Below, piece after piece: positions 1-64,000 of a DNA stretch of 64,000 nucleotides. How positions within the stretch are numbered: the stretch's first letter is position 1; every line of letters starts with the position of its first letter. The position numbers were made by a program, and so were the translations under genes. Location of the stretch: positions 1 through 64,000 of the forward strand of contig NZ_JABDHQ010000008.1 of NCBI RefSeq assembly GCF_018709685.1, given 5' to 3'. This stretch comes from Akkermansia muciniphila (lineage in GTDB: Bacteria > Verrucomicrobiota > Verrucomicrobiia > Verrucomicrobiales > Akkermansiaceae). The notes beneath the pieces are model-generated. The model did not search any database. It was given only the letters and a program-made list of their open reading frames with translations, and was not told the origin of the DNA.

Positions 1-605
1 CCAGCTACAACAATCTGGCTTTCCTGTACAAGAGCCAGGGACGGTACGACCAGGCACTTCCACTCTATCAACAAGCGCTCCAAATTCTCCAGAAGACGCT
101 CGGCGAGGAGCATCCGGACACCGCTACCAGCTACAACAATCTGGCAGGACTGTACGAGAGTCAGGGACGGTACGACCAGGCACTTCCACTCTATCAACAA
201 GCCCTTCAAATCTGGCAGAAGACGCTCGGCGAGGAGCATCCGGACACCGCTACCAGCTACAACAATCTGGCAGAACTGTACGCAAGCCAGGGACGGTACG
301 ACCAGGCACTTCCACTCTATCAACAAGCCCTTCAAATTCTCCAGAAGACGCTCGGCGAGGAGCATCCGGACACCGCTACCAGCTACAACAATCTGGCTTT
401 CCTGTACAAGAGCCAGGGACGGTACGACCAGGCACTTCCGCTCTTTCAACAAGCCCTTCAAATTCTCCAGAAGACGCTCGGAGAAAGCCATCCAACAACT
501 CGGGCGGTCCTCAGTAATACCCTGTTCTGTCTTTATAAAATTTCGAACTCCAATCTTGATTTTGTTGATTGGCTTCAACAAGAATTTAATGATACTCCGT
601 CCTAG
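1..605 (+). CDS. Kinesin-light-chain-type TPR protein, C-terminal part (cut by left edge)
   Basis: An open frame runs from base 3 (bases 1-2 finish the previous codon) to a TAG at 603-605, giving about 200 residues with no start in the window. The visible protein is four tandem 42-residue repeats with the pattern SYNNLAxLYxSQGRYDQALPL followed by YQQALQI-QKTLGEEHPDTAT, which is the kinesin-light-chain/TPR_10-12 type. A unique tail of about 32 residues ends in EFNDTPS. Such repeats form helical scaffolds for protein binding. In bacteria they often sit at the C-terminus of larger signalling or NTPase proteins, but the N-terminal part lies outside, so the function is unknown. Confidence 0.85.
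   Translation, partial: SYNNLAFLYKSQGRYDQALPLYQQALQILQKTLGEEHPDTATSYNNLAGLYESQGRYDQALPLYQQALQIWQKTLGEEHPDTATSYNNLAELYASQGRYDQALPLYQQALQILQKTLGEEHPDTATSYNNLAFLYKSQGRYDQALPLFQQALQILQKTLGESHPTTRAVLSNTLFCLYKISNSNLDFVDWLQQEFNDTPS
3..506 (+). repeat. Four tandem 126 bp TPR-coding repeats
   Basis: Units begin at 3, 129, 255 and 381, exactly 126 bp apart, and are almost identical at the DNA level. Differences cluster in the codons after the NNLA motif (AFLYKS, AGLYES, AELYAS, AFLYKS) and at the end of unit 4, which diverges (GESHPTTRAV). Units 1 and 4 share the AFLYKS variant. Near identity, including synonymous sites, implies recent duplication or gene conversion and makes copy number prone to change by slippage or recombination. 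Confidence 0.9.
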
Positions 606-716
606 GCTCAAAGACCAAAACTTCCATACCAACCGGGCTGTGGTGATTTTCATCCGCCAGCATCGTCACGGTATCAAGCAACACCAGGAGCCGACGGGCA
701 TGGGGCTCTCCCCGCC

Positions 717-1793
717 TCACTCTATAAGATGCCGTTTCAAGGCATAATAAGCCCCCCGGCGCCCTTTGCGGGATGACATCAGGCGGCAATGCAGGGAAGA
801 AAGGAGATTGCCCTGAAGGGGGTAGTCCAGCAACAGGCGGCAGAACGCCTGGTCCCACCTGTCCAGTTGGCTGAGGATTTTCTCTGCGCCCACCAGTTCC
901 AGCCACTTTTTCCATCCGGAAAGGAGGACTTCCCGTTCTTCCCGTGAGGCCTTGAAGAAGGCCCCTTCTTTCATGATGAAGTGCCTGCGGATGAATTCCA
1001 TGTAGTAGTCCACCAGACCGAAGAGCGCCGCAGAATCAAGCAATCCATGCCGTTCCCAGAAACGGGCCACCCGGTCCATGCCCAGCAGGTCCATGCGGAA
1101 ATCCCCCAGCAGCAGGTCCCTTCCATACGTGGCGGAGCCGGGACGTTCCCTGCGGTAATGGTAAAAACGGTCCGACAAGGTCCGGAGCCGGGGAGCAAAG
1201 GGCAGCAGCATCAACAGGAAGGCCAGGTCCTCCCCCTCCTTCAGCCCTTCTACAAAACGGAGGCCATGCTCTTCCATCAGGCTTCTGCGGACCAGCTTGT
1301 TGTACACGGGGCCCACGCACCGGCACCAGGCGGAACCGCGGCGGAATTGTTCCACACGTTCCTCCGCATAAAATTCATCATCCGGGGACCAGCCGCCCTC
1401 ATGAACAACCACACCGTCTTTTTCCACAAATTCCCGGTAGCCGCACACCACGGCGTCCGCATCATTCTTTTCAGCGGCGCCCAGCAGGCGCGAGAACATC
1501 CTCCGGTCCACCCGGTCATCCGGGTCCACAAAGCCCACGTATTTTCCCTCCGCGGCATCCAGCCCCGCATTACGCGCGGCGGACACCCCCGCGTTGGCCT
1601 GGCTGATGATCCGGAGGCGACTGTCTTTTTCCCGCCACCGGTACAGACGCTCCAGCGTCCCGTCCGTGGAGCCGTCATCCACGCAAATGATTTCCATGGG
1701 GGCCAGCGTCTGTTCCGCCAGGCCGGACATGCAATCGTCCACGTAGGGTTCTACATTGTAACAAGGGACGATGACGGAAACGGCGGTTTTCAT
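717..1793 (-). CDS. Family 2 glycosyltransferase (paralog 1 of 4)
   Basis: This 358-residue GT-A fold glycosyltransferase begins SVIVPCYNVEPYVDDC and has the nucleotide-sugar motifs VDDGSTDGT and FVDPDDRV, the latter being the DxD-like metal site. It should transfer a sugar from a nucleotide donor to an envelope polysaccharide or glycoprotein; the substrate cannot be read from sequence. The start ATG at 1791-1793 overlaps the TGA of the upstream GT2 gene in an ATGA junction, so the two are probably translationally coupled. The C-terminus carries a basic tail (SSRKGRRGAYYALKRHL) shared with its paralogs. It is the last gene of the minus-strand cluster. Confidence 0.93.
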   Translation of the reverse strand: MKTAVSVIVPCYNVEPYVDDCMSGLAEQTLAPMEIICVDDGSTDGTLERLYRWREKDSRLRIISQANAGVSAARNAGLDAAEGKYVGFVDPDDRVDRRMFSRLLGAAEKNDADAVVCGYREFVEKDGVVVHEGGWSPDDEFYAEERVEQFRRGSAWCRCVGPVYNKLVRRSLMEEHGLRFVEGLKEGEDLAFLLMLLPFAPRLRTLSDRFYHYRRERPGSATYGRDLLLGDFRMDLLGMDRVARFWERHGLLDSAALFGLVDYYMEFIRRHFIMKEGAFFKASREEREVLLSGWKKWLELVGAEKILSQLDRWDQAFCRLLLDYPLQGNLLSSLHCRLMSSRKGRRGAYYALKRHLIE

Positions 1794-2875
1794 GATAATC
1801 CGGATAACAGGAGCTTAAGGCGGTGGTACCGCCCCTTTCTTCCACTGCAGGCGGACATCAGGGTACTGTAAAGACGCCCGCAGGGACCGACCTTTACCGT
1901 CTCCGCACTAAGCAGGAGGCAGAACGCGCGGTCCCACTTGTTCAAACATGCAAAGCCGGGCGCAATTTCCACGTCTTTCAACCATTTGCGGTAACGCGCC
2001 GCCAATCCCCGGCGTTCCTCTTCATCCAGCCTCTGAAAGATTTCTTCTGCGGAAGTGACATGAGCCAGCAGATAACGCTTCATGACATGGCCCAGCCAGC
2101 CCTGCCTGACGGCAGATTCCAGCCACCCGATTTTTTTCCAGTAGGCCGTCACGTATTCCAGGCGGTCCATGTTCATGGAGTAAAACCATCCGTCCCGGTC
2201 CCAAATATCGGAAAGGGACCCGGCCCTTTTCCTGCGGTAAAAGTACAGTTGATCCGGAATGACGGCCAGGCGGGAGGCGTGAGGGAGCGTCATCAGCCAG
2301 AATACGTCATCTTCCCCGCCCTTGAACGAAAGTTCAAACCGGAACCCGAGACTTTCCAGGAATTCTCTCTTGTACAGTTTGTTCCAGGCAACCACGTCCA
2401 TTCTTTTCCAGACAGCATCTTCTTGGAATACGCTCGCGCGCGCATTCTCCTCCACTCCGCATAACGGGGAATGAGAGCATTCTTCCAGTACTTTTCCATC
2501 ACCATCGGAAAAACTGACGTAACCGCAGGCCGTCACCTGCGCCTCATGCTTGCGGGCTTCCTCCACCAGACAGGCATACATGGAAATATCCACGTAGTCG
2601 TCCGGGTCTATAAAGCCGATGTATTCGCCCGTCGCTGCATCTATCCCGGTATTGCGAGCCGCGGAAAGACCTCCGTTTTCCCGGTCAATCACCCGGATGC
2701 GGGCGTCCTTTTCAGCCCATCCGCGCAACACGGCCGGCGTATCGTCCGTGGAGCCGTCGTTGACGCAGATGATTTCCAGGTCTTCCCAGGTCTGCCGGAC
2801 CAGGCTTTCCAGGCATTCATCCAGATAGGGAGCAACGTTGTAGCAGGGTAAAATAATGGAAACAGTACCATCCAT
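1790..2875 (-). CDS. Family 2 glycosyltransferase (paralog 2 of 4)
   Basis: A 361-residue GT2 enzyme. The frame is open to an ATG at 2929, but the ATG at 2873-2875 (MDGTVSIILPCYNVAPYLDE) aligns exactly with the starts of the three neighbouring paralogs and is preferred. Motifs are VNDGSTDDT and GFIDPDDYVD, followed by a conserved region with FKGGEDDVFWLM and YRRKRAGS. The tail is CSGRKGRYHRLKLLLSG. It overlaps the next gene by 4 bp and is preceded by a gap of about 160 bp after paralog 3. Sugar donor and acceptor are unknown. Confidence 0.92.
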   Translation of the reverse strand: MDGTVSIILPCYNVAPYLDECLESLVRQTWEDLEIICVNDGSTDDTPAVLRGWAEKDARIRVIDRENGGLSAARNTGIDAATGEYIGFIDPDDYVDISMYACLVEEARKHEAQVTACGYVSFSDGDGKVLEECSHSPLCGVEENARASVFQEDAVWKRMDVVAWNKLYKREFLESLGFRFELSFKGGEDDVFWLMTLPHASRLAVIPDQLYFYRRKRAGSLSDIWDRDGWFYSMNMDRLEYVTAYWKKIGWLESAVRQGWLGHVMKRYLLAHVTSAEEIFQRLDEEERRGLAARYRKWLKDVEIAPGFACLNKWDRAFCLLLSAETVKVGPCGRLYSTLMSACSGRKGRYHRLKLLLSGLS

Positions 2876-3037
2876 AGAGGAATCAGGAGTATCATTCAGT
2901 TTTTCATGGGAAAAACCAGAGGAAACCATGGTTCATGATGTCCGCGCCTTTTCCCGCAACGGCCATCCTACTTCAATACGGACGTTCCCGCAAGCCCCAA
3001 CGATGCGCAGAAGTTTAAGAACCAGTCCGCCGGAAAT

Positions 3038-4132
3038 CTATTTCCCACCGCCGCAAGAGGAAAGTTTCCCTTTAAGCCTGTAGTAACGCCCCCGCCGGCC
3101 GCGGCAGCGGGAGAGAAGATTCCACCACGCACGGGACAGGAATCCGGGATGTTCCGGCGGAGAGGCCAGCACCCGGCACAGCGCAAAGTCCCACTTGCCG
3201 AGAGTCCGGAACGCCTCCGCCTTCCCCGCCAGGGCAAACCATTCCCGGCATTTGCCGTGCAGACGCCCCCATTCCTCCTCACTCAATTGCGGCAGGGGCT
3301 GCCCCGGATTCAGCAGCCGGACCAGAAGATAATGCCTCAGGGCCCGGAGTACCCAGCCGCGCTCCAGGCCAGATTCCAGCCAGCCGCATTTTTTCCAATA
3401 CTCCGTGGCATGCAGCAGCCGTTCCGCCACCAGCAGGAGGGGACGTTCCTGCGCTTCCAGCATCTGGGAGACGGAGCCGCGCCTCTGGCGGCGGTACCAG
3501 TACAAGCGGTCCGGTATCACGGCCAGGCACGTGGCATGGGCCAGCACCATCAGCCAGAGGACGTCGTCCTCCATGGATCTGAAAGAAGTTTCAAAACGGA
3601 GACCGTGCCGGTTCAGAAAATCCCTCCGGTACAGCTTGTTGCATGTCACCACGTCCATCCGCTCCCAGACGGAGTTCGTTCGCATCGCGTCTGACTGCAC
3701 CTCCTTGTCCACGCCCGGAGCCGGAGACCAGCTCAATTCCTCCAGCACGGAACCGTCTCCGTCGGAAAAGCTGGTATAGCCGCAGGCCGTCACATCAGCG
3801 CCATTCCTGCGGGCTTCCTCCACCAGGCGGGCAAACATGGAATGCTCCACATAATCGTCCGGATCCACAAAGCCCACGTATTCACCCCCGGCCATATCCA
3901 TGCCGAGGTTCCGCGCTGACGCCTGCCCTCCGTTTTCACGGTGAATGACGCGGATGCGGTCCTCCTTTTCCGCCCACGCGTCCAAAAGAGCCGGGGTCAC
4001 GTCCGTAGAACCGTCATTCACGCAGATGATTTCAATATTCCGCAAGCTCTGGTTCACCAGGCTGTCCAGGCAGGCCTCCACATACGGGGCCACATTGTAA
4101 CAGGGAACAATAATGGAAACGGAAACGGACAT
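3038..4132 (-). CDS. Family 2 glycosyltransferase (paralog 3 of 4)
   Basis: This 364-residue GT2 enzyme starts SVSIIVPCYNVAPYVEAC and carries VNDGSTDVT and GFVDPDDYVE. Its C-terminal half resembles paralog 4 very closely (HATEYWKKCGWLESGLERGW), pointing to a recent tandem duplication. It ends with a basic tail (CRGRRGRYYRLKGKLSS). The gap to the upstream paralog 4 is only 6 bp, so they share a transcript. The acceptor is unknown; the conserved C-terminal helical domain beyond the GT-A core probably sets acceptor choice or membrane contact. Confidence 0.93.
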   Translation of the reverse strand: MSVSVSIIVPCYNVAPYVEACLDSLVNQSLRNIEIICVNDGSTDVTPALLDAWAEKEDRIRVIHRENGGQASARNLGMDMAGGEYVGFVDPDDYVEHSMFARLVEEARRNGADVTACGYTSFSDGDGSVLEELSWSPAPGVDKEVQSDAMRTNSVWERMDVVTCNKLYRRDFLNRHGLRFETSFRSMEDDVLWLMVLAHATCLAVIPDRLYWYRRQRRGSVSQMLEAQERPLLLVAERLLHATEYWKKCGWLESGLERGWVLRALRHYLLVRLLNPGQPLPQLSEEEWGRLHGKCREWFALAGKAEAFRTLGKWDFALCRVLASPPEHPGFLSRAWWNLLSRCRGRRGRYYRLKGKLSSCGGGK

Positions 4133-4138
4133 GGTGCA

Positions 4139-5239
4139 TCAGCTATGGGTTTTACCTCCGCAGGAAGACAGAAGCAGACGGAGAGCGTAATAGCGGCCGC
4201 GGCGCCCTTTGCGGAGGGAAAGGCGTTTCCACCAGATGCGGGACAGCAGGCCGGGACGTTCCGCAGGCCGTTCCAGCAGGCGGCAGAAGGCTGTTTCCCA
4301 CTTGTCAAGGCCCTGCAACCGCTCCGTGCCTCCCACCAGGGAGAACCATTCCCGGAACTGGCCGTGCAGCTGCGCCCATTCCTCCGCAGCCAGGCGGGGG
4401 AGAGGCTTGTGCGCAGGCACCAGATGAACAAGCAGGTAGTACCAGAGGGCATGCAGAACCCAGCCGCGTTCCAGGCCGGATTCCAGCCAGCCGCATTTTT
4501 TCCAGTAGGCGGTGGCATGGAGAAGACGGTCCGCAACGAGGGGCAACGGGCATCCCTCTTCCTCCCATGCCAGGGAGATGGCGCCCTCCCTCTGGCGGCG
4601 GTACCAGTATAATTGATCAGGAATCACGGCCAGCCGGGTGGCGTGGGCCAGCACCATCAGCCAGAAGGCATCATCCTCACCCTGCCGGAAGCGGGGTTCA
4701 AAGCGAAGGCCGTACCTTTCCAGAAATTCCCGCTTGTACAGCTTGTTCCAGGCCACGGCGGCCATCCTTCTCCACACGGCATTTTCCTGAAAAACGCATG
4801 ACTGCACCTCTTCCTCCACCCCCTCTTCCGGAGACAGGCTCCATTTTTCCAGCACGGAACCGTCCTGATCGGAAAAGCCGGTATAGCCGCAGGCCGTGAC
4901 GTCAGCGCCATGCCTTCGGGCCTCCTCCAGCAGCCGGGCATACATGGAATGCTCCACATAATCGTCCGGATCCACAAAACCTATGTATTCGCCGGAAGCC
5001 AATTCCATGCCGGTATTGCGCGCCGCGGACAATCCGCCGTTTTCCCGGTCCACCACCCGGATGCGGCCATCCCTTTCAGCCCACGCGCGGAGGATGGCGG
5101 GCGTGCCGTCCACAGAGCCGTCATTCACGCAGATGATTTCAATGCCCTCCAGCGTCTGGCTGGCCAGGCTTTCCATACAGGCATCCAGGTAGGGAGCCAC
5201 ATTATAACAGGGAAGAATGATGGAAACAGCCGCGCTCAT
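4139..5239 (-). CDS. Family 2 glycosyltransferase (paralog 4 of 4, first in operon)
   Basis: A 366-residue GT2 enzyme (SVDGT donor loop, GFVDPDDYVE metal site, RQGEDDAFWLM region). It is the promoter-proximal gene of the four-gene minus-strand operon. The likely promoter has TTGACT at 5277-5282 and TACATA at 5253-5258, with a perfect 15 bp palindrome filling the 18 bp spacer, so the gene may be controlled by a DNA-binding regulator. The leader would be only about 7 nt. The tail LRKGRRGRYYALRLLLSS is the strongest version of the basic C-terminal motif shared by the four. Confidence 0.93.
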   Translation of the reverse strand: MSAAVSIILPCYNVAPYLDACMESLASQTLEGIEIICVNDGSVDGTPAILRAWAERDGRIRVVDRENGGLSAARNTGMELASGEYIGFVDPDDYVEHSMYARLLEEARRHGADVTACGYTGFSDQDGSVLEKWSLSPEEGVEEEVQSCVFQENAVWRRMAAVAWNKLYKREFLERYGLRFEPRFRQGEDDAFWLMVLAHATRLAVIPDQLYWYRRQREGAISLAWEEEGCPLPLVADRLLHATAYWKKCGWLESGLERGWVLHALWYYLLVHLVPAHKPLPRLAAEEWAQLHGQFREWFSLVGGTERLQGLDKWETAFCRLLERPAERPGLLSRIWWKRLSLRKGRRGRYYALRLLLSSCGGKTHS

Positions 5240-5252
5240 ACCAGGAAATTCT

Positions 5253-5282
5253 TATGTAACCGGATTTCAAATCCGAAGTCAA
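5253..5282 (-). promoter_or_regulatory. Predicted sigma70 promoter with palindrome in spacer (GT2 operon)
   Basis: Minus-strand -35 TTGACT (5277-5282), 18 bp spacer and -10 TACATA (5253-5258). The palindrome at 5261-5275 lies wholly in the spacer, an arrangement typical of repressor or MerR-like operators. The predicted start site is about 7 nt before the ATG at 5239. Confidence 0.5.
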
Positions 5283-5428
5283 TTCAAACAGCCGCATTTG
5301 AAAGTATCTAGACATAACCGGATGTGCCCCATAGCGCAACGTGGTTTGACAGGACAATGTCCCTGGATTTTCCCGGCTCCTTTTATTTCCTTGGGTTTCA
5401 CGCTTTCACTCCGGAGAGCTACTCCCTC

Positions 5429-5449
5429 CGGATTTGAAATCCGTATGAT
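5429..5449 (+). promoter_or_regulatory. Palindrome plus -10 element facing the GT8 genes
   Basis: The palindrome (5429-5443) is followed at once by TATGAT (5444-5449), a good -10 hexamer on the plus strand. No good -35 is found at 17-18 bp, which would fit a promoter needing an activator. The leader to the GT8 start would be about 110 nt. Confidence 0.4.
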
Positions 5450-5566
5450 GGCCGGACGTAATAGGGGCGTTTTCACCGCGGGAAGTATCCCATGCCGGGA
5501 ATACCGGAATGCCGGGTCGGGAACGTCCATTTCCCTCCTTTCTTCATGACCTGTTGAATTCTTCCC

Positions 5567-6655
5567 ATGCCGGCTGCACCCCCCTTATCCAGCATGAAGG
5601 GACCTCCCGTTTCCGTCATGTTTGCCGTCACTCCCTCCTGGCTTATCCCGCTGGCCGTAGCCATCCGTTCCCTTTGCCTGCATTCCAGCCCGCACCGGAA
5701 TTATGAACTTCACATCGTCCACCAGGGGTTGGAGAAACGGCAGATGAAAGAACTGGAAAAAGCCGTTTCCGGTTATCCCCACGTTTCATTGGGATTCTCC
5801 ATGCTTCCGGAAAAACTGCTCCGCATTCTGAATGGCAGGGATTGCGGACGCTTTTCTCCCCTTACGTACGGGCGCCTGCTGGCAGCGGACCTGTTCCCCA
5901 GGTGTGACAGGCTGGTATATCTGGACGTAGATGTTCTGCTGAATGGAGATGTGGCCGAACTTTACGGGGCGGACCTGCAGGGCGCGCCGGTAGGCGCCGT
6001 CCGGGACTGCGCCGTCCTGGAAAGCATGGGAACGGGCCAGCTTCCCGCCCATCTGGAATACATCAGCGGCATGGGGGTGGCTTCCGCCCGCCTGTACTGC
6101 AATGCCGGAGTGATGGTGATGGACCTGCGGAAAATGAGGGAAGAGGAGACGGAAGACAGGCTGCTGGGGCTGCTTGAGTCCCGTCCGGAGCCCTTCCCGT
6201 ATGGCGACCAGGATATTATCAACATCGCCCTTCACGGGCGCATCACTCCGCTGCCCATCAACTGGAATTACCACTTCCAGTTTGAACTGCACCACGCGGG
6301 CATGGCGGAGCTTGTCTCCGGCACCGAGTTCGAGGAGGCCCCTTCCCTGTTTGAAACCCGTTCCTGGAAGCTCTTCCATCTGGTTGGCGATTACAAGCCG
6401 TGGCTGCCGCCGGACATGGAGAAAACCTACCACCGCCTGTACCTCGCGCTCTGGTGGCCGGTCGCCCGGCAAACTCCGGCTTTCCGCCGTGAACTGCGCG
6501 CACTGTACCGGCAATTCACGCACGCCCTCCGCTCCCGCCTGCGCCACCACCTGTGGAGCCTCCCCTTTTCCCCGGGCCGGAAGTTCCGGAAACGCCGGGA
6601 AAAAATCAAAGCCCTTCAGCGCCGGCTGGCAGTTTTCGACGGCCTGTGGCCATAA
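5567..6655 (+). CDS. Family 8 glycosyltransferase (paralog 1 of 2)
   Basis: This 362-residue retaining GT8 enzyme of the LPS glucosyl/galactosyltransferase type has VMFAVTPSWLIPLAVAIRSL at the N-terminus, the DxD metal motif in RLVYLDVDVLLNGD, the GDQDIIN motif and the LPINWNYHF motif. An ATG at 5594 is an alternative start. The C-terminus is strongly basic (GRKFRKRREKIKALQRR), likely for membrane contact. It is followed after 14 bp by a clear paralog. Probable role is adding hexose to an outer-membrane or capsule glycan; donor and acceptor are unknown. Confidence 0.92.
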   Translation: MPAAPPLSSMKGPPVSVMFAVTPSWLIPLAVAIRSLCLHSSPHRNYELHIVHQGLEKRQMKELEKAVSGYPHVSLGFSMLPEKLLRILNGRDCGRFSPLTYGRLLAADLFPRCDRLVYLDVDVLLNGDVAELYGADLQGAPVGAVRDCAVLESMGTGQLPAHLEYISGMGVASARLYCNAGVMVMDLRKMREEETEDRLLGLLESRPEPFPYGDQDIINIALHGRITPLPINWNYHFQFELHHAGMAELVSGTEFEEAPSLFETRSWKLFHLVGDYKPWLPPDMEKTYHRLYLALWWPVARQTPAFRRELRALYRQFTHALRSRLRHHLWSLPFSPGRKFRKRREKIKALQRRLAVFDGLWP

Positions 6656-6669
6656 CCCCTTTTAACACC

Positions 6670-7776
6670 ATGTTCACCTCCACCCTTCCCTCCTCCATGC
6701 CGGGTACAGTTTCCGGCCCTCCCGCCGGACAGGCTCCCGTGGCCGTCATGTTCGCCGTCACCTCCGCATGGACCATGTGCCTGGCCGTCACCCTGCATTC
6801 CCTGGCGCGCCACTCCAGCCCGCACCGGAGCTATGAACTATGGGTGGTGCATGACGGGCTGGAGGAAGAGCATGTGCAGGGACTTCAAACCGCCGTTTCC
6901 GGTTATCCCAACGTGGTCCTTCAGTTCATGACCATTCCCGGCAAACTGGAGCAAATGCTCCATGACCGGGATGTCCGGCGGTTCTCCGCCCTGGCTTACG
7001 CGCGCCTGCTGGCTCCCAGCCTGTTCCCCCGGCATGCCCGCATGGTCTATCTGGATGCGGATACCGTCCTGTACGCAGACGCAGCGGAGCTTTATGATGC
7101 GGACCTCCACGGCGCCCCCCTGGGCGCCATACGGGATACGGCCGTGCTGAGCAGCCTGGTAGCAGGCTATCCCCGGCGCCAGCTCCGGAAGCTCCAGCCC
7201 CTGGGCCTGCACGATCCATTCCATTATTTCAATTCCGGCGTGCTGGTCCTGGACCTGGGCCGCATGAGGGAGGAAGATGCGGAATCCCGCCTGATCCGCT
7301 TCATTGAAGAACACAATGAAGCGCTGGAACATCCGGACCAGGATGCCTTGAATATTGTCTTCCACCGGCAGATTTCCCCGCTGCCCATTGAATGGAATTA
7401 CCATTTTCAGTTTGAACTGGAAAAAGACGGGCTTGAGGAAGCCATCGCAGGTACGGAATTTGCGGGAGTCTCGGGCATTCACGCCCTGCGGGCCTGGAAG
7501 CTATTCCACATGATCGGCGCCAAAAAGCCGTGGCTGTTTCCTGAAAAGTCTGAGGAGTACATCATGTCCGCGGCCGTCTGGTGGAAACCGGCCATGGAGA
7601 CCGCAGCCCTTCAGCCCCATTTATCCCAACTGCTGGCGGAATTCACGCAGTGGACGCGGCACCAGCTCCGCCACAATCAATGGCATCTGCCGTTCTCGTT
7701 CGGCAAAAGCTTCCGGAAGCGCAGGGCCAGAATCAATCTGCTGAAACGCCTGTTGCGCATCTTTGAAGAAGCGTAA
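6670..7776 (+). CDS. Family 8 glycosyltransferase (paralog 2 of 2)
   Basis: A 368-residue GT8 enzyme. The frame is open further upstream into the preceding gene, but the ATG at 6670 (MFTSTLPSSM) is the first one past that stop; 6703 is another candidate. Motifs match the first copy: VMFAVTSAWTMCLAVTLHSL, MVYLDADTVLYAD, HPDQDALN, LPIEWNYHFQFEL and a basic tail GKSFRKRRARINLLKR. The pair arose by tandem duplication and is probably co-transcribed. Sequence divergence between the copies is greater than between the closest GT2 pair. Confidence 0.92.
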   Translation: MFTSTLPSSMPGTVSGPPAGQAPVAVMFAVTSAWTMCLAVTLHSLARHSSPHRSYELWVVHDGLEEEHVQGLQTAVSGYPNVVLQFMTIPGKLEQMLHDRDVRRFSALAYARLLAPSLFPRHARMVYLDADTVLYADAAELYDADLHGAPLGAIRDTAVLSSLVAGYPRRQLRKLQPLGLHDPFHYFNSGVLVLDLGRMREEDAESRLIRFIEEHNEALEHPDQDALNIVFHRQISPLPIEWNYHFQFELEKDGLEEAIAGTEFAGVSGIHALRAWKLFHMIGAKKPWLFPEKSEEYIMSAAVWWKPAMETAALQPHLSQLLAEFTQWTRHQLRHNQWHLPFSFGKSFRKRRARINLLKRLLRIFEEA

Positions 7777-7792
7777 TCCCGCGCCTGGCAGC

Positions 7793-7817
7793 GGGAGCCC
7801 TTTCTTCAAGGGCTCCC
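7793..7817. terminator. Perfect 10 bp hairpin between convergent genes
   Basis: gggagccctt and aagggctccc pair perfectly around a 5 nt loop (tcttc) between the second GT8 gene and the stop of the VIT/vWA gene. Neither side has a strong U-tract, so it may stop transcription in both directions only weakly or act as a 3' end stabiliser. Confidence 0.55.
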
Positions 7818-7825
7818 TGTGGCCG

Positions 7826-10800
7826 TTACTCCGGCAGTTTAATGATCTCCCCCGTTTTCGGCTCCCGGTCCCTTAGGAAGGGATTCAGGCGGATGACTTC
7901 TCCCGCACGCTTCCCGTCCTTCAATTGGCTCTCAGCGATGGACGCCCGGGTTTCTCCGGCTTTCACCTGGTAATCCCGCACGCCATTTTCCGGCAGCGCC
8001 TGCCCGTACACCACTTTTCCGATGTCCACTACCTGCTTCCTGTCATTCAGGCGGAACATCAGCGTTTTCCGCTTTTCCTGCGGACGGGCATAGTCCGTGT
8101 ACACTTCCGCATACAGGGTCACGGGAGCCAGCATTTTCTGGGACCGGGTTCCATAGTAATGCGTCTGAATGAGATAGGGACCGGGAAGAGCCTTGCGCAC
8201 CAGGTATTCTTCCGGACCGTAGCCCTCCGTCACGTCACGGGACAAATGGCCGCCGTGAGTGGTCAGCTGATGCCTGTAATAGCATTTCTCTCCGGTGATG
8301 TCCGTGACCCAAAGGTCCATGTCAGACGCGTCCGTGTCCCAGTTGATGACCACGCGCAGATCAGCTTCCACCGGCTGGAGAAAAGCCGGGTCCAGCCCTC
8401 CGGTATCAAGCTCCACTCCGGCCGCCCTGCTCCGGCTAACGAGCCGGTTCAGTTCCACCAGCACAATTTGATCCACTCCGGTGAAGCGGCTGGACATCCG
8501 GCGTTCCAGCACCTCCCGGTACATGCCGAATGCCTTCCGGGCTTCTCCCAGTTCATCCAGCACCAGCGCCAGATCCCGGTAAGACTGGGGTTCCTCCGGA
8601 AACAGGGTTTTTACGGTTTCAAAAATGAACCTGGCCTGGCGGAGTTCCCCCATGTACCGCAGCTTGTAGCCCAGCATCCGCAGCAGGGAACGGTTTTCCA
8701 GTTCCAGCTCCGCCAGGTTGGACAGGATCTGGACGGCCAGCGCCTTGTCTCCCTTCCCGGCAAACCAGTCCGCGCAATCCATGTAAAATCCGGGGCTTTC
8801 CCCGTACTCCTCCTTAAGCTTCATGTAAACCGCAAAAGGACGGTCAGCCGCCTCCAGAGCGGCCAGATACGGAGCCTTGGAGTCCCACGCCTTCACGTTT
8901 ATCACGGGAGAAGAACCGGCGTCCCGTTCCCGGGCCTTTGAGCCATTGAAAGATTCTCCCCCTCCCAGAAACAGGGACCCTACCATGCCTTGCCTTTGCA
9001 GAGCGGGATTCTCGTTCCCCAGCAGATCCGGGGAGGCGAAATCCGGAGAACTCCCGGCTTCCTCATTAAAACTTCCGGACGCCCTGATGGCAGCACCGGA
9101 ATCTCTGGATATATTGTTACCTTGAACTATAATAGGCGCCGGGGCGGACTGCCCCGAATTTTCATTCCCCGGGGAGGACTGGACCGGACGCTCCCAGAGG
9201 GAATCAGCTTCCGCCAGCATGGCGCTCCTGCTTTCATCATAAGCCGCGGAGTAGTAGGCAGTTTTTCTGCGCTTGACGGTCTCCGCACCTCTCTTGGCCG
9301 CAACATTTCCCGGGTCTTCTTCCAATATCCTGTTAAACAGGAGAAGGGCCTTGCCGTAATCCCCCAGGTCATAAAAGCCGTAGGCCAGACGGAGGCTCCC
9401 CGCTATGTCCGCGGGCTCCCGGTCCAATTCCCTGTTCAAGTTTGCCCTTGCCTCAGTCAATTCCCCGTCACGGGCAACTTTTTCCCCCGCGGCTTTTTCA
9501 GCCCGCGCTTCTTTTTCTCGGAGGCGCTTTTCCATGACCGCGACGCCCCTCAGGGCCGTCCGGTTATTGCGCTCTTCCTTCAGTATTTTCCGGTAAATCT
9601 CCAGCGCCTCCCGGTCGTTGCCCCGGCACGTATGAATCAAGGCCTGTTTCAACCGGTCATCTTTCAGGATGCTTTCCATCTCTTCCGCATTGAAAAATTT
9701 CTTCCCGTACCATTCCTGCGTCTTTTTCCAGGAAGCAAGGCAGGCCTTCAGGCGGTTTAATTTTGCGGTCTCTTCAGCCATGTCCTCCCTTTGGCCGCGT
9801 TTCAGCATCCTCCGGTCATATTCCGAGCGCAGTTCAGGAGCGGAAGCGGGAGGGCGCACGCCGTATTTCAGGTATTGGTCCAGGGAGTCCAGCACCAGCA
9901 GGGAGGTGCCGGGCGTCACGATTCCGTATTCCATCCCCAGTTTCCCGACAGCTTCATCCCTGGCGGCGGAGGGGGCCTGGCAGAGGAGTTCCCGGAGCCT
10001 TGCCTGGGCATACAAGGCCTTCAGCATGGTTCCCGGCTCCGCTCCGGAGGCGTCCACCTCCACGGGAATGTCCACTCCGGCGACCTCCGCCGTCCCGCGG
10101 TAGGAACCCGGCTCCAGTTCCGCCAGCAGAAGAATGGAATCCGACGGCATTCCGGGGGCTTCATACCTTGAAAACGCTCCCCAGGGCATGTTTCCCCCGT
10201 CAGCGTAACGGATGGCCGCTTCCCCCCTGGCGACACGCTCCACCGCCTGCTCCGCCGTTTGGCTGGTCAGGTCAATCACGGGGATGCCTATCCGCGCGAA
10301 CGTATTAGCATCCTGGCGCGGAGTCACCATCAGGGCAAAAGTGTTAGCGGAGCTGGCCGCCCGCTTTTCCGGCACGGGGCTGAAATTGGCAAAACCATCG
10401 CTGACAACCAGGCAGTCCCGGGCACGGGAACCGGCGGCCAGCCTTTCCTGAACGGCGCTCCAGTCACAGGTGGCCCCGTCATAGTCCAGAGCCAGCAATT
10501 CGCGGGCCAGTTCGTCCATGTTGTCCGGAGTAACCGCAAACGTTTTTGAAGGCATGATCCGGTCCCGGAAGACAGTCAGGCTGATGCGGATTTGCTGCCC
10601 CGGGGTTCTGCCGCAAGCAAGGTAGCGTTTCAGAAAATCCAGGAATTTCCGGACATCCGCCCCTTTCATGGAACCGGAAGCGTCCCAAACCAGCTCTATC
10701 GCGGGCGCGGCTTCCACGGCGTTCTTTTTGTCCGCCCGCACAGGCCGGGGAATAATCACGGCGGCATAATCCCTGCCTTCAGAAGATTCCACGAATACCC

Positions 10801-11539
10801 GCGCGGCCCCGGCCTCTTTACCCTCCGCACGCGGCAGGGAGATGAACAGGTCTTCCGTCAGGGAGAGGCCGTTCCACTCCTTTTCCGCCAGAAAGGCACG
10901 GCGCCAGCCCTTGAATTCCACGTTGTCCAGCGGGGAGGAAACCACGACGGGCCTCCGGCTGCCGAATACCTCCACCCTTAGTTTGAGGGAGTCCAGCTTT
11001 TCCTTGAAATTCATCGGAAGCCGGAGAGTGGGGACGCCTCCGGCATCTACGGGAAGGACGGCGGAATAACGCAGCCGCACGGTGCGCGTGCCTCCCGCAG
11101 GGATGGGATACACGCGCGTCTTGAACATGTTGCCGCCGGACCATTCCACCAGTCCGGGATCAACCTGTTTGCGTACTTCCTCTTCAAACGCCACGCGCGC
11201 CTTCTGCCTGGGCACGGGCACGCCGTCCACCATGCGGCCGTTGATGTCCAAAGCATAACCCTGCACGGTGGCACCGGAGGGAAGCGGACATGTCAATTCC
11301 CCCTCCATCACGCGGGTGTTGGGATTATGGAAAACCAGCGTCACTTCCGTTTCCGCCAGAAAATCCATCACGCGGGATTTGATTTCCGCCCGTGAAATGG
11401 AAACGGGCCGTTCCCCCTGGCGGCACTCCACTTTCATGAAGGGCGGGGGAAGAACGGTAGAACGCAGGGAAGCCGTTTGAGCCACGGAAACGCAGCAGGC
11501 AAGAATGCACAGGCAGAAAGAACACAGTAGTTTCATCAT
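7826..11539 (-). CDS. VIT and von Willebrand A domain protein with TPRs, DUF2135 and LysM-like end
   Basis: The start at 11537-11539 ([21 protein letters not shown]) gives a signal peptide and 1237 residues; the frame is open to 11650. An export signal is clear and ILAC could be a weak lipobox. Order: VIT domain (about 38-163), vWA with MIDAS motif DASGS (about 286-290), a charged coiled-coil/TPR region, a second TPR-like block, a YfaP/DUF2135 beta-sandwich ([15 protein letters not shown], about 1053-1188) and a final 49-residue LysM-like module ([15 protein letters not shown] to GEIIKLPE). VIT-vWA proteins bind metal and partner proteins at the cell surface. The LysM-like end suggests peptidoglycan contact. 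Exact role unknown. Confidence 0.85.
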
Positions 11540-11704
11540 AGGGGGGGTTGGAGTTGGGAGGGAAAGGAAAAAGCAGGTTTTTCCAATCCCCGTCTTCCTA
11601 GCATAAGAAAAAAGCCGTGGCAAGCTATTTGTTATAAACGGCTCCCGCATGTTAATCGCCAGGGTGTTGCTGCCCCGTAATTAAAGGAGCCCTCTCTTCC
11701 CCGT

Positions 11705-13000
11705 TCAGAAATGGAACCTGACGGCGGCAAACCAGGTCCAGCCGCTGAAGCACCTGGCGCCTTCCGGCGCGCCGCTGGTCGTCGTGTATTCGCCCCCTGC
11801 CATCAATTTCAGCATGTCCGGGTCTTCCGGGAAAAAGTAATAATTCAGGCCCAAGTAAAAAGAATTCATCGTGCTGACCCATTTGGGATACGTGGTCACC
11901 GCAGGAATATAACGGGCGTACATTTTCACGGCGTCACGCCCATGGGAGAGCTGGTAGCGGAACACGCCTTCCAGATGAGGGGAAAACCTGTAGGAAGGCA
12001 ATACCGCCAGGCCGTAAACATTTTCCCCCAGGGAGGTCCCCACCACGCGGAAGCCGGACATTAGCTCCGTCACCATGGAAAATTTCCCGCGGGACATGAC
12101 CCAGTCCACCGCCGCCACATCCCGGGCGCCAAGCCCGGAATAATAGGAATCCTCCGGCAGGGGGCGCCCCGCGTAATGGGTGAAGTTGTGGGCATACGTC
12201 AGCCACACACGGCTTTTCTCCCCCGGCAGAAAGCCGCGGGCGTCCAGATGGACGGAGGCCTTGGCAAAGGCGTTATCCGCCGTATTAAACCTGATTTCAT
12301 GCGCCAGGCTGTCGCTGGTGTCATTCAGGAAGACGGAAGCCTCCCATCCTACGGGCACGTCCTGACGCGGATTTTCCAGCACAATGCCCCAACTGGAAAT
12401 AGTCCCGAGCTGGTTGACCAGGCCGGACCGTTCCAGGGTCTTGAGTTCACTGGCCGTCTCCCGGAATTCCGCAGTCATTTTGGAGGTGATTTTTCCAATG
12501 CGCGCGAAGAAGGAGGGGTTGACCTTGTATTTCAGGTAGAGTTCAAAGATGCTCCAGTCCGTCTTCGTCCTTCTCCAGCGGCCATCCTCCACCTTGTACA
12601 TGCCGTCCAGCTCCCCCATGTTGGTCAGACTGTGCAGCGTCAGGCGGTTTTTGAAGAACACGGCTTCAAACCCTATCTGGAGCCGCCGCCATTCGTCTTC
12701 CCTGCCGTGCGATCCCTTGCGGAACCGGCTGGCTCCGGAAGGGGAAACCTGCGCCCCCTGGTACTGCCCCGTCAGCAGCAGCTTGAACTGGTTCAGGAAT
12801 TCCGCGTCCTTGTTGTCGTAGAGATACGGCATTTTCTTCAGACGGGAGTACAAGCCGTCCTCCGCCGGATGGGAAGGAGCCCTTACGGAAGCGCCGGGGC
12901 CCGCAGGGCCGGACGCCTGCCATGCCGAACCTTCCGCCCAGGCAGAGCCGTGCCCCCCAGCCAGCGCGATCAGGAAAAAACAGCATACGCGGGCAAACAT
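11705..13000 (-). CDS. Outer-membrane porin-like beta-barrel protein
   Basis: A 431-residue protein with a signal peptide ([16 protein letters not shown], cleavage near AWA-E) and a terminal phenylalanine (FAAVRFHF), a mark of outer-membrane barrels inserted by BamA. Alternating hydrophobic strands and aromatic-rich segments ([20 protein letters not shown]) fit a phosphate-selective or carbohydrate porin fold, but no signature fixes the substrate. It lies 87 bp downstream of ppk and on the same strand as ppk and ppx, so a link to phosphate uptake is plausible by context only. Confidence 0.7.
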
Positions 13001-13087
13001 GTCTCATGAAAAGACACGTTCCGGGCCGGAACCTGTTGAAGGCATGCCGGAGAATGCCGCGCAGGCTCCCCAATGCCCCGGGCCGGG

Positions 13088-15175
13088 TTAATGCGGCGTG
13101 TGAGGCTCCAGCATCTGCTGGCGTTCCCGCTCCTTGTCCTTGGCCAGTCGGCGCGCCTCCTTGGTCAGGTATTGCTGGAGACGGAACGCTTTCTGGCCCT
13201 TTTTGCGCACGATGTGCTCGGAAGTGCCGTCCGGAAGGATGCTGCACGCCTGCACGTTGTCCTTGAAACAGGCTTCCAGGACGGACTTGAGGCGGCGCGC
13301 CAGCCTTCCGTTAGTGACGGGCACCATCAGCTCCACCCTCTTGTCCAGATTGCGGGTCATCCAGTCCGCGCTGGCGATGAAGAGCTGGTGGTTGCCGCCG
13401 TGGTGGAAGAAGAAAATGCGGGCATGTTCCAGATAACGGTCCACAATGCTGACCACGCGGATCACCTTGCCGTTGGGCCGTGGGCCCGTTTTCAGGCAGC
13501 AGATGCCGCGCACATTCAGTTCAATATCCACCCCGGCATCCGCGGCCCTGTACAAGGCGTCAATGATTTCCACATCCTGAAGGCTGTTCATCTTGGCGGA
13601 GATGCGGGCGGGTTCCCCCTGCCTCGCGCGCTCCGCCTCCCCCTCAATGAGCTCAATGAGGCGCGCCTTCATCAGCACTGGGGAGGGGTACAGCTTGCGG
13701 AAGCGCATGAGCTTGGTGCGCCCCGTCACGGAGTTGAAGAACTGGGAGGCGTCCGCCCCCAGCTGGTCGTCACAGGTAAGGTAGGAGATGTCCGTGTAAA
13801 TCTTGGCGGTGGTTTCATTGTAATTTCCCGTGCCGAAGTGGCAGTAACGCCGCAGCATGCCCTGCTCCCGGCGCACCACCAGGCATATCTTGGCGTGGGT
13901 TTTAAGTCCTTTGACGCCGTAGACCACCTGCACGCCGGAACGCTGGAGCTCCTCCGCCTTTTCCAGATTGCGGGCTTCGTCAAACCGGGCCTTTAATTCC
14001 ACCAGCGCCGTCACCTGCTTGCCGCTTTCCGCCGCTTTTTTCAGGGCGGCCACAATGCGGGAGTTTTTGGCGGTGCGGTACAGCACCTGCTTGATGGCGA
14101 TCACATCCGGGTCCTCCGCGGCTTCCTCCACCAGGCGCAGGACGGGCTCAAAGCTTTCATAGGGGTGGTTGAGCAGGATGTCCCCGTTGGCGATGTTTTC
14201 AAAGATGCTGGCGGCAGGGTCCACGGAAGGGGACGGCTGTGGGGACCATTGCTCCACCTTCAGCTGGTCATTGCCGGGGGCGAAGGCCATTTCCATGAAG
14301 TCGGAAAGCATCAGGGGGCCCTTGAGGTCATAAGTTTCCTCCTTCCCCGCGCCCACGATCTGCATGATCCTGTCATGAAGGGGGGCGGGAGCGGAGGATT
14401 CAATTTCCAGTCTCACGCATTCGGAGAATTTGCGGGCCACCAGCACTTCCTCCATTTCATCCGCCAGGTCCAGGGCGTCCTCCTCCTGCACGGCAATGTC
14501 TCCATTGCGCGTAACGCGGAATACCGCCGCGGAGAGAACGGTCTCACCGGGGAAAACGGTACCTATGCATTCCCGGACCAGGTCTTCCAGCATCACGTAG
14601 CGTTCCGTTTCCGCGGAGGGAACGGGCACGCGCCGCGGCAGGCCGTCCGGCAGGGCCACCACGCTGGCGCGGACCTCACCGGTTTCATTGTCCCGCAGTT
14701 CCACGCCCATCAGCAGCTTGAGGGACGGGAGTGAGGGGGCTTCCGGAGCATCCATGTCCAGCGGCGTCAGCAGCGGGAATATCTGGTTGTTGAAATATTG
14801 TTCCAGCGTCAGCTTCTGGGACGTGCTGAGGTCCTCCATCGCCAAGGGGTTGATGCCGTTGATTTCCATCCACGGCAGGATTTCCTCATGAAACAGGCGG
14901 TACTGGTCCTCAATCATGCGGCCCACGCGGGCGCGGATGGCTTTCAGCTGGCGGGTGGGTGTGAGCCCGGAAATATCTTTCACGCGGGAACCGGAATGCC
15001 GCAGCATTTGCAGGCCTCCCACGCGCACCATGAAAAACTCGTCCAGGTTGGAGGCGGTAATAGCCAGGAACTTCAGGCGTTCCAGCAGGGGGAGGTCCGT
15101 TCTCACGGCCTGGTCCAGCACGCGCTGGTTGAATTCCAGCCAGGAGAGCTCTCTGTTGATGTATTCGTTCGACAT
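13088..15175 (-). CDS. ppk1: Polyphosphate kinase 1
   Basis: This 695-residue enzyme builds polyphosphate from ATP. It opens with INRELSWLEFNQRVLDQA, the N-terminal helical domain signature, and has the catalytic phospholipase-D-like region with GLKTHAKICLVVRRE and YCHFGTGNYNETTAKIYTD, including the autophosphorylated-histidine neighbourhood. Full length for the family. It lies 33 bp downstream of the exopolyphosphatase gene, so synthesis and breakdown of polyphosphate are coded together, followed by the porin. Confidence 0.96.
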   Translation of the reverse strand: MSNEYINRELSWLEFNQRVLDQAVRTDLPLLERLKFLAITASNLDEFFMVRVGGLQMLRHSGSRVKDISGLTPTRQLKAIRARVGRMIEDQYRLFHEEILPWMEINGINPLAMEDLSTSQKLTLEQYFNNQIFPLLTPLDMDAPEAPSLPSLKLLMGVELRDNETGEVRASVVALPDGLPRRVPVPSAETERYVMLEDLVRECIGTVFPGETVLSAAVFRVTRNGDIAVQEEDALDLADEMEEVLVARKFSECVRLEIESSAPAPLHDRIMQIVGAGKEETYDLKGPLMLSDFMEMAFAPGNDQLKVEQWSPQPSPSVDPAASIFENIANGDILLNHPYESFEPVLRLVEEAAEDPDVIAIKQVLYRTAKNSRIVAALKKAAESGKQVTALVELKARFDEARNLEKAEELQRSGVQVVYGVKGLKTHAKICLVVRREQGMLRRYCHFGTGNYNETTAKIYTDISYLTCDDQLGADASQFFNSVTGRTKLMRFRKLYPSPVLMKARLIELIEGEAERARQGEPARISAKMNSLQDVEIIDALYRAADAGVDIELNVRGICCLKTGPRPNGKVIRVVSIVDRYLEHARIFFFHHGGNHQLFIASADWMTRNLDKRVELMVPVTNGRLARRLKSVLEACFKDNVQACSILPDGTSEHIVRKKGQKAFRLQQYLTKEARRLAKDKERERQQMLEPHTPH

Positions 15176-15208
15176 GGAGAAATAAGAAATGGGAATTTGT
15201 AGAATCAG

Positions 15209-16765
15209 CTACCGCTGGGGCACCAGCACGACGTCATAACCGAAGATATCCGCAAAGAGGTCACCCTTCAGCCTCAGGGCCAGGTCTTCCACGGCGGTTT
15301 CCCGCACGCCCTGGAGCTCCAGCTCCAGCGTCCGTCCGCGGATATGCGCCCTGACTCCGTTCACGCGCTGGGCATGGCCGCGTTCCAGGGCGTCCGCCAC
15401 GCGCAGGATGGCGGCCATCTTGGCCACGCGCATGCGGTCCGTCAGCTCCAGCTCCCCGTACATGGGATCGGAATTGGCGGGCACTTCATGCCGGTGGTAG
15501 CGGGCCAGCAGGGCGATGGTTTCCACGTCGTCCCGGGAGAGGCCGAAGATTTCACTGTTCAGGATGATGTACTGGGAATGGAGCTGGTGGTCCTGCTGGC
15601 TGATGAATGACCCCACCTCATGCAGGATGGAGGCCACCTCCAGCAGCAGCCGGTCATGCTCGGAAAGGCGGTGCAGGTCCTGGAGCTGGTCAAACATTTC
15701 CATGCACAGGAGAGCCACATGCTCGCGGTGGCCCTTGTCCGCCTTGTACCTGTCCGCCAGGATGCCGGCAAAGTGGAGCACTTCCGCCTCCAGGTCCCCC
15801 GGGTGCTGTTCCGCCTGGATCAGGCTGCTTGAGAATTCCTCGTCATAGCCGCTCCCGGGAATGATCACGTCATTCAGGTGCAGGCTGCGGGCAATCATTT
15901 CCGTCATCAGCACGGCGGGCAGCAGGGAATCCACCCCGGCAAAGTCCGCCCCGTAAACGTTCATGCGCTGTTCCAGGGTGGTGCGGGACATCCTTTCCGC
16001 TTCCGCCACCAGGGCGGAACACGCCACCTTGCCTTCCGGCGTGGGGTCCAGGCGGCCGCGCAGCTGCTGCATTTCCTGGCCGATGACGATCAGGCCCGCC
16101 AGCCCCTTGACGCCGCCGTAATCCAAGCAGATCTGGTCCACCTGCCCGCGCATGTGCTCCCGCAGCAGGGAGAGTTCCGTCACATCATCCCCATATTCAA
16201 TTTCCCCCACGGCTTCACCCGTGCGGTGCGTCCCAAGCCGGTAGCAGGAATAGCGCACAATGCGCCCCTTCTGGAACAGGAGCACGCGGGTATTGCCCGG
16301 CCCCGTGTGAACCACGAGCACTTTTTTCTTGTTGAAGCCGGGGTACTGCGCCAGCGTTTCCTGCACCTTCACGTAAATGAGGCGCGTCATCTTGCCGTCG
16401 TCAATGCGGCGCCCGCGCAAGCCGTGGGCCACGTGCATGCGGTTGACGAAGACGTCCACATTATCCGCCTCGGAAATGATGTTGGAGATCATGAGGCGGA
16501 CGGAGAGCTTGCTGCCGGTCCCGTATTCCTTGAGGATTTCCAGATAGTCCCCGATGATCTGCACACAGCGGTCCATGGTGTGCCGCGAGATGCGGTGGAA
16601 CCGGAAGATGTCCCGCGCCATGGGTACGGGCTGCTGGAGGAAGTCCAGCATGCGGATCCTGTCCTGAACCACCTCAGCCACCAGCAGGCTCATGGAGCTC
16701 GGCCCCAGGTAGATCACCGCCTGCGTTGTTAATTCCGAATCCTGAGCCTGTTCACCTTGAATCAT
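15209..16765 (-). CDS. ppx: Exopolyphosphatase of the Ppx/GppA family
   Basis: About 518 residues starting at ATG 16763-16765 (MIQGEQAQDSE); an ATG at 16771 and upstream frame to 16879 are alternatives but precede the conserved core. The N-terminal actin-like ATPase fold has VIYLGPSSMSLLVAEV in place of the usual DxGSNS loop, and the C-terminal half is an HD-type helical domain (EVGSFISQQDHQLHSQYI, ARYHRHEVP). It releases phosphate from polyphosphate ends or pppGpp. Aspartate in the first phosphate loop appears replaced (YLGPSS), worth noting for activity. Upstream gap of about 165 bp may hold the ppx-ppk promoter. Confidence 0.88.
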   Translation of the reverse strand: MIQGEQAQDSELTTQAVIYLGPSSMSLLVAEVVQDRIRMLDFLQQPVPMARDIFRFHRISRHTMDRCVQIIGDYLEILKEYGTGSKLSVRLMISNIISEADNVDVFVNRMHVAHGLRGRRIDDGKMTRLIYVKVQETLAQYPGFNKKKVLVVHTGPGNTRVLLFQKGRIVRYSCYRLGTHRTGEAVGEIEYGDDVTELSLLREHMRGQVDQICLDYGGVKGLAGLIVIGQEMQQLRGRLDPTPEGKVACSALVAEAERMSRTTLEQRMNVYGADFAGVDSLLPAVLMTEMIARSLHLNDVIIPGSGYDEEFSSSLIQAEQHPGDLEAEVLHFAGILADRYKADKGHREHVALLCMEMFDQLQDLHRLSEHDRLLLEVASILHEVGSFISQQDHQLHSQYIILNSEIFGLSRDDVETIALLARYHRHEVPANSDPMYGELELTDRMRVAKMAAILRVADALERGHAQRVNGVRAHIRGRTLELELQGVRETAVEDLALRLKGDLFADIFGYDVVLVPQR

Positions 16766-16930
16766 CGCCATACCATGTGTTGTTTCCCAGCCGTGGGGCA
16801 AGAACGGGAGCGTGACAAAAACGCCATCCCCGCCCATTCCAGCAAGGGGCAGAATAAGGAATTTGCCTTTTGACGGCAAGAGATAAGCGCGGCTCCTTTT
16901 CCGGTCCGGCGGAACGGACTTGCAGAACGG

Positions 16931-18004
16931 CTATTTTCCGTAAGCTCCCAGCAGGGGGACCAGGCGCGGGGCAAACCTTTTCATGCAGAAGAAGAGCCCC
17001 GCCAGCACGGCAAAGATGACAGGCACCAGGCAGAGCCAGAGAACGTCCCAGGCCTCCCCCCTCCAAGTAATCCACCCGCTTTCACGCAGCAGGATAATGA
17101 CAATGTAATGCGTGCCGAAGATGAAGAAGCACGCCGGAGCCAGCCCCGCCACCCATTTGGCCGCGCGCGGAAACCATTCCGTGAACAGGATGGCCAGGGA
17201 CATCAGCCCCAGCATCCCCAGCGCAATGAGCATGGAGTTATGCTGCTCCCGGTGGCCCACCAGCCACCAGGTGAGCGCGAGCGTGGCCAGCAGGAACGGC
17301 ACCGCATACCGGCGTACGGATTCCGTCAGGAACGGAAGAGGATAACGGGATATGTACATCCCCAGCAGGAAAAAGCCCAGGCTGTTGGCAATGGGGAAGT
17401 CATGGTCCGCCAAATCCAGGGCAAAGTAGTTCAGGGAGAGCATGATGATACCCACCCAGAGCAGGTAGTTCCCCAACCGGTGCAGGAGGGGAGCCACGGC
17501 GGTATAAATGATGATGTCCCGCAGGAACCACATGGGGGCGTCCACCGGATGCCCGGCAATGCCCAGAGCGCGGCCGAACGCCGCCAGGGCGGGCCAGAAG
17601 CCGCTGCCCGGCTCTCCCTTCAGCCACGCATACATGGGCTGGTAGGACGCATAGTATTCATGCAGGGGGGACCAGCCGATCAGGACGGCCGCCGCCAGCC
17701 CCCATACCAGGTACGGACGGAACAGGAACCAGCTGCGCTTCCACAGGAAGAGGCTGCCGCCATCCAGCGGCCCGAATGCGCCCCGCCCTACAAAGTAACC
17801 CGCCACCAGCAGGAAGAAGGGGGTGCGCGAGGCCAAGAATTCCGCCCATATCCACCGATACAGCTCCGCCGAATAGAAAGCCATGTGATTGGCAATAATC
17901 AGCATGCACGCCACCACGCGGGCCACATCCACCCATACCATCCGGTGAGTGGCCGTTTTCTCCAGGATCACGGGATCGGGAACATGGGCGTCCGGCGGCG
18001 TCAT
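16931..18004 (-). CDS. Membrane acyltransferase family 3 protein
   Basis: A 357-residue integral membrane protein with about ten hydrophobic helices and the family signature WVDVARVVACMLIIANHMAF, including the conserved catalytic-type histidine in ANHM, then SRTPFFLLVAGYFVGRG. Such enzymes O-acetylate or otherwise acylate sugars of surface glycans. The ATG at 18002-18004 is chosen; the frame also reaches a TTG at 18040 overlapping the end of map. It may modify the glycans made by the nearby glycosyltransferases, but there is no direct evidence. Confidence 0.88.
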   Translation of the reverse strand: MTPPDAHVPDPVILEKTATHRMVWVDVARVVACMLIIANHMAFYSAELYRWIWAEFLASRTPFFLLVAGYFVGRGAFGPLDGGSLFLWKRSWFLFRPYLVWGLAAAVLIGWSPLHEYYASYQPMYAWLKGEPGSGFWPALAAFGRALGIAGHPVDAPMWFLRDIIIYTAVAPLLHRLGNYLLWVGIIMLSLNYFALDLADHDFPIANSLGFFLLGMYISRYPLPFLTESVRRYAVPFLLATLALTWWLVGHREQHNSMLIALGMLGLMSLAILFTEWFPRAAKWVAGLAPACFFIFGTHYIVIILLRESGWITWRGEAWDVLWLCLVPVIFAVLAGLFFCMKRFAPRLVPLLGAYGK

Positions 18005-18026
18005 TCCCTTGGGGGGGTGGAGTTGG

Positions 18027-18824
18027 TTATAAAGGAGCAATTCCGAGCTGCTCCGGCAGAGCGATGCGCGGACGCGCCGTCGTAATCAGCGGTTCCCCGT
18101 CCGTTACGATGACCGTGTGTTCAAAGTGGGCGGAGGGCTTGCCGTCCGCCGTGATGACCGTCCAGCCGTCATCCAGGATTTTAACGGACGGCCTGCCGGC
18201 ATTCACCATGGGTTCAATAGCCAGCGCCATGCCTTTTTTCAGGCGCGGAAGCTTGTAATGGGGGCGGTAGTTGGGAATCTGGGGTTCTTCATGCAGATGG
18301 CGGCCTATGCCGTGCCCTACGAAGTCCCTGACCACGGTATACCCGCGGGGGCGCACAAAGCCTTCCACTGCCGCGCAAACATCCGCCAGCAGGGCCCCGG
18401 GCCTCACCAGTTCAATGGCGCGGAACAGGGACTCCTCCGTCACGGCCAGCAGCCGCAGCTTTTCCGGGTCTACCATGCCCACCGGCACGGTCATGGCGTT
18501 GTCCCCATGCCAGCCGTCCACAATGGCGCCCACGTCCAGGCTCACGATGTCCCCGTTCTGGATGCGACGGGGGCCACCGCTGCCGTGCACCACTTCCTCA
18601 TTGATGGAAATGCAAAGCTGCCCGGGAAATCCGCGGTACTGGTAGAAGGAGTTGCCTACCTTGTGCTTTTTGAAAATTTCACGCGCGATGTCGTCTATTT
18701 CCCGCGTGGTGCGGCCCGCCTGAACCTCGGCTCCGATTTCCATCAAGATTTCCGCCGTTACAGCACCGGCCTTCTGCATCTTGGCAACTTCACCGGGAGA
18801 CTTGATGTGGATTCGTTCTGCCAT
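18027..18824 (-). CDS. map: Methionine aminopeptidase type I
   Basis: A 265-residue cytosolic enzyme that removes the initiator methionine from nascent proteins. Metal-ligand segments are all visible: DVGAIVDGWHGDNAMT (two aspartates), FVGHGIGRHLHEEPQ (histidine), IEPMV (glutamate) and a final glutamate in FEHTVIV. It begins AERIHIKSPGEVAKMQKAG. It sits 13 bp after adk, in the secY-adk-map order usual for the end of spc operons. Confidence 0.97.
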   Translation of the reverse strand: MAERIHIKSPGEVAKMQKAGAVTAEILMEIGAEVQAGRTTREIDDIAREIFKKHKVGNSFYQYRGFPGQLCISINEEVVHGSGGPRRIQNGDIVSLDVGAIVDGWHGDNAMTVPVGMVDPEKLRLLAVTEESLFRAIELVRPGALLADVCAAVEGFVRPRGYTVVRDFVGHGIGRHLHEEPQIPNYRPHYKLPRLKKGMALAIEPMVNAGRPSVKILDDGWTVITADGKPSAHFEHTVIVTDGEPLITTARPRIALPEQLGIAPL

Positions 18825-18837
18825 GGGATTCTTTTTT

Positions 18838-19488
18838 CTATTGCCGGTATTCTTCCAGCTTGCGGGCCAGTTCCCGGGAAACTTCCGCGGGTTCCCGTTC
18901 CTCGGTCACGGTCATTTTGACCACCAGGCCGCGGGCTTCGTAGTACTTGGCTACGGGCAGCGTCATGGCTTCAAAATCTTTCCAGCGGCGCGCGAAGGCT
19001 TCCAGGTTGTCATCCTTGCGGGAGACCATTTTGCCGCCGCATTTGGAGCATTCCTCCTCCGACGTCTGCACCACATACCCGCACGTGGAGCATTCCCGGC
19101 GGTGCATGATGCGTTCTTCAATGAGTTCCCTGGATACGTCCATCCAGACGACCACGTCCACGGACGTTCCACGCTGGGTCAGGAAGTGGTCCAAGGCTTC
19201 CGCCTGCGCCACCGTCCGGGGGTAACCGTCCAGCAGCCACCCGTCATTGTCCATTTCCGAGAGCCAGCCGCGCACCATGTCGTTGACGATTTCGTCCGGA
19301 ACCAGCATGGCCTTGTCCATATAGCCCAGGGCCTTGCGGCCCAGCTCCGTGCAGGACTCCACTTCCCGCCGCAGCAGGGAACCGGTGCTCAGGGAGTTCA
19401 GGTTGAAAGTATCAGCCAGAAACCGGCCCTGGGTTCCTTTGCCGGATGCGGGAGGCCCAACCAGGATGAAATGCTTGAGTTCCTTCAT
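18838..19488 (-). CDS. adk: Adenylate kinase with zinc-binding LID
   Basis: This 216-residue enzyme interconverts ATP, AMP and ADP. The start at 19486-19488 (MKELKHFILVGPPASGKGTQ) is set by the P-loop GPPASGKGT close to the N-terminus; longer frames run into secY. The LID carries four cysteines in two CxxC pairs (CSTCGYVV and CSKCGGK), a structural zinc site. DGYPRT and the AMP-site STGSLLR segment are present. The downstream map gene follows after 13 bp, secY precedes it by 32 bp. Confidence 0.96.
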   Translation of the reverse strand: MKELKHFILVGPPASGKGTQGRFLADTFNLNSLSTGSLLRREVESCTELGRKALGYMDKAMLVPDEIVNDMVRGWLSEMDNDGWLLDGYPRTVAQAEALDHFLTQRGTSVDVVVWMDVSRELIEERIMHRRECSTCGYVVQTSEEECSKCGGKMVSRKDDNLEAFARRWKDFEAMTLPVAKYYEARGLVVKMTVTEEREPAEVSRELARKLEEYRQ

Positions 19489-19520
19489 GTCTTTACTTTC
19501 AGAAGAGGGGATGGAGTTCC

Positions 19521-21023
19521 TTACTGCATGGCATTGTAGGCGATGGCTCCGGCCAGCACAAGCAGGGCGATGACGATCCACATGACCGTGACCGTGCGGC
19601 TGCCTGCGGCGGCGCCGGTGCCCTGGATGTGGCTGTATTTGCCCTTGAGCTTGCCTTTTTTCAGGAAGCCGTCGTAGTTGCGGGAAAGAAGAGTGGTTTC
19701 CACCTGGCGCATCATGTCAAGCAGCACGCCGACCAGAATCAGAAGGCTGGTGCCCCCGAAGAACTGGGTGACCAGGTAGGGGATGCTGCCGCCGATGTTC
19801 AACAGGGAGGGCAGGAAGTAAATGAGGGTCAGGAACGCGGACCCGGCAAAGGTCAGCCTCTGCATGGTCTGGTCCAGGAACAGGGCCGTGGGGGGGCCGG
19901 GGCGGATGCCGGGGATGTAGCCGCCGTTGCGCTTCAGGTCTTCCGCGATCTGGGAGGGCTGGAACATGGTAGCCACCCAGAAGTAGGAGAAGAAGAAGAT
20001 CATGAGGCCGGAGATGATGTAGTAGCCGGAGGAAGCGGGGTTCATCCAGTCATTCATCTTGGTGGCGATCCATTGCAGCGTGGTGTTGTAGTGGGCGATC
20101 TGGGAGAAGAGCACCTGCGGCAGGGACAGGATGGCCGTGGCGAAAATGACGGGCATCACGCCGGAGTAGTTGAGCTTGAGGGGCAGGTATTGCGTGGCGC
20201 CGTTGAACATTTTGTTGCCCATGACCCGTTTGGCGTACTGCACGGGGATGCGCCGCTGGGCCTGCGTCACCGTGACGACGAGCGCCACCACGATAATCAG
20301 GAAGGCGATCAGGGCCACCAGCAGCATGGCACCCATCGGAACGACTGCGCCGTCCTTGTACACCAGCGTTTTCCAGGCCAGGGTCACCGCGCCCGGAAGG
20401 GCGTGGATAATGTTGACGGAAATGATGAGGGAGACGCCGTTGCCGACGCCGCGCTCCGTAATCTGGTCACCGATCCACATCAGGAACATGGTGCCCGCCA
20501 CCATGATGAGCACCGTCATCAGGGCAAACTGCATGCCGGGGTCAATGACGAGCTGGCAGTCCGGAGGGATGTTGAGGCCCACGGCTTTCAGACGGTCCGG
20601 GTGTTCCAGCGTGCCGACCAGGAACCAGCCCTGCACGATGGCGATGACGATGGCAATGGCACGCGTCCATTTGGTCATCTTCTGGCGGCCGCCTTCTTCC
20701 CGCACCATCTTGGCCCACTGCGGGACCACAGCGGAAAGAAGCTGGGTCATGATGGAAGCGGAGATGTAGGGCATGATGCCCAGGGCAAAGATGCCGCACT
20801 GCTGGAGACCGCCGCCGGAAAAGATGGTGAGCACGGTAGCCAGGCCCGCTCCGGGGCCGCTGGCGTTCGCGGAGGCTTCAATCACTTTCTGCAGCTCCAT
20901 GACGTCAATGCCCGGCAGGGGTATCTGTACCCCCAGGCGGACGACGACGATCATCGCCAGTGTGAACAAAATCCGGTGCCTGAGCTCCGGTACTTTCATG
21001 GAGTTTGCAAATGCGGATATCAT
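19521..21023 (-). CDS. secY: Preprotein translocase subunit SecY
   Basis: A 500-residue membrane protein with ten predicted helices, the pore of the Sec translocon. It starts MISAFANSMKVPELRHRILF and shows the plug and conserved loops (GIMPYISASIMTQLL, YAKRVMGNKMFNG, GGYIPGIRPG). The C-terminus has an extra helix-like hydrophobic end (VTVMWIVIALLVLAGAIAY), making it longer than the E. coli protein of about 443 residues. It follows rplO after 138 bp with a strong hairpin in between. Confidence 0.97.
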   Translation of the reverse strand: MISAFANSMKVPELRHRILFTLAMIVVVRLGVQIPLPGIDVMELQKVIEASANASGPGAGLATVLTIFSGGGLQQCGIFALGIMPYISASIMTQLLSAVVPQWAKMVREEGGRQKMTKWTRAIAIVIAIVQGWFLVGTLEHPDRLKAVGLNIPPDCQLVIDPGMQFALMTVLIMVAGTMFLMWIGDQITERGVGNGVSLIISVNIIHALPGAVTLAWKTLVYKDGAVVPMGAMLLVALIAFLIIVVALVVTVTQAQRRIPVQYAKRVMGNKMFNGATQYLPLKLNYSGVMPVIFATAILSLPQVLFSQIAHYNTTLQWIATKMNDWMNPASSGYYIISGLMIFFFSYFWVATMFQPSQIAEDLKRNGGYIPGIRPGPPTALFLDQTMQRLTFAGSAFLTLIYFLPSLLNIGGSIPYLVTQFFGGTSLLILVGVLLDMMRQVETTLLSRNYDGFLKKGKLKGKYSHIQGTGAAAGSRTVTVMWIVIALLVLAGAIAYNAMQ

Positions 21024-21119
21024 AGTCCTGTATTATAAAAGTTGGCGCGCAGCTTGGCTTGCCTGTCGGCGGCTTGTACCCGGGGCATCCATGGGAACCG
21101 CAACAGTAAACACAATGAT

Positions 21120-21152
21120 GCGAACCGGGTCAAGCTGCATGACCCGGTTCGC
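21120..21152 (-). terminator. 13 bp perfect hairpin between rplO and secY
   Basis: Arms gcgaaccgggtca (21120-21132) and tgacccggttcgc (21140-21152) pair without mismatch around a 7 nt loop. There is no U-tract on the transcribed strand, so rather than a full terminator it may be a partial attenuator or processing/stability hairpin that sets secY expression relative to ribosomal proteins. Confidence 0.6.
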
Positions 21153-21161
21153 CAAATGTGA

Positions 21162-21620
21162 TTAGGCTTCGCTGAGCACAGTGACGGTGCCACCGGCCTG
21201 AGTCACCTTTTCGCGGGCGCTGGCGCTCACGAAGTCCACGACTACGTTCAGGCTCTTGGTCAGGGTGCCGTTGCCGAGAAGCTTCACGGCGTCACAGGGA
21301 CCTTGAACGAGCTTGGCTGCACGCAGGGTGTTTTCATCAACCGTAGCGCCGGCTTCAAACACGCGTTCGAGCTGGGAGAGGTTGATGATGAGGATTTTGT
21401 CCTGGAAGCGGGTGTTGTTGAACCCCTTCTTAGGCAGACGGCGGTGAAGGGGCATCTGGCCGCCTTCAAACCCCGGACGGATGGAGCCGCCGGAACGGGC
21501 CTTCTGGCCCTTGTTGCCTTTGCCGCAGGTCTTGCCGAGACCGGAGCTTTCCCCGTTGCCGAGGCGCTTTTTGCGGTGCTTGGCTCCGGGATTGGGCTTA
21601 ATCGTATGAAGCTGTAACAT
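21162..21620 (-). CDS. rplO: Ribosomal protein L15
   Basis: A 152-residue large-subunit protein. It begins LQLHTIKPNPGAKHRKKRLG and has GKTCGKGNKGQKARSGG and PGFEGGQMPLHRRLPKKGF, the L15 signatures. A stop at 21162 and an ATG at 21620 fit the family length. L30 (rpmD), which commonly sits just before L15, is missing from the 60 bp gap to rpsE. Confidence 0.97.
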   Translation of the reverse strand: MLQLHTIKPNPGAKHRKKRLGNGESSGLGKTCGKGNKGQKARSGGSIRPGFEGGQMPLHRRLPKKGFNNTRFQDKILIINLSQLERVFEAGATVDENTLRAAKLVQGPCDAVKLLGNGTLTKSLNVVVDFVSASAREKVTQAGGTVTVLSEA

Positions 21621-21645
21621 GTTATTTACAATGGTTGGATTTCGT

Positions 21646-21674
21646 GGAGGCGGCGGCGCCGGGCAGCCGCCTCC
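21646..21674 (-). other. 9 bp hairpin between rpsE and rplO
   Basis: Arms ggaggcggc (21646-21654) and gccgcctcc (21666-21674) pair perfectly around an 11 nt GC-rich loop, inside the short gap where rpmD would be expected. It may affect mRNA processing or translation; no U-tract follows. Confidence 0.5.
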
Positions 21675-21680
21675 TTTGGA

Positions 21681-22352
21681 TTAGATGGCCTTTTCCTTCT
21701 TCTTGCCGCGGTCGGCAAGAACCTGGTCGCTCGTACGCAGGGAAGCGAGCGCCTGCAGGGTAGCCTTCACCACGTTGGCATGGTTGGAGGAACCGAGGGA
21801 TTTGGCAACGATGTCACGCACGCCGGCTGCTTCCAGCACGGCACGGATGGTGTTGCCGGCAATGAGGCCGGTACCGGGGGAGGCAGGCTTCAGAAGAACC
21901 TTGCCGCCGCCGAATTCGGAGTAGACTTCATGCGGAATGGTGCCGTTGGCGATGGAAACCGGACGAAGCTGGCGCTTGGCGGATTCCGTAGCCTTGCGGA
22001 TGGCGTCTGCCACTTCATTGGCCTTGCCGAAGCCGAAGCCTACGCGGCCTTCCATGTCGCCGCTCACGACGAGGGCGGAGAAGGAGAAGCGGCGGCCGCC
22101 TTTGACGACCTTGGCGCAACGGTTGATGAACACAACCTTTTCAGCCAGCTGGGGGCCTTCTTCCACGGGAGCTTCAGCCTGGGGGCCACGGCGGCCGTCA
22201 CGGCGGGGACCACGGGGTCCGCGGCCATTCTGGCCATCACGGCGGGGTCCGCGGGGACCGCGGAAGTCGCGGCCGCCCGGTGCGGGTTGCTGCGCTTGAG
22301 CGGGAGCGGCGGCTTCCGTAGCAGGAGCAGTGTTTTCCGTTTCGTTATTCAT
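21681..22352 (-). CDS. rpsE: Ribosomal protein S5 with long Arg-Gly-rich N-terminal extension
   Basis: A 223-residue small-subunit protein, against about 166 in E. coli. The first roughly 68 residues are Ala/Gln/Pro-rich and then hold repeats of RGPRRDG, rich in arginine and glycine. The conserved S5 core follows ([53 protein letters not shown]). The extension resembles RGG-type RNA-binding tails. The core role is decoding fidelity and mRNA entry. Confidence 0.97.
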
Positions 22353-22369
22353 TTAAGGGAATCTTTCAA

Positions 22370-22732
22370 TTAGAATTTCAAACCAGTTTCACGGGCGGCA
22401 TCGGCCAGGGCCTTTACCTTGCCGCAGAACTTGAAACCACCGCGGTCGAAGACGACTTCAGTGACGTTGGCGGCCTTCGCACGTTCACCAATCAGGTTGC
22501 CCACCTTGGTGGCGGTAGCGCAGTTGGCGAGCTTGGAAGGATCGGCGATGGAGGCATCGGCCGTGGAAGCGGAGCAGATGGTCTTGCCCACCGTGTCGTC
22601 GATGATCTGGGCATAGACGTGACGGTTGGAGAAATAGACAGCCAGGCGGGGACGGGAAGCCGTTCCGGAGAGCTTTCTGCGGATGCGGCGGCGGACCTTG
22701 GCGCGGGTGGCTTTGCGATTGATAGTACTCAT
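22370..22732 (-). CDS. rplR: Ribosomal protein L18
   Basis: A 120-residue 5S rRNA-binding protein of the large subunit, with RRKLSGTASRPRLAVYFSNRH near the N-terminus and FDRGGFKFCGKVKALADAAR at the end. It follows rplF after 35 bp and precedes rpsE by 17 bp in the usual spc order. Confidence 0.97.
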   Translation of the reverse strand: MSTINRKATRAKVRRRIRRKLSGTASRPRLAVYFSNRHVYAQIIDDTVGKTICSASTADASIADPSKLANCATATKVGNLIGERAKAANVTEVVFDRGGFKFCGKVKALADAARETGLKF

Positions 22733-22767
22733 CGTGTATAAATATGTTGTAATAGTTATTACCTGAA

Positions 22768-23307
22768 TTACTTACCGACGCTCTTGCCTTCCTTGCGGCG
22801 GATAACTTCACCGGCAAAGCGCACGCCCTTGCCCTTGTAGGGTTCCGGGGGATAGTACGCACGGACTTCAGCGGCAAACTGGCCTACGACCTGCTTGTCA
22901 ACGCCTTCAACCGTCACTTTCGTGTTTTCCGTCACGGTCACCTTGAGGCCTTCGGGAATTACCTGGTTGATCGGATGGGACTTGCCCAGGTTCAGGTCCA
23001 GGATGTTGCCCTTGACGGCGGCGCGGAAACCGACACCGATGATTTCAAGGTTCTTGACGAAGCCTTCGGAAACGCCGATGACCATGTTGTTCAACAGGGA
23101 ACGGTTCGTGCCGTGCAGGGCGCGAAGCTGGCGGCTTTCGCCGGCGCGGTCAACGGACAGCTGATTGCCTTCAACGGTGGCGGTGATGCCTTCCGGGAGA
23201 GTCCAGGAAAGCTTGCCTTTGGGGCCTTCCACCTGAACGGAAGAGCCGTTAACCTTTACCGTTACCTTGTCCGGCAATGTGATGGATTTTTTACCAACTC
23301 GGGACAT
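22768..23307 (-). CDS. rplF: Ribosomal protein L6
   Basis: A 179-residue large-subunit protein near the sarcin-ricin region. It starts SRVGKKSITLPDKVTVKVNG and ends with the hallmark YYPPEPYKGKGVRFAGEVIRRKEGKSVGK region (positions near the C-terminus). Length and order (rpsH-rplF-rplR) are typical. Confidence 0.97.
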   Translation of the reverse strand: MSRVGKKSITLPDKVTVKVNGSSVQVEGPKGKLSWTLPEGITATVEGNQLSVDRAGESRQLRALHGTNRSLLNNMVIGVSEGFVKNLEIIGVGFRAAVKGNILDLNLGKSHPINQVIPEGLKVTVTENTKVTVEGVDKQVVGQFAAEVRAYYPPEPYKGKGVRFAGEVIRRKEGKSVGK

Positions 23308-23328
23308 ATGTTTAGGAAATGTTAATGG

Positions 23329-23730
23329 TTACCAGACAAGGGCGAGAAGTTCGCCACCAATGCTCTGCTTGCGCGCCTGCGCACCGGTCATCACACCACG
23401 GGAGGTGGAGACGATGGCAATGCCAAGCCCACTGAGAACGCGGGGAATGTCCTCGGAAGAAACGTACTGACGGCGGCCCGGCTTGGAGCTGCGCTTCACG
23501 TCGGTAACGACCGGCTTGCCCTGGGAGGTAAATTTGGTCTTCACCTTGATTTGCTTCTTGGTGCCTTCACCGGTCACTTCATAGTTCCAAATGTAGCCTT
23601 CTTCCTGCAGAATCCGGGCGATTTCCACCTTGATGTTGGAGCAGGGAGCGGTAAATTCCTCGTTGCCGGCCAGGCTGGCGTTTTTCAGGCGGGTGAGGAA
23701 GTCGGAAATGGGGTCACTTAATACGGCCAT
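23329..23730 (-). CDS. rpsH: Ribosomal protein S8
   Basis: A 133-residue small-subunit protein that binds the central domain of 16S rRNA. It begins VLSDPISDFLTRLKNASLAG and ends with STSRGVMTGAQARKQSIGGE. In E. coli it represses the spc operon by binding near rplE, so it is the candidate autoregulator here. The gap to rplE is only 12 bp, with no S14 gene between. Confidence 0.97.
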   Translation of the reverse strand: MAVLSDPISDFLTRLKNASLAGNEEFTAPCSNIKVEIARILQEEGYIWNYEVTGEGTKKQIKVKTKFTSQGKPVVTDVKRSSKPGRRQYVSSEDIPRVLSGLGIAIVSTSRGVMTGAQARKQSIGGELLALVW

Positions 23731-23742
23731 GGTAAGAAATAG

Positions 23743-24324
23743 TTAGGCGTTAGCGGGTTGAGTTTCTTCGGCCTTCTTCGGTTCGCGCATGGGAACGCCC
23801 AGGGCGCGGAGCAGGTCGCGGCCTTCATCGTCCGTAGGAGCGGTGGTCACGAAAATGATGTCGAAGCCGATCTGGCGCTTGATCTGGTCAAGTTCGATTT
23901 CCGGGAAGATGGACTGGTCAGAGATACCGATAGCATAGTTCCCGTTGCCGTCAAAGGACTTGTAGGGGAGGCCGCGGAAGTCGCGGATGTTCGGAGCCGT
24001 AACGTTGATGAAACGGTCCAGGAATTCCCACATGCGGGCACCGCGCAGCGTTACGCGGGCTCCCAGAGGTTCGCCTTCACGCACCTTGAAGTTGGCCACG
24101 CTCTTGCGGGCAAAGGTAGTGGACGGCTTCTGTCCGGTGATTTTGGCAATTTCGTTGACGGCATCTTCCACGGCCTGCTTGCGGTCCGGGTGCTTGCCCA
24201 TGCAGGAGGTGACAACAATCTTCTCCAGGCGGGGAATCTGATGCACGTTCTTGTATGCATGCTTCGCTTGAAGGCCGGGAACGACCTTTTCACGGTAGTA
24301 TGTTTGCAGTGTTGGTGTACTCAT
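23743..24324 (-). CDS. rplE: Ribosomal protein L5
   Basis: A 193-residue 5S rRNA-binding protein. It begins TPTLQTYYREKVVPGLQAKH and contains TGQKPSTTFARKSVANFKVR, GARVTLRGARMWEFLDR and DQIKRQIGFDIIFVTTAPTD. A short tail rich in Ala/Glu/Lys follows the core. rpsN would usually come next but rpsH follows directly. Confidence 0.97.
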   Translation of the reverse strand: MSTPTLQTYYREKVVPGLQAKHAYKNVHQIPRLEKIVVTSCMGKHPDRKQAVEDAVNEIAKITGQKPSTTFARKSVANFKVREGEPLGARVTLRGARMWEFLDRFINVTAPNIRDFRGLPYKSFDGNGNYAIGISDQSIFPEIELDQIKRQIGFDIIFVTTAPTDDEGRDLLRALGVPMREPKKAEETQPANA

Positions 24325-24389
24325 TGTTTTAGCGGGTCAGCTCTTTATTAATGATTGGTATGGCTTAAGCGCAGGGTCAGGCCGGAGGC

Positions 24390-24617
24390 CTAGCCTACTT
24401 TTTTCACGTTGGAGATGTGAATCGGGCCGTTGATCTCCTGAATGCCGCCTTCCGGGTTCTGTTCGGTCGGGCGCACAGCCTTTTTCAGGGTGCGGACGCC
24501 TTCTACGATGACAGTACCTTTGGAAGCATTTACGGCGAGAACGGTGCCGCGCTTGCCCTTGTGGTTACGTCCGGCGATGATTTCTACTTCATCACCTTTT
24601 TTCACGTGGGTCTTCAT
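24390..24617 (-). CDS. rplX: Ribosomal protein L24, first gene of the cluster
   Basis: A 75-residue KOW-domain protein ([20 protein letters not shown]) that helps start 50S assembly. It is shorter than the usual 100 or so residues because the C-terminal zinc or tail part is reduced. It is the promoter-proximal gene here; rplN, which normally precedes it, is absent. Confidence 0.95.
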
Positions 24618-24653
24618 ATATGACTATTTCTTACGCGTTTATGCGATTAAGAT

Positions 24654-24674
24654 CTACCACCCCCTTGGTGGTAG
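24654..24674 (-). promoter_or_regulatory. Leader hairpin upstream of rplX
   Basis: ctaccac and gtggtag form a perfect 7 bp stem with a 7 nt loop in the predicted 5' leader, ending about 37 nt before the rplX start. It could be a binding site for a ribosomal-protein autoregulator. Confidence 0.4.
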
Positions 24675-24682
24675 GGCAGGAA

Positions 24683-24711
24683 GAGTATGATAGGATGGGC
24701 CTTTTCGTCAA
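24683..24711 (-). promoter_or_regulatory. Predicted promoter of the L24-SecY operon
   Basis: Minus-strand TTGACG (24706-24711), a 17 bp spacer and ATACTC (24683-24688). The -10 is weak, but placement upstream of a complete ribosomal-protein operon supports it. Confidence 0.4.
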
Positions 24712-24722
24712 GCCCGCATCCT

Positions 24723-24836
24723 AAAAAAATAGTTTTACCGCCCCTCCGCCAATGCGGAACGATAAATGGAGGGCTCTCTCCGGCCCGCCAAAGCCGCCGC
24801 TGCGGGAACAGGCCGCCGGACGGCGGCTTCCGGGCC
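24723..24836 (-). terminator. Hairpins and delayed U-tract after nadK
   Basis: Downstream of the nadK stop are a large GC-rich stem (aagccgccg at 24791-24799 with cggcggctt at 24821-24829, extended by ggcccg/cgggcc) and then a smaller stem followed by a run of seven U on the minus strand near 24725-24732. Together they probably end nadK transcription before the ribosomal operon promoter. Confidence 0.45.
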
Positions 24837-24847
24837 TCCGTAAGGGT

Positions 24848-25720
24848 TTACTCATCATCCGTGGGAATCTCCGCGCCCTGCCAGCGCAGCTTGGCCCTGA
24901 GAAGGGCGCCGAAGTTCTGCTTCCGGAGATGAACCAGGGAGAGGGTTTCCGGAGCTTTCCGGATCACGAGGCTTTCTCCCACTTCAATGGGGTAGGCGGA
25001 ACGGCCGTCCAGGGAATAAACCATGGAATCAAAGCGGCCGCGGCGCTCGCGGGGGCGCAGGCGGATGGTCATGGTATCCGGAAGCACCACGGAGCGGTTG
25101 GTCAGGCTGTGCGGGCAGATGGGGGTGACGCACACCACCCGGGACATGGGCCATACCAGAGGCCCCCCCGCGGAAAGGGAGTACGCAGTGGAACCGGTGG
25201 GGGTGGAGACCAGGACGCCGTCCGCATGGTAGCGGTTCAGCAGTTCTCCGTCTATCTCCGCATCCAGGTCCACCATCTTGCCGGACTGGGCGCGGATGAG
25301 GGAAACCTCATTCAGCGCCAGCTTGCGGAGCGGTGCCGGAGAGCCGTCCACCCCCATCTTGACCACCTCCAGCATGGAGCGGTCATCCGTCAGGTAGGAT
25401 CCCTCCTGGAGGGCATACGCCAGCAGCGGCAGTTCCTGCACGGAACAGGTGGTCATGAATCCCAGGCGCCCCAGGTTCACCCCCGCCAGGGGCACATGGT
25501 GCATGGCCGCCAGGGTGGAGACGGTAAGCATGGTGCCGTCCCCTCCGAACGTCACCAGCAGGCTGCACCGGGTGATGCACTGTTCCAGGGCATCAGGCGT
25601 TTCAATAACGCAGGAGCCCAGCCCGTGGCGGGCAAGCTCACGGCGCATGATGCGCAGCGCCTCCGGCAGCCCGGGTTTCTCCGCCAGTGCGACCAGGCCA
25701 ATTACCTTGGAAGGATTCAT
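24848..25720 (-). CDS. nadK: NAD kinase
   Basis: A 290-residue cytosolic enzyme that makes NADP from NAD. The ATG at 25718-25720 (MNPSKVIGLVAL) is preferred over 25756. The catalytic GGDGT is at about residues 59-63 (LLVTFGGDGTMLT), with LNEVSLIRA and the nucleotide-binding TPTGSTAYSLSAGGP. It is read toward the ribosomal operon but separated by terminator-like hairpins. Confidence 0.96.
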   Translation of the reverse strand: MNPSKVIGLVALAEKPGLPEALRIMRRELARHGLGSCVIETPDALEQCITRCSLLVTFGGDGTMLTVSTLAAMHHVPLAGVNLGRLGFMTTCSVQELPLLAYALQEGSYLTDDRSMLEVVKMGVDGSPAPLRKLALNEVSLIRAQSGKMVDLDAEIDGELLNRYHADGVLVSTPTGSTAYSLSAGGPLVWPMSRVVCVTPICPHSLTNRSVVLPDTMTIRLRPRERRGRFDSMVYSLDGRSAYPIEVGESLVIRKAPETLSLVHLRKQNFGALLRAKLRWQGAEIPTDDE

Positions 25721-25870
25721 GCGGGCAAGCATACTGCATTTTTCCACACCGCTCAACTGGTAAACCTCAGCGGGCGGAAGATTCCTCCCTGACCTCCCTA
25801 CCCCTTAAATTTCAATTCCTGTTTCTTTTTTGTTATACAAGATTATAAACATGTGTTAAGGATAAAAAGC

Positions 25871-26374
25871 GTGAATTGGTCCATCCCCGTCCTGCTGCTT
25901 TTTCTGATGCCGGCCTGCTCCACCACGGAGAAGTGCGCACGGAAAACGGCCCCGTCCGTACAAGCGGCAGAAGCGCATGTAAAAAATGCGCCCTACCGGG
26001 TGCGGGGGAAAAGATATACACCCATGAGCGTGGCTGATGCCCTGAAATACAGTGAAACCGGCTATGCCTCATGGTACGGCGGAAAAGGCCGCAGCATGAA
26101 GACCTCCTCCGGAGAGTACATCAATCCCCAGAGCTCCATGACCGCAGCCCACACCACCCTGCCGATGCCGTGCAAGGTGAAAGTCACCTGCCTGGCAACC
26201 GGAAAATCCGCCATCGTCCGCATCAACAACCGCGGACCTTTTCACAGCAACCGCCTGATTGACCTCACCGCGTCCGCCGCAAGCCGCATCGGCCTGCGCA
26301 GCCGCGGCGTATCCAAGGTCCGTCTGGAAGTCATTTCCGTGGGCGACGGGCCTTACGAGGTTTTCGCCCGTTAA
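25871..26374 (+). CDS. RlpA-like double-psi beta-barrel lipoprotein
   Basis: A GTG at 25871 is preceded by AAGGA with 8 nt spacing and gives 167 residues; a GTG at 25853 is an alternative. The N-terminus is a lipoprotein signal with lipobox FLMPAC. The DPBB domain has TGYASWYGG, the TSSGEYINP segment and TAAHTTLPM, as in RlpA lytic transglycosylases that cut glycan strands lacking stem peptides. The usual VRxNDRGPF is VRINNRGPF here and the following SDR is SNR, so the catalytic aspartate may be lost. There is no SPOR domain. Confidence 0.88.
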   Translation: MNWSIPVLLLFLMPACSTTEKCARKTAPSVQAAEAHVKNAPYRVRGKRYTPMSVADALKYSETGYASWYGGKGRSMKTSSGEYINPQSSMTAAHTTLPMPCKVKVTCLATGKSAIVRINNRGPFHSNRLIDLTASAASRIGLRSRGVSKVRLEVISVGDGPYEVFAR

Positions 26375-26413
26375 TCACCATTCCATCCTTTCCGCAGCTC
26401 TATTTTTCCGTCC

Positions 26414-27871
26414 ATGATTCCGCCTCGCATTATTCTTGCCGGTCTGGCCTGCCTGTGCCCGTTCTCCCTGGCCCAGAAGCTGAAATCGGACCCCAATAAA
26501 ACGCTGATCATTATTTCCACCGGCGATATTCACGGCAATCTGGACAAATTACCCAAACTGGCCACGCTGGTAAAACAGTACCGCGCCAAGTACCCGCACG
26601 TCCTGCTGGTTGATTCAGGGGATTATTTCATGGGCAATCCCTACGTGGACGAGTGGGAAAAACGGGGCGAACCCCTCACCATCCTGATGAACAAGCTGGG
26701 GTATGATCTGGCGACCGTCGGGAACCATGACCTGGATTACGGACAGGAGGCCCTCCGCGACCACATCAAGGGGATGCCGCGCACCAAGTTTGTCCTTACC
26801 AACGTCAATGCCTCCCCCACGCTGACAAATTGTTTTTCACCGTATGTCAGCATACCTCTCAAGGGCACTCCCATTTCCGTAGGGTTCATCGGGCTGGCAG
26901 ACCTGCAGACCACGGACGTCCGGAGGATGGGAGGCATTTCATGGAAGCTGCCGGATGAAGACGACTACAAGAGCATCATGGACAGGTTCCGCCTGCACCA
27001 TAACACCATTAATATCATCCTGAGCCACCTGGGTTACGAACACGACATGAAAATGATGAGGTATTCACCGAATATCGACGTCATTCTGGGCGGTCATACC
27101 CATGTCATGCTGCCCAACGGACAGCTCAAGACCGGTACCCTGCTCAGCCACACGGGCCACAGGTTGAGCCATGCAGGCGTTACGGAAATTACCTTCTCCA
27201 CGGAAAAGCCAGTCTCCATCCTCTCCAAATCAACCAAGACCATCGAGCTGAACGGCAAGATACCTGACGACCCGGAAGTGGAAAAGCTGGTGAAGAAGTT
27301 CACCGGAAACCCGCTTTTCAAGCAGCAGGTAGGCGTAGCCGGGGAGGACCTCACGCACGTCACCATAGGCACCATTTTCTGCAAGGCCATCCAGCAGGCC
27401 TCCAATGCCGACATAGCCATTTACAACCGCGGCGGCGTCAGGGCCAAGAGCCATCTCTGCAAGGGACCCATTACGATCAAGGACATTTATGAAATGGAGC
27501 CCTTCCGGGAAAAGATCGTCACCTGCTCCATGAGCAAGGCGGACATTGAACAGCTGATCCTGTCCAAATTCATGTCTCCGTCAGAGGATGAGGGCGGCAT
27601 TCTGGAAGTTTACTGCTCCGGCTTTTCCTACCAGATTATGGACGGCGTTACGCCAAGCATCTCCAGCACCCTGAAGAATAACATGGTCTATACCGTGGCG
27701 ATGGGAGACTACCTGTGCAATAATTTCAAGTTTCCTCAAAGGGGTAACGGCAAACCCACCGGCATTAAAGTCCGCGAAGCCGTGATTACCTACCTGAAAC
27801 AAATCAAGGAGCTTTTCAACCCGCCGCCGCCCAAACTGCCCATCATCAAGACGAACACCTTCGCCCTGTAA
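26414..27871 (+). CDS. Exported 5'-nucleotidase/UshA-type metallophosphoesterase
   Basis: A 485-residue two-domain phosphoesterase with a signal peptide (ILAGLACLCPFSLAQ). The calcineurin-like metal centre shows STGDIHGNLDKL, VDSGDYF, VGNHDLDYG and LGGHTHVM. The C-terminal 5'-nucleotidase domain has IAIYNRGGVRA and ITIKDIYEMEPF, which bind the nucleoside. It should release phosphate and nucleosides from nucleotides in the periplasm. It follows the RlpA-like gene after 39 bp. Confidence 0.92.
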   Translation: MIPPRIILAGLACLCPFSLAQKLKSDPNKTLIIISTGDIHGNLDKLPKLATLVKQYRAKYPHVLLVDSGDYFMGNPYVDEWEKRGEPLTILMNKLGYDLATVGNHDLDYGQEALRDHIKGMPRTKFVLTNVNASPTLTNCFSPYVSIPLKGTPISVGFIGLADLQTTDVRRMGGISWKLPDEDDYKSIMDRFRLHHNTINIILSHLGYEHDMKMMRYSPNIDVILGGHTHVMLPNGQLKTGTLLSHTGHRLSHAGVTEITFSTEKPVSILSKSTKTIELNGKIPDDPEVEKLVKKFTGNPLFKQQVGVAGEDLTHVTIGTIFCKAIQQASNADIAIYNRGGVRAKSHLCKGPITIKDIYEMEPFREKIVTCSMSKADIEQLILSKFMSPSEDEGGILEVYCSGFSYQIMDGVTPSISSTLKNNMVYTVAMGDYLCNNFKFPQRGNGKPTGIKVREAVITYLKQIKELFNPPPPKLPIIKTNTFAL

Positions 27872-27950
27872 CGCCGCACGGGAACTGCATGCCACAGCGC
27901 GGCAGGATGGATTGAACAAGCCGCGCCGGCATGCTACAGTCCCGCCAGCC

Positions 27951-30638
27951 ATGCAGCCGGACCCCCATCATGCAGCGCCGGAAGAGGAGCGGAACTTCAG
28001 CGGTTTCCGCATTCTTCCCTCCGGGGCGCTCGTGACGGATATTCCCCCCCTGGACCGCCTGTTTGAAGAAGGAGCCGGAAACGGGCTGTATGCCCTGGCC
28101 GTCTCCAACTGGGAAACCACGCCGGACCCGGCCGCTTATTTCATCAGGAATCTGGCGCGCCAGGCGCTCACTCGCATGGCGCATGCCGCCGCGGAAAGAC
28201 CGGATGAGGTGGATGCCGTTCTGGACCACCTGCCGGGCTCCGCAGCGGAAAGAACGGCCCTGGCGGAGCAGTTCCCTCCCGTACCGGGCGCGGAATACGT
28301 GACTCCCGGCGTCATCGCAGGGTGGCTTTGGGACTTCCGGCGGCTGGTGAGCAGGGAAATCTCCGCACGCGGCATTACTCCCGCCGCATGGCTGAACAGC
28401 CTGGGCGCCCCCTGGAACCAGATAGGCAAGGTATTCTTCCACCTGGCGGAAAACCGGGATGACGCCACGGGCTCCCGCCCCTTTGCCTTTATGGCTACCT
28501 TCGCGCATCAGAGTGCGGCGGATAACCAGGTGCGCCACCTCCCCCTTTCCACCGCCCTGAAACTTCATGAAGGGAACCATACGGCCCTGCTGGCCGTGCT
28601 CCAGCCGCTGAAGGAAGCGGCGCGGGAAAGCCCCCTGCTCCAGCGCCTGCTGGACACCGGCAAGATTTACGCCCCGCTGGCCTGGAGCGCTCCGGAAGCG
28701 CGGGACTTCCTTCAGGACTCTCCGGCGTATGAACGCGCGGGCATCATCGTGCGCATGGTGAACCTGTGGAAAAAGGCCCCTCCCAAATTACAGGTGAAAG
28801 TCACGGCGGATGCTCCCGGCGGGGAAAAAACGGCCCATTCCTCCGGCCTTTCCGTCCACAGCCTGTTGAGATTCTCCGTCTCCGCCACGCTGGGAGGCAG
28901 GGACCTGGCACCGGAGGAACTGGAAGAACTGCTCAACAACGGGGACGGCCTGATCCGCTTCAAGGGGGAATGGGTGCGCGTGGATGCCCAGAAGGTCCGG
29001 GACCTGATGGACCGGTGGAACAAGGCCGCGCGCATGATGAGCTCTCTCGGCATTCCCCTGGTGCAGGGGCTCAGGTTGCTGGTCAACGGCCCCTCCGGCC
29101 AGCTGGTACAGCTTCCGGAACCGGATGAAGACTGCGTGATGGAACCGGGTAAGGGGCTTCAGCAGGTGCTGGACATCCTGGCCGGGGAGGTTCCCGTATC
29201 CGTGCCGGAGCTCCCGCCTCATTTAGACGCGCTGATGCGGCCCTACCAGAAAGAGGGCTTTGGCTTCCTGTACCGGGTGACGGAACGCGGCTTCGGCGCC
29301 TGCCTGGCGGACGACATGGGACTGGGAAAAACCCTCCAGGCCATCGCGTGGCTGGATGCCCTGCGCAGGGAAGGACGGCTGGACGGCCTCCCGGCCCTGA
29401 TCGTGGCTCCGGCTTCCCTCCTGTCCAACTGGAAGGAAGAAGCGGAGCGCTTCGCTCCGGAGCTCGCGCTGCGCATCATGCACCCCTCCGCTCCGGACTC
29501 ATGGCGGCCGGGGGAAAGAACGCACCGTGAAAACTGCCACGCCGTCATCACCACGTACGGCATGGCGGCACGCACGCCTGGCCTGGTGGAACTGCACTTT
29601 CCGGCCATTATACTGGATGAAGCGCAGGCCATTAAAAACGCCGGTTCCGCACGCTCCCGCGCCATCCGCTCCCTGCACGGGGAACGGCGCGCCGCCCTGT
29701 CCGGCACGCCGGTGGAAAACAACCTGAATGAGCTATGGAGCCTGATGGAATTCCTGAATCCGGGACTGCTGGGAAACAGGAAGAGCTTTGAAACCTTCAC
29801 CCGCACCCTGGAACGCGGCTATGCCCCGCTGCGCCGCCTGGTGCGCCCTTTTATCCTGCGCAGGATGAAGACGGACCCGGCGCTGGTGCCGGACCTGCCG
29901 GACAAGACGGAAATCCCCGCCTACTGCCCCCTCACGCCGGAACAGGCCGCCCTGTACCAGACGCAGATAGACGCCCTGCACGCCATGCTGGATGAACCGG
30001 ACCCCGCCACGCGCCTCATGCTGATTCTTCCCGTACTGGCGCGCCTCAAGCAGATTTGCAACCATCCCGCCCAGTTCCAGGGCACAGACGACTATGCCCC
30101 GGAGCGCTCCGGAAAATTCCTGCGCCTTCAGGAACTGTGTGCCTCCATCGCCGCCCGGCAGGAAAAAGCCATCCTTTTCACCCAGTTCCGCTCCATCATC
30201 CCGCACCTGCATGACCTGCTCTCCACTGTCTTCGGCCGCTCCGGGCTTACGCTGCACGGGGGCACCCCCATTCCGGAGCGGCAGGACATCGTGAACGCCT
30301 TCCAGAAGGAATCCGGCCCTCCCTTCTGCATCCTGTCCCTGAAAGCCGCCGGAACCGGCCTGACGCTCACCCAGGCATCCCACGTCATCCATGTGGACCG
30401 CTGGTGGAATCCCGCCGTGGAGAACCAGGCTACGGACCGGGCCTACCGCATCGGCCAGCACCGGAACGTGCTGGTGCACCGCCTGATCTGCCGCGGCACC
30501 ATTGAGGACCGCATTGACGCCATGCTGGCGGAAAAACGCCGCATGGCGGACGACCTGTTCTCAGGAGGCCCGGAACAATGGCTCATGAACATGAATGCGG
30601 AAGAATTGAATAACTTATTTTCCCGCTACCATTCCTGA
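27951..30638 (+). CDS. SNF2-family DNA helicase/ATPase
   Basis: An 895-residue Swi2/Snf2 ATPase. The ATG at 27951 is preferred; the frame also has a TTG at 27912. The N-terminal half is a lineage-specific region. The motor has LADDMGLGKTLQAIAWL (Walker A), the DEAQ box in ILDEAQAIKNAGS, SGTPVENNLNELWSLMEFL and the second RecA lobe ending in DRWWNPAVENQATDRAYRIGQ. It resembles bacterial RapA/HepA-like stand-alone SNF2 proteins, which remodel nucleic-acid complexes. No nuclease or methylase lies beside it. Confidence 0.92.
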   Translation: MQPDPHHAAPEEERNFSGFRILPSGALVTDIPPLDRLFEEGAGNGLYALAVSNWETTPDPAAYFIRNLARQALTRMAHAAAERPDEVDAVLDHLPGSAAERTALAEQFPPVPGAEYVTPGVIAGWLWDFRRLVSREISARGITPAAWLNSLGAPWNQIGKVFFHLAENRDDATGSRPFAFMATFAHQSAADNQVRHLPLSTALKLHEGNHTALLAVLQPLKEAARESPLLQRLLDTGKIYAPLAWSAPEARDFLQDSPAYERAGIIVRMVNLWKKAPPKLQVKVTADAPGGEKTAHSSGLSVHSLLRFSVSATLGGRDLAPEELEELLNNGDGLIRFKGEWVRVDAQKVRDLMDRWNKAARMMSSLGIPLVQGLRLLVNGPSGQLVQLPEPDEDCVMEPGKGLQQVLDILAGEVPVSVPELPPHLDALMRPYQKEGFGFLYRVTERGFGACLADDMGLGKTLQAIAWLDALRREGRLDGLPALIVAPASLLSNWKEEAERFAPELALRIMHPSAPDSWRPGERTHRENCHAVITTYGMAARTPGLVELHFPAIILDEAQAIKNAGSARSRAIRSLHGERRAALSGTPVENNLNELWSLMEFLNPGLLGNRKSFETFTRTLERGYAPLRRLVRPFILRRMKTDPALVPDLPDKTEIPAYCPLTPEQAALYQTQIDALHAMLDEPDPATRLMLILPVLARLKQICNHPAQFQGTDDYAPERSGKFLRLQELCASIAARQEKAILFTQFRSIIPHLHDLLSTVFGRSGLTLHGGTPIPERQDIVNAFQKESGPPFCILSLKAAGTGLTLTQASHVIHVDRWWNPAVENQATDRAYRIGQHRNVLVHRLICRGTIEDRIDAMLAEKRRMADDLFSGGPEQWLMNMNAEELNNLFSRYHS

Positions 30639-30730
30639 TATTTCAGGACGGAAATTCAGGATAACAGTTCCTCTCTTGAATCCCTGCGATGACCTATCCC
30701 ATCCAAAACATTTGGGAAAAATGAAAAAGC

Positions 30731-31969
30731 CTATGGTTCAATTTCATAAATGAAATTAACCTGGTCCCGCCTGGACTCTGTTACCAGCAGAGGAAACGCC
30801 TGTGTTTCCATGAATACATCCTCCAGCACCATCCTGTCCGGATGTCCGTACTTATTAGACTTTCCGGCAGAAATAAAACAAACCGGATTACTTTTCAGCA
30901 TGCAGGAATCATAATTATGTCTGGAACCATGATGGGGTATCTGCAGCACTCCTATATGATCGGTCAGTGGAGCACAGTATGTTCTCACCTGTGACCATTT
31001 TATCTTATTAACGGCAAAATCCCCCGTATACATACACCCTGAGTATTTAGGGTATCTATACAATTTTTCATAATATAAATGAGCATACAGGGTGGGAGGC
31101 CAATCCTTATACGCAAGCCTCCGGAAATCTGCCAGGCGGCAGCTGTCTTCTTCGCATGGCCCGGAATACACCATCATTGAATGAGCGTTTATTCCACCAT
31201 GCGGGAGTGCCTGATAGAATGCTTTTAATTTTTTAAAAGCACTTCTGTTTTTCAGCAACGTTTTTATTTCCTCCGAATTCGTCGGAACAGGAATTTTTTC
31301 TTTTTTTAAATACTCTTCCAGCTTTTCAGAAAGCTCCTCTCCATCCAGATTCACAGGGAAATAGATCCAGAAATACCCCATTTTCCCATGAAGGCTGGGA
31401 ATTCCTATACTTTCCGAATTCTTTAAAACGATCTGATTTCCGGTTTTTAAATTATCCGGAAATTGATTAACAGACAGGATTGATCTTTCACTGTTTTCAA
31501 AATTTTCCCCCAGAGGACTCACGAAAATAATCTGCGGAGGCGTAGGGAGTCCGCGCACACTTTCCACGGGGTCAAGAATGAACTTGTACACAAAGGAGGT
31601 TTCCCTGAGGCCTTCAACAGCGCATTTTACCAAGGCCAGCAATTTCTCATTACTATTGAGCAGAGGAATACAAATATTCCGCACATCATGCTCCCTAATC
31701 AAATACTCCAGGCCATTGATGTGGTCGTTATCCAAATGGGAAATGAAGACAATATCTATTTTTTCATTCCTGGAAAAGACAGAATCAATTTCCCTCTGCA
31801 CGTACCTGGATATTCCATTTCCGGCTTTTCCAGTATCGCTTCCGCAATCATAGACTACATTGTACGATTTCTTTTTGAGATATGAAATTTCTTTAAACCG
31901 CTCTGTATAAAAGCCTCCCTGGCCTACAGGATGTATGGTTCGGAAGAGGTATATCCTATCTTTTTCCAT
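30731..31969 (-). CDS. Metallo-beta-lactamase-fold hydrolase, possibly acquired
   Basis: A 412-residue cytosolic protein with the ComEC/MBL metal motif SHLDNDHINGLE (HLDNDH at 78-83) and a second cluster IPHHGSRHNYDS near the C-terminus. The N-terminus has HPVGQGGFYTERF and a following VVYDCGSDTG. There are no membrane helices, unlike ComEC. The gene is visibly AT-richer than its neighbours and has a good GGAG Shine-Dalgarno, pointing to foreign origin. MBL proteins of this type often accompany mobile or defence modules, but no partner gene is present. Confidence 0.82.
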   Translation of the reverse strand: MEKDRIYLFRTIHPVGQGGFYTERFKEISYLKKKSYNVVYDCGSDTGKAGNGISRYVQREIDSVFSRNEKIDIVFISHLDNDHINGLEYLIREHDVRNICIPLLNSNEKLLALVKCAVEGLRETSFVYKFILDPVESVRGLPTPPQIIFVSPLGENFENSERSILSVNQFPDNLKTGNQIVLKNSESIGIPSLHGKMGYFWIYFPVNLDGEELSEKLEEYLKKEKIPVPTNSEEIKTLLKNRSAFKKLKAFYQALPHGGINAHSMMVYSGPCEEDSCRLADFRRLAYKDWPPTLYAHLYYEKLYRYPKYSGCMYTGDFAVNKIKWSQVRTYCAPLTDHIGVLQIPHHGSRHNYDSCMLKSNPVCFISAGKSNKYGHPDRMVLEDVFMETQAFPLLVTESRRDQVNFIYEIEP

Positions 31970-32096
31970 TTTTTCTCCAATAAACGTTCAGGATTGTTTA
32001 TTTCAAAAAAATCACTTCCTTTCAACATTTTAATTGAATTCTTGCCTATGCGTCCTTAAAAACGCAACTTCCACTTCATCAAGACCTGGAATCCAT

Positions 32097-33518
32097 TCAG
32101 GAAATCACGGCCAGCGGCGCGGTGGTTTTCCAGTCTCCGCGGGTAAAGTCCGGGAACTCCACGGGCATGCCGCCCTGGGCGATGGAATGGGCCGTCAGCG
32201 GCAGCAGGGAAGACCACGCGGCGCCTTCATAAACGTTCTGGTCCAGCGGCTCCCCATTCTGCAAGCATTCCACAATGCGGGAAAGCATCACGAAGTCCAT
32301 GCCGCCGTGCCCGCCCATCTTCTGGGCCAGATCCCCGATGCGCTTCCAGAGCGGGTGGTCATACTTCTCATAGATGGCGGCCAGCTTCTCCCTGCCTTCA
32401 ATCCATTCATGGTAGTTGCCGTTGCCCAGCTTTTCACCGGCCACGCGGGTCGGGAAGCCGGCAAGCGTTCCTTCCGTGCCCTGGATCAGGTTGGCGCGGG
32501 AATAGGGCCGGGGAGAGGTTTCATCCAGCTGGACGACGATGGTGCGCCCCAGCTGCGTCTTGACGATGGCCGTGTTCATGTCCCCGCAGATGAAGGGGGT
32601 GCGGTTCCAGCGGTGGTCCGCAGGGAGGTGCTTCTTCGCGTACGCGTTGCGTCCCAGCGCGGGAGAAGCGAACGCCGCTACCCGGCTGAAATGGTCTTCC
32701 CCGCGGGCCAGTCCCATGTATTGCGCCACCGGGCCCAGGCCGTGGGTGGGGTACAGGTTGGCGTTGATTCTGGTATGGTATTCAGGCCGCCAGGCTCCTT
32801 CACCGCGCGTATCCCCCAGCTGCGTCACCAGGCAGTGGATGTAGGCGGCCTCCCCGTGGAGCAGCTCGCCGATGACGCCCTGCCGGACCATGTTCAGGAA
32901 CATGAGTTCATCCCGCCCGTAGTTGACGTTTTCCATCATCATGCAGTGCTTCCGGGTGGCCTCGCTGGTGTCCACCAGGTCCCAGAGTTCTTCCATGGAG
33001 ACGGCTAGCGGAACTTCCACAAAGGCGTGCGCGCCGTGCTTCATGCTGTCACAGGCGATTTTCGCGTGCGTGCTCCAGTCCGTGCTGATGATGACGGCGT
33101 CCGGTTTCAGTTCCTTCAGCATGGTCAGGTATGCCGTGTCCCCGCCGGAATAACCCAGCGGCGTTTTCCCCATTTTGGCCAGCACGCGGTCCACGCCGCG
33201 CTTGGCCAGGTCTTCCTTCAAATCGCACACGCCCACAATTTCCACGCCGTCCATCACGCACATTTGCGCCAGATGGGAGAATCCGCGCCCTCCCACGCCA
33301 ATAAAGGCCAGCCTGATGCGGTCCAGCCTGGGAGCCTTGAACCCCCCCATGTACATGGAGCCGGAAGGCCGCGGGGATGCCTTGGCGCCGGAGCGCCAGA
33401 GGCTGTCACCGGAAGGAATATCCAGGGCCTGCCCGGGAAGAACGTTTCCGGCGGCAGCCGCTCCGGCCGCCAGCCCCAGGGATTTGAGAAATTGCCTGCG
33501 TGATGAAAAAATAGACAT
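32097..33518 (-). CDS. Tat-exported Gfo/Idh/MocA oxidoreductase of the GH109 type
   Basis: A 473-residue protein with a Tat signal (SSRRQFLKSLGLAAGAAAAG) starting at ATG 33516-33518. The Rossmann motif is FIGVGGRGFSHLAQ, followed by VVICD-like VGVCDLKED and the family segment NLYPTHGLGPVAQYMG with the catalytic histidine. GH109 enzymes cleave alpha-N-acetylgalactosamine (for example blood-group A antigen and mucin glycans) by an NAD-dependent redox route. This fits a mucin-degrading lifestyle. It stands alone, with a palindromic promoter. Confidence 0.9.
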   Translation of the reverse strand: MSIFSSRRQFLKSLGLAAGAAAAGNVLPGQALDIPSGDSLWRSGAKASPRPSGSMYMGGFKAPRLDRIRLAFIGVGGRGFSHLAQMCVMDGVEIVGVCDLKEDLAKRGVDRVLAKMGKTPLGYSGGDTAYLTMLKELKPDAVIISTDWSTHAKIACDSMKHGAHAFVEVPLAVSMEELWDLVDTSEATRKHCMMMENVNYGRDELMFLNMVRQGVIGELLHGEAAYIHCLVTQLGDTRGEGAWRPEYHTRINANLYPTHGLGPVAQYMGLARGEDHFSRVAAFASPALGRNAYAKKHLPADHRWNRTPFICGDMNTAIVKTQLGRTIVVQLDETSPRPYSRANLIQGTEGTLAGFPTRVAGEKLGNGNYHEWIEGREKLAAIYEKYDHPLWKRIGDLAQKMGGHGGMDFVMLSRIVECLQNGEPLDQNVYEGAAWSSLLPLTAHSIAQGGMPVEFPDFTRGDWKTTAPLAVIS

Positions 33519-33520
33519 GG

Positions 33521-33540
33521 TTTGAAAGTATAGTTTCAAA
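33521..33540 (-). promoter_or_regulatory. Palindromic -10 region of the GH109-type gene
   Basis: The inverted repeat tttgaaa-N6-tttcaaa (33521-33540) encloses TATACT on the minus strand, only 8 nt before the ATG. The transcript could have almost no leader, and the palindrome could be an operator. No clear -35 is seen. Confidence 0.35.
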
Positions 33541-33683
33541 GAACTTTACGGGCCCCTGACTGCGGATTTATCATTATTCCGCCTCCGGAGGGAAAAAGCT
33601 CCGGATGGCTGATTTTATAGTTTGCAAATTCCGGCGGAACTTCCACTATAAGTTTAACTTCTGACTCTACCCTCCTTCAACTT

Positions 33684-34700
33684 ATGCGTTATCTTCTCCT
33701 TATCCTGTTGCTCGCCGGCGGCTATTACGGCTGGGATTATTATGAAACCGGCCTTGTTCCGCAGCATGAGGCCATTAAAGCCATGGAGCAGGAGCCGTAC
33801 CCGGAACTGGATGCGGCCCGGGAACGGTTTGACGAGGCGGCGGAGCTTCATGAGCAGCAGGCCGCACGGCTCCAGGCGGCCATCCAGCGGAAGGAGGAGG
33901 CCATCCGCAAGTACTGGGACGCCCAAATGGAGAAGGCGGACCAGGCCGCCGCCGGACAAAAAACAATGCCGGCGGACAAGGGAAAACCCAATGTGCGGTC
34001 CGTGGAAAGCCGGATAGCCCGTCTCCTGGAACAGTATGACCAGCGTTCCGCGGACGTGGAGGAGCTCAAGAGCAAGCTGGACACCACCCGCCAGCAGCTT
34101 GCTGCCGCCCGGGACCGGCTTCAGGAACAGATACGCCAGGTGGAAACCCGGCTGGACATCAACCGCATCCAGCGCGCGGAAGCCTCCAACACGAAGAGCA
34201 AGGGTTTCAAGGTGACGGAGAACCGGGCGGACCTGCTCAAGCTCCAGGCCAGCCTCCCGCAGGAACTGGACCGCGTCAACCGCAAGGGGGAAGCCCTGGT
34301 CAGTGAACAGACGGCGGCCTATGAGAAGGCCAAGAGGGAACTGACCCTGTTCCAGAACAAGGTGGACCGGCAGATTGCCAGCCTCCGGGATTCCATGAAC
34401 TCCCCGCTGGCGGAAGAATATGACGAGACGGAAATTCTTTCGGAAGACCCGCAGTTCCGCACCATGATCGCCCCTTATGACCAGGCGGTCAGCCATGAGG
34501 AAACACTGGCCATGCGTACGGAGGCGGACGTGGAGGAACAGGCCAAGGTCCTGCACGGGCTCCAGCGCGTCAGGGACGGAAAAATAGAAGGGGAGCGCAG
34601 CCGGTTGAAGCAGGAGGAAGAGATTTTCTTCACCGCGGCAGCCGTCATCGGCGTGGTTCTGCTTATCTCCATCCTGCTCTCTTTCAGCAAAAGGAGATGA
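33684..34700 (+). CDS. Coiled-coil protein with a membrane helix at each end
   Basis: A 338-residue unrecognised protein. It has an N-terminal hydrophobic segment (LLLILLLAGGYYGWDYYE), then roughly 270 charged residues with long heptad-like stretches (EELKSKLDTTRQQLAAARDR), and a C-terminal membrane helix (AAAVIGVVLLISILLSF) with a basic end KRR. The layout suggests a coiled coil spanning the periplasm between two membrane anchors, or looped from the inner membrane. TTGCAA and TATAAG upstream (19 bp apart) may form its promoter. Confidence 0.75.
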   Translation: MRYLLLILLLAGGYYGWDYYETGLVPQHEAIKAMEQEPYPELDAARERFDEAAELHEQQAARLQAAIQRKEEAIRKYWDAQMEKADQAAAGQKTMPADKGKPNVRSVESRIARLLEQYDQRSADVEELKSKLDTTRQQLAAARDRLQEQIRQVETRLDINRIQRAEASNTKSKGFKVTENRADLLKLQASLPQELDRVNRKGEALVSEQTAAYEKAKRELTLFQNKVDRQIASLRDSMNSPLAEEYDETEILSEDPQFRTMIAPYDQAVSHEETLAMRTEADVEEQAKVLHGLQRVRDGKIEGERSRLKQEEEIFFTAAAVIGVVLLISILLSFSKRR

Positions 34701-34744
34701 TCTCCTTGATGGTTGACAATGCACGGCAAACCTAGTTTACTGTG

Positions 34745-34850
34745 TGGGCCGCCGGGAACCCGTGGAGGCACGACTGGCAAACCCCGCCAGGACCGAGAGG
34801 TAGCAACGGTAGCTTGTTCGTGTTTGCCGCGTCCGTTCCCGGCGGTATTT
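34745..34850 (+). ncRNA. ffs: Signal recognition particle RNA (4.5S type)
   Basis: The terminal arms ccgccgggaac (34749-34759) and gttcccggcgg (34835-34845) pair perfectly over 11 bp. The apex has the SRP hallmark ccaggaccgagaggtagcaac, matching the AGG-CCG-GAGGxAGCA core that binds Ffh. The length of roughly 100 nt is that of the short bacterial form without the Alu part. A U-rich stretch (tattttatt) follows. It sits between the coiled-coil gene and folC. Confidence 0.92.
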
Positions 34851-34910
34851 TATTGATGTCCCTCCATACCGGGGATTGAACCGGGGCCTTCCCATGGTAG
34901 AATACCGCCC

Positions 34911-36125
34911 ATGAACGCGTCCGCCGCCCTTGACTGGCTTTTTTCCACTCAATTCTTCGGGATCAAGCTGGGGCTTGAGAATACGGAAAAGCTGCTGGCG
35001 GCAGCCGGGGCGGACCGCCCGGACGCCACGGTGGTGCACGTAGCCGGTACCAACGGCAAAGGCTCCACCTGCGCCATGATTGAGGCGCTGGCCAGGGCGC
35101 AGGGCTACGTAACCGGCCTGTTCACGTCCCCCCATCTGGTGGAGTTTTCCGAACGCATCCGCGTGAACGGGCAGATGATTTCCCCGGAGGCGCTGGCGGA
35201 GGAAATCACCTTCCTGAAACAACTGGCGGAAACCTGGGAACAGCCGCCCACCTTCTTTGAACTGGCGCTTGCCGTTGCCCTGCGCCACTTCCGCAAAAGC
35301 GGCGTGAACTTCATCATTCTGGAAACGGGCCTGGGCGGCAGGCTGGACGCCACCAATGCCGTTCCCAAGGACATCGCCGTGCTGGCCCCCATCGGGCTGG
35401 ACCACCAGCAGTACCTGGGGGACACGCTGGCGCAGATTGCCGCGGAGAAGGCGGCCATCATCGCCCCGGGCAAGCCGGCCGTCACCGCTGTCCAGCACCC
35501 GGAAGCCATGGCCGTCATTGAACAGGCGGCGCGGGACTGCCATTCCCCCCTCACGGTCGCCCGCATGACCCGGGAAACGCCGCAGCCTTCCCTGCCCGGA
35601 GCCCATCAGCGGGAAAACGCCGCCCTGGCGCTGGAAACCATGAAGCAGCTCCATGCCCTCCCCTCCCCGGCGGTTGCCGGCGCAGCCCTGGCCAATGTGC
35701 AGTGGCCCGGACGGTTTGAACGCCTGGCCTGCCCTGCCCTTGTGCTGGACGGGGCCCATAATGAACATGCCGCGCGCGTGCTGGCGGCCACCTGGCGGGA
35801 AGAATTCCCCGGGCGGAAGGCGGCGCTGGTTTTTGCCGCCTCCGCAGACAAGCACATCCGGGACATGATTCCCGTTTTGCGGGAGATTGCCGGAGAATGG
35901 CACCTGGTGCCCTGCTCCTCCCCCCGCATCATGCCGCCGGAAGAACTGTCCGCCCTGCTGGCTGAGCTGGAAACGGGGCCCGTATTCATCCATTCCTCCC
36001 TTCCGGAGGGTCTGCATGCGGCCCTGGCCTCCCCCCTGCCGGCCCTAGCGGCAGGCTCCCTGTTCCTGCTGGGGGATTTGAAAGCGCTGCTCCTCCATGC
36101 GGAAAAACGCAGCACCGTCCAATAA
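34911..36125 (+). CDS. folC: Bifunctional folylpolyglutamate/dihydrofolate synthase
   Basis: A 404-residue Mur-ligase-family enzyme that adds glutamate to dihydropteroate or folates. The P-loop VAGTNGKGST is at about 46-53, followed by GLFTSPHLVEFSERIRVNG and the metal-binding ETGLGGRLDATN. Full length and Mur-ligase C-terminal domain (LVLDGAHNEHAARV) are present. It follows ffs and precedes the U32 gene by 18 bp. Confidence 0.96.
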   Translation: MNASAALDWLFSTQFFGIKLGLENTEKLLAAAGADRPDATVVHVAGTNGKGSTCAMIEALARAQGYVTGLFTSPHLVEFSERIRVNGQMISPEALAEEITFLKQLAETWEQPPTFFELALAVALRHFRKSGVNFIILETGLGGRLDATNAVPKDIAVLAPIGLDHQQYLGDTLAQIAAEKAAIIAPGKPAVTAVQHPEAMAVIEQAARDCHSPLTVARMTRETPQPSLPGAHQRENAALALETMKQLHALPSPAVAGAALANVQWPGRFERLACPALVLDGAHNEHAARVLAATWREEFPGRKAALVFAASADKHIRDMIPVLREIAGEWHLVPCSSPRIMPPEELSALLAELETGPVFIHSSLPEGLHAALASPLPALAAGSLFLLGDLKALLLHAEKRSTVQ

Positions 36126-36143
36126 CCTTTTTTCTTTCTTCCC

Positions 36144-38657
36144 GTGACTCCTGACGACGATACCACCCTTTCCTCCCTCCGGCCCGGAGACCTGCGCCCG
36201 GAATTGCTCTCCCCCGCCGGGGACATGGAGTGCGCCCGCGCCGCCGTAGCCAATGGCGCAGACGCCATTTATTTTGGCCTGGACCGCTTTAACGCGCGCT
36301 TGCGCGCAGACAATTTCACGCTGGATTCCCTGCCGGAGCTGATGCGCTTCCTCCACGCTCACGGCGTGAAGGGGTACGTGACGATGAATACGCTTATTTT
36401 CACCTCGGAGCTGGAGGACGCCTTGGACTACCTGGGCCATCTCAACGCCGCCGGCGTGAACGGCGTCATTGTGCAGGATGTCGGGCTGGCACGCTGCCTG
36501 ACGGAATGGGGCAGGCAGGATTCCGCCATGAAGCTGGAGCTGCACGCCTCCACCCAGATGACGCTCACCTCCCCCGCCGGGCTGGAATTCGCCTCCGGTT
36601 TTCTGGACCTGAAGCAGGCCGTGCTGGCTCGGGAATTGAGCCTGAAGGAGATCGGGGAATGCGCGCGCCATACGGACATCCCTCTTGAGGTGTTCGTGCA
36701 CGGCGCGCTCTGCGTGGCCTATTCCGGCCAGTGCCTCACGTCGGAAAGCCTGGGCCAGCGCAGCGCCAACCGGGGGGAATGCGCGCAAGCCTGCCGCCTG
36801 CCGTACGCCCTGGTTGTGGACGGCAAACAGGTTCCCCTGGGGGAAAGGCGCTACCTGCTCAGCCCGCAGGACCTGTGCGCCATTGACCGCATCCCTGACC
36901 TGGTCCGCCTGGGCGTGAAGAGCTACAAGATAGAGGGACGCCTGAAAAGCCCGGAATATGTCGCCGCGGTGACGGCGGCCTACAGGAAGGCCCTGGACGC
37001 CGCCTGCGCCGGATTGCCCGTGGACGGCATGGTTACCGCACGGGACCGCTATGCACTGGAAATGGTATTTTCACGCGGCTTTTCCACAGGCTGGCTGGAC
37101 GGCACGGACCACCCGCGCCTAACCCACGGACGCCACGGCAAGAAGCGCGGCGCTTATGCGGGCGTCATTACGGACAGCGGCCATGGCTGGCTGGACATCA
37201 GGCCGGAAGGGGAGGTGCCCCTCGCGCCCGGGGACGGCTTCGTCATCGACGCCGGGGAGGACCGGAATGAAGAACAGGGGGGCCGCATCTGGAAGGTGCA
37301 GAGAAACCGCCTTTTCTTCCACGGAAAAGCTTCCCGCATTGACTGGAACCGGGTGAAACCGGGGCAGAAGCTCTGGAAAACGGATGACCCGGCCCTGAAT
37401 GCGGAGCTGAAAAAGATGCGGGAACACCTGCCGGAAGCGGCCACCCCCCTTCACTTGACCTGCACGGGGCGCGCCGGGGAATCCCTTACGGTTTCATGCC
37501 CGGAATACGGGTGTTCCGTGCAATCCGCCCAGCCGCTTCAAACGGCGGAGAAACGCCCGCTGACTCCTGAAACGCTGGAACAGCAGCTCGGCAGGCTGGG
37601 GGGAACGGGATTCCGCCTGGCCACCTGTGAATGCCGCCTGCCGGAAGGGCTGATGCTCCCGCTGAGCGTTCTCAACCAGACGCGCCGCGCCCTGGTGGAA
37701 CGGATTCAGGCAGTCCGGCAGGAGAGGGAAACATCCGCTCCCCCTTCCCGCCTTCCGGCGCCGTTCGTCCTTCCCGCGCTCCCGGCGGGAACTGCCGCTC
37801 CGGATACGCCCCCGCGCCTGTCCGTGCTGTGCCGCAGGGTGGAACAGATACCCGCCGCGCTGGATTCCGGCGCGGACGCCGTGTACCTGGACTTTGAAGA
37901 CCTCCGGGACTACGCGGCAGGAGTGGAAGCCGTGCGGAAGAATGAGAAAGGCTCTCCCGTTTTCCTGGCGACGCCCCGCATCCAGAAACCGTCGGAAACA
38001 GGCTATTTCAAGCTCATGGAACGGGCGGAGCCGGACGGCATCCTCATCCGCAACCTGGGCGCGGCCCAGTACTTCCGCCATTCCGCCCTGCGCCGCATCG
38101 GAGACTTTTCCCTGAACGTGGCCAATCCTTGCAGCGCGGCCATCCTGAAGGAACAGGGTAATTTGGAATTCCTCACCATCTCCTATGATCTGAACGCCGG
38201 GCAGGTGGAGGACCTGCTCCGCAGCGCCCCGCCGGAATGGTTTGAACTGACCCTGCACCAGCACATGCCCATGTTCCACATGGAGCATTGCGTCTTCTGC
38301 ACCTTCCTTTCCGGCGGCACCAGTTACAAGAATTGCGGGCGCCCCTGCGAGCAATACCGGGTGCAGCTGCGGGACCGCGTGGGTCAGCTTCATCCTCTGC
38401 TGGCGGACGCAGGCTGCCGCAATACGCTGTTCAACGGACGCGCCCAGACGGGAGCCGGCTTTTTCCGGGACTTCCGCCGCCAGGGCCTTTTCCGCTTCCG
38501 CGTGGAACTGCTGGATGATTCACCGGAGAAGGCACGCCTGCTGGTGTCCCGCTACCGGGGGCTTCTGGACGGCGCCTGCACGGCTGCGCGGCTCATCCGG
38601 GAACTGGATGTTGCGGAACAGCTGGGTACTACGGAAGGAACGCTCCGGCCCAGATGA
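36144..38657 (+). CDS. U32-family peptidase, RlhA type with C-terminal extension
   Basis: An 837-residue protein starting at GTG 36144. The N-terminal TIM-barrel part has ELLSPAGDMECARAAVANGAD and the U32 signature GQRSANRGECAQACRLPYAL with the cysteines proposed to bind an iron-sulfur cluster, plus a second set (HCVFCTFLSGGTSYKNCGRPCE). Relatives such as E. coli RlhA hydroxylate C2501 of 23S rRNA; others modify tRNA. The length suggests the DUF3656 domain and a repeated barrel. A tight gap to folC implies co-transcription. Confidence 0.9.
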   Translation: MTPDDDTTLSSLRPGDLRPELLSPAGDMECARAAVANGADAIYFGLDRFNARLRADNFTLDSLPELMRFLHAHGVKGYVTMNTLIFTSELEDALDYLGHLNAAGVNGVIVQDVGLARCLTEWGRQDSAMKLELHASTQMTLTSPAGLEFASGFLDLKQAVLARELSLKEIGECARHTDIPLEVFVHGALCVAYSGQCLTSESLGQRSANRGECAQACRLPYALVVDGKQVPLGERRYLLSPQDLCAIDRIPDLVRLGVKSYKIEGRLKSPEYVAAVTAAYRKALDAACAGLPVDGMVTARDRYALEMVFSRGFSTGWLDGTDHPRLTHGRHGKKRGAYAGVITDSGHGWLDIRPEGEVPLAPGDGFVIDAGEDRNEEQGGRIWKVQRNRLFFHGKASRIDWNRVKPGQKLWKTDDPALNAELKKMREHLPEAATPLHLTCTGRAGESLTVSCPEYGCSVQSAQPLQTAEKRPLTPETLEQQLGRLGGTGFRLATCECRLPEGLMLPLSVLNQTRRALVERIQAVRQERETSAPPSRLPAPFVLPALPAGTAAPDTPPRLSVLCRRVEQIPAALDSGADAVYLDFEDLRDYAAGVEAVRKNEKGSPVFLATPRIQKPSETGYFKLMERAEPDGILIRNLGAAQYFRHSALRRIGDFSLNVANPCSAAILKEQGNLEFLTISYDLNAGQVEDLLRSAPPEWFELTLHQHMPMFHMEHCVFCTFLSGGTSYKNCGRPCEQYRVQLRDRVGQLHPLLADAGCRNTLFNGRAQTGAGFFRDFRRQGLFRFRVELLDDSPEKARLLVSRYRGLLDGACTAARLIRELDVAEQLGTTEGTLRPR

Positions 38658-38681
38658 CGCAGGGGGGGCGCAAAGGAAAAA

Positions 38682-38705
38682 GCGGGTAAAGAATGCACTA
38701 CCCGC
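38682..38705 (+). other. 7 bp hairpin between U32 gene and rnr
   Basis: gcgggta and tacccgc pair perfectly around a 10 nt loop. No U-tract follows, so it may only slow read-through. Confidence 0.35.
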
Positions 38706-38782
38706 GCCTTGAAGCCGCGCAAAAACCGCATTATGATGGCTTCAATGGGAATGGAAGACCCCTTCCCCGGAATTTCCTCAAG

Positions 38783-41053
38783 ATGAATACTCCCCTGAAA
38801 GACCGCCTGATCCGCCACATGGAGGACAGACATTACGAACCCCAGAGCAAGTCTGAACTGGCACGCTCCCTGAATGTGGATTCACGGCAGAAACAGGACT
38901 TCCGCGCCCTGGTGGACCAGCTGGAAGAGGAAGGCAGGCTCGTGCGCCTGCAAAAAGGCAGGTACGCCCTGAAGCGGGAGCGCCGGGACCTGGTGCACGG
39001 CATGATCCGCATCCTGCGCTCCGGGAAGATTCTTTTTATCCCGAGGAAGGAAGACCCCGCCGCCGCGGCCATGGGCTGGGACCTGGAGGCCATTCCGGAA
39101 CTGGAACTGAAGCCCAACCACCTGGGGACCGCCCTGGACGGGGACCGGGTGGCCGCCCACGTGGAACGCAAGGCGTCCAAAGGACGCCGGAACGACCGCC
39201 GGGACCTCTTCTCCAGGCCGGACACGGGCATGAAAGCCCGCGTGGAGGAAGTGACGGAACGCGCCCGCTCACGCTGGCTGGGGGTTTTCCGCGCCGGAAA
39301 AAATAAATTGGGGCGCGTGCTGGGGGACGGCATCGGCTCCCCGGAATATATTGACCTGGTGGAAAAACCCGCCATGGAGGTGCTCCCGGGCCAACTGGTT
39401 TCCGTGGAGCCCGTGTCCCGCGGGGAGGAAAAGAAGGCCCCGCGCGGGAAAATCGTGGAGGTGCTGGGTTACCCGGACGATCCCCACGTGGACATGGAAT
39501 CCGTCATCAGGAAGTATGACCTGCCCGTGGAATTCCCCGCCGCCGTGCTCCGGGAACTGGAAAACCTGCCCAAAGACCCTTCCTCCGGAGAGCTTGCCCG
39601 CCGGGAGGACTGGACGGACCGCACCGTCATCACCATTGACCCCGCGAGCGCCAAGGACTTTGACGACGCCATTTCCATCAAGGCCACCCCGCAAGGCTGG
39701 ACGCTGGCCGTCCACATTGCGGACGTCTCCCACTTCGTGAAGCGCGGCAGCGCGCTGGATGAGGAAGCCCTGCGCCGCGGCAATTCCACCTACCTGCCGG
39801 ACCGCGTTCTTCCCATGCTGCCTCCGCGCCTTTCCGACGATTTGTGCAGCCTGCGTCCGGACGTCGTCCGCCTGACGAAGGTGTGCGAAATGAAGTTTGA
39901 CAAAAAGGGCAAGCTGCTCGGCGCCCGCTTTGCGGACGCCTTTATCCGCAGCAAGGCGCGCCTGACCTACCAGGAAGCCTTCACCATGATGAAGGGGCAT
40001 GACAAGGGGGAAATTCCCTCCATGGTCCGGGAGGCCTGGAAGCTCGCCTCCATCCTGCGCCGCAACCGCTATGCCAAGGGAGCCCTGGACCTGGACTTTC
40101 CGGAAGTGCGCGCCGTCATGGACAAGGACGGCCGCGTGACGGACATTATCACGGAAGAGTATGACGAGAGCCACCAGCTTATTGAAGAATGCATGCTGGC
40201 GGCCAATGGAGCCGTGGCCCTGACGCTGAAGAACAAGAACCGCCCCACCATCTACCGCGTCCATGAAGAGCCGGACTCCGCCAAACTGTTCGAGTTCGGC
40301 CAGCTATGCAAACTTTACGGGCATCCCGTCCACGACATCAGCCAGCGGCAGTACCTGAATGAACTGATGAAGTCCATCAAGGGTTCCCCGGATGAACAGC
40401 TCCTCAAGCTGGCTCTGCTGAAAAGCCTGATGCGCGCCAGGTACGACACGGAACCCCTGGGCCATTACGGCCTGGCCACCCCCAATTACTGCCATTTCAC
40501 CAGCCCTATCCGCCGTTACGCGGACCTGGTGGTGCACCGTTCCCTGGACCCCCTGCTGGCCAATCCCCCCAAGGGAGCCAAAGGCCCCGGCAGCGTGAGC
40601 AGGCTGGAAGAGGATGCGGAGCATATTTCAGAAACGGAGCGCACCTCCGCCAGCGCGGAAAAGGACGCCAACCGCATGAAGCTCTTTGAATGGCTGGAAG
40701 GCCAGTGCTTCGCGGACCATCCGGAGGTGCACGAGGCGCTGATTACGGAAACGCGCCACTTCGGCGTGATGCTGGAAATCCCCCGCCTCCAGGTCAAGGG
40801 ACTGATCAAGCCCGACCAGCTTCCCGGCGGCCGCTGGGTGTATGAGGCCTTTGCCAACCGCTGGAAGAACGATCACGGCTCCGTGCTGTGCGCGGGGCTG
40901 CGCATTCCCGTCATCCCCGTGAAGGTGGACCGTGACCAGCAATGGGCGGATTTCACCATTGCCTCCCGGGAGAAACGCGGAGAGCCGGAAAAAACGGCCG
41001 CAACCGGAAAAAGGGGGAAACGCTCCAACGGGCGCAGGCGCCGCGCCCGCTAG
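38783..41053 (+). CDS. rnr: Ribonuclease R
   Basis: A 756-residue 3'-5' exoribonuclease starting at ATG 38783 (MNTPLKDRLIRHMEDRHYEP). It has an N-terminal winged-helix/cold-shock part, the RNB catalytic core with DPASAKDFDDAISI, GNSTYLPDRVLPMLPP and YCHFTSPIRRYADLVVHR, a C-terminal S1 domain (HFGVMLEIPRLQVKGLI) and a basic tail rich in Arg/Lys. It degrades structured RNA in quality control. A hairpin with a U-tract ends it. Confidence 0.95.
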   Translation: MNTPLKDRLIRHMEDRHYEPQSKSELARSLNVDSRQKQDFRALVDQLEEEGRLVRLQKGRYALKRERRDLVHGMIRILRSGKILFIPRKEDPAAAAMGWDLEAIPELELKPNHLGTALDGDRVAAHVERKASKGRRNDRRDLFSRPDTGMKARVEEVTERARSRWLGVFRAGKNKLGRVLGDGIGSPEYIDLVEKPAMEVLPGQLVSVEPVSRGEEKKAPRGKIVEVLGYPDDPHVDMESVIRKYDLPVEFPAAVLRELENLPKDPSSGELARREDWTDRTVITIDPASAKDFDDAISIKATPQGWTLAVHIADVSHFVKRGSALDEEALRRGNSTYLPDRVLPMLPPRLSDDLCSLRPDVVRLTKVCEMKFDKKGKLLGARFADAFIRSKARLTYQEAFTMMKGHDKGEIPSMVREAWKLASILRRNRYAKGALDLDFPEVRAVMDKDGRVTDIITEEYDESHQLIEECMLAANGAVALTLKNKNRPTIYRVHEEPDSAKLFEFGQLCKLYGHPVHDISQRQYLNELMKSIKGSPDEQLLKLALLKSLMRARYDTEPLGHYGLATPNYCHFTSPIRRYADLVVHRSLDPLLANPPKGAKGPGSVSRLEEDAEHISETERTSASAEKDANRMKLFEWLEGQCFADHPEVHEALITETRHFGVMLEIPRLQVKGLIKPDQLPGGRWVYEAFANRWKNDHGSVLCAGLRIPVIPVKVDRDQQWADFTIASREKRGEPEKTAATGKRGKRSNGRRRRAR

Positions 41054-41116
41054 GCGCGCAGGGAGGGACGCCGCGGAAACGCGGCGGAACGGGCATTAAC
41101 CGCGGTTCTCCTTGCA

Positions 41117-41140
41117 GGAGAATCATCTCCGAACTTTTTT
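41117..41140 (+). terminator. Intrinsic terminator of rnr
   Basis: Stem ggaga/tctcc with loop atca (41117-41130) followed by gaac and tttttt (41135-41140). It lies 64 nt after the rnr stop. Confidence 0.55.
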
Positions 41141-41153
41141 ACTAAAAATTTTC

Positions 41154-41183
41154 TTGAAGTAAATTGCCCTTTTCGTGTATAGA
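41154..41183 (+). promoter_or_regulatory. Predicted promoter of the RNA unit
   Basis: TTGAAG (41154-41159), 18 bp spacer and TATAGA (41178-41183). The predicted start is near 41190, inside the region and well before the cupin gene. Confidence 0.5.
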
Positions 41184-41189
41184 CTGGTT

Positions 41190-41307
41190 GCTGTTTACTT
41201 GTGAAACCGACCCCACGCCTATGAAACCAGGACGTTGAACCCGTAAGTAAGCGCGATATGAATGCTGAATGCCAAGGTCCGCTCCCGGGTCCGGAGCGGG
41301 CCTTTTT
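41190..41307 (+). ncRNA. Candidate small RNA or regulatory leader (unidentified)
   Basis: From the predicted start to the terminator is about 118 nt. Visible pairing includes ttactt with aagtaa, and ggac (41230-41233) with gtcc (41277-41280), which would compete with the terminator stem. A direct repeat gaatgc occurs twice near 41260. It matches no RNA family I can name with confidence. It is either a stand-alone small RNA or an attenuator/riboswitch-like leader for the cupin gene 56 bp downstream. Confidence 0.4.
41276..41307 (+). terminator. Strong intrinsic terminator upstream of cupin gene
   Basis: ggtccgctcc and ggagcgggcc form a 10 bp stem (one G-U pair) with loop cgggtcc, followed by ttttt. 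It is the best intrinsic terminator in the window. Confidence 0.75.
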
Positions 41308-41362
41308 CCCGGAAGCCTGTCATGACGGAAACGGCAGGGGGAAATGAGGGTGTCCAACCTGC

Positions 41363-41701
41363 ATGACAGCCATCCAGCACATCCCCGAACGGGCGCCTTT
41401 TACTTACGCGGACCTGATTGAATACCGCGACGGACAAATCACCAGCCTGGCCCTGGTGCGCTCCAAAGGCGTCAACATGACCATTCTGGCCTTTGACGAC
41501 GAGCAGCTCCTCCCCACCCACCAGACGCCCGGCCCCGCCCTGGTGCAGGTACTGGACGGCACGGCCTTTTTTACCGTGGGCAATGATTCCATGAACGTGC
41601 CGCAGGGCCAGACCCTGATGATCCCCGCAGGCGTGCCCCATTCCGTGATCGCCCAGGGACGGTTCAAGATGCTGGTCACGTCCATCCTCCCGCTGGACTG
41701 A
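41363..41701 (+). CDS. Small cupin-domain protein
   Basis: A 112-residue single-domain cupin. The barrel motifs are partial: HQTPGPALVQVLDGTAFFTVG for motif 1 and IPAGVPHSVIAQG for motif 2, with one histidine in each, so a metal site is possible. Such proteins bind small ligands or act as isomerases or oxygen sensors. It follows a leader with a strong terminator, which implies conditional expression. Confidence 0.85.
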   Translation: MTAIQHIPERAPFTYADLIEYRDGQITSLALVRSKGVNMTILAFDDEQLLPTHQTPGPALVQVLDGTAFFTVGNDSMNVPQGQTLMIPAGVPHSVIAQGRFKMLVTSILPLD

Positions 41702-41702
41702 C

Positions 41703-41720
41703 CAGGAGGGCCCCCTCCTG
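41703..41720. terminator. Hairpin between convergent cupin and pbpC genes
   Basis: caggagg and cctcctg pair perfectly over 7 bp around gccc, directly after the cupin stop and directly before the pbpC stop. There is no long U-tract. Confidence 0.45.
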
Positions 41721-44021
41721 TTACAATTCCCTGACGGTAACGGTTGCGTGCTGTTCCAGATTCAGTTCCGGATGGCGCACGGTAATGACATGCGTCCCCG
41801 GTTCCAGCAGGGCGGAAGCCTCATCCCCATACTGCACGATAGCCAGGGTGGGGGAGGACCAGACGGCCCCGGCCGGAAGATTGGAGCGCAGTTTAAGGCG
41901 CCGTCCCTCTCCGGGCATTTCCGGGTCCAGAACCAGGCGTGAACCGTCCGCCGGAACCAGGATGCGCGGCGCCTCCCCGGACCAGGCAGCAGGAAGCAGG
42001 CAGTAAGCGTCCCCCGCCGTGCAGGAGGGACTGGTGAACCATTCCGTGTAACGGCTGTCCAGGCAGGCGCGGCCCGCCGCGTCATAATCCGCCGCCGCGG
42101 CCTCCTGCGGCATCGTTTCCGGTGAGGCCCATTCCTCCCGGGCATGGGCCTGCGGCACAGGCAGCGCGCCTTCCCGCCTGCCCGTGCGGGCGTCAATGCG
42201 GATGCGGACCATGCCGGGAACGGCGCAGGGGAAGGAGGGGGAAAGGTCCCGGTGCGCCAGCTTCATGACCCCGGCAAAAATGGGAGCGGCCCCGGCCATG
42301 CCCCCCACCTGCTTCATGGGGGAGGCGTCAAAGTTGCCTACCCACACGCCCACGGTGATTTCACGCGTAAAACCCACGCACCAATTGTCCCGGAAATCAG
42401 AGGAGGTGCCCGTCTTGCAGGCATACCGGAAAGGCAGGTCCATCACCTCCGCATCACTGAACGCAGGCAGCCGCGCTTCCCGGTCCGCCAGAATATCCGC
42501 CGTCAGGAAGCAGGCTTCCGCGGGGAGTACGGGCCGTTCCTGCTCAGGAGATCCCTGTTCCAGCTTCAGGGGCAGGAAGGTGCCTCCGCGGGCCAGGCAC
42601 GCATAAGCTCCCGTCAGCTCCCTCAACGTTACCTCCGCATTGCCGATGGCCAGCCCCAGGCCATAACGCGCGGCGTCACCCTGAATGCTCCGGATACCCA
42701 GATTTTCCAGCAGTTTCAGCAGCCGGGCCGGACCACCGAACGTCCCCAGCGCCCTCATGGCCGGAATGTTCTGGGAACAGGCCAGCGCCTGCCTGATGGA
42801 AATGGGGCCCATATAGTTCCTGTTGTAATTCTGCGGCGCTTCCAGCCCGTGCGCGCTCCGGTATGTGGTGGGCACATCCGGCAGCACCGTCCCAGGATAC
42901 GCCCCCAGGACAAACGCCTGGGCATACACGAAGGGCTTCAGGGCGGAGCCGGGGGAGCGCCGCAGCGCGGTGCCGTCCAGCAATCCCCCCGCCGGATGGT
43001 TCCTGTCAGCGGACCCTGCCAGGCAGAGGATATTCCCCGTGGCGTTCTCCACCACGACCACGGCGGCCTGCGTCACATGGTGGCCCTTCAGGCGCTCCAG
43101 CTCCCGCTTCACGATCTCCAGAGCGCCGCGCTGCAGAGAGGAATCCAGCGTGGTGCGCACCTCTCCCGTGCGGCCCGCATGCATCAGGGCGACCGTCACA
43201 TGGGGGGCCAGCGGCCGGCGGTCTTCTTCCGCCCCCGCGCTGAACAGGGGTTCCAGCAGGGCACGGTCCACCATGCCGGGGGCGGCCCAGCCCTCTTCCC
43301 TCATGCGCCGGAGAACCAGGTTCCGCCGCTGCAATGCACGTTCCGGATGCCGGAGGGGGTTCAGGAAGGAAGGCCCCTGCGGCAGCCCGGCCAGCAGCGC
43401 GCATTCCGCCAGGGACAGGCGCGACATCTCCCGGCCAAAGTAGAAACGCGCCGCCGCGGCGGGTCCCCGGCGCAGATTGCCGTAATCCAGGCGGTTGAAA
43501 TAGGACTCCAGAATAGCCTCCTTGCTCATGCTCATCTCCATGCGCCGGGCCTGGAAGAATTCCCTGGCCTTGGCGGGGAGGTTCCTGGGAGAGGGAGGAT
43601 TGGCATTCTTGGCGAGCTGCTGGGTGATGGTGGACGCTCCGGACACGACTTCCCCGCCCGCGGCATTCACAGCCACAGCGCGGGCCAGGGCCAGAAAGTC
43701 CGCCCCGCCATGGCTGAAAAAGCGTTTGTCCTCCGCCGCCAGCGTAGCCTTCAGCAACATGTCCGGCACCTCCCGCAGCCGGACGGGCTCCGTGTGGTAA
43801 TAATCCGGCCCCGGCAGCGTGGCGATCCTTGCGCCGTCCCTGTCCAGGACAAGGGCGCCCCGTTCTTCCGGATGAAGCAGCCCTTCCGGCAGGGGAACCA
43901 GCCAGGGGACCGCATACCATGCAAGCAGCCACGCCGCGGCCAGCCCTCCCGCAGCCCGGAGAAGGTTTTTCCGTTTCAAGAGCCCCTTGAAGAATGCCCT
44001 GGTCATGAATCTGCGCCGCAT
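41721..44021 (-). CDS. pbpC: Penicillin-binding protein 1C
   Basis: A 766-residue bifunctional peptidoglycan synthase. It has an N-terminal membrane anchor (LAAAWLLAWYAVPWLVP), the GT51 transglycosylase with AAEDKRFFSHGGADFLALAR and STITQQLAKN, then the transpeptidase with SPGSALKPF (SxxK serine) and YACKTGTSSDFRDNW (KTGT box), and the BiPBP C-terminal domain. It sits 16 bp downstream of the alpha-2-macroglobulin gene, as in many proteobacteria, where the pair repairs and guards the wall. Confidence 0.95.
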   Translation of the reverse strand: MRRRFMTRAFFKGLLKRKNLLRAAGGLAAAWLLAWYAVPWLVPLPEGLLHPEERGALVLDRDGARIATLPGPDYYHTEPVRLREVPDMLLKATLAAEDKRFFSHGGADFLALARAVAVNAAGGEVVSGASTITQQLAKNANPPSPRNLPAKAREFFQARRMEMSMSKEAILESYFNRLDYGNLRRGPAAAARFYFGREMSRLSLAECALLAGLPQGPSFLNPLRHPERALQRRNLVLRRMREEGWAAPGMVDRALLEPLFSAGAEEDRRPLAPHVTVALMHAGRTGEVRTTLDSSLQRGALEIVKRELERLKGHHVTQAAVVVVENATGNILCLAGSADRNHPAGGLLDGTALRRSPGSALKPFVYAQAFVLGAYPGTVLPDVPTTYRSAHGLEAPQNYNRNYMGPISIRQALACSQNIPAMRALGTFGGPARLLKLLENLGIRSIQGDAARYGLGLAIGNAEVTLRELTGAYACLARGGTFLPLKLEQGSPEQERPVLPAEACFLTADILADREARLPAFSDAEVMDLPFRYACKTGTSSDFRDNWCVGFTREITVGVWVGNFDASPMKQVGGMAGAAPIFAGVMKLAHRDLSPSFPCAVPGMVRIRIDARTGRREGALPVPQAHAREEWASPETMPQEAAAADYDAAGRACLDSRYTEWFTSPSCTAGDAYCLLPAAWSGEAPRILVPADGSRLVLDPEMPGEGRRLKLRSNLPAGAVWSSPTLAIVQYGDEASALLEPGTHVITVRHPELNLEQHATVTVREL

Positions 44022-44037
44022 CGGAAGAAAACCGTGG

Positions 44038-47000
44038 TCACCGCCCCGGAGAGACGGTCAGCTTCTGGGGAATGCCCAGTCCGTAAGTTTCCGGCTTGTA
44101 CATCAGTTCCGCCTTGGCGGACGGAGCGATGACGGAGCCGGACTTGGTCACCCGCGCCAGATAGCGCGCCGTAAACCGGCCCTCCCTCCAGGAATTGGCG
44201 AAGAAGCGCACCCGGTCCTTCAGGAATTCCCGGTGGGACACCCATCCGCTCCAGTAGAACCAGCGGTTTCCCTCGTCCTCCGCCTCGCTCTCCCGGCCTC
44301 CCGGTATCTGGGAAAGCAGAGCCGGATTCACGGCTTCAAAGGCGGAGGGCAGGTAATCCTCCATCACTACGTACGTCAGCGGGTCCGGAGCCTTGTCCAC
44401 TTGCAGGGTGATCCTCACCAGATCCCCTACGGCAAACTCCGCCGCGGGCGCCCACGTCCCTTCCGGGGTAAGCTTTTCATAAATGCGTGAAACGGCAAAG
44501 CCCTTGTTGACGGCGGCGCCGTCGCGCTGCGTGCTGCTGCGCCCATGGGCCTCCGCCATGCCGTACACCCTGGTTCCGGCCTCCGGAAGGCTGAGCACGG
44601 CTTTCTCCCCGACTGCGGCGAGGAACCGGGCCGGAGAAGACACGGAGCATACGCCGTCAAGCGTCCGGCCGCCCCGTTCCACGCGGAAGGGAGCGGAAAG
44701 GGGAGCTTCCTGCAAGCCTTTCAGGTATTCCCCCAGCAGAAGGACGTCCCAGCCGGAAGTCCAGGTGGAGTACGGCGCCCGGCCCCCGAAGGAACCCGAC
44801 GTTCTGTCCACAATCAGGCGTTCCAGCCTTTCCCGGACCGCTTCATCACCGGGGGCCAGGGCCATCTCCGCCAGGGCCGCCAGAAGGCGGCAGCGGGGTT
44901 CCCTCATTTCCTCCGTGGAAACCTTCATCAGGGTCCGGGCCTGGGCCTTCGCCTCCGGACGGGGGGAAAGCGCCGCAGCCAGCGCCAGGTACAGGCGGTC
45001 TTCCGCCCCCAGCCCGCGGGCCTGGTCCAGCAGGCGGTTGAGCAGGGAGGCGGGCATGCGCCCCGCGCGGGCCAGCGTCCAGGCCGCCAGGAGCCCCTCA
45101 CGGGGCTTTTCAGACAACTGCCGCTCCAGATAGGCGTACAGCTTGTCAAGATCACGCTCCGGCACGTAAACTCCGTGTTCCCGCGCCAGGGTCAGCACCA
45201 GCGCGGCATACGGGCAGTACTCGCTCACCTCCCCGCTTCCCTCCCAGTAGGCCAGGGCGCCGGAGGAAAGCTGGTTCTTCATGATCTTGTACACGCCGCT
45301 CCGCAGGGCCCGCGCACGGTCCTCCGGAGATTTCCCCTTGAAGCCGGGAAGGTATTTGGCCAGAAGCGGCTCATAAATCCACGGGAGCGTGGAAGAGGAA
45401 AGCTGTTCCAGGCAGCCGTACGGATACCGCAGCAGGTAATTCACGCTGCCGTCCGCATACAGCAGGGGAGACGTGCCGAGCGTCACCCGGATGGGGGTTC
45501 CCTTCAGAAAGGGCGTGGTCACCAGCTCCGGCACGTCCAGCGTCTTCCCGGAGGAAAGGGAGAAACAGCGCAATTCCCGCAGGTCCGGGAAGGGAGGCAC
45601 CACCTCAAACGCATGCTCCACGGAATCCTTCAGCAGGGAGTAAACCCCGGAGGAATATGGCGTGCCGCTGCCGTCAGCGGCACGTATGTCCCAGGTCAGC
45701 CGCGCTTCTCCGGGCTGCGTGAATTTCACGTTGAACACCAGCGTTTCAGGCTGGTTTCCGTTCAAGGTCAGCGTCTGCACGGGCTGCGGCACGGTGGCGG
45801 CAGCGGAACCGGATTTCAGCGTGACTACCCACGGTCCCTTCCTGTCACCCATCTGGCTCACCGTCACCGGAATATTCAGGGAATCGCCTTCCGTCGCGGT
45901 GAAGGGGGGAGCGGGTTCCAGCATCACAGGCTTGTTCACCACGTAAGCCCCTTCCCCGGTTCCGAAAGCGGAATCCCCCGCCAGGGCGACCGCCATCACC
46001 CGGTAGCGGGTCAGCGTATCCGGATTCCTGTATTCCGCCTTGAACCGGCCTTCCCCGTCCGTGCGGAGTGAGGCCAGCCACACGGCGCACGGGTTGAAAT
46101 TCTTCCTTAAATCCAGGTTCTCCGGCGCTTTCCGGGAACCGTCGGAAGAATCCCCGCCGCCAATGAACACGCCCTTGTTATCCGTGGGGCGGGCGCCCCA
46201 GTCTTCATCCAGAATTTGTTCCAGCGTGGTCCACGTGCCCACGGACAGGGGGCGGTCCGCATAAAAATAACGGATGGGCAGGGGCGTTCTGTAACCGATG
46301 ACCTGGAGGGTGCCCTCATCCTCCGCAAACAGGCACACCTCCGCATTCCGGACCGGCCTGCCCAGATAATCCGTCACCACGCCGCTGACCACGGCAAGGG
46401 AACCGGGCCGGGACATGCCGGCGGGCGGAGACACCTTTACATTCAGGGTATGCCGGACGGGCTGCACCTTCAGGGCGGCGTATCCCAGCTTCAACTGGGG
46501 ATTGCGGGCCTTGCGGCCGCTCAAATCCGCTCCCTTCACCAGAAAAACGGAGACATAGACATTCGGGGCGTCCGCATCTTCCAGCGGCACTTCAATCACG
46601 GGGTTGTCCAGCGTTAGCTTTCTGGCGAAGCTCCGCAGCACCTTCTCCCGTTCCACCGTTACCATCACTTCCCCCTCAATGGGCGTCTGGACCAGAAGGC
46701 GGGCCGTCTCTCCCGGCTTGTACAGCTGCTTGTCCGGGATGATCTTCACTTTCAGGCCGTCATGGTATTCCCACGGGGAAACGTCACTGCCGTAAACCCA
46801 GTACTTCACGGCGGTGCGGAATTCCCGCCCCTCCGCGTCACGTCCGGAAAAAGCCACCTCGTATATGCCGTCCTGCGCGGTGGGGATGGAGACGGCCTTT
46901 CCTCCGGTCCGGATATCGGCGGAATCCGCCGGAGTCACGGTCAGCGTCTCCTTCATCACCGTGGCCGTTACCTCGTCATTGCGCACGGTCGTGGCATCAT

Positions 47001-50000
47001 CGCTCTCGTACCGCACAGGGCGGAAAGCGGTGCGCGTCACCGTCATGTCCAGGTCCAGGTCACTTCCCGCGTAGGGCTTCCCGTCCAGCCCCAGCGCAAT
47101 CAGGCGCAAATCCAGAGGCGTTCCCTGGCGGCAGATGGAAGAGCTGTTCTTCACCCCCACAAACACGGAAGCCGGATTCCAGACGGCGCTCCGGGAAGCC
47201 TTGACCAACTGCTCATTCCCGTTCACCACGGAAGCCTGGAGGGACAGCCGCCTGACCCTGGGGAAGGACTGGCCGGCCAGGGAAAACTCCACCGTATTCG
47301 CGCCTTTCCCGTCCAGCACGGCGGACTGCTGCTTCATGCCGGAAGAGGCTCCGCCGCCGGAATAACCGTAATAAGCCTGCCAGTAGCCTGCATCCTCATT
47401 CCGGTAATCCCCGAAACGGTAATCCCTGTATCCGGCGGGATAAAAATTGGACGGTACGCTGCGCAGAGACCAGTTCACCTTGCCGCCGGAAACGGGGGTG
47501 CCCGTGAAATTCGTGGCCTTCACGTCGGCCTTCAGGACAGCGGCCCCCGGTTTCAGGTCATGAATCCTTTCCTCTACTTCAAACTCATTCCGCTTGAACT
47601 CGGCCACCTCTACGGGATACCGGAACTCCCGGTTGCTCTTGTGGAATTCCTGACGGTAATATTTTTTATAGTCGTCCCCGCCGGAGGAGTCATCTTCCTT
47701 CTCCTCCTGCACGGAATCCCCTTTCAGCCGCAGGCTGGCAAGGACGGTATAGGTTCCCGTCTCTTCCTCAGGGAAGGTGAAATCCAGGTCAAACGTTCCC
47801 GCATCAGACAAATTCACCTGCCTGACGGCCACTTCCCGGTCCCGGCTGTCCCGGACGGTCAGCTTGACTTCCTCCACGGGGGCCGGGGTAAGGCAGTTGT
47901 CCAGCAGGGACCTCACGATTCCCTTCAGGTGCATCGTCTCTCCCGGCCGGTAAAGGTTCCGGTCAGAGAACATGAACAGCCTGGTTTCCGCGGTGGTGGC
48001 CGGGTTCAGCCCCAGGGCCTCCCATTCATAAGGCAGGGTCTTCACGTCAAAGGACCACGTACTCACTTTTCCCGGCCAGTCTTCCAGGGGACTCAGGTAA
48101 CTGTCCGCCCCGGACAGGACGCGCACGTAAGCGGCCTTCCCGCCCATCCCGGTCATGGGCAGCCGCACGACGCCCTGCTCCACGGGAACGGAAGCCAGCA
48201 CGGCGCCCCCGGCGTCCAGGAGCTGGACCTGCGCCTTTTCCGCAGCTTTCCCGGTAGCCAGGGAATACACGTACACAAACATATCATCCGCCGTCTTCTT
48301 GTGCAGGACGCCCATATCCGTCACCTGAACGAGGGCCTGCACGGCATAAGAAGCCTCATCCCTGCTGAACTCCCTTCTGCCTCCGTTCTCTGAAGGCGCG
48401 CCGAACAACTTGTACGCCTCCAGCACCGGATCACTGACGCGCCCCTCCACCTCAATGAAATACATGCCCGGCTCCACGGCCCCTCCAAACAGGCCGTCCA
48501 GGCCGATGGACGCTTCCGTTTTGTCACGGACATCCAGGGCCAGCGCCCCCTTTTTATCCGCGGCAAGAAGTTCGGCAGGCAGAAAATGCCTCCGGTCAAG
48601 GTCCGTCACGGTACGGGAAAGTGGCGCCTCCCGGTCACGCTCATAAATCTTCCTGTAAGCCGCCATCGTCTGGTGCTGGTAGCCATCCCTGATCCGGTAG
48701 CCCCGCACGGTTAAATCCCTCAAATTGCTGACGGAAGCTTTCAATTGGCGGGAACCGGCGTACATGATGCCGTTATTGCCCGCATCCAGGTACAGGGAGG
48801 GAGCCTCCGGCCTTACCTCCACGCAATCCTCCGCATTCTTCCGGGACAATTCCTGGCCATCCACGGAACGGACGCCCTTCAGCTTCCACCGCAGTTTGAA
48901 CACGGCGCCCTCTCCGCTCACCAGGAAAGGCAGGGAGGAATACCACTGGGGGCGTATCTGCTTCATATCCGCCAGCCGTCCCCTGTCCAGGCGGATCACT
49001 ACCTTCCGCGCGGTATCCCCGTCTTCCCCGCCCAGGGACGCGACAAAGCCTCCCTCCTGTTCCTCGTACTCCATGGGCTTCTTGCCGCCCTGCACGAACA
49101 ACTCCACATGGTCCCGGCAGAATTGTTCCAAATCCCCAATCTGTACAGGGAGGGTCCATTCCAGGGTTAAACGGCCTCCGCTGCCGGAAAACGCATGGTA
49201 ATAACCGGAAGCGGAAAAACGGGGCACGGTGCCCAGCTTGGTTTCCTCCAGTCCGGTTTTCAGCCCCCCTCCACGGGAAGAGAGAAAAGAAGCATCCCGG
49301 CTGACCAGATAATAGCTCCTTCCATACCGGAACATCCCTTCCGGCTGAATAACGTACACGCCGGGAACGGCCATGCCGTCAGGACTGCCTTTGAACCTTC
49401 CCTCCCCGGCAATATTTCTCACACGGTAGGATTTGGCGTCTCTCACCTCCTTCAACGTGGCGGGCCGCAGGCGGAACCCCATATCGTGCCCCGAAGCTCC
49501 TGCTTTAAGCTGCTCCATAAAATCTCCAGACTGGAGCTGTTTTTCGTCCGAAACGGTGGTAAAAACGAGATTCTTCTCCAACGCTTCTTCCCATGAACAA
49601 TAGCCTGGAAGCATCAGAAAATTCTTGCCGTTGCGATACAAACTGACTGCAAAATTGCTCTTGTCCGAAATATAATCCGGAATCACCAGGAAAAAACTTT
49701 CCCACGGGTAAACTTCACCCCCCTGCCAGCCCCTGTCCACGGAAGACAGGTAGAAATTCCAGGTCGCGCGCCCTGTCAGGCGCAGCGGAACGGACGGCAC
49801 CGGGGAACCGTCCAGAAAACGGGTGTTCTCCGCCGGTTTCCATAGATAGGAGGCCCGGAAGGGGACCTCCTCCAGCGGTATGAACTCCAGTACGTTGGGA
49901 GTAATCCATTTGGAAGAAAACTTCAAGGAAGGAGGAAGAAGCGTCAGCTCTGTCAGCCCTGCCTCCTCCAGTTCCGTCACCGGTACGGTGGACTTGTCGA

Positions 50001-50232
50001 ATGCCAGTTTCCACGGTTTCTCCTCCGGGGAAAAGGACGTCAGCGCCGGATCCGCCGGTTTTCCTACCTCGGAAGCGGGTACCACGGCCTTGTCAAAGAC
50101 CAGTTGGAACGGCTTCCCCTTTTCCAGATGGGAGGGCGAGTGAGGCGGATAAGCCACCGTTGTGGCGGCAAATTCTGAACAAACACTGCAAATTCCTAAG
50201 AAGCAACCAATAGCAAAAGAATAGGGTTTCAT
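44038..50232 (-). CDS. Bacterial alpha-2-macroglobulin with thioester
   Basis: A 2064-residue exported protein with a signal peptide (YSFAIGCFLGICSVCS) but no canonical lipobox. It is a chain of MG beta-sandwich domains with the A2M family core (LFMFSDRNLYRPGETMHLKG), a bait-like region and the thioester CLEQ at residues 1607-1610 (YPYGCLEQLSSS), followed by the alpha-alpha toroid and receptor-binding-like end. Such proteins trap attacking proteases by covalent capture. It is longer than E. coli YfhM (about 1650 residues). It is first in an operon with pbpC. Confidence 0.94.
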   Translation of the reverse strand: MKPYSFAIGCFLGICSVCSEFAATTVAYPPHSPSHLEKGKPFQLVFDKAVVPASEVGKPADPALTSFSPEEKPWKLAFDKSTVPVTELEEAGLTELTLLPPSLKFSSKWITPNVLEFIPLEEVPFRASYLWKPAENTRFLDGSPVPSVPLRLTGRATWNFYLSSVDRGWQGGEVYPWESFFLVIPDYISDKSNFAVSLYRNGKNFLMLPGYCSWEEALEKNLVFTTVSDEKQLQSGDFMEQLKAGASGHDMGFRLRPATLKEVRDAKSYRVRNIAGEGRFKGSPDGMAVPGVYVIQPEGMFRYGRSYYLVSRDASFLSSRGGGLKTGLEETKLGTVPRFSASGYYHAFSGSGGRLTLEWTLPVQIGDLEQFCRDHVELFVQGGKKPMEYEEQEGGFVASLGGEDGDTARKVVIRLDRGRLADMKQIRPQWYSSLPFLVSGEGAVFKLRWKLKGVRSVDGQELSRKNAEDCVEVRPEAPSLYLDAGNNGIMYAGSRQLKASVSNLRDLTVRGYRIRDGYQHQTMAAYRKIYERDREAPLSRTVTDLDRRHFLPAELLAADKKGALALDVRDKTEASIGLDGLFGGAVEPGMYFIEVEGRVSDPVLEAYKLFGAPSENGGRREFSRDEASYAVQALVQVTDMGVLHKKTADDMFVYVYSLATGKAAEKAQVQLLDAGGAVLASVPVEQGVVRLPMTGMGGKAAYVRVLSGADSYLSPLEDWPGKVSTWSFDVKTLPYEWEALGLNPATTAETRLFMFSDRNLYRPGETMHLKGIVRSLLDNCLTPAPVEEVKLTVRDSRDREVAVRQVNLSDAGTFDLDFTFPEEETGTYTVLASLRLKGDSVQEEKEDDSSGGDDYKKYYRQEFHKSNREFRYPVEVAEFKRNEFEVEERIHDLKPGAAVLKADVKATNFTGTPVSGGKVNWSLRSVPSNFYPAGYRDYRFGDYRNEDAGYWQAYYGYSGGGASSGMKQQSAVLDGKGANTVEFSLAGQSFPRVRRLSLQASVVNGNEQLVKASRSAVWNPASVFVGVKNSSSICRQGTPLDLRLIALGLDGKPYAGSDLDLDMTVTRTAFRPVRYESDDATTVRNDEVTATVMKETLTVTPADSADIRTGGKAVSIPTAQDGIYEVAFSGRDAEGREFRTAVKYWVYGSDVSPWEYHDGLKVKIIPDKQLYKPGETARLLVQTPIEGEVMVTVEREKVLRSFARKLTLDNPVIEVPLEDADAPNVYVSVFLVKGADLSGRKARNPQLKLGYAALKVQPVRHTLNVKVSPPAGMSRPGSLAVVSGVVTDYLGRPVRNAEVCLFAEDEGTLQVIGYRTPLPIRYFYADRPLSVGTWTTLEQILDEDWGARPTDNKGVFIGGGDSSDGSRKAPENLDLRKNFNPCAVWLASLRTDGEGRFKAEYRNPDTLTRYRVMAVALAGDSAFGTGEGAYVVNKPVMLEPAPPFTATEGDSLNIPVTVSQMGDRKGPWVVTLKSGSAAATVPQPVQTLTLNGNQPETLVFNVKFTQPGEARLTWDIRAADGSGTPYSSGVYSLLKDSVEHAFEVVPPFPDLRELRCFSLSSGKTLDVPELVTTPFLKGTPIRVTLGTSPLLYADGSVNYLLRYPYGCLEQLSSSTLPWIYEPLLAKYLPGFKGKSPEDRARALRSGVYKIMKNQLSSGALAYWEGSGEVSEYCPYAALVLTLAREHGVYVPERDLDKLYAYLERQLSEKPREGLLAAWTLARAGRMPASLLNRLLDQARGLGAEDRLYLALAAALSPRPEAKAQARTLMKVSTEEMREPRCRLLAALAEMALAPGDEAVRERLERLIVDRTSGSFGGRAPYSTWTSGWDVLLLGEYLKGLQEAPLSAPFRVERGGRTLDGVCSVSSPARFLAAVGEKAVLSLPEAGTRVYGMAEAHGRSSTQRDGAAVNKGFAVSRIYEKLTPEGTWAPAAEFAVGDLVRITLQVDKAPDPLTYVVMEDYLPSAFEAVNPALLSQIPGGRESEAEDEGNRWFYWSGWVSHREFLKDRVRFFANSWREGRFTARYLARVTKSGSVIAPSAKAELMYKPETYGLGIPQKLTVSPGR

Positions 50233-50462
50233 GGGAGGAGGGTAATTCTATGTACCCATCTTCTCCTACTTTTGAGTCTTCAACACAAGCAGAAAATCCG
50301 CAAGCGGCAAAAAATGAAGCGGAAGCGCAAATGCGCTTATTGAACCTCTCCGGTTCCGGACAGGAAAGAGACGGAAACATATCCATGCGGACTTGACATA
50401 AAATGCTGGCATTCTTAATGTAATATGAATAAAGAACACCGCAACAAGCGATTTTCACGGCC
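50233..50462. promoter_or_regulatory. Divergent region between macroglobulin and small membrane protein
   Basis: No gene is seen. On the plus strand TTGACA (50393-50398), a 17 bp spacer and TAATGT (50416-50421) form a good promoter for the 50463 gene. On the minus strand a TAGAAT lies 12 nt before the macroglobulin ATG, without a clear -35. Confidence 0.5.
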
Positions 50463-50873
50463 ATGCCATTTTTAAAAAGACATAAACTGTTGCTTTCCGT
50501 GCTGATTCTGGCCGCCGGACTCTATTTTCTTTCCATCCCCGTCCTTCTTTGGAGAGCCCACAGAGACCTGGACCTCGCGAAAAACCATCAGGAAACATTT
50601 TTTAACGTGTCCGCGGTGGAATTCTCCGATGGAACAGCCACATATGGCATCGGTTTCGACAGCCATGGCAGCATTCTTCATCCCCTGGGCGGAACTATTG
50701 TTCTCCTGGACGGCAGCGGTACAAAACGCCGCATGACAGGCGGCCATATATGCGGTGGAGACGGCCTGGGAATGTACATGCGCATCTACGAGAAAATCCA
50801 GGAACGGGACAACCTTCCCGCCACGAATTCCTCCTTCCTCGAATTTCTGCACCAGCAGAGATTCAGGGAATAA
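50463..50873 (+). CDS. Small membrane-anchored protein of unknown function
   Basis: A 136-residue protein not recognised. One N-terminal helix (LLLSVLILAAGLYFLSIPVLLW) anchors it; about 100 soluble residues follow, likely in the periplasm, with a GHICGGDGLGMYMRIYEKI segment. It has a near-consensus promoter upstream and a short hairpin plus T5 after the stop (50890-50905). Confidence 0.7.
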   Translation: MPFLKRHKLLLSVLILAAGLYFLSIPVLLWRAHRDLDLAKNHQETFFNVSAVEFSDGTATYGIGFDSHGSILHPLGGTIVLLDGSGTKRRMTGGHICGGDGLGMYMRIYEKIQERDNLPATNSSFLEFLHQQRFRE

Positions 50874-50953
50874 AAAACCTTTGACGTGCCGGGAAGCTCC
50901 CTTTTTCCATCTTCCCCCTCTCCGGAAAAGAAGAATGGCTGTAAACGGCCCAT

Positions 50954-51511
50954 TCAGGCTTCCGCCTTTTCCCCGGCGTCCAGAGCCTCAAAGCGGGCCA
51001 GAACCCAGCAGAGGTCGGAAAGGCGGTTCAGGAAGAGGGCCGTGTTCACATTGCTCAGGGCATTATCCAGCCTCAGCGCCACCACCCGGCGTTCCGCACG
51101 GCGGCAGACGGACCGGGCCAGGTCCAGATAGGCGGAACCCAGTGACCCCTCCTTGCCGGGGCGCGCCCACCCCTTGAAGCGGATGTCGCATTCCTTCTCC
51201 AGCAGGTGGGCCTGTTCCTCCAGCCACGCCACGTCCTCCGCCGTGATGCGGGCATAGCCTTTGGCATCATACTTGGGAAGGTCTTCCTCCAGCGTGGCCA
51301 GTTCCCCCATGGCGCCCACCAGGCGCGCCTGAACGCCGTCCAGCATCTCCACCGTCCGGGGGCTCACTCCGGAATGGCGCACCACGCCGATCAGGGAATT
51401 CAATTCATCCACCGTTCCGTAAGCTTCAATGCGCGGAGCCGTCTTGGGGCTCCGTTTGCCGAACATCAGGTCCGTTTCTCCGCTGTCTCCACGCTTGGTT
51501 ATTACGCTCAT
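50954..51511 (-). CDS. PduO-type cob(I)alamin adenosyltransferase
   Basis: A 185-residue trimeric enzyme that attaches adenosyl from ATP to cob(I)alamin. The ATG at 51509-51511 (MSVITKRGDSGETDLMFG) places the ATP-binding N-terminal motif at the start; frames to 51604 are longer but lack support. VRVVAL-type RRAERRVVALRLDNALSNVN and the C-terminal LNRLSDLCWVLARFEA are present. It implies use of adenosylcobalamin, as in methylmalonyl-CoA metabolism, though no partner lies here. Confidence 0.93.
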   Translation of the reverse strand: MSVITKRGDSGETDLMFGKRSPKTAPRIEAYGTVDELNSLIGVVRHSGVSPRTVEMLDGVQARLVGAMGELATLEEDLPKYDAKGYARITAEDVAWLEEQAHLLEKECDIRFKGWARPGKEGSLGSAYLDLARSVCRRAERRVVALRLDNALSNVNTALFLNRLSDLCWVLARFEALDAGEKAEA

Positions 51512-51688
51512 ACCCGGTACCCTACCATGCCCGCGCGGCCCTGCACGCAAAAAAGAAGGCATGTTCCGGAAGGAGCGACAGAGTATCCGGATTCCGACTA
51601 TCATCGGTCCAGAACTATTTTTCTCTAACGAATTAACTTGATTTTCAACGTAATATGAATTTCACTAAACAAGTGACATACATTTCCC

Positions 51689-52429
51689 ATGCCCATAATC
51701 CCAACTCTTCTCTCATGCTTCGCCTGCCTTTTGCTTGGAACGTGTTCCAAAGAGGAACCTGCCTTATTGCCCGGAGAAATTGTCCTGAACGCTTCGGAAC
51801 TGCCCGGCCCCGCCATGGAATGGAAGACGGACCCGGCCTCTGAAAGAATCCTGACGATCAATCTGGACAATCCTCTTCTTCCGTGGTCCCGTGTCCACGA
51901 GGGGCTACAAAAAGCTTATGAGCTCAGCGTGGACGATATCCGCCTGCGCAAGGGTGACGCCGTGGCGCCTGCGTTCGCCAATGTCCTTTGCTGGGACTAT
52001 CCCGGAACTCCGGATACGGATGAAGAAATAGACTGGGAAGGTGTAAACCACATGGTCCCCAGTATTCCGTGTCTTCCGGATGATCCCGTTATGAAACATC
52101 CTTTCCGGGAAAACGTCTTCATTCCTGTTAAAAAAACTTCCTCCACGGAACCTTCCTATCCCTTCGTGGAGTTCATCCAGCCCTTTCGTGCGGGAACAGA
52201 TCCCTACCAGCTCATTCACTGGCATGTCCGTGACGAGGGCAACGATGAACGCCGGAAAAACGATGTTCAAGCTTTTGCTCGCATGGCAAATGCCGACATC
52301 CGCCAGCACAGGGCATTCATTTTCCTCGTTGAGGATGAAGTTCCCTGTGGAGAGGTGTTCGACTATCTGAACGCCATTGACGGGAGAGACACCCTGGTTG
52401 GGGTGGGCTTTTCCTGTAAAGAAAGATAA
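51689..52429 (+). CDS. Lipoprotein of unknown function with faint ExbD-like tail
   Basis: A 246-residue protein with a lipobox (CLLLGTCSKEE). The C-terminal part (RQHRAFIFLVEDEVPCGEVFDYLNAI, then LVGVGFS) faintly resembles the periplasmic beta domain of ExbD/TolR, where YGEVM-like segments occur, but the rest matches nothing I know. A cysteine-rich middle (CWDYPGTP, IPCLPDDP) may form disulfides. Treat the ExbD suggestion as weak. Confidence 0.6.
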   Translation: MPIIPTLLSCFACLLLGTCSKEEPALLPGEIVLNASELPGPAMEWKTDPASERILTINLDNPLLPWSRVHEGLQKAYELSVDDIRLRKGDAVAPAFANVLCWDYPGTPDTDEEIDWEGVNHMVPSIPCLPDDPVMKHPFRENVFIPVKKTSSTEPSYPFVEFIQPFRAGTDPYQLIHWHVRDEGNDERRKNDVQAFARMANADIRQHRAFIFLVEDEVPCGEVFDYLNAIDGRDTLVGVGFSCKER

Positions 52430-52530
52430 TTTTTCCCAAAAAGAATCCACAGGACGCTTTTCACACTCCACGCAGCGGCATGACACGTCAGACCGTTTGA
52501 AACTTTTTCCGATGGCTGTACAACCCCTGC

Positions 52531-53763
52531 ATGACCCGGACCAGAGATGAATTGGCGGCGGAAACCGCACCCCCCGTCAAAACGCCCCTCTGGACGCGGG
52601 ACTACATCCTGGCCTGCTGCGCGAACCTGATGATGGGGCTGGCCTTCTTTGAACTGGTGCCCGTCCTCCCGCTGTATTTGACGGGTCAATTGCAGGTTTC
52701 CTCCGGCTGGCTGGGCTGGATCATGTCCATTTACGTGCTGGCCGCCATCATTTCCCGCCCCTGGTTTGCGCACCGGGTGGACACCGGAGACCGCAAGAAG
52801 ATTTACATCACGGTTTACATCCTGCTGGCCCTGTCCTTTTCCGGGTATGCGGTAGCGGCCACTGCCCTGGCGATTTTTCTGACGCGCTTTGTGCAGGGGC
52901 TGATCTGGGGCGGCATGACCACCTCCGGCCCCACGATGGCGGTGGACATCATCCCCCCGTCCCGGCGCGGGGAAGGCCTGGGCTTTTTCGGCATGACGAT
53001 GACGCTGGGCATGTGCCTGGGGCCCGTCATCGGCCTCCAGGTGTACCAGGTATACGGCTTTTACGTGATTACGTGGAGTTCCCTGGTGCTGTGCCTGGCC
53101 GGGGCCGGAATAGCCTCCCTCATCCGTGCTCCCGGACGCCCTGTCCAGGAACCCGTGCACGAAACGCCCAAAAAGGTGCTGGACCGCCTGGTGCTGCGCG
53201 TGGGCATTCCGCTGGCGGTGAATGTGATGATCGCCTCCTTCTCCTACGGGGTGGTGGCCGTTTACTCTGCCCTGTACGGGAAAATGTACGGCTTCAAATA
53301 CGCCGGGCTGTTTTATGCGCTGATGGGGCTGGGCATGCTGGTCTCCCGGTTCATGGTGGGCAGGCAGATTGACCGCGGACGCGTGGCGGAGCTTTCCGTC
53401 ATCTCCCTGAGCATCCTGACCGTCAGCTTCGGCGCGCTGGCGCTCGCGCCGCTGGAATGGGTTTACTACACATCCGCCATCCTCATCGGCTTCGGATTCG
53501 GCATCTTCATCCCCACCTTCCAGACCATGAAGCTGAACATGGCGGACCGCGGCCACCGGGGAGCCGTCAATTCCACGTTCTTCACGGCCTTTGACATCGG
53601 AGTAGGCACGGGCATGTTCTTCGGGGGCAAGATTTACGCATACCTGAACCTGAACTGGGCCTTTGGCACAGGGGCATTGCTGAACCTGCTGGCGATCGTG
53701 TACTTCTACCGCATCTCCCTGGACCATTACCGGAAAAACAAGCTGGGCGTGGATTCCGATTGA
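52531..53763 (+). CDS. Major facilitator superfamily transporter
   Basis: A 410-residue inner-membrane protein with about 12 hydrophobic helices. The loop after helix 2 reads AHRVDTGDRKKIYI, a variant of the MFS GxxxDRxGRR motif, and a second copy RQIDRGRVAELS follows helix 8. GFFGMTMTLGMCLGPVIG resembles drug/sugar efflux members. Substrate unknown. A hairpin ccccg-ttc-cgggg lies after the stop. Confidence 0.92.
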   Translation: MTRTRDELAAETAPPVKTPLWTRDYILACCANLMMGLAFFELVPVLPLYLTGQLQVSSGWLGWIMSIYVLAAIISRPWFAHRVDTGDRKKIYITVYILLALSFSGYAVAATALAIFLTRFVQGLIWGGMTTSGPTMAVDIIPPSRRGEGLGFFGMTMTLGMCLGPVIGLQVYQVYGFYVITWSSLVLCLAGAGIASLIRAPGRPVQEPVHETPKKVLDRLVLRVGIPLAVNVMIASFSYGVVAVYSALYGKMYGFKYAGLFYALMGLGMLVSRFMVGRQIDRGRVAELSVISLSILTVSFGALALAPLEWVYYTSAILIGFGFGIFIPTFQTMKLNMADRGHRGAVNSTFFTAFDIGVGTGMFFGGKIYAYLNLNWAFGTGALLNLLAIVYFYRISLDHYRKNKLGVDSD

Positions 53764-53825
53764 TCCCCATGCCGTCAACCCCGTTCCGGGGAGGAAAAGA
53801 CGTCAATCACGCGCTATTCCCTTTT

Positions 53826-54578
53826 TCATTTTTTGAGTATTCTCTTCAGGGCGGAAATATCCGGCAACAAATTCACCGTCTCAAATTTCCCCTTGTAGAA
53901 CACACCCCAGTTATTGAAGACACAAGGCAATTCCTTTGCTTTTTCCAAGGTATCCACCTGAATGAACGATGCAGGAACGCTGTTCATTTCACAATACCGT
54001 TTGATCATCTCAACGTTCTGAAGGACAAAGGGGCACTGCATATCATAATAAATGGTCAGCTCCCGGCTTTCAATTTCCCCGCGCTTTATATTTTGTGAGA
54101 ACTGCGGCTTTGTTCCGTCCAGAGAAAGCGCCAGCAGTTCATAGCCGTTCTCCGTAGCATCCACCACATCAAAGCCGAACTTTCTGGCAAACGACTGGTC
54201 TGAAAGCCAATGTTTCTGCTTTTTTGCCCCAAGCATGCAAATGCCGGATTTACCCTTTTCCCGGGCGTCAGCCAGGCAATACTTCATCAACGATTTGCCG
54301 TAGCCTTTCCCTTTATCGTTCCCGGAAACCCACAGGCAGTACACATAATAATAGTTATCACCGATGATGGGAACCCAGGCTTTTTCAAGAGGGGCGTATT
54401 CAATAAAAACCGTAGCCTTTGCATTCAGCTTTCTGAAGACATGTCCTTCCTTCAACCGGCCTGAAAGCCATTGCCGTTTTGCGTCAATGCCCGGATGGGC
54501 TTTTTTACTGCGGATGATGCAGCATAAATGTTCGCTGGCTATGTTTTCCGGCGTCAAGTTTACAAACTCGGTACTCAT
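53826..54578 (-). CDS. GNAT acetyltransferase with YoaP-type C-terminal domain
   Basis: A 250-residue protein starting MSTEFVNLTPENI. The N-terminal GNAT fold has the acetyl-CoA motif VSGNDKGKGYGKSLMKYCL. The C-terminal part (YYDMQCPFVLQNVEMIKRY, VFNNWGVFYKGKFETVNLL) resembles the YoaP domain, with a thioredoxin-like look. AT-richer than neighbours, so possibly acquired. The substrate is unknown. Confidence 0.85.
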   Translation of the reverse strand: MSTEFVNLTPENIASEHLCCIIRSKKAHPGIDAKRQWLSGRLKEGHVFRKLNAKATVFIEYAPLEKAWVPIIGDNYYYVYCLWVSGNDKGKGYGKSLMKYCLADAREKGKSGICMLGAKKQKHWLSDQSFARKFGFDVVDATENGYELLALSLDGTKPQFSQNIKRGEIESRELTIYYDMQCPFVLQNVEMIKRYCEMNSVPASFIQVDTLEKAKELPCVFNNWGVFYKGKFETVNLLPDISALKRILKK

Positions 54579-54810
54579 GCGCATCCTGCTTCAGCTTTTC
54601 ATGTTCCGGCCTGCGCCTTATGCGCAGGAGACGGACAAACCCAGTCCGGTTTCCTTGGTTTTAATAGCTGCGTTCGGAAATGTCAAACGGCTCATTTCAT
54701 GCCGACACGTGATGTTGCTGTGCACAAGGTGTTTTACAAAAACGGCTTGAGTCCGGCTCCATTTGCCGATGGACACCGCCGGAAACTCATGTCATGCTGA
54801 AGGTTCTTCC

Positions 54811-55419
54811 ATGAACGCGGAACCACACAAGGGCAACGGGCGCCGGAACAGGCTGCGCCGATGGATGGCCATTCTGGCCGTCCCCCTTTTCCTTGCAGGC
54901 ACGGCGCTGTTTTCCTTTCTGTGGAACGTGCCGCTGGACAAGCTGGCCGCCCCGCGCAGGGCGGATTCATCCCCCGCCATTTTATTCAGGGAGCCATCCT
55001 CCCCCGCCGTCCGGGCCGTCCCCAGCCACCCTTCCCTGGAGCCCGGCATTCTTTCCCTGCTCAGGCATTATACGGAAACCATCAGCAATGCCGGCCACCT
55101 GGATTTCACCAGTTATGCCCCGCAGGATGTGGAAATACGGATGGACGGCCTCTCCATCAACCTGGGCCCTTCCCTGGCCGTTTTCAATTTTGAAACCAAG
55201 TACGGATTCCGCATGCAGACGAGCAAAAAGCCGGACGCCACGGACCGTGCCGTTTATCAATGGCTGAAAGATACGATGCAGCCGGAAGAACCTGCGGAAC
55301 CGGACACGGCGTTGACACAGCCATCGAACAGAACGGGCCCGGCGTTGTCTAATCCTTCATCTTCCCTGAAAAGCTGTGGAACGGCAGGTTCTTCAGCCCG
55401 GGAGCCGGATGCTCCCTGA
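54811..55419 (+). CDS. Membrane-anchored protein of unknown function
   Basis: A 202-residue protein starting at ATG 54811. A basic N-terminus (RRNRLRRW) and one helix ([20 protein letters not shown]) anchor it; the remainder is soluble with a short folded part ([20 protein letters not shown]) and a disordered Ser/Pro/Thr tail. Not recognised. It lies 26 bp upstream of the MsrAB gene on the same strand. Confidence 0.6.
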
Positions 55420-55445
55420 CCGGAAGGCGACTCCACACAGCGTTT

Positions 55446-56558
55446 ATGAAACGTATTTACCACGGACCATGGACCCTGGCCGGGCTGGCATGCGCCATTC
55501 TGGCCGCAGCAGCCATGCTGGCCCTGTTCTCCTGCGGAGAAAACGGCCGGGCGGCCAACAATAACAGACATCATATGGACAATAAGGATTTGAAGACGAT
55601 TTATCTGGCGGGAGGCTGTTTCTGGGGCGTGGAGAAGTTTTTCTCCCTGATTCCCGGCGTCAAGGAAACGGAGGTGGGATACGCCAACGGCTCCACAGCC
55701 GCTCCCACGTATGAGGAAGTCTGCACCGGAGGCACGGGGCACGCGGAAACGGTGAAAGTGGTGTTTGACCCGGAAGAAGTCAGCCTTCCCTTCCTGCTGG
55801 AGCAATACTACTCCATTATTGACCCCATTTCCGTCAACAAGCAGGGGAATGACAGGGGCGTTCAATACCGCACGGGCATTTATTACACGGATGAGAAGGA
55901 CAAGCCGGTGATAGAGGCGTCCCTGAAACGGCTTCAGGAGCAATTCAAACAGCCCCTGGCGATTGAAGCCCAGCCCCTCCGCCAGTTTTCACGGGCGGAA
56001 AAATACCACCAGCGCTATCTGGACAACCACCCCGGCGGCTACTGCCATATTCCGTCCTTTAAGTTCCAGCAGGCCGCCCAGGCGCGGGAAGCCGCGCCCG
56101 CCTACCGGAAAAAATCAGACGAAGAACTGCGCCGCACCCTGACGCCGGAGCAATTTGCCGTTACACGGAAGAATGCCACGGAACCTCCCTTCCGCAACGA
56201 ATATTTTAATAATGACAAGCCCGGCATTTATGTGGACATCACCACCGGGGAACCCCTCTTCCTTTCCACGGACAAGTTTGATTCCGGCTGCGGCTGGCCC
56301 AGCTTTTCCCGGCCCATCAAAGAAGACCTGATTCAGGAAAAAAAGGATCTTTCCCATGGCATGAGCCGCACGGAAGTGCGCAGCGCCACGGGGGACGCCC
56401 ACCTGGGCCACGTCTTTACGGACGGTCCCAAGGCCCGCGGCGGCCTGCGCTACTGCATCAACAGCGCCTCCCTGAAGTTCATTCCTGAACAGGACATGGA
56501 GGCACAGGGCTACGGCAAGTACCTCCCCCAACTGCGCAAGGAAGAGAAGGCCCGGTAA
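55446..56558 (+). CDS. msrAB: Exported bifunctional methionine sulfoxide reductase A/B
   Basis: A 370-residue lipoprotein (lipobox LALFSC). The MsrA domain has the catalytic [10 protein letters not shown] and [18 protein letters not shown]; the MsrB domain has [23 protein letters not shown] and [11 protein letters not shown] with its catalytic cysteine. It repairs oxidised methionine (S and R forms) in envelope proteins. A helper membrane reductant is not seen nearby. Confidence 0.95.
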
Positions 56559-57058
56559 CCTGCAGTGGAAACCGCTGCATGAAAATACCATGCTTCCGCC
56601 CGGAGCAGGGAAAGGGTAGGCGTCATACAAGGTGAAGAACCGGGCGTTTCATTATCGCCGGACGCCTGCCTCTGGCCAGCTCTGTGCAGCCACGCCCTTG
56701 CCTGGGAACCAAAGCGGCGCACCCTCCAACCATGCCGCCGCCGGGAGATGGAAGCCATTCAACCGGCAACAGAACATGGAGGGTTTGGGTGTTGGGGCAA
56801 TACGACTTGCGGGATGGCCGTTTATCTTCATGCCTTTCACTTGAAATAGCGGCGGCCAAACCCGTTTTGTGTAAAAAAAATAAGTTTTTTTCCTTAACGC
56901 TCTTATCCAACCATGAAATTTATTATATTATACTTATAATAAAATTATCATGGATATACATAACATTTTTGCGCACCGGATTTCCCGCACTTCCAAAAAA
57001 GCATGGCAAAGGCGCCATCCCTCCCGAAATGCTCCGGGTGGCTCACCCAGCCCCTGCG
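56559..57058. other. 500 bp convergent gap with an AT-rich inverted repeat
   Basis: No convincing gene is found between msrAB and the L,D-transpeptidase. An AT-rich stretch (about 56870-56990) holds a perfect inverted repeat, tttattata (56919-56927) with tataataaa (56935-56943), and aaaaaaa/ttttttt around taag. No transposase remnant is recognised. Confidence 0.7.
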
Positions 57059-57619
57059 TCACGGCACGATCTTGACGGGCGTGCCTACTTTAACGGTTTT
57101 AAAAAGCGGCACGCAGGAGGAGCGGGTCATGCGGATGCATCCATGGGATTGCGGCGTCATGAAAACGGGACCCACATGCATGCCGATGCCCCCGTCCGTC
57201 AGCCGCATGAAGTAGGGCATGGAGGCATCATACAAATTGGAAACGTGGTGGACCGCCTTTTCCGTAATACGGAAATTCCCTACGGGAGTCCGGTGGGAAG
57301 GCATGCCCAGGCAGACGGGGAAATCCATGGCCACTTCATCCCCCACCATGAGCTGCCCCCTCTGGCGGGCTCTGCTGATCACCACGCGCGTGTTGCCGGA
57401 CGTGGCCTTCTTCATGATGTCCGAATTCATCCACTCGTCATGAACTTCCGTATAATCCACTCCGGCCACTACCACCCTCGTACGGGGTCCGTAAGAAGTC
57501 ATGGGCATCGTGGAATATCCGGTTAAAGGCACCATCCGCAAATTTTCTTCCTGCGGTCCTGCACAGGAAGCCAGGGCCAGCACTCCGGCCATGATTGACA
57601 AGGTTTTTTTCGCATTCAT
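57059..57619 (-). CDS. L,D-transpeptidase lipoprotein
   Basis: A 186-residue YkuD-family protein with a lipobox (VLALASCAG). The catalytic motif is HGCIRM with the following SSC (PQSHGCIRMTRSSC) and the upstream FPVCLGMPSHRTPVGNFRI. It forms 3-3 peptidoglycan links or attaches proteins to the wall. GAAAGGGA acts as a Shine-Dalgarno about 10 nt before the ATG. Confidence 0.93.
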   Translation of the reverse strand: MNAKKTLSIMAGVLALASCAGPQEENLRMVPLTGYSTMPMTSYGPRTRVVVAGVDYTEVHDEWMNSDIMKKATSGNTRVVISRARQRGQLMVGDEVAMDFPVCLGMPSHRTPVGNFRITEKAVHHVSNLYDASMPYFMRLTDGGIGMHVGPVFMTPQSHGCIRMTRSSCVPLFKTVKVGTPVKIVP

Positions 57620-57741
57620 TACTTTTCATCCCTTTCACAGGATTGGACAATGCCGCGAACTTATTTTCAATGTTTCATGACGCATTCTCCATCATTCCGG
57701 CATGAACGGAAGAGATGAAAAATAAAGAAAAAAACAACCTC

Positions 57742-58104
57742 TCACGCCAGAGGAATATTGCGTACCACGGTAAACAAAACAAGCACGGCCGCTCCCGCAA
57801 CCAGCACCCTTGCGAATACGGCCCTGTCCCGGATGAAGAACAGCGTTCCCAGCCAGACGAGCGTGGGCACCAGCAGCACGTTGTACCGCAGGGAGTCCAG
57901 CCAATGGCCGTGAAGCAGGGCGTGCAACGCCCTGGTGGAGCCGCAGCCGTAGCAAAGAAAACCCGTCGTTTTATAAAAAAGGCACTCCGGCAGCCAGCCG
58001 GACCGGGACGGGTCACCCGCCAGCAGGAGCACCGCGCACGCCGCAGCCAGCAGCGCCAGATACAGGAGGAACAGTTTCATGCCATGAAAAAGGCCTGCGG
58101 ACAT
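57742..58104 (-). CDS. DUF2752 membrane protein
   Basis: A 120-residue membrane protein with about three helices. The family motif CxxCGxTRA appears as FLCYGCGSTRALHALLHGHW. The ATG at 58102-58104 (MSAGLFHGMKLFLLY) is taken; 58080 is an alternative. Function is unknown for the family. It follows the small membrane protein gene at 58149-58355 after 44 bp. Confidence 0.8.
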   Translation of the reverse strand: MSAGLFHGMKLFLLYLALLAAACAVLLLAGDPSRSGWLPECLFYKTTGFLCYGCGSTRALHALLHGHWLDSLRYNVLLVPTLVWLGTLFFIRDRAVFARVLVAGAAVLVLFTVVRNIPLA

Positions 58105-58148
58105 TACTTTCTCCGCAAGCCTTGAATTCACGTAACTGGCGAGGACTT

Positions 58149-58355
58149 TTAGCGGACCATCGCCGTTCCCGCTCCAATAAGCATGAGGACGATGCTGACG
58201 ATTACGGCAATAAGGCTCATGGTTTTGCCGTTGCTCTTGTCCGGATATTTGTTGAGGCCGATGATTCCCAGAATAAGGCCCACGAGGCTGCACACAACGG
58301 CAAAGACGAGGGCCAAAATGGCAAGTGTATTGTTCGGTTGCTGTGATTCATTCAT
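58149..58355 (-). CDS. Small two-helix membrane protein, DUF4190-like
   Basis: A 68-residue protein with two membrane helices (ILALVFAVVCSLVGLILGIIG and SLIAVIVSIVLMLIGAG) joined by a basic loop (NKYPDKSNGK). It resembles DUF4190/TM2 proteins. It is read together with the DUF2752 gene, a pairing seen elsewhere for small helix-hairpin proteins. Confidence 0.75.
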   Translation of the reverse strand: MNESQQPNNTLAILALVFAVVCSLVGLILGIIGLNKYPDKSNGKTMSLIAVIVSIVLMLIGAGTAMVR

Positions 58356-58669
58356 ATTTTCATTTCAGTTTAATTCATATTGGGTGCGAACAGCAGAATG
58401 CCGCACGCTATTCGTTCCTATCTAAGCAAAATCGCATGCCTGCACAAGTTTTTCCTGTTTCTTCCGGCAGTTCCGGCCCCCCTCCACCGGCAACATGACG
58501 GAAAAGCCCGGCTGCGGCCGGCAGAAAAAGGAATTCCCGGTTCCGGCGCGAACGGGAAAAATCCGCTCCCGTCACACAGAGTCCTTGCCTTATCGGGCTT
58601 GGCCTGTATAGTACCCGCGACTGCCAGGAGGGCAGCCGCCTGTTTACAGTTAACCCTCTATTCCGCATC
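58356..58669. promoter_or_regulatory. Divergent control region before aconitase
   Basis: No gene is seen in these 314 bp. The acnA promoter is predicted at its right end; a hairpin ctgcc-aggag-ggcag follows in the leader. The left side is AT-rich and should hold the promoter of the two small membrane protein genes. Confidence 0.5.
58585..58612 (+). promoter_or_regulatory. Predicted aconitase promoter
   Basis: TTGCCT (58585-58590), a 16 bp spacer and TATAGT (58607-58612). The start would be near 58619, giving a leader of about 50 nt. Confidence 0.5.
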
Positions 58670-61423
<2,754 letters not shown>

Positions 61424-61462
61424 ACCTCCGGCAGGCCGGACTTTTCCGGCGCCGCATCCTTT

Positions 61463-61503
61463 CCGGACGGGCCGCCCTTCCCCCGAAGGCGCGGCCCGTC
61501 CGG
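61463..61503 (+). terminator. 13 bp perfect hairpin after aconitase
   Basis: ccggacgggccgc (61463-61475) pairs with gcggcccgtccgg (61491-61503), and the loop itself contains cctt/aagg. No U-tract follows. It probably protects the 3' end or stops transcription without U. Confidence 0.6.
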
Positions 61504-61547
61504 CGTACTCCGCACAACGCACAGCGGGAGAACATGACACAGCTTGA

Positions 61548-61565
61548 TTAGTTCAGTTGAACTAA
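61548..61565 (+). promoter_or_regulatory. Palindromic operator-like site upstream of the amidase
   Basis: ttagttca-gt-tgaactaa is a perfect 8+2+8 palindrome, MarR-like in shape. It lies 13 bp before TTGCAA (61579-61584), which has a 17 bp spacer to TAGAAC (61602-61607), 6 nt before the ATG. The site also overlaps an alternative -35 (TTGAAC). Confidence 0.5.
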
Positions 61566-61613
61566 TTCCAAATTCTGCTTGCAATCCCCGCGGGCTGTTT
61601 CTAGAACAAACAC

Positions 61614-62279
61614 ATGGAATATAGATCTGTCTGGACGGGCTTTCTTGCCGTATTAGCCGCCCTGACGTTCTGCAGCTGTTCGCAGAACGATAAAATGAGA
61701 CCGCCTGCCGTCTCCTTTAAAATTCAAAAAGCTCCGGTCGTCCCCCGCACACCCGGCCAGATGGGCCGTGAAGTGGGCATCCGCGTCTCCTACATGCCCA
61801 AAAACACGTACGCCCGGCGGCATGCGGCTTCCATGCAGCCCCGCTTCATCACCATCCATAGCACCGCCAACCCCAAGGGAGACGCCCATGCCCATTCCCG
61901 CTACCTGAACAGCGGCAAATCCCGCAGCCTGAACTGGCACTTCACGGTGGACCAGTTCGGAGCGTACCAGCACATCCCCACCACGGAAACGGGCCACCAT
62001 GCGGACCACTCCGGGCCGGGGGACCAATACTCCGTAGCCATTGAAATGTGTGAATGCACTACGCACAACCCCGTGGTCATCTACAACAAGACGGCCAAGC
62101 TGGCGGCCCTGCTGATGATACGCTACAACGTCCCCCTGCGCAACGTGGTGCCCCATAACTACTGGTCCGGCAAGAACTGTCCGGCCCCGCTGATGACCAA
62201 TGGAAGGCCCGGCTACAAATGGAGCTGGTTCATCTCCCGCGTGGACTACTACTACCGCTGCCTCCAGGCCGGGAAATAG
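61614..62279 (+). CDS. N-acetylmuramoyl-L-alanine amidase lipoprotein
   Basis: A 221-residue amidase-2/PGRP-fold protein with a lipobox-like LTFCSC. Zinc-site segments are ITIHSTAN (His), the later NYWSGKNCP (Cys ligand) and the central LNWHFTVDQFGAYQHIP; the GHHADHSG segment lies in the active site. It cleaves between muramic acid and stem peptide, probably in wall recycling. Its promoter holds a palindromic operator-like site, so it may be induced by a signal. Confidence 0.93.
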   Translation: MEYRSVWTGFLAVLAALTFCSCSQNDKMRPPAVSFKIQKAPVVPRTPGQMGREVGIRVSYMPKNTYARRHAASMQPRFITIHSTANPKGDAHAHSRYLNSGKSRSLNWHFTVDQFGAYQHIPTTETGHHADHSGPGDQYSVAIEMCECTTHNPVVIYNKTAKLAALLMIRYNVPLRNVVPHNYWSGKNCPAPLMTNGRPGYKWSWFISRVDYYYRCLQAGK

Positions 62280-62328
62280 CCCTTTCCGGCTCCTCCGGCG
62301 CTGCCGCGCATGCCGCATTCATGACAAG

Positions 62329-62360
62329 GCGCCCTCTTTACCGTTTCCGGCGGAGGGTGC
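62329..62360 (+). other. Hairpin before the aldo/keto reductase start
   Basis: gcgccctc and gagggtgc (one G-U pair) enclose 16 nt and end 3 nt before the ATG at 62364. It may end the amidase transcript or affect translation of the next gene. Confidence 0.35.
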
Positions 62361-62363
62361 TTC

Positions 62364-63236
62364 ATGAAGGGTATGAAAAACATCACTTCCCCCGGAGATA
62401 CGCACCGGCTGAGCAACGGACTCCCCATGCCCGTCATCGGTTACGGAACCTATCTGGCCCCGGACGGCACGGCGGGCGCCAGGAGCATTCTGGACGCGCT
62501 GGAAGCGGGCTACCGCCTCATTGACACGGCCAGCGTGTACGGCAATGAAAAAACGGTGGGCCGCGCCGTCAGGGAAAGCTCCATTCCGCGGGAGGAAATT
62601 TTCATCACCAGCAAGGTCTGGAACACGGACCAGGGCTACAACACCACGCTGGCGGCTTTTGACGCCTCCCTGAACCGTCTTGGGACGGATTACCTTGACC
62701 TGTACCTGATTCACTGGCCCATCCCCGCCGGTTATGAAGAAGACTACCGGGAACTCAACCGGGAAACCTGGAAAGCCATGGAACGGCTTTACAAGGAAGG
62801 CCAGGTAAAAGCCATCGGGGTCAGCAACTTTCTTCCCCACCATCTGGAAGCCCTGATGGAGGAAGCCGAGATCATGCCCATGGTGAACCAGCTGGAGATC
62901 AACCCCAGGTACCACCAGACGGAAACGGTCGCCTTCTGCCGGGAACACGGAATTCTGGTGGAATCATGGGGCCCCCTGGCCCGCGGCGGCGTACTGGAGG
63001 AACCCGTTCTGTGCCGTATAGCGGACAAGCTTAAAAAATCCGTGGCCCAGATATGCCTCCGCTGGGAACTGCAGCGCGGCATCGTGCCCCTGCCCAAATC
63101 CATGCACGCGGATAGAATCCGGGCCAATCTGGACGTCTTTAACTTCTCCCTGGACGGAGAAGACATGGCCCTTATTGACACACTGGATGCCCCCGGCCAT
63201 TACTCCATCCATCCGGACCATCTTTCCGAGGAATGA
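62364..63236 (+). CDS. Aldo/keto reductase
   Basis: A 290-residue NADPH-dependent reductase of the diketogluconate-reductase type. The catalytic tetrad is visible: Asp and Tyr in LIDTASVYGNEKTVG, Lys in FITSKVWNTD and His in DLYLIHWPI. GVSNFLPHHLE and the C-terminal VPLPKSMHADRI cofactor motif are present. An ATG at 62373 is an alternative start. The substrate (aldehyde or keto sugar) is unknown. Confidence 0.94.
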   Translation: MKGMKNITSPGDTHRLSNGLPMPVIGYGTYLAPDGTAGARSILDALEAGYRLIDTASVYGNEKTVGRAVRESSIPREEIFITSKVWNTDQGYNTTLAAFDASLNRLGTDYLDLYLIHWPIPAGYEEDYRELNRETWKAMERLYKEGQVKAIGVSNFLPHHLEALMEEAEIMPMVNQLEINPRYHQTETVAFCREHGILVESWGPLARGGVLEEPVLCRIADKLKKSVAQICLRWELQRGIVPLPKSMHADRIRANLDVFNFSLDGEDMALIDTLDAPGHYSIHPDHLSEE

Positions 63237-63270
63237 GCTCAACGTTCTGCCAGACGCGGGAAGCGCAGGC

Positions 63271-64000
63271 CTATTCCCTCCGCTTCCTGGCGGACTCCAC
63301 CAGGCGTTGCCGGGCCTGCTGTCTGGCCCGTAATGCCTGTTCACGTTCCTTTTCCTTCGCCAGAGCCGTTTTCTTTTCGGAATCACGGAGTTTTCCGTAA
63401 TGCAGGGGATCAAGGTCCGCCTCGGTTTCCGGTCCTTCATGGTGGTACACGGGCAGGCCGTCCGCGGCCAGCGCCACGTGGTAGTAATGGCCGTCCTGCC
63501 CCTTGGAATCCCTGCCCTTTTTGTCCAGGCGGGAGAGGATCACGGCATACCCCAGTCCCGGAGCGTTCACCAGCTTCCGCTGGTCATCAAACAAGGCGGC
63601 CAAACGCAGGTTGTCGTATTCCAGCTTGATGACGCCGCAGACCATTTTGCCCTCCGTATTCCAGTACATGGCCAGCTTTTTTCTTCCCAGGGAGTTCGGT
63701 TTGCACGTCTCGTAAGCTCCCTTGACGGGACGGGCTTCCATGACCAGGGAATAGTCCGTGTTACTGTAGGATTTCGCCTCCCTTGCGGCGATTTTCTCAC
63801 CCGCAGGAAGCAGGGAGGAAACGGGGCCGCGCATCTCCGTCCGTTCCTCAAGCATGTATGTTGAAGGGGTTAGCAGGCCCGTTCCGGCATCGTAGCAGGC
63901 GGAGAGGCTCCCCTGGTCCAGAACCATGTCAAAGCTTTTCTGGACCCGTGCGCTTTCCGGCCGGTTCTGCGGACGGTAATATTCCTGAATGCGGAACGGA
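63271..64000 (-). CDS. Unrecognised protein, C-terminal part (cut by right edge)
   Basis: The frame has no stop between 63271 and the edge, so about 243 residues are seen and the true start lies beyond. An internal ATG at 63925-63927 is not the start, since the frame continues (FRIQEYYRPQNRPESARVQK). It ends with a Lys/Arg/Glu coiled coil (EKEREQALRARQQARQRL). No domain is recognised; GYAVILSRLDKKGRD and the tail suggest an exported or cytosolic structural protein. Confidence 0.7.
   Translation of the reverse strand, partial: PFRIQEYYRPQNRPESARVQKSFDMVLDQGSLSACYDAGTGLLTPSTYMLEERTEMRGPVSSLLPAGEKIAAREAKSYSNTDYSLVMEARPVKGAYETCKPNSLGRKKLAMYWNTEGKMVCGVIKLEYDNLRLAALFDDQRKLVNAPGLGYAVILSRLDKKGRDSKGQDGHYYHVALAADGLPVYHHEGPETEADLDPLHYGKLRDSEKKTALAKEKEREQALRARQQARQRLVESARKRRE

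Follow-up and report, generated by a model that had tools for sequence, protein, structure and literature searches.

The conservation pattern between rnr and the downstream cupin gene of Akkermansia muciniphila indicates that the RNA unit predicted in this gap is real. On balance, the unit is probably a stand-alone gene for a small RNA, found in the Akkermansia clade to which A. muciniphila belongs, with a likely role in trans. Transcription would start near 41190, from a sigma70-like promoter of its own whose signals are conserved, and would stop at a terminator (41274-41307) that is strong and constitutive. In the predicted fold of the transcript, a 5′ stem, P1, closes around a small hairpin and is followed by single-stranded UGAAUGCUGAAUGCC and then by the terminator hairpin, whose loop GGGUC may kiss the upstream GACCC. 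Its exposed invariant segments would pair with mRNAs, or the RNA would bind a protein, neither Hfq nor CsrA being needed for this action. Read-through into the cupin gene would be possible without being the main purpose. Promoter-like boxes, a structured core, a terminator and invariant single-stranded bases are the parts of which a small RNA gene is made, and the invariant unpaired bases appear to fit a base-pairing or protein-binding RNA.

In the window (the whole 64,000-nucleotide stretch of DNA analysed), rnr, which encodes an RNB domain, ends at 41053, and a 112-aa cupin gene (Pfam Cupin_2) occupies 41363-41701. The gap between them houses the RNA unit, and all three lie on the plus strand. 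Relatives of the cupin in the PDB (3rns, 1yhf and 2ozj) are uncharacterised cupins. A gene listed as 'Cupin', AMUC_RS04320, possibly the rnr-adjacent one, is differentially expressed in A. muciniphila according to an ox-bile transcriptome (PMC7671984). A close relative of the cupin adjoins rnr in 12 of the 76 genomes examined from the genus Akkermansia, taken in its GTDB sense, and the RNA is present between the two genes in every one of the 12 cupin-bearing species. Strand, order and the distance from terminator to cupin ATG are near-constant across them, at 55-56 bp, in keeping with the 56 bp given by the initial annotation. Records sharing the element include the names Akkermansia muciniphila and Akkermansia sp.

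The aligned core, a predicted small RNA of about 117 nt, spans 41190-41307 on the plus strand, and a covariance model built on it scores 143-155 bits in the 12 species. Conservation in this core greatly exceeds that of the flanking sequence. Compared with the most distant clade (L040), the window is 82% identical in the pre-terminator part and 88% in the terminator, against 61% and 51% at the third codon positions of rnr and cupin, 32% in the upstream spacer and 73% in the cupin leader. About 90 nt between the promoter-like boxes and the terminator are densely invariant. The single-sequence fold of the window RNA is only mildly better than that of shuffled sequences (z -1.7), so the case for the RNA rests on conservation and not on fold energy.

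Upstream of the core, a -35-like hexamer TTGAAG (41154-41159) and a -10-like hexamer TATAGA (41178-41183) lie on the plus strand, separated by 18 bp in the alignment of 12 species. TTGAA and TATA are invariant in all 12, while the bases flanking the boxes diverge to about 41% identity, a pattern that strengthens the sigma70-like promoter proposed initially. The promoter call is a consensus match only, and the spacing of its boxes would place the transcription start near the first base of the core. Transcription start sites of A. muciniphila have been reported, with Cappable-seq reads (PMC4782308). The intrinsic terminator that had been assigned to rnr did not hold up; it is a weak 5-bp hairpin, of which chance alone would produce about 0.9 over the length scanned, and relatives do not retain it.

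Within the core, the 5′ arm of P1, GCUGUUUAC (41190-41198), pairs with its 3′ arm, GUAAGUAAGC (41243-41252), which carries one bulged base; the arms are paired in 100% of cells, and changes in P1 are solely to or from G-U. Between the arms, the small hairpin P2, CGCCUAUGAANNCAGGACG (41216-41234), presents a nearly invariant AUGAANNC in its loop. A mostly unpaired stretch, UGAAUGCUGAAUGCCAAGG (41259-41277), sits directly before and into the terminator and is invariant at 19 of 19 columns in 12 species. In the consensus fold, UGAAUGCUGAAUGCC is likewise invariant and unpaired on the 5′ side of the terminator. The stretch UGAAUGCUGAAUGCCAAGG is a candidate target-pairing region. When a 15-nt complement of the unpaired stretch was sought, exact or with one mismatch, no close match common to the species was found, and pyrD was rejected as a target since the matches there sit on the wrong strand.

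The intrinsic terminator (41274-41307, plus strand) comprises a 12-bp stem and 7-nt loop, the hairpin running from 41274 to 41304, and then a T run, transcribed as U. Stem and U run are kept in all species, and the terminator is strong, as initially annotated; its mean pairing probability is 0.93-0.98, and the pair at columns 95/117 varies among U-A, U-G and C-G. The loop sequence GGGUC (41287-41291) is invariant, in contrast to the variable loop base on either side of it. It is complementary to GACC(C/U) at 41209-41213, which is invariant save for its last base, where C or U retains the pairing; two-sided change is absent. A kissing interaction between the two is thus possible, as suggested by their complementarity and by the invariance of the inner loop against varying outer bases. 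Such complementarity alone would arise by chance roughly one time in ten, an estimate for a pentamer in about 90 nt.

All 31 pairs, the proposed kiss included, form in each of the ten distinct sequences. Compensatory change on both sides occurs at one pair only, and 98 of 500 shuffles match this, so the covariation is not significant. This weakness reflects sequences that hardly vary; the data agree with the stems, which are kept in every sequence, but covariation does not prove them.

A competing pairing of ggac with gtcc of the terminator, on which a switch had been proposed, is broken in the L040-L042 clade, where the sequences read GGAU and, in the terminator arm, GGCCCG. With the terminator helix forbidden in folding, its arms pair with nothing else in any of ten sequences, and the resulting folds are about 22-26 kcal/mol worse. 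An antiterminator is therefore not predicted, at least by the simple folding programs used, which are blind to ligands, proteins and pseudoknots. The plan of a riboswitch or attenuator thus lacks its key part. Of the two designs offered by the initial annotation, the stand-alone small RNA is favoured, whereas the switch has neither a conserved antiterminator nor relatives outside the genus.

Searches of Rfam 15 at gathering and relaxed thresholds returned no family match, the best relaxed E-value being about 3. The claim that the RNA belongs to no named family thus stands, for an element that is nonetheless conserved. Thr_leader (RF00506), the best-scoring 3′ match of the relaxed search, reached 14.6 bits against a gathering threshold of 55 (E = 3), covers only the terminator-like 3′ part and was dismissed as chance. 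Across 240 genomes of the order, the covariance model found only terminator-like matches elsewhere, and in a more careful search of 16 closer outgroups the weak matches aligned mainly to terminators. Weak matches in further species, whether of the same GTDB genus or of other genera, are mainly terminator alignments and are not counted as relatives. In outgroups L058-L075 of the same GTDB genus, the sequence 3′ of rnr differs and carries no such element. A pattern scan of named GTDB genomes gave 15 stretches, four of which match the model strongly over its full length, all from Akkermansia or Akkermansiaceae, and the element was absent from the viral contigs and the phage and plasmid collections searched. 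This distribution suggests that the RNA arose within one clade or that its counterparts elsewhere have diverged too far to be recognised. The open-access literature searched yielded no description of a regulatory small RNA at this Akkermansia site. By its conservation, the element appears to be a real lineage-specific RNA gene, previously undescribed as far as the searched literature and Rfam show.

Outside the RNA, a leader hairpin (41319-41367, plus strand) covers the cupin start codon and is paired in all eight sequences folded. It joins GUCAUG (41319-41324) to (C/U)AUGAC (41362-41367) and includes a G-C/G-U change; GUCAUG is invariant, and its complementarity to the start-codon region is present in all 12 species. 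The sequence suggests that this hairpin could bury the start codon or, alternatively, that a separate cupin promoter could use TGTCAT as a weak -10 box. No clear promoter of this kind was seen in the 55-bp gap between terminator and cupin, where 45% of the leader bases are invariant. Within the RNA, a five-codon ORF, AUGAANNCAGGAYGYUGA (41221-41238), has its start and stop codons preserved in every species, and no ribosome binding site was seen for it. Peptide coding was rejected, since this ORF and another that crosses the terminator either are invariant at every codon position or change non-synonymously, so that a coding signature is absent.

Among protein partners, Hfq and CsrA were not found in the genome, and an RNA dependent on either was therefore discarded. 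A 6S RNA candidate of 186 nt was detected at another site (G000:C45:5970-6155, L076), scoring 35.7 bits against a gathering threshold of 46.4 (E 1.4e-5), and the 6S RNA of Akkermansia may have diverged enough to escape Rfam annotation. The RNA studied here is thus not simply a missing 6S: the locus has no Rfam match to 6S (RF00013), and the genome's own candidate lies elsewhere.

The main rival, which we consider possible yet clearly on the less probable side, is a cis-acting cupin leader, in which the promoter is shared and the terminator, perhaps with the start-codon hairpin, sets the amount of cupin. Conditional read-through would then depend on a protein, on the short upstream ORF being translated, or on some other factor. 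The cupin lies directly 3′ in all 12 species, with strand and order unchanged and spacing nearly constant, and with no convincing promoter of its own; this counts against a stand-alone RNA and also fits a leader, as do the partly invariant leader bases, the retained hairpin over the start codon and the preserved start and stop of the five-codon ORF. The constant neighbourhood nevertheless carries little weight: the 12 species are close relatives within a single clade, which records the association once in evolution. A leader is further disfavoured by the missing conserved antiterminator, by terminator-forbidden folds that reveal no competitor, by the loss of the ggac/gtcc pairing, and by an ORF that lacks a visible ribosome binding site and is, for the most part, invariant at all codon positions. 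A related but unlikely proposal is a new structured RNA class of mucus-dwelling Akkermansia, in which GACCC docks in the terminator loop and a ligand or protein tunes termination, and hence cupin.

A new riboswitch class, whose core would bind a small ligand and switch with the help of a GACCC/GGGUC pseudoknot formed with the terminator loop, is quite unlikely. It would account for the highly conserved core, the candidate pseudoknot kept in all sequences and the gene directly 3′. Riboswitch classes, however, usually span many lineages, whereas the searches found no relatives outside one genus; the adjoining gene is no known biosynthesis or transport gene, and no alternative fold is predicted. 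Equally improbable is an RNA whose role is to sequester or guide a protein, like 6S, CsrB or Y RNA, instead of pairing with mRNAs. Its structured, terminated form, its invariant unpaired segments and a genome without Hfq suit this role, but the lack of a 6S match, the separate 6S candidate and the absence of CsrA do not, and the sequence suggests no protein partner. Finally, conserved regulatory DNA sites combined with a strong rnr terminator could dispense with RNA function altogether, as the weak stem covariation and the modest z-score would allow. The dense invariance of about 90 nt between boxes and terminator, in transcript-like order and orientation, makes this very improbable.

Among known systems, the element resembles intergenic trans-acting small RNAs, such as the Hfq-independent ones of Gram-positive bacteria, in its predicted promoter, length (about 100-150 nt in that group), terminator and conserved unpaired stretch, but it is confined to Akkermansia, with no sequence or structure relative found. 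Like 6S RNA, it is small and structured and has a closing stem, although it lacks the large central bubble. With terminator-platform attenuators and riboswitches it shares a promoter, a structured leader and a terminator followed by a gene, in contrast to which it has no conserved antiterminator and no relatives beyond the genus. For a bacterium as prominent in the human gut as Akkermansia, with neither Hfq nor CsrA detected in this genome, an RNA gene so strongly conserved throughout the A. muciniphila clade offers a concrete entry to the study of RNA regulation. Elsewhere in the window, positions 34752-34845 hold an ordinary 4.5S-type RNA gene, the bacterial small SRP RNA (RF00169, 53 bits).
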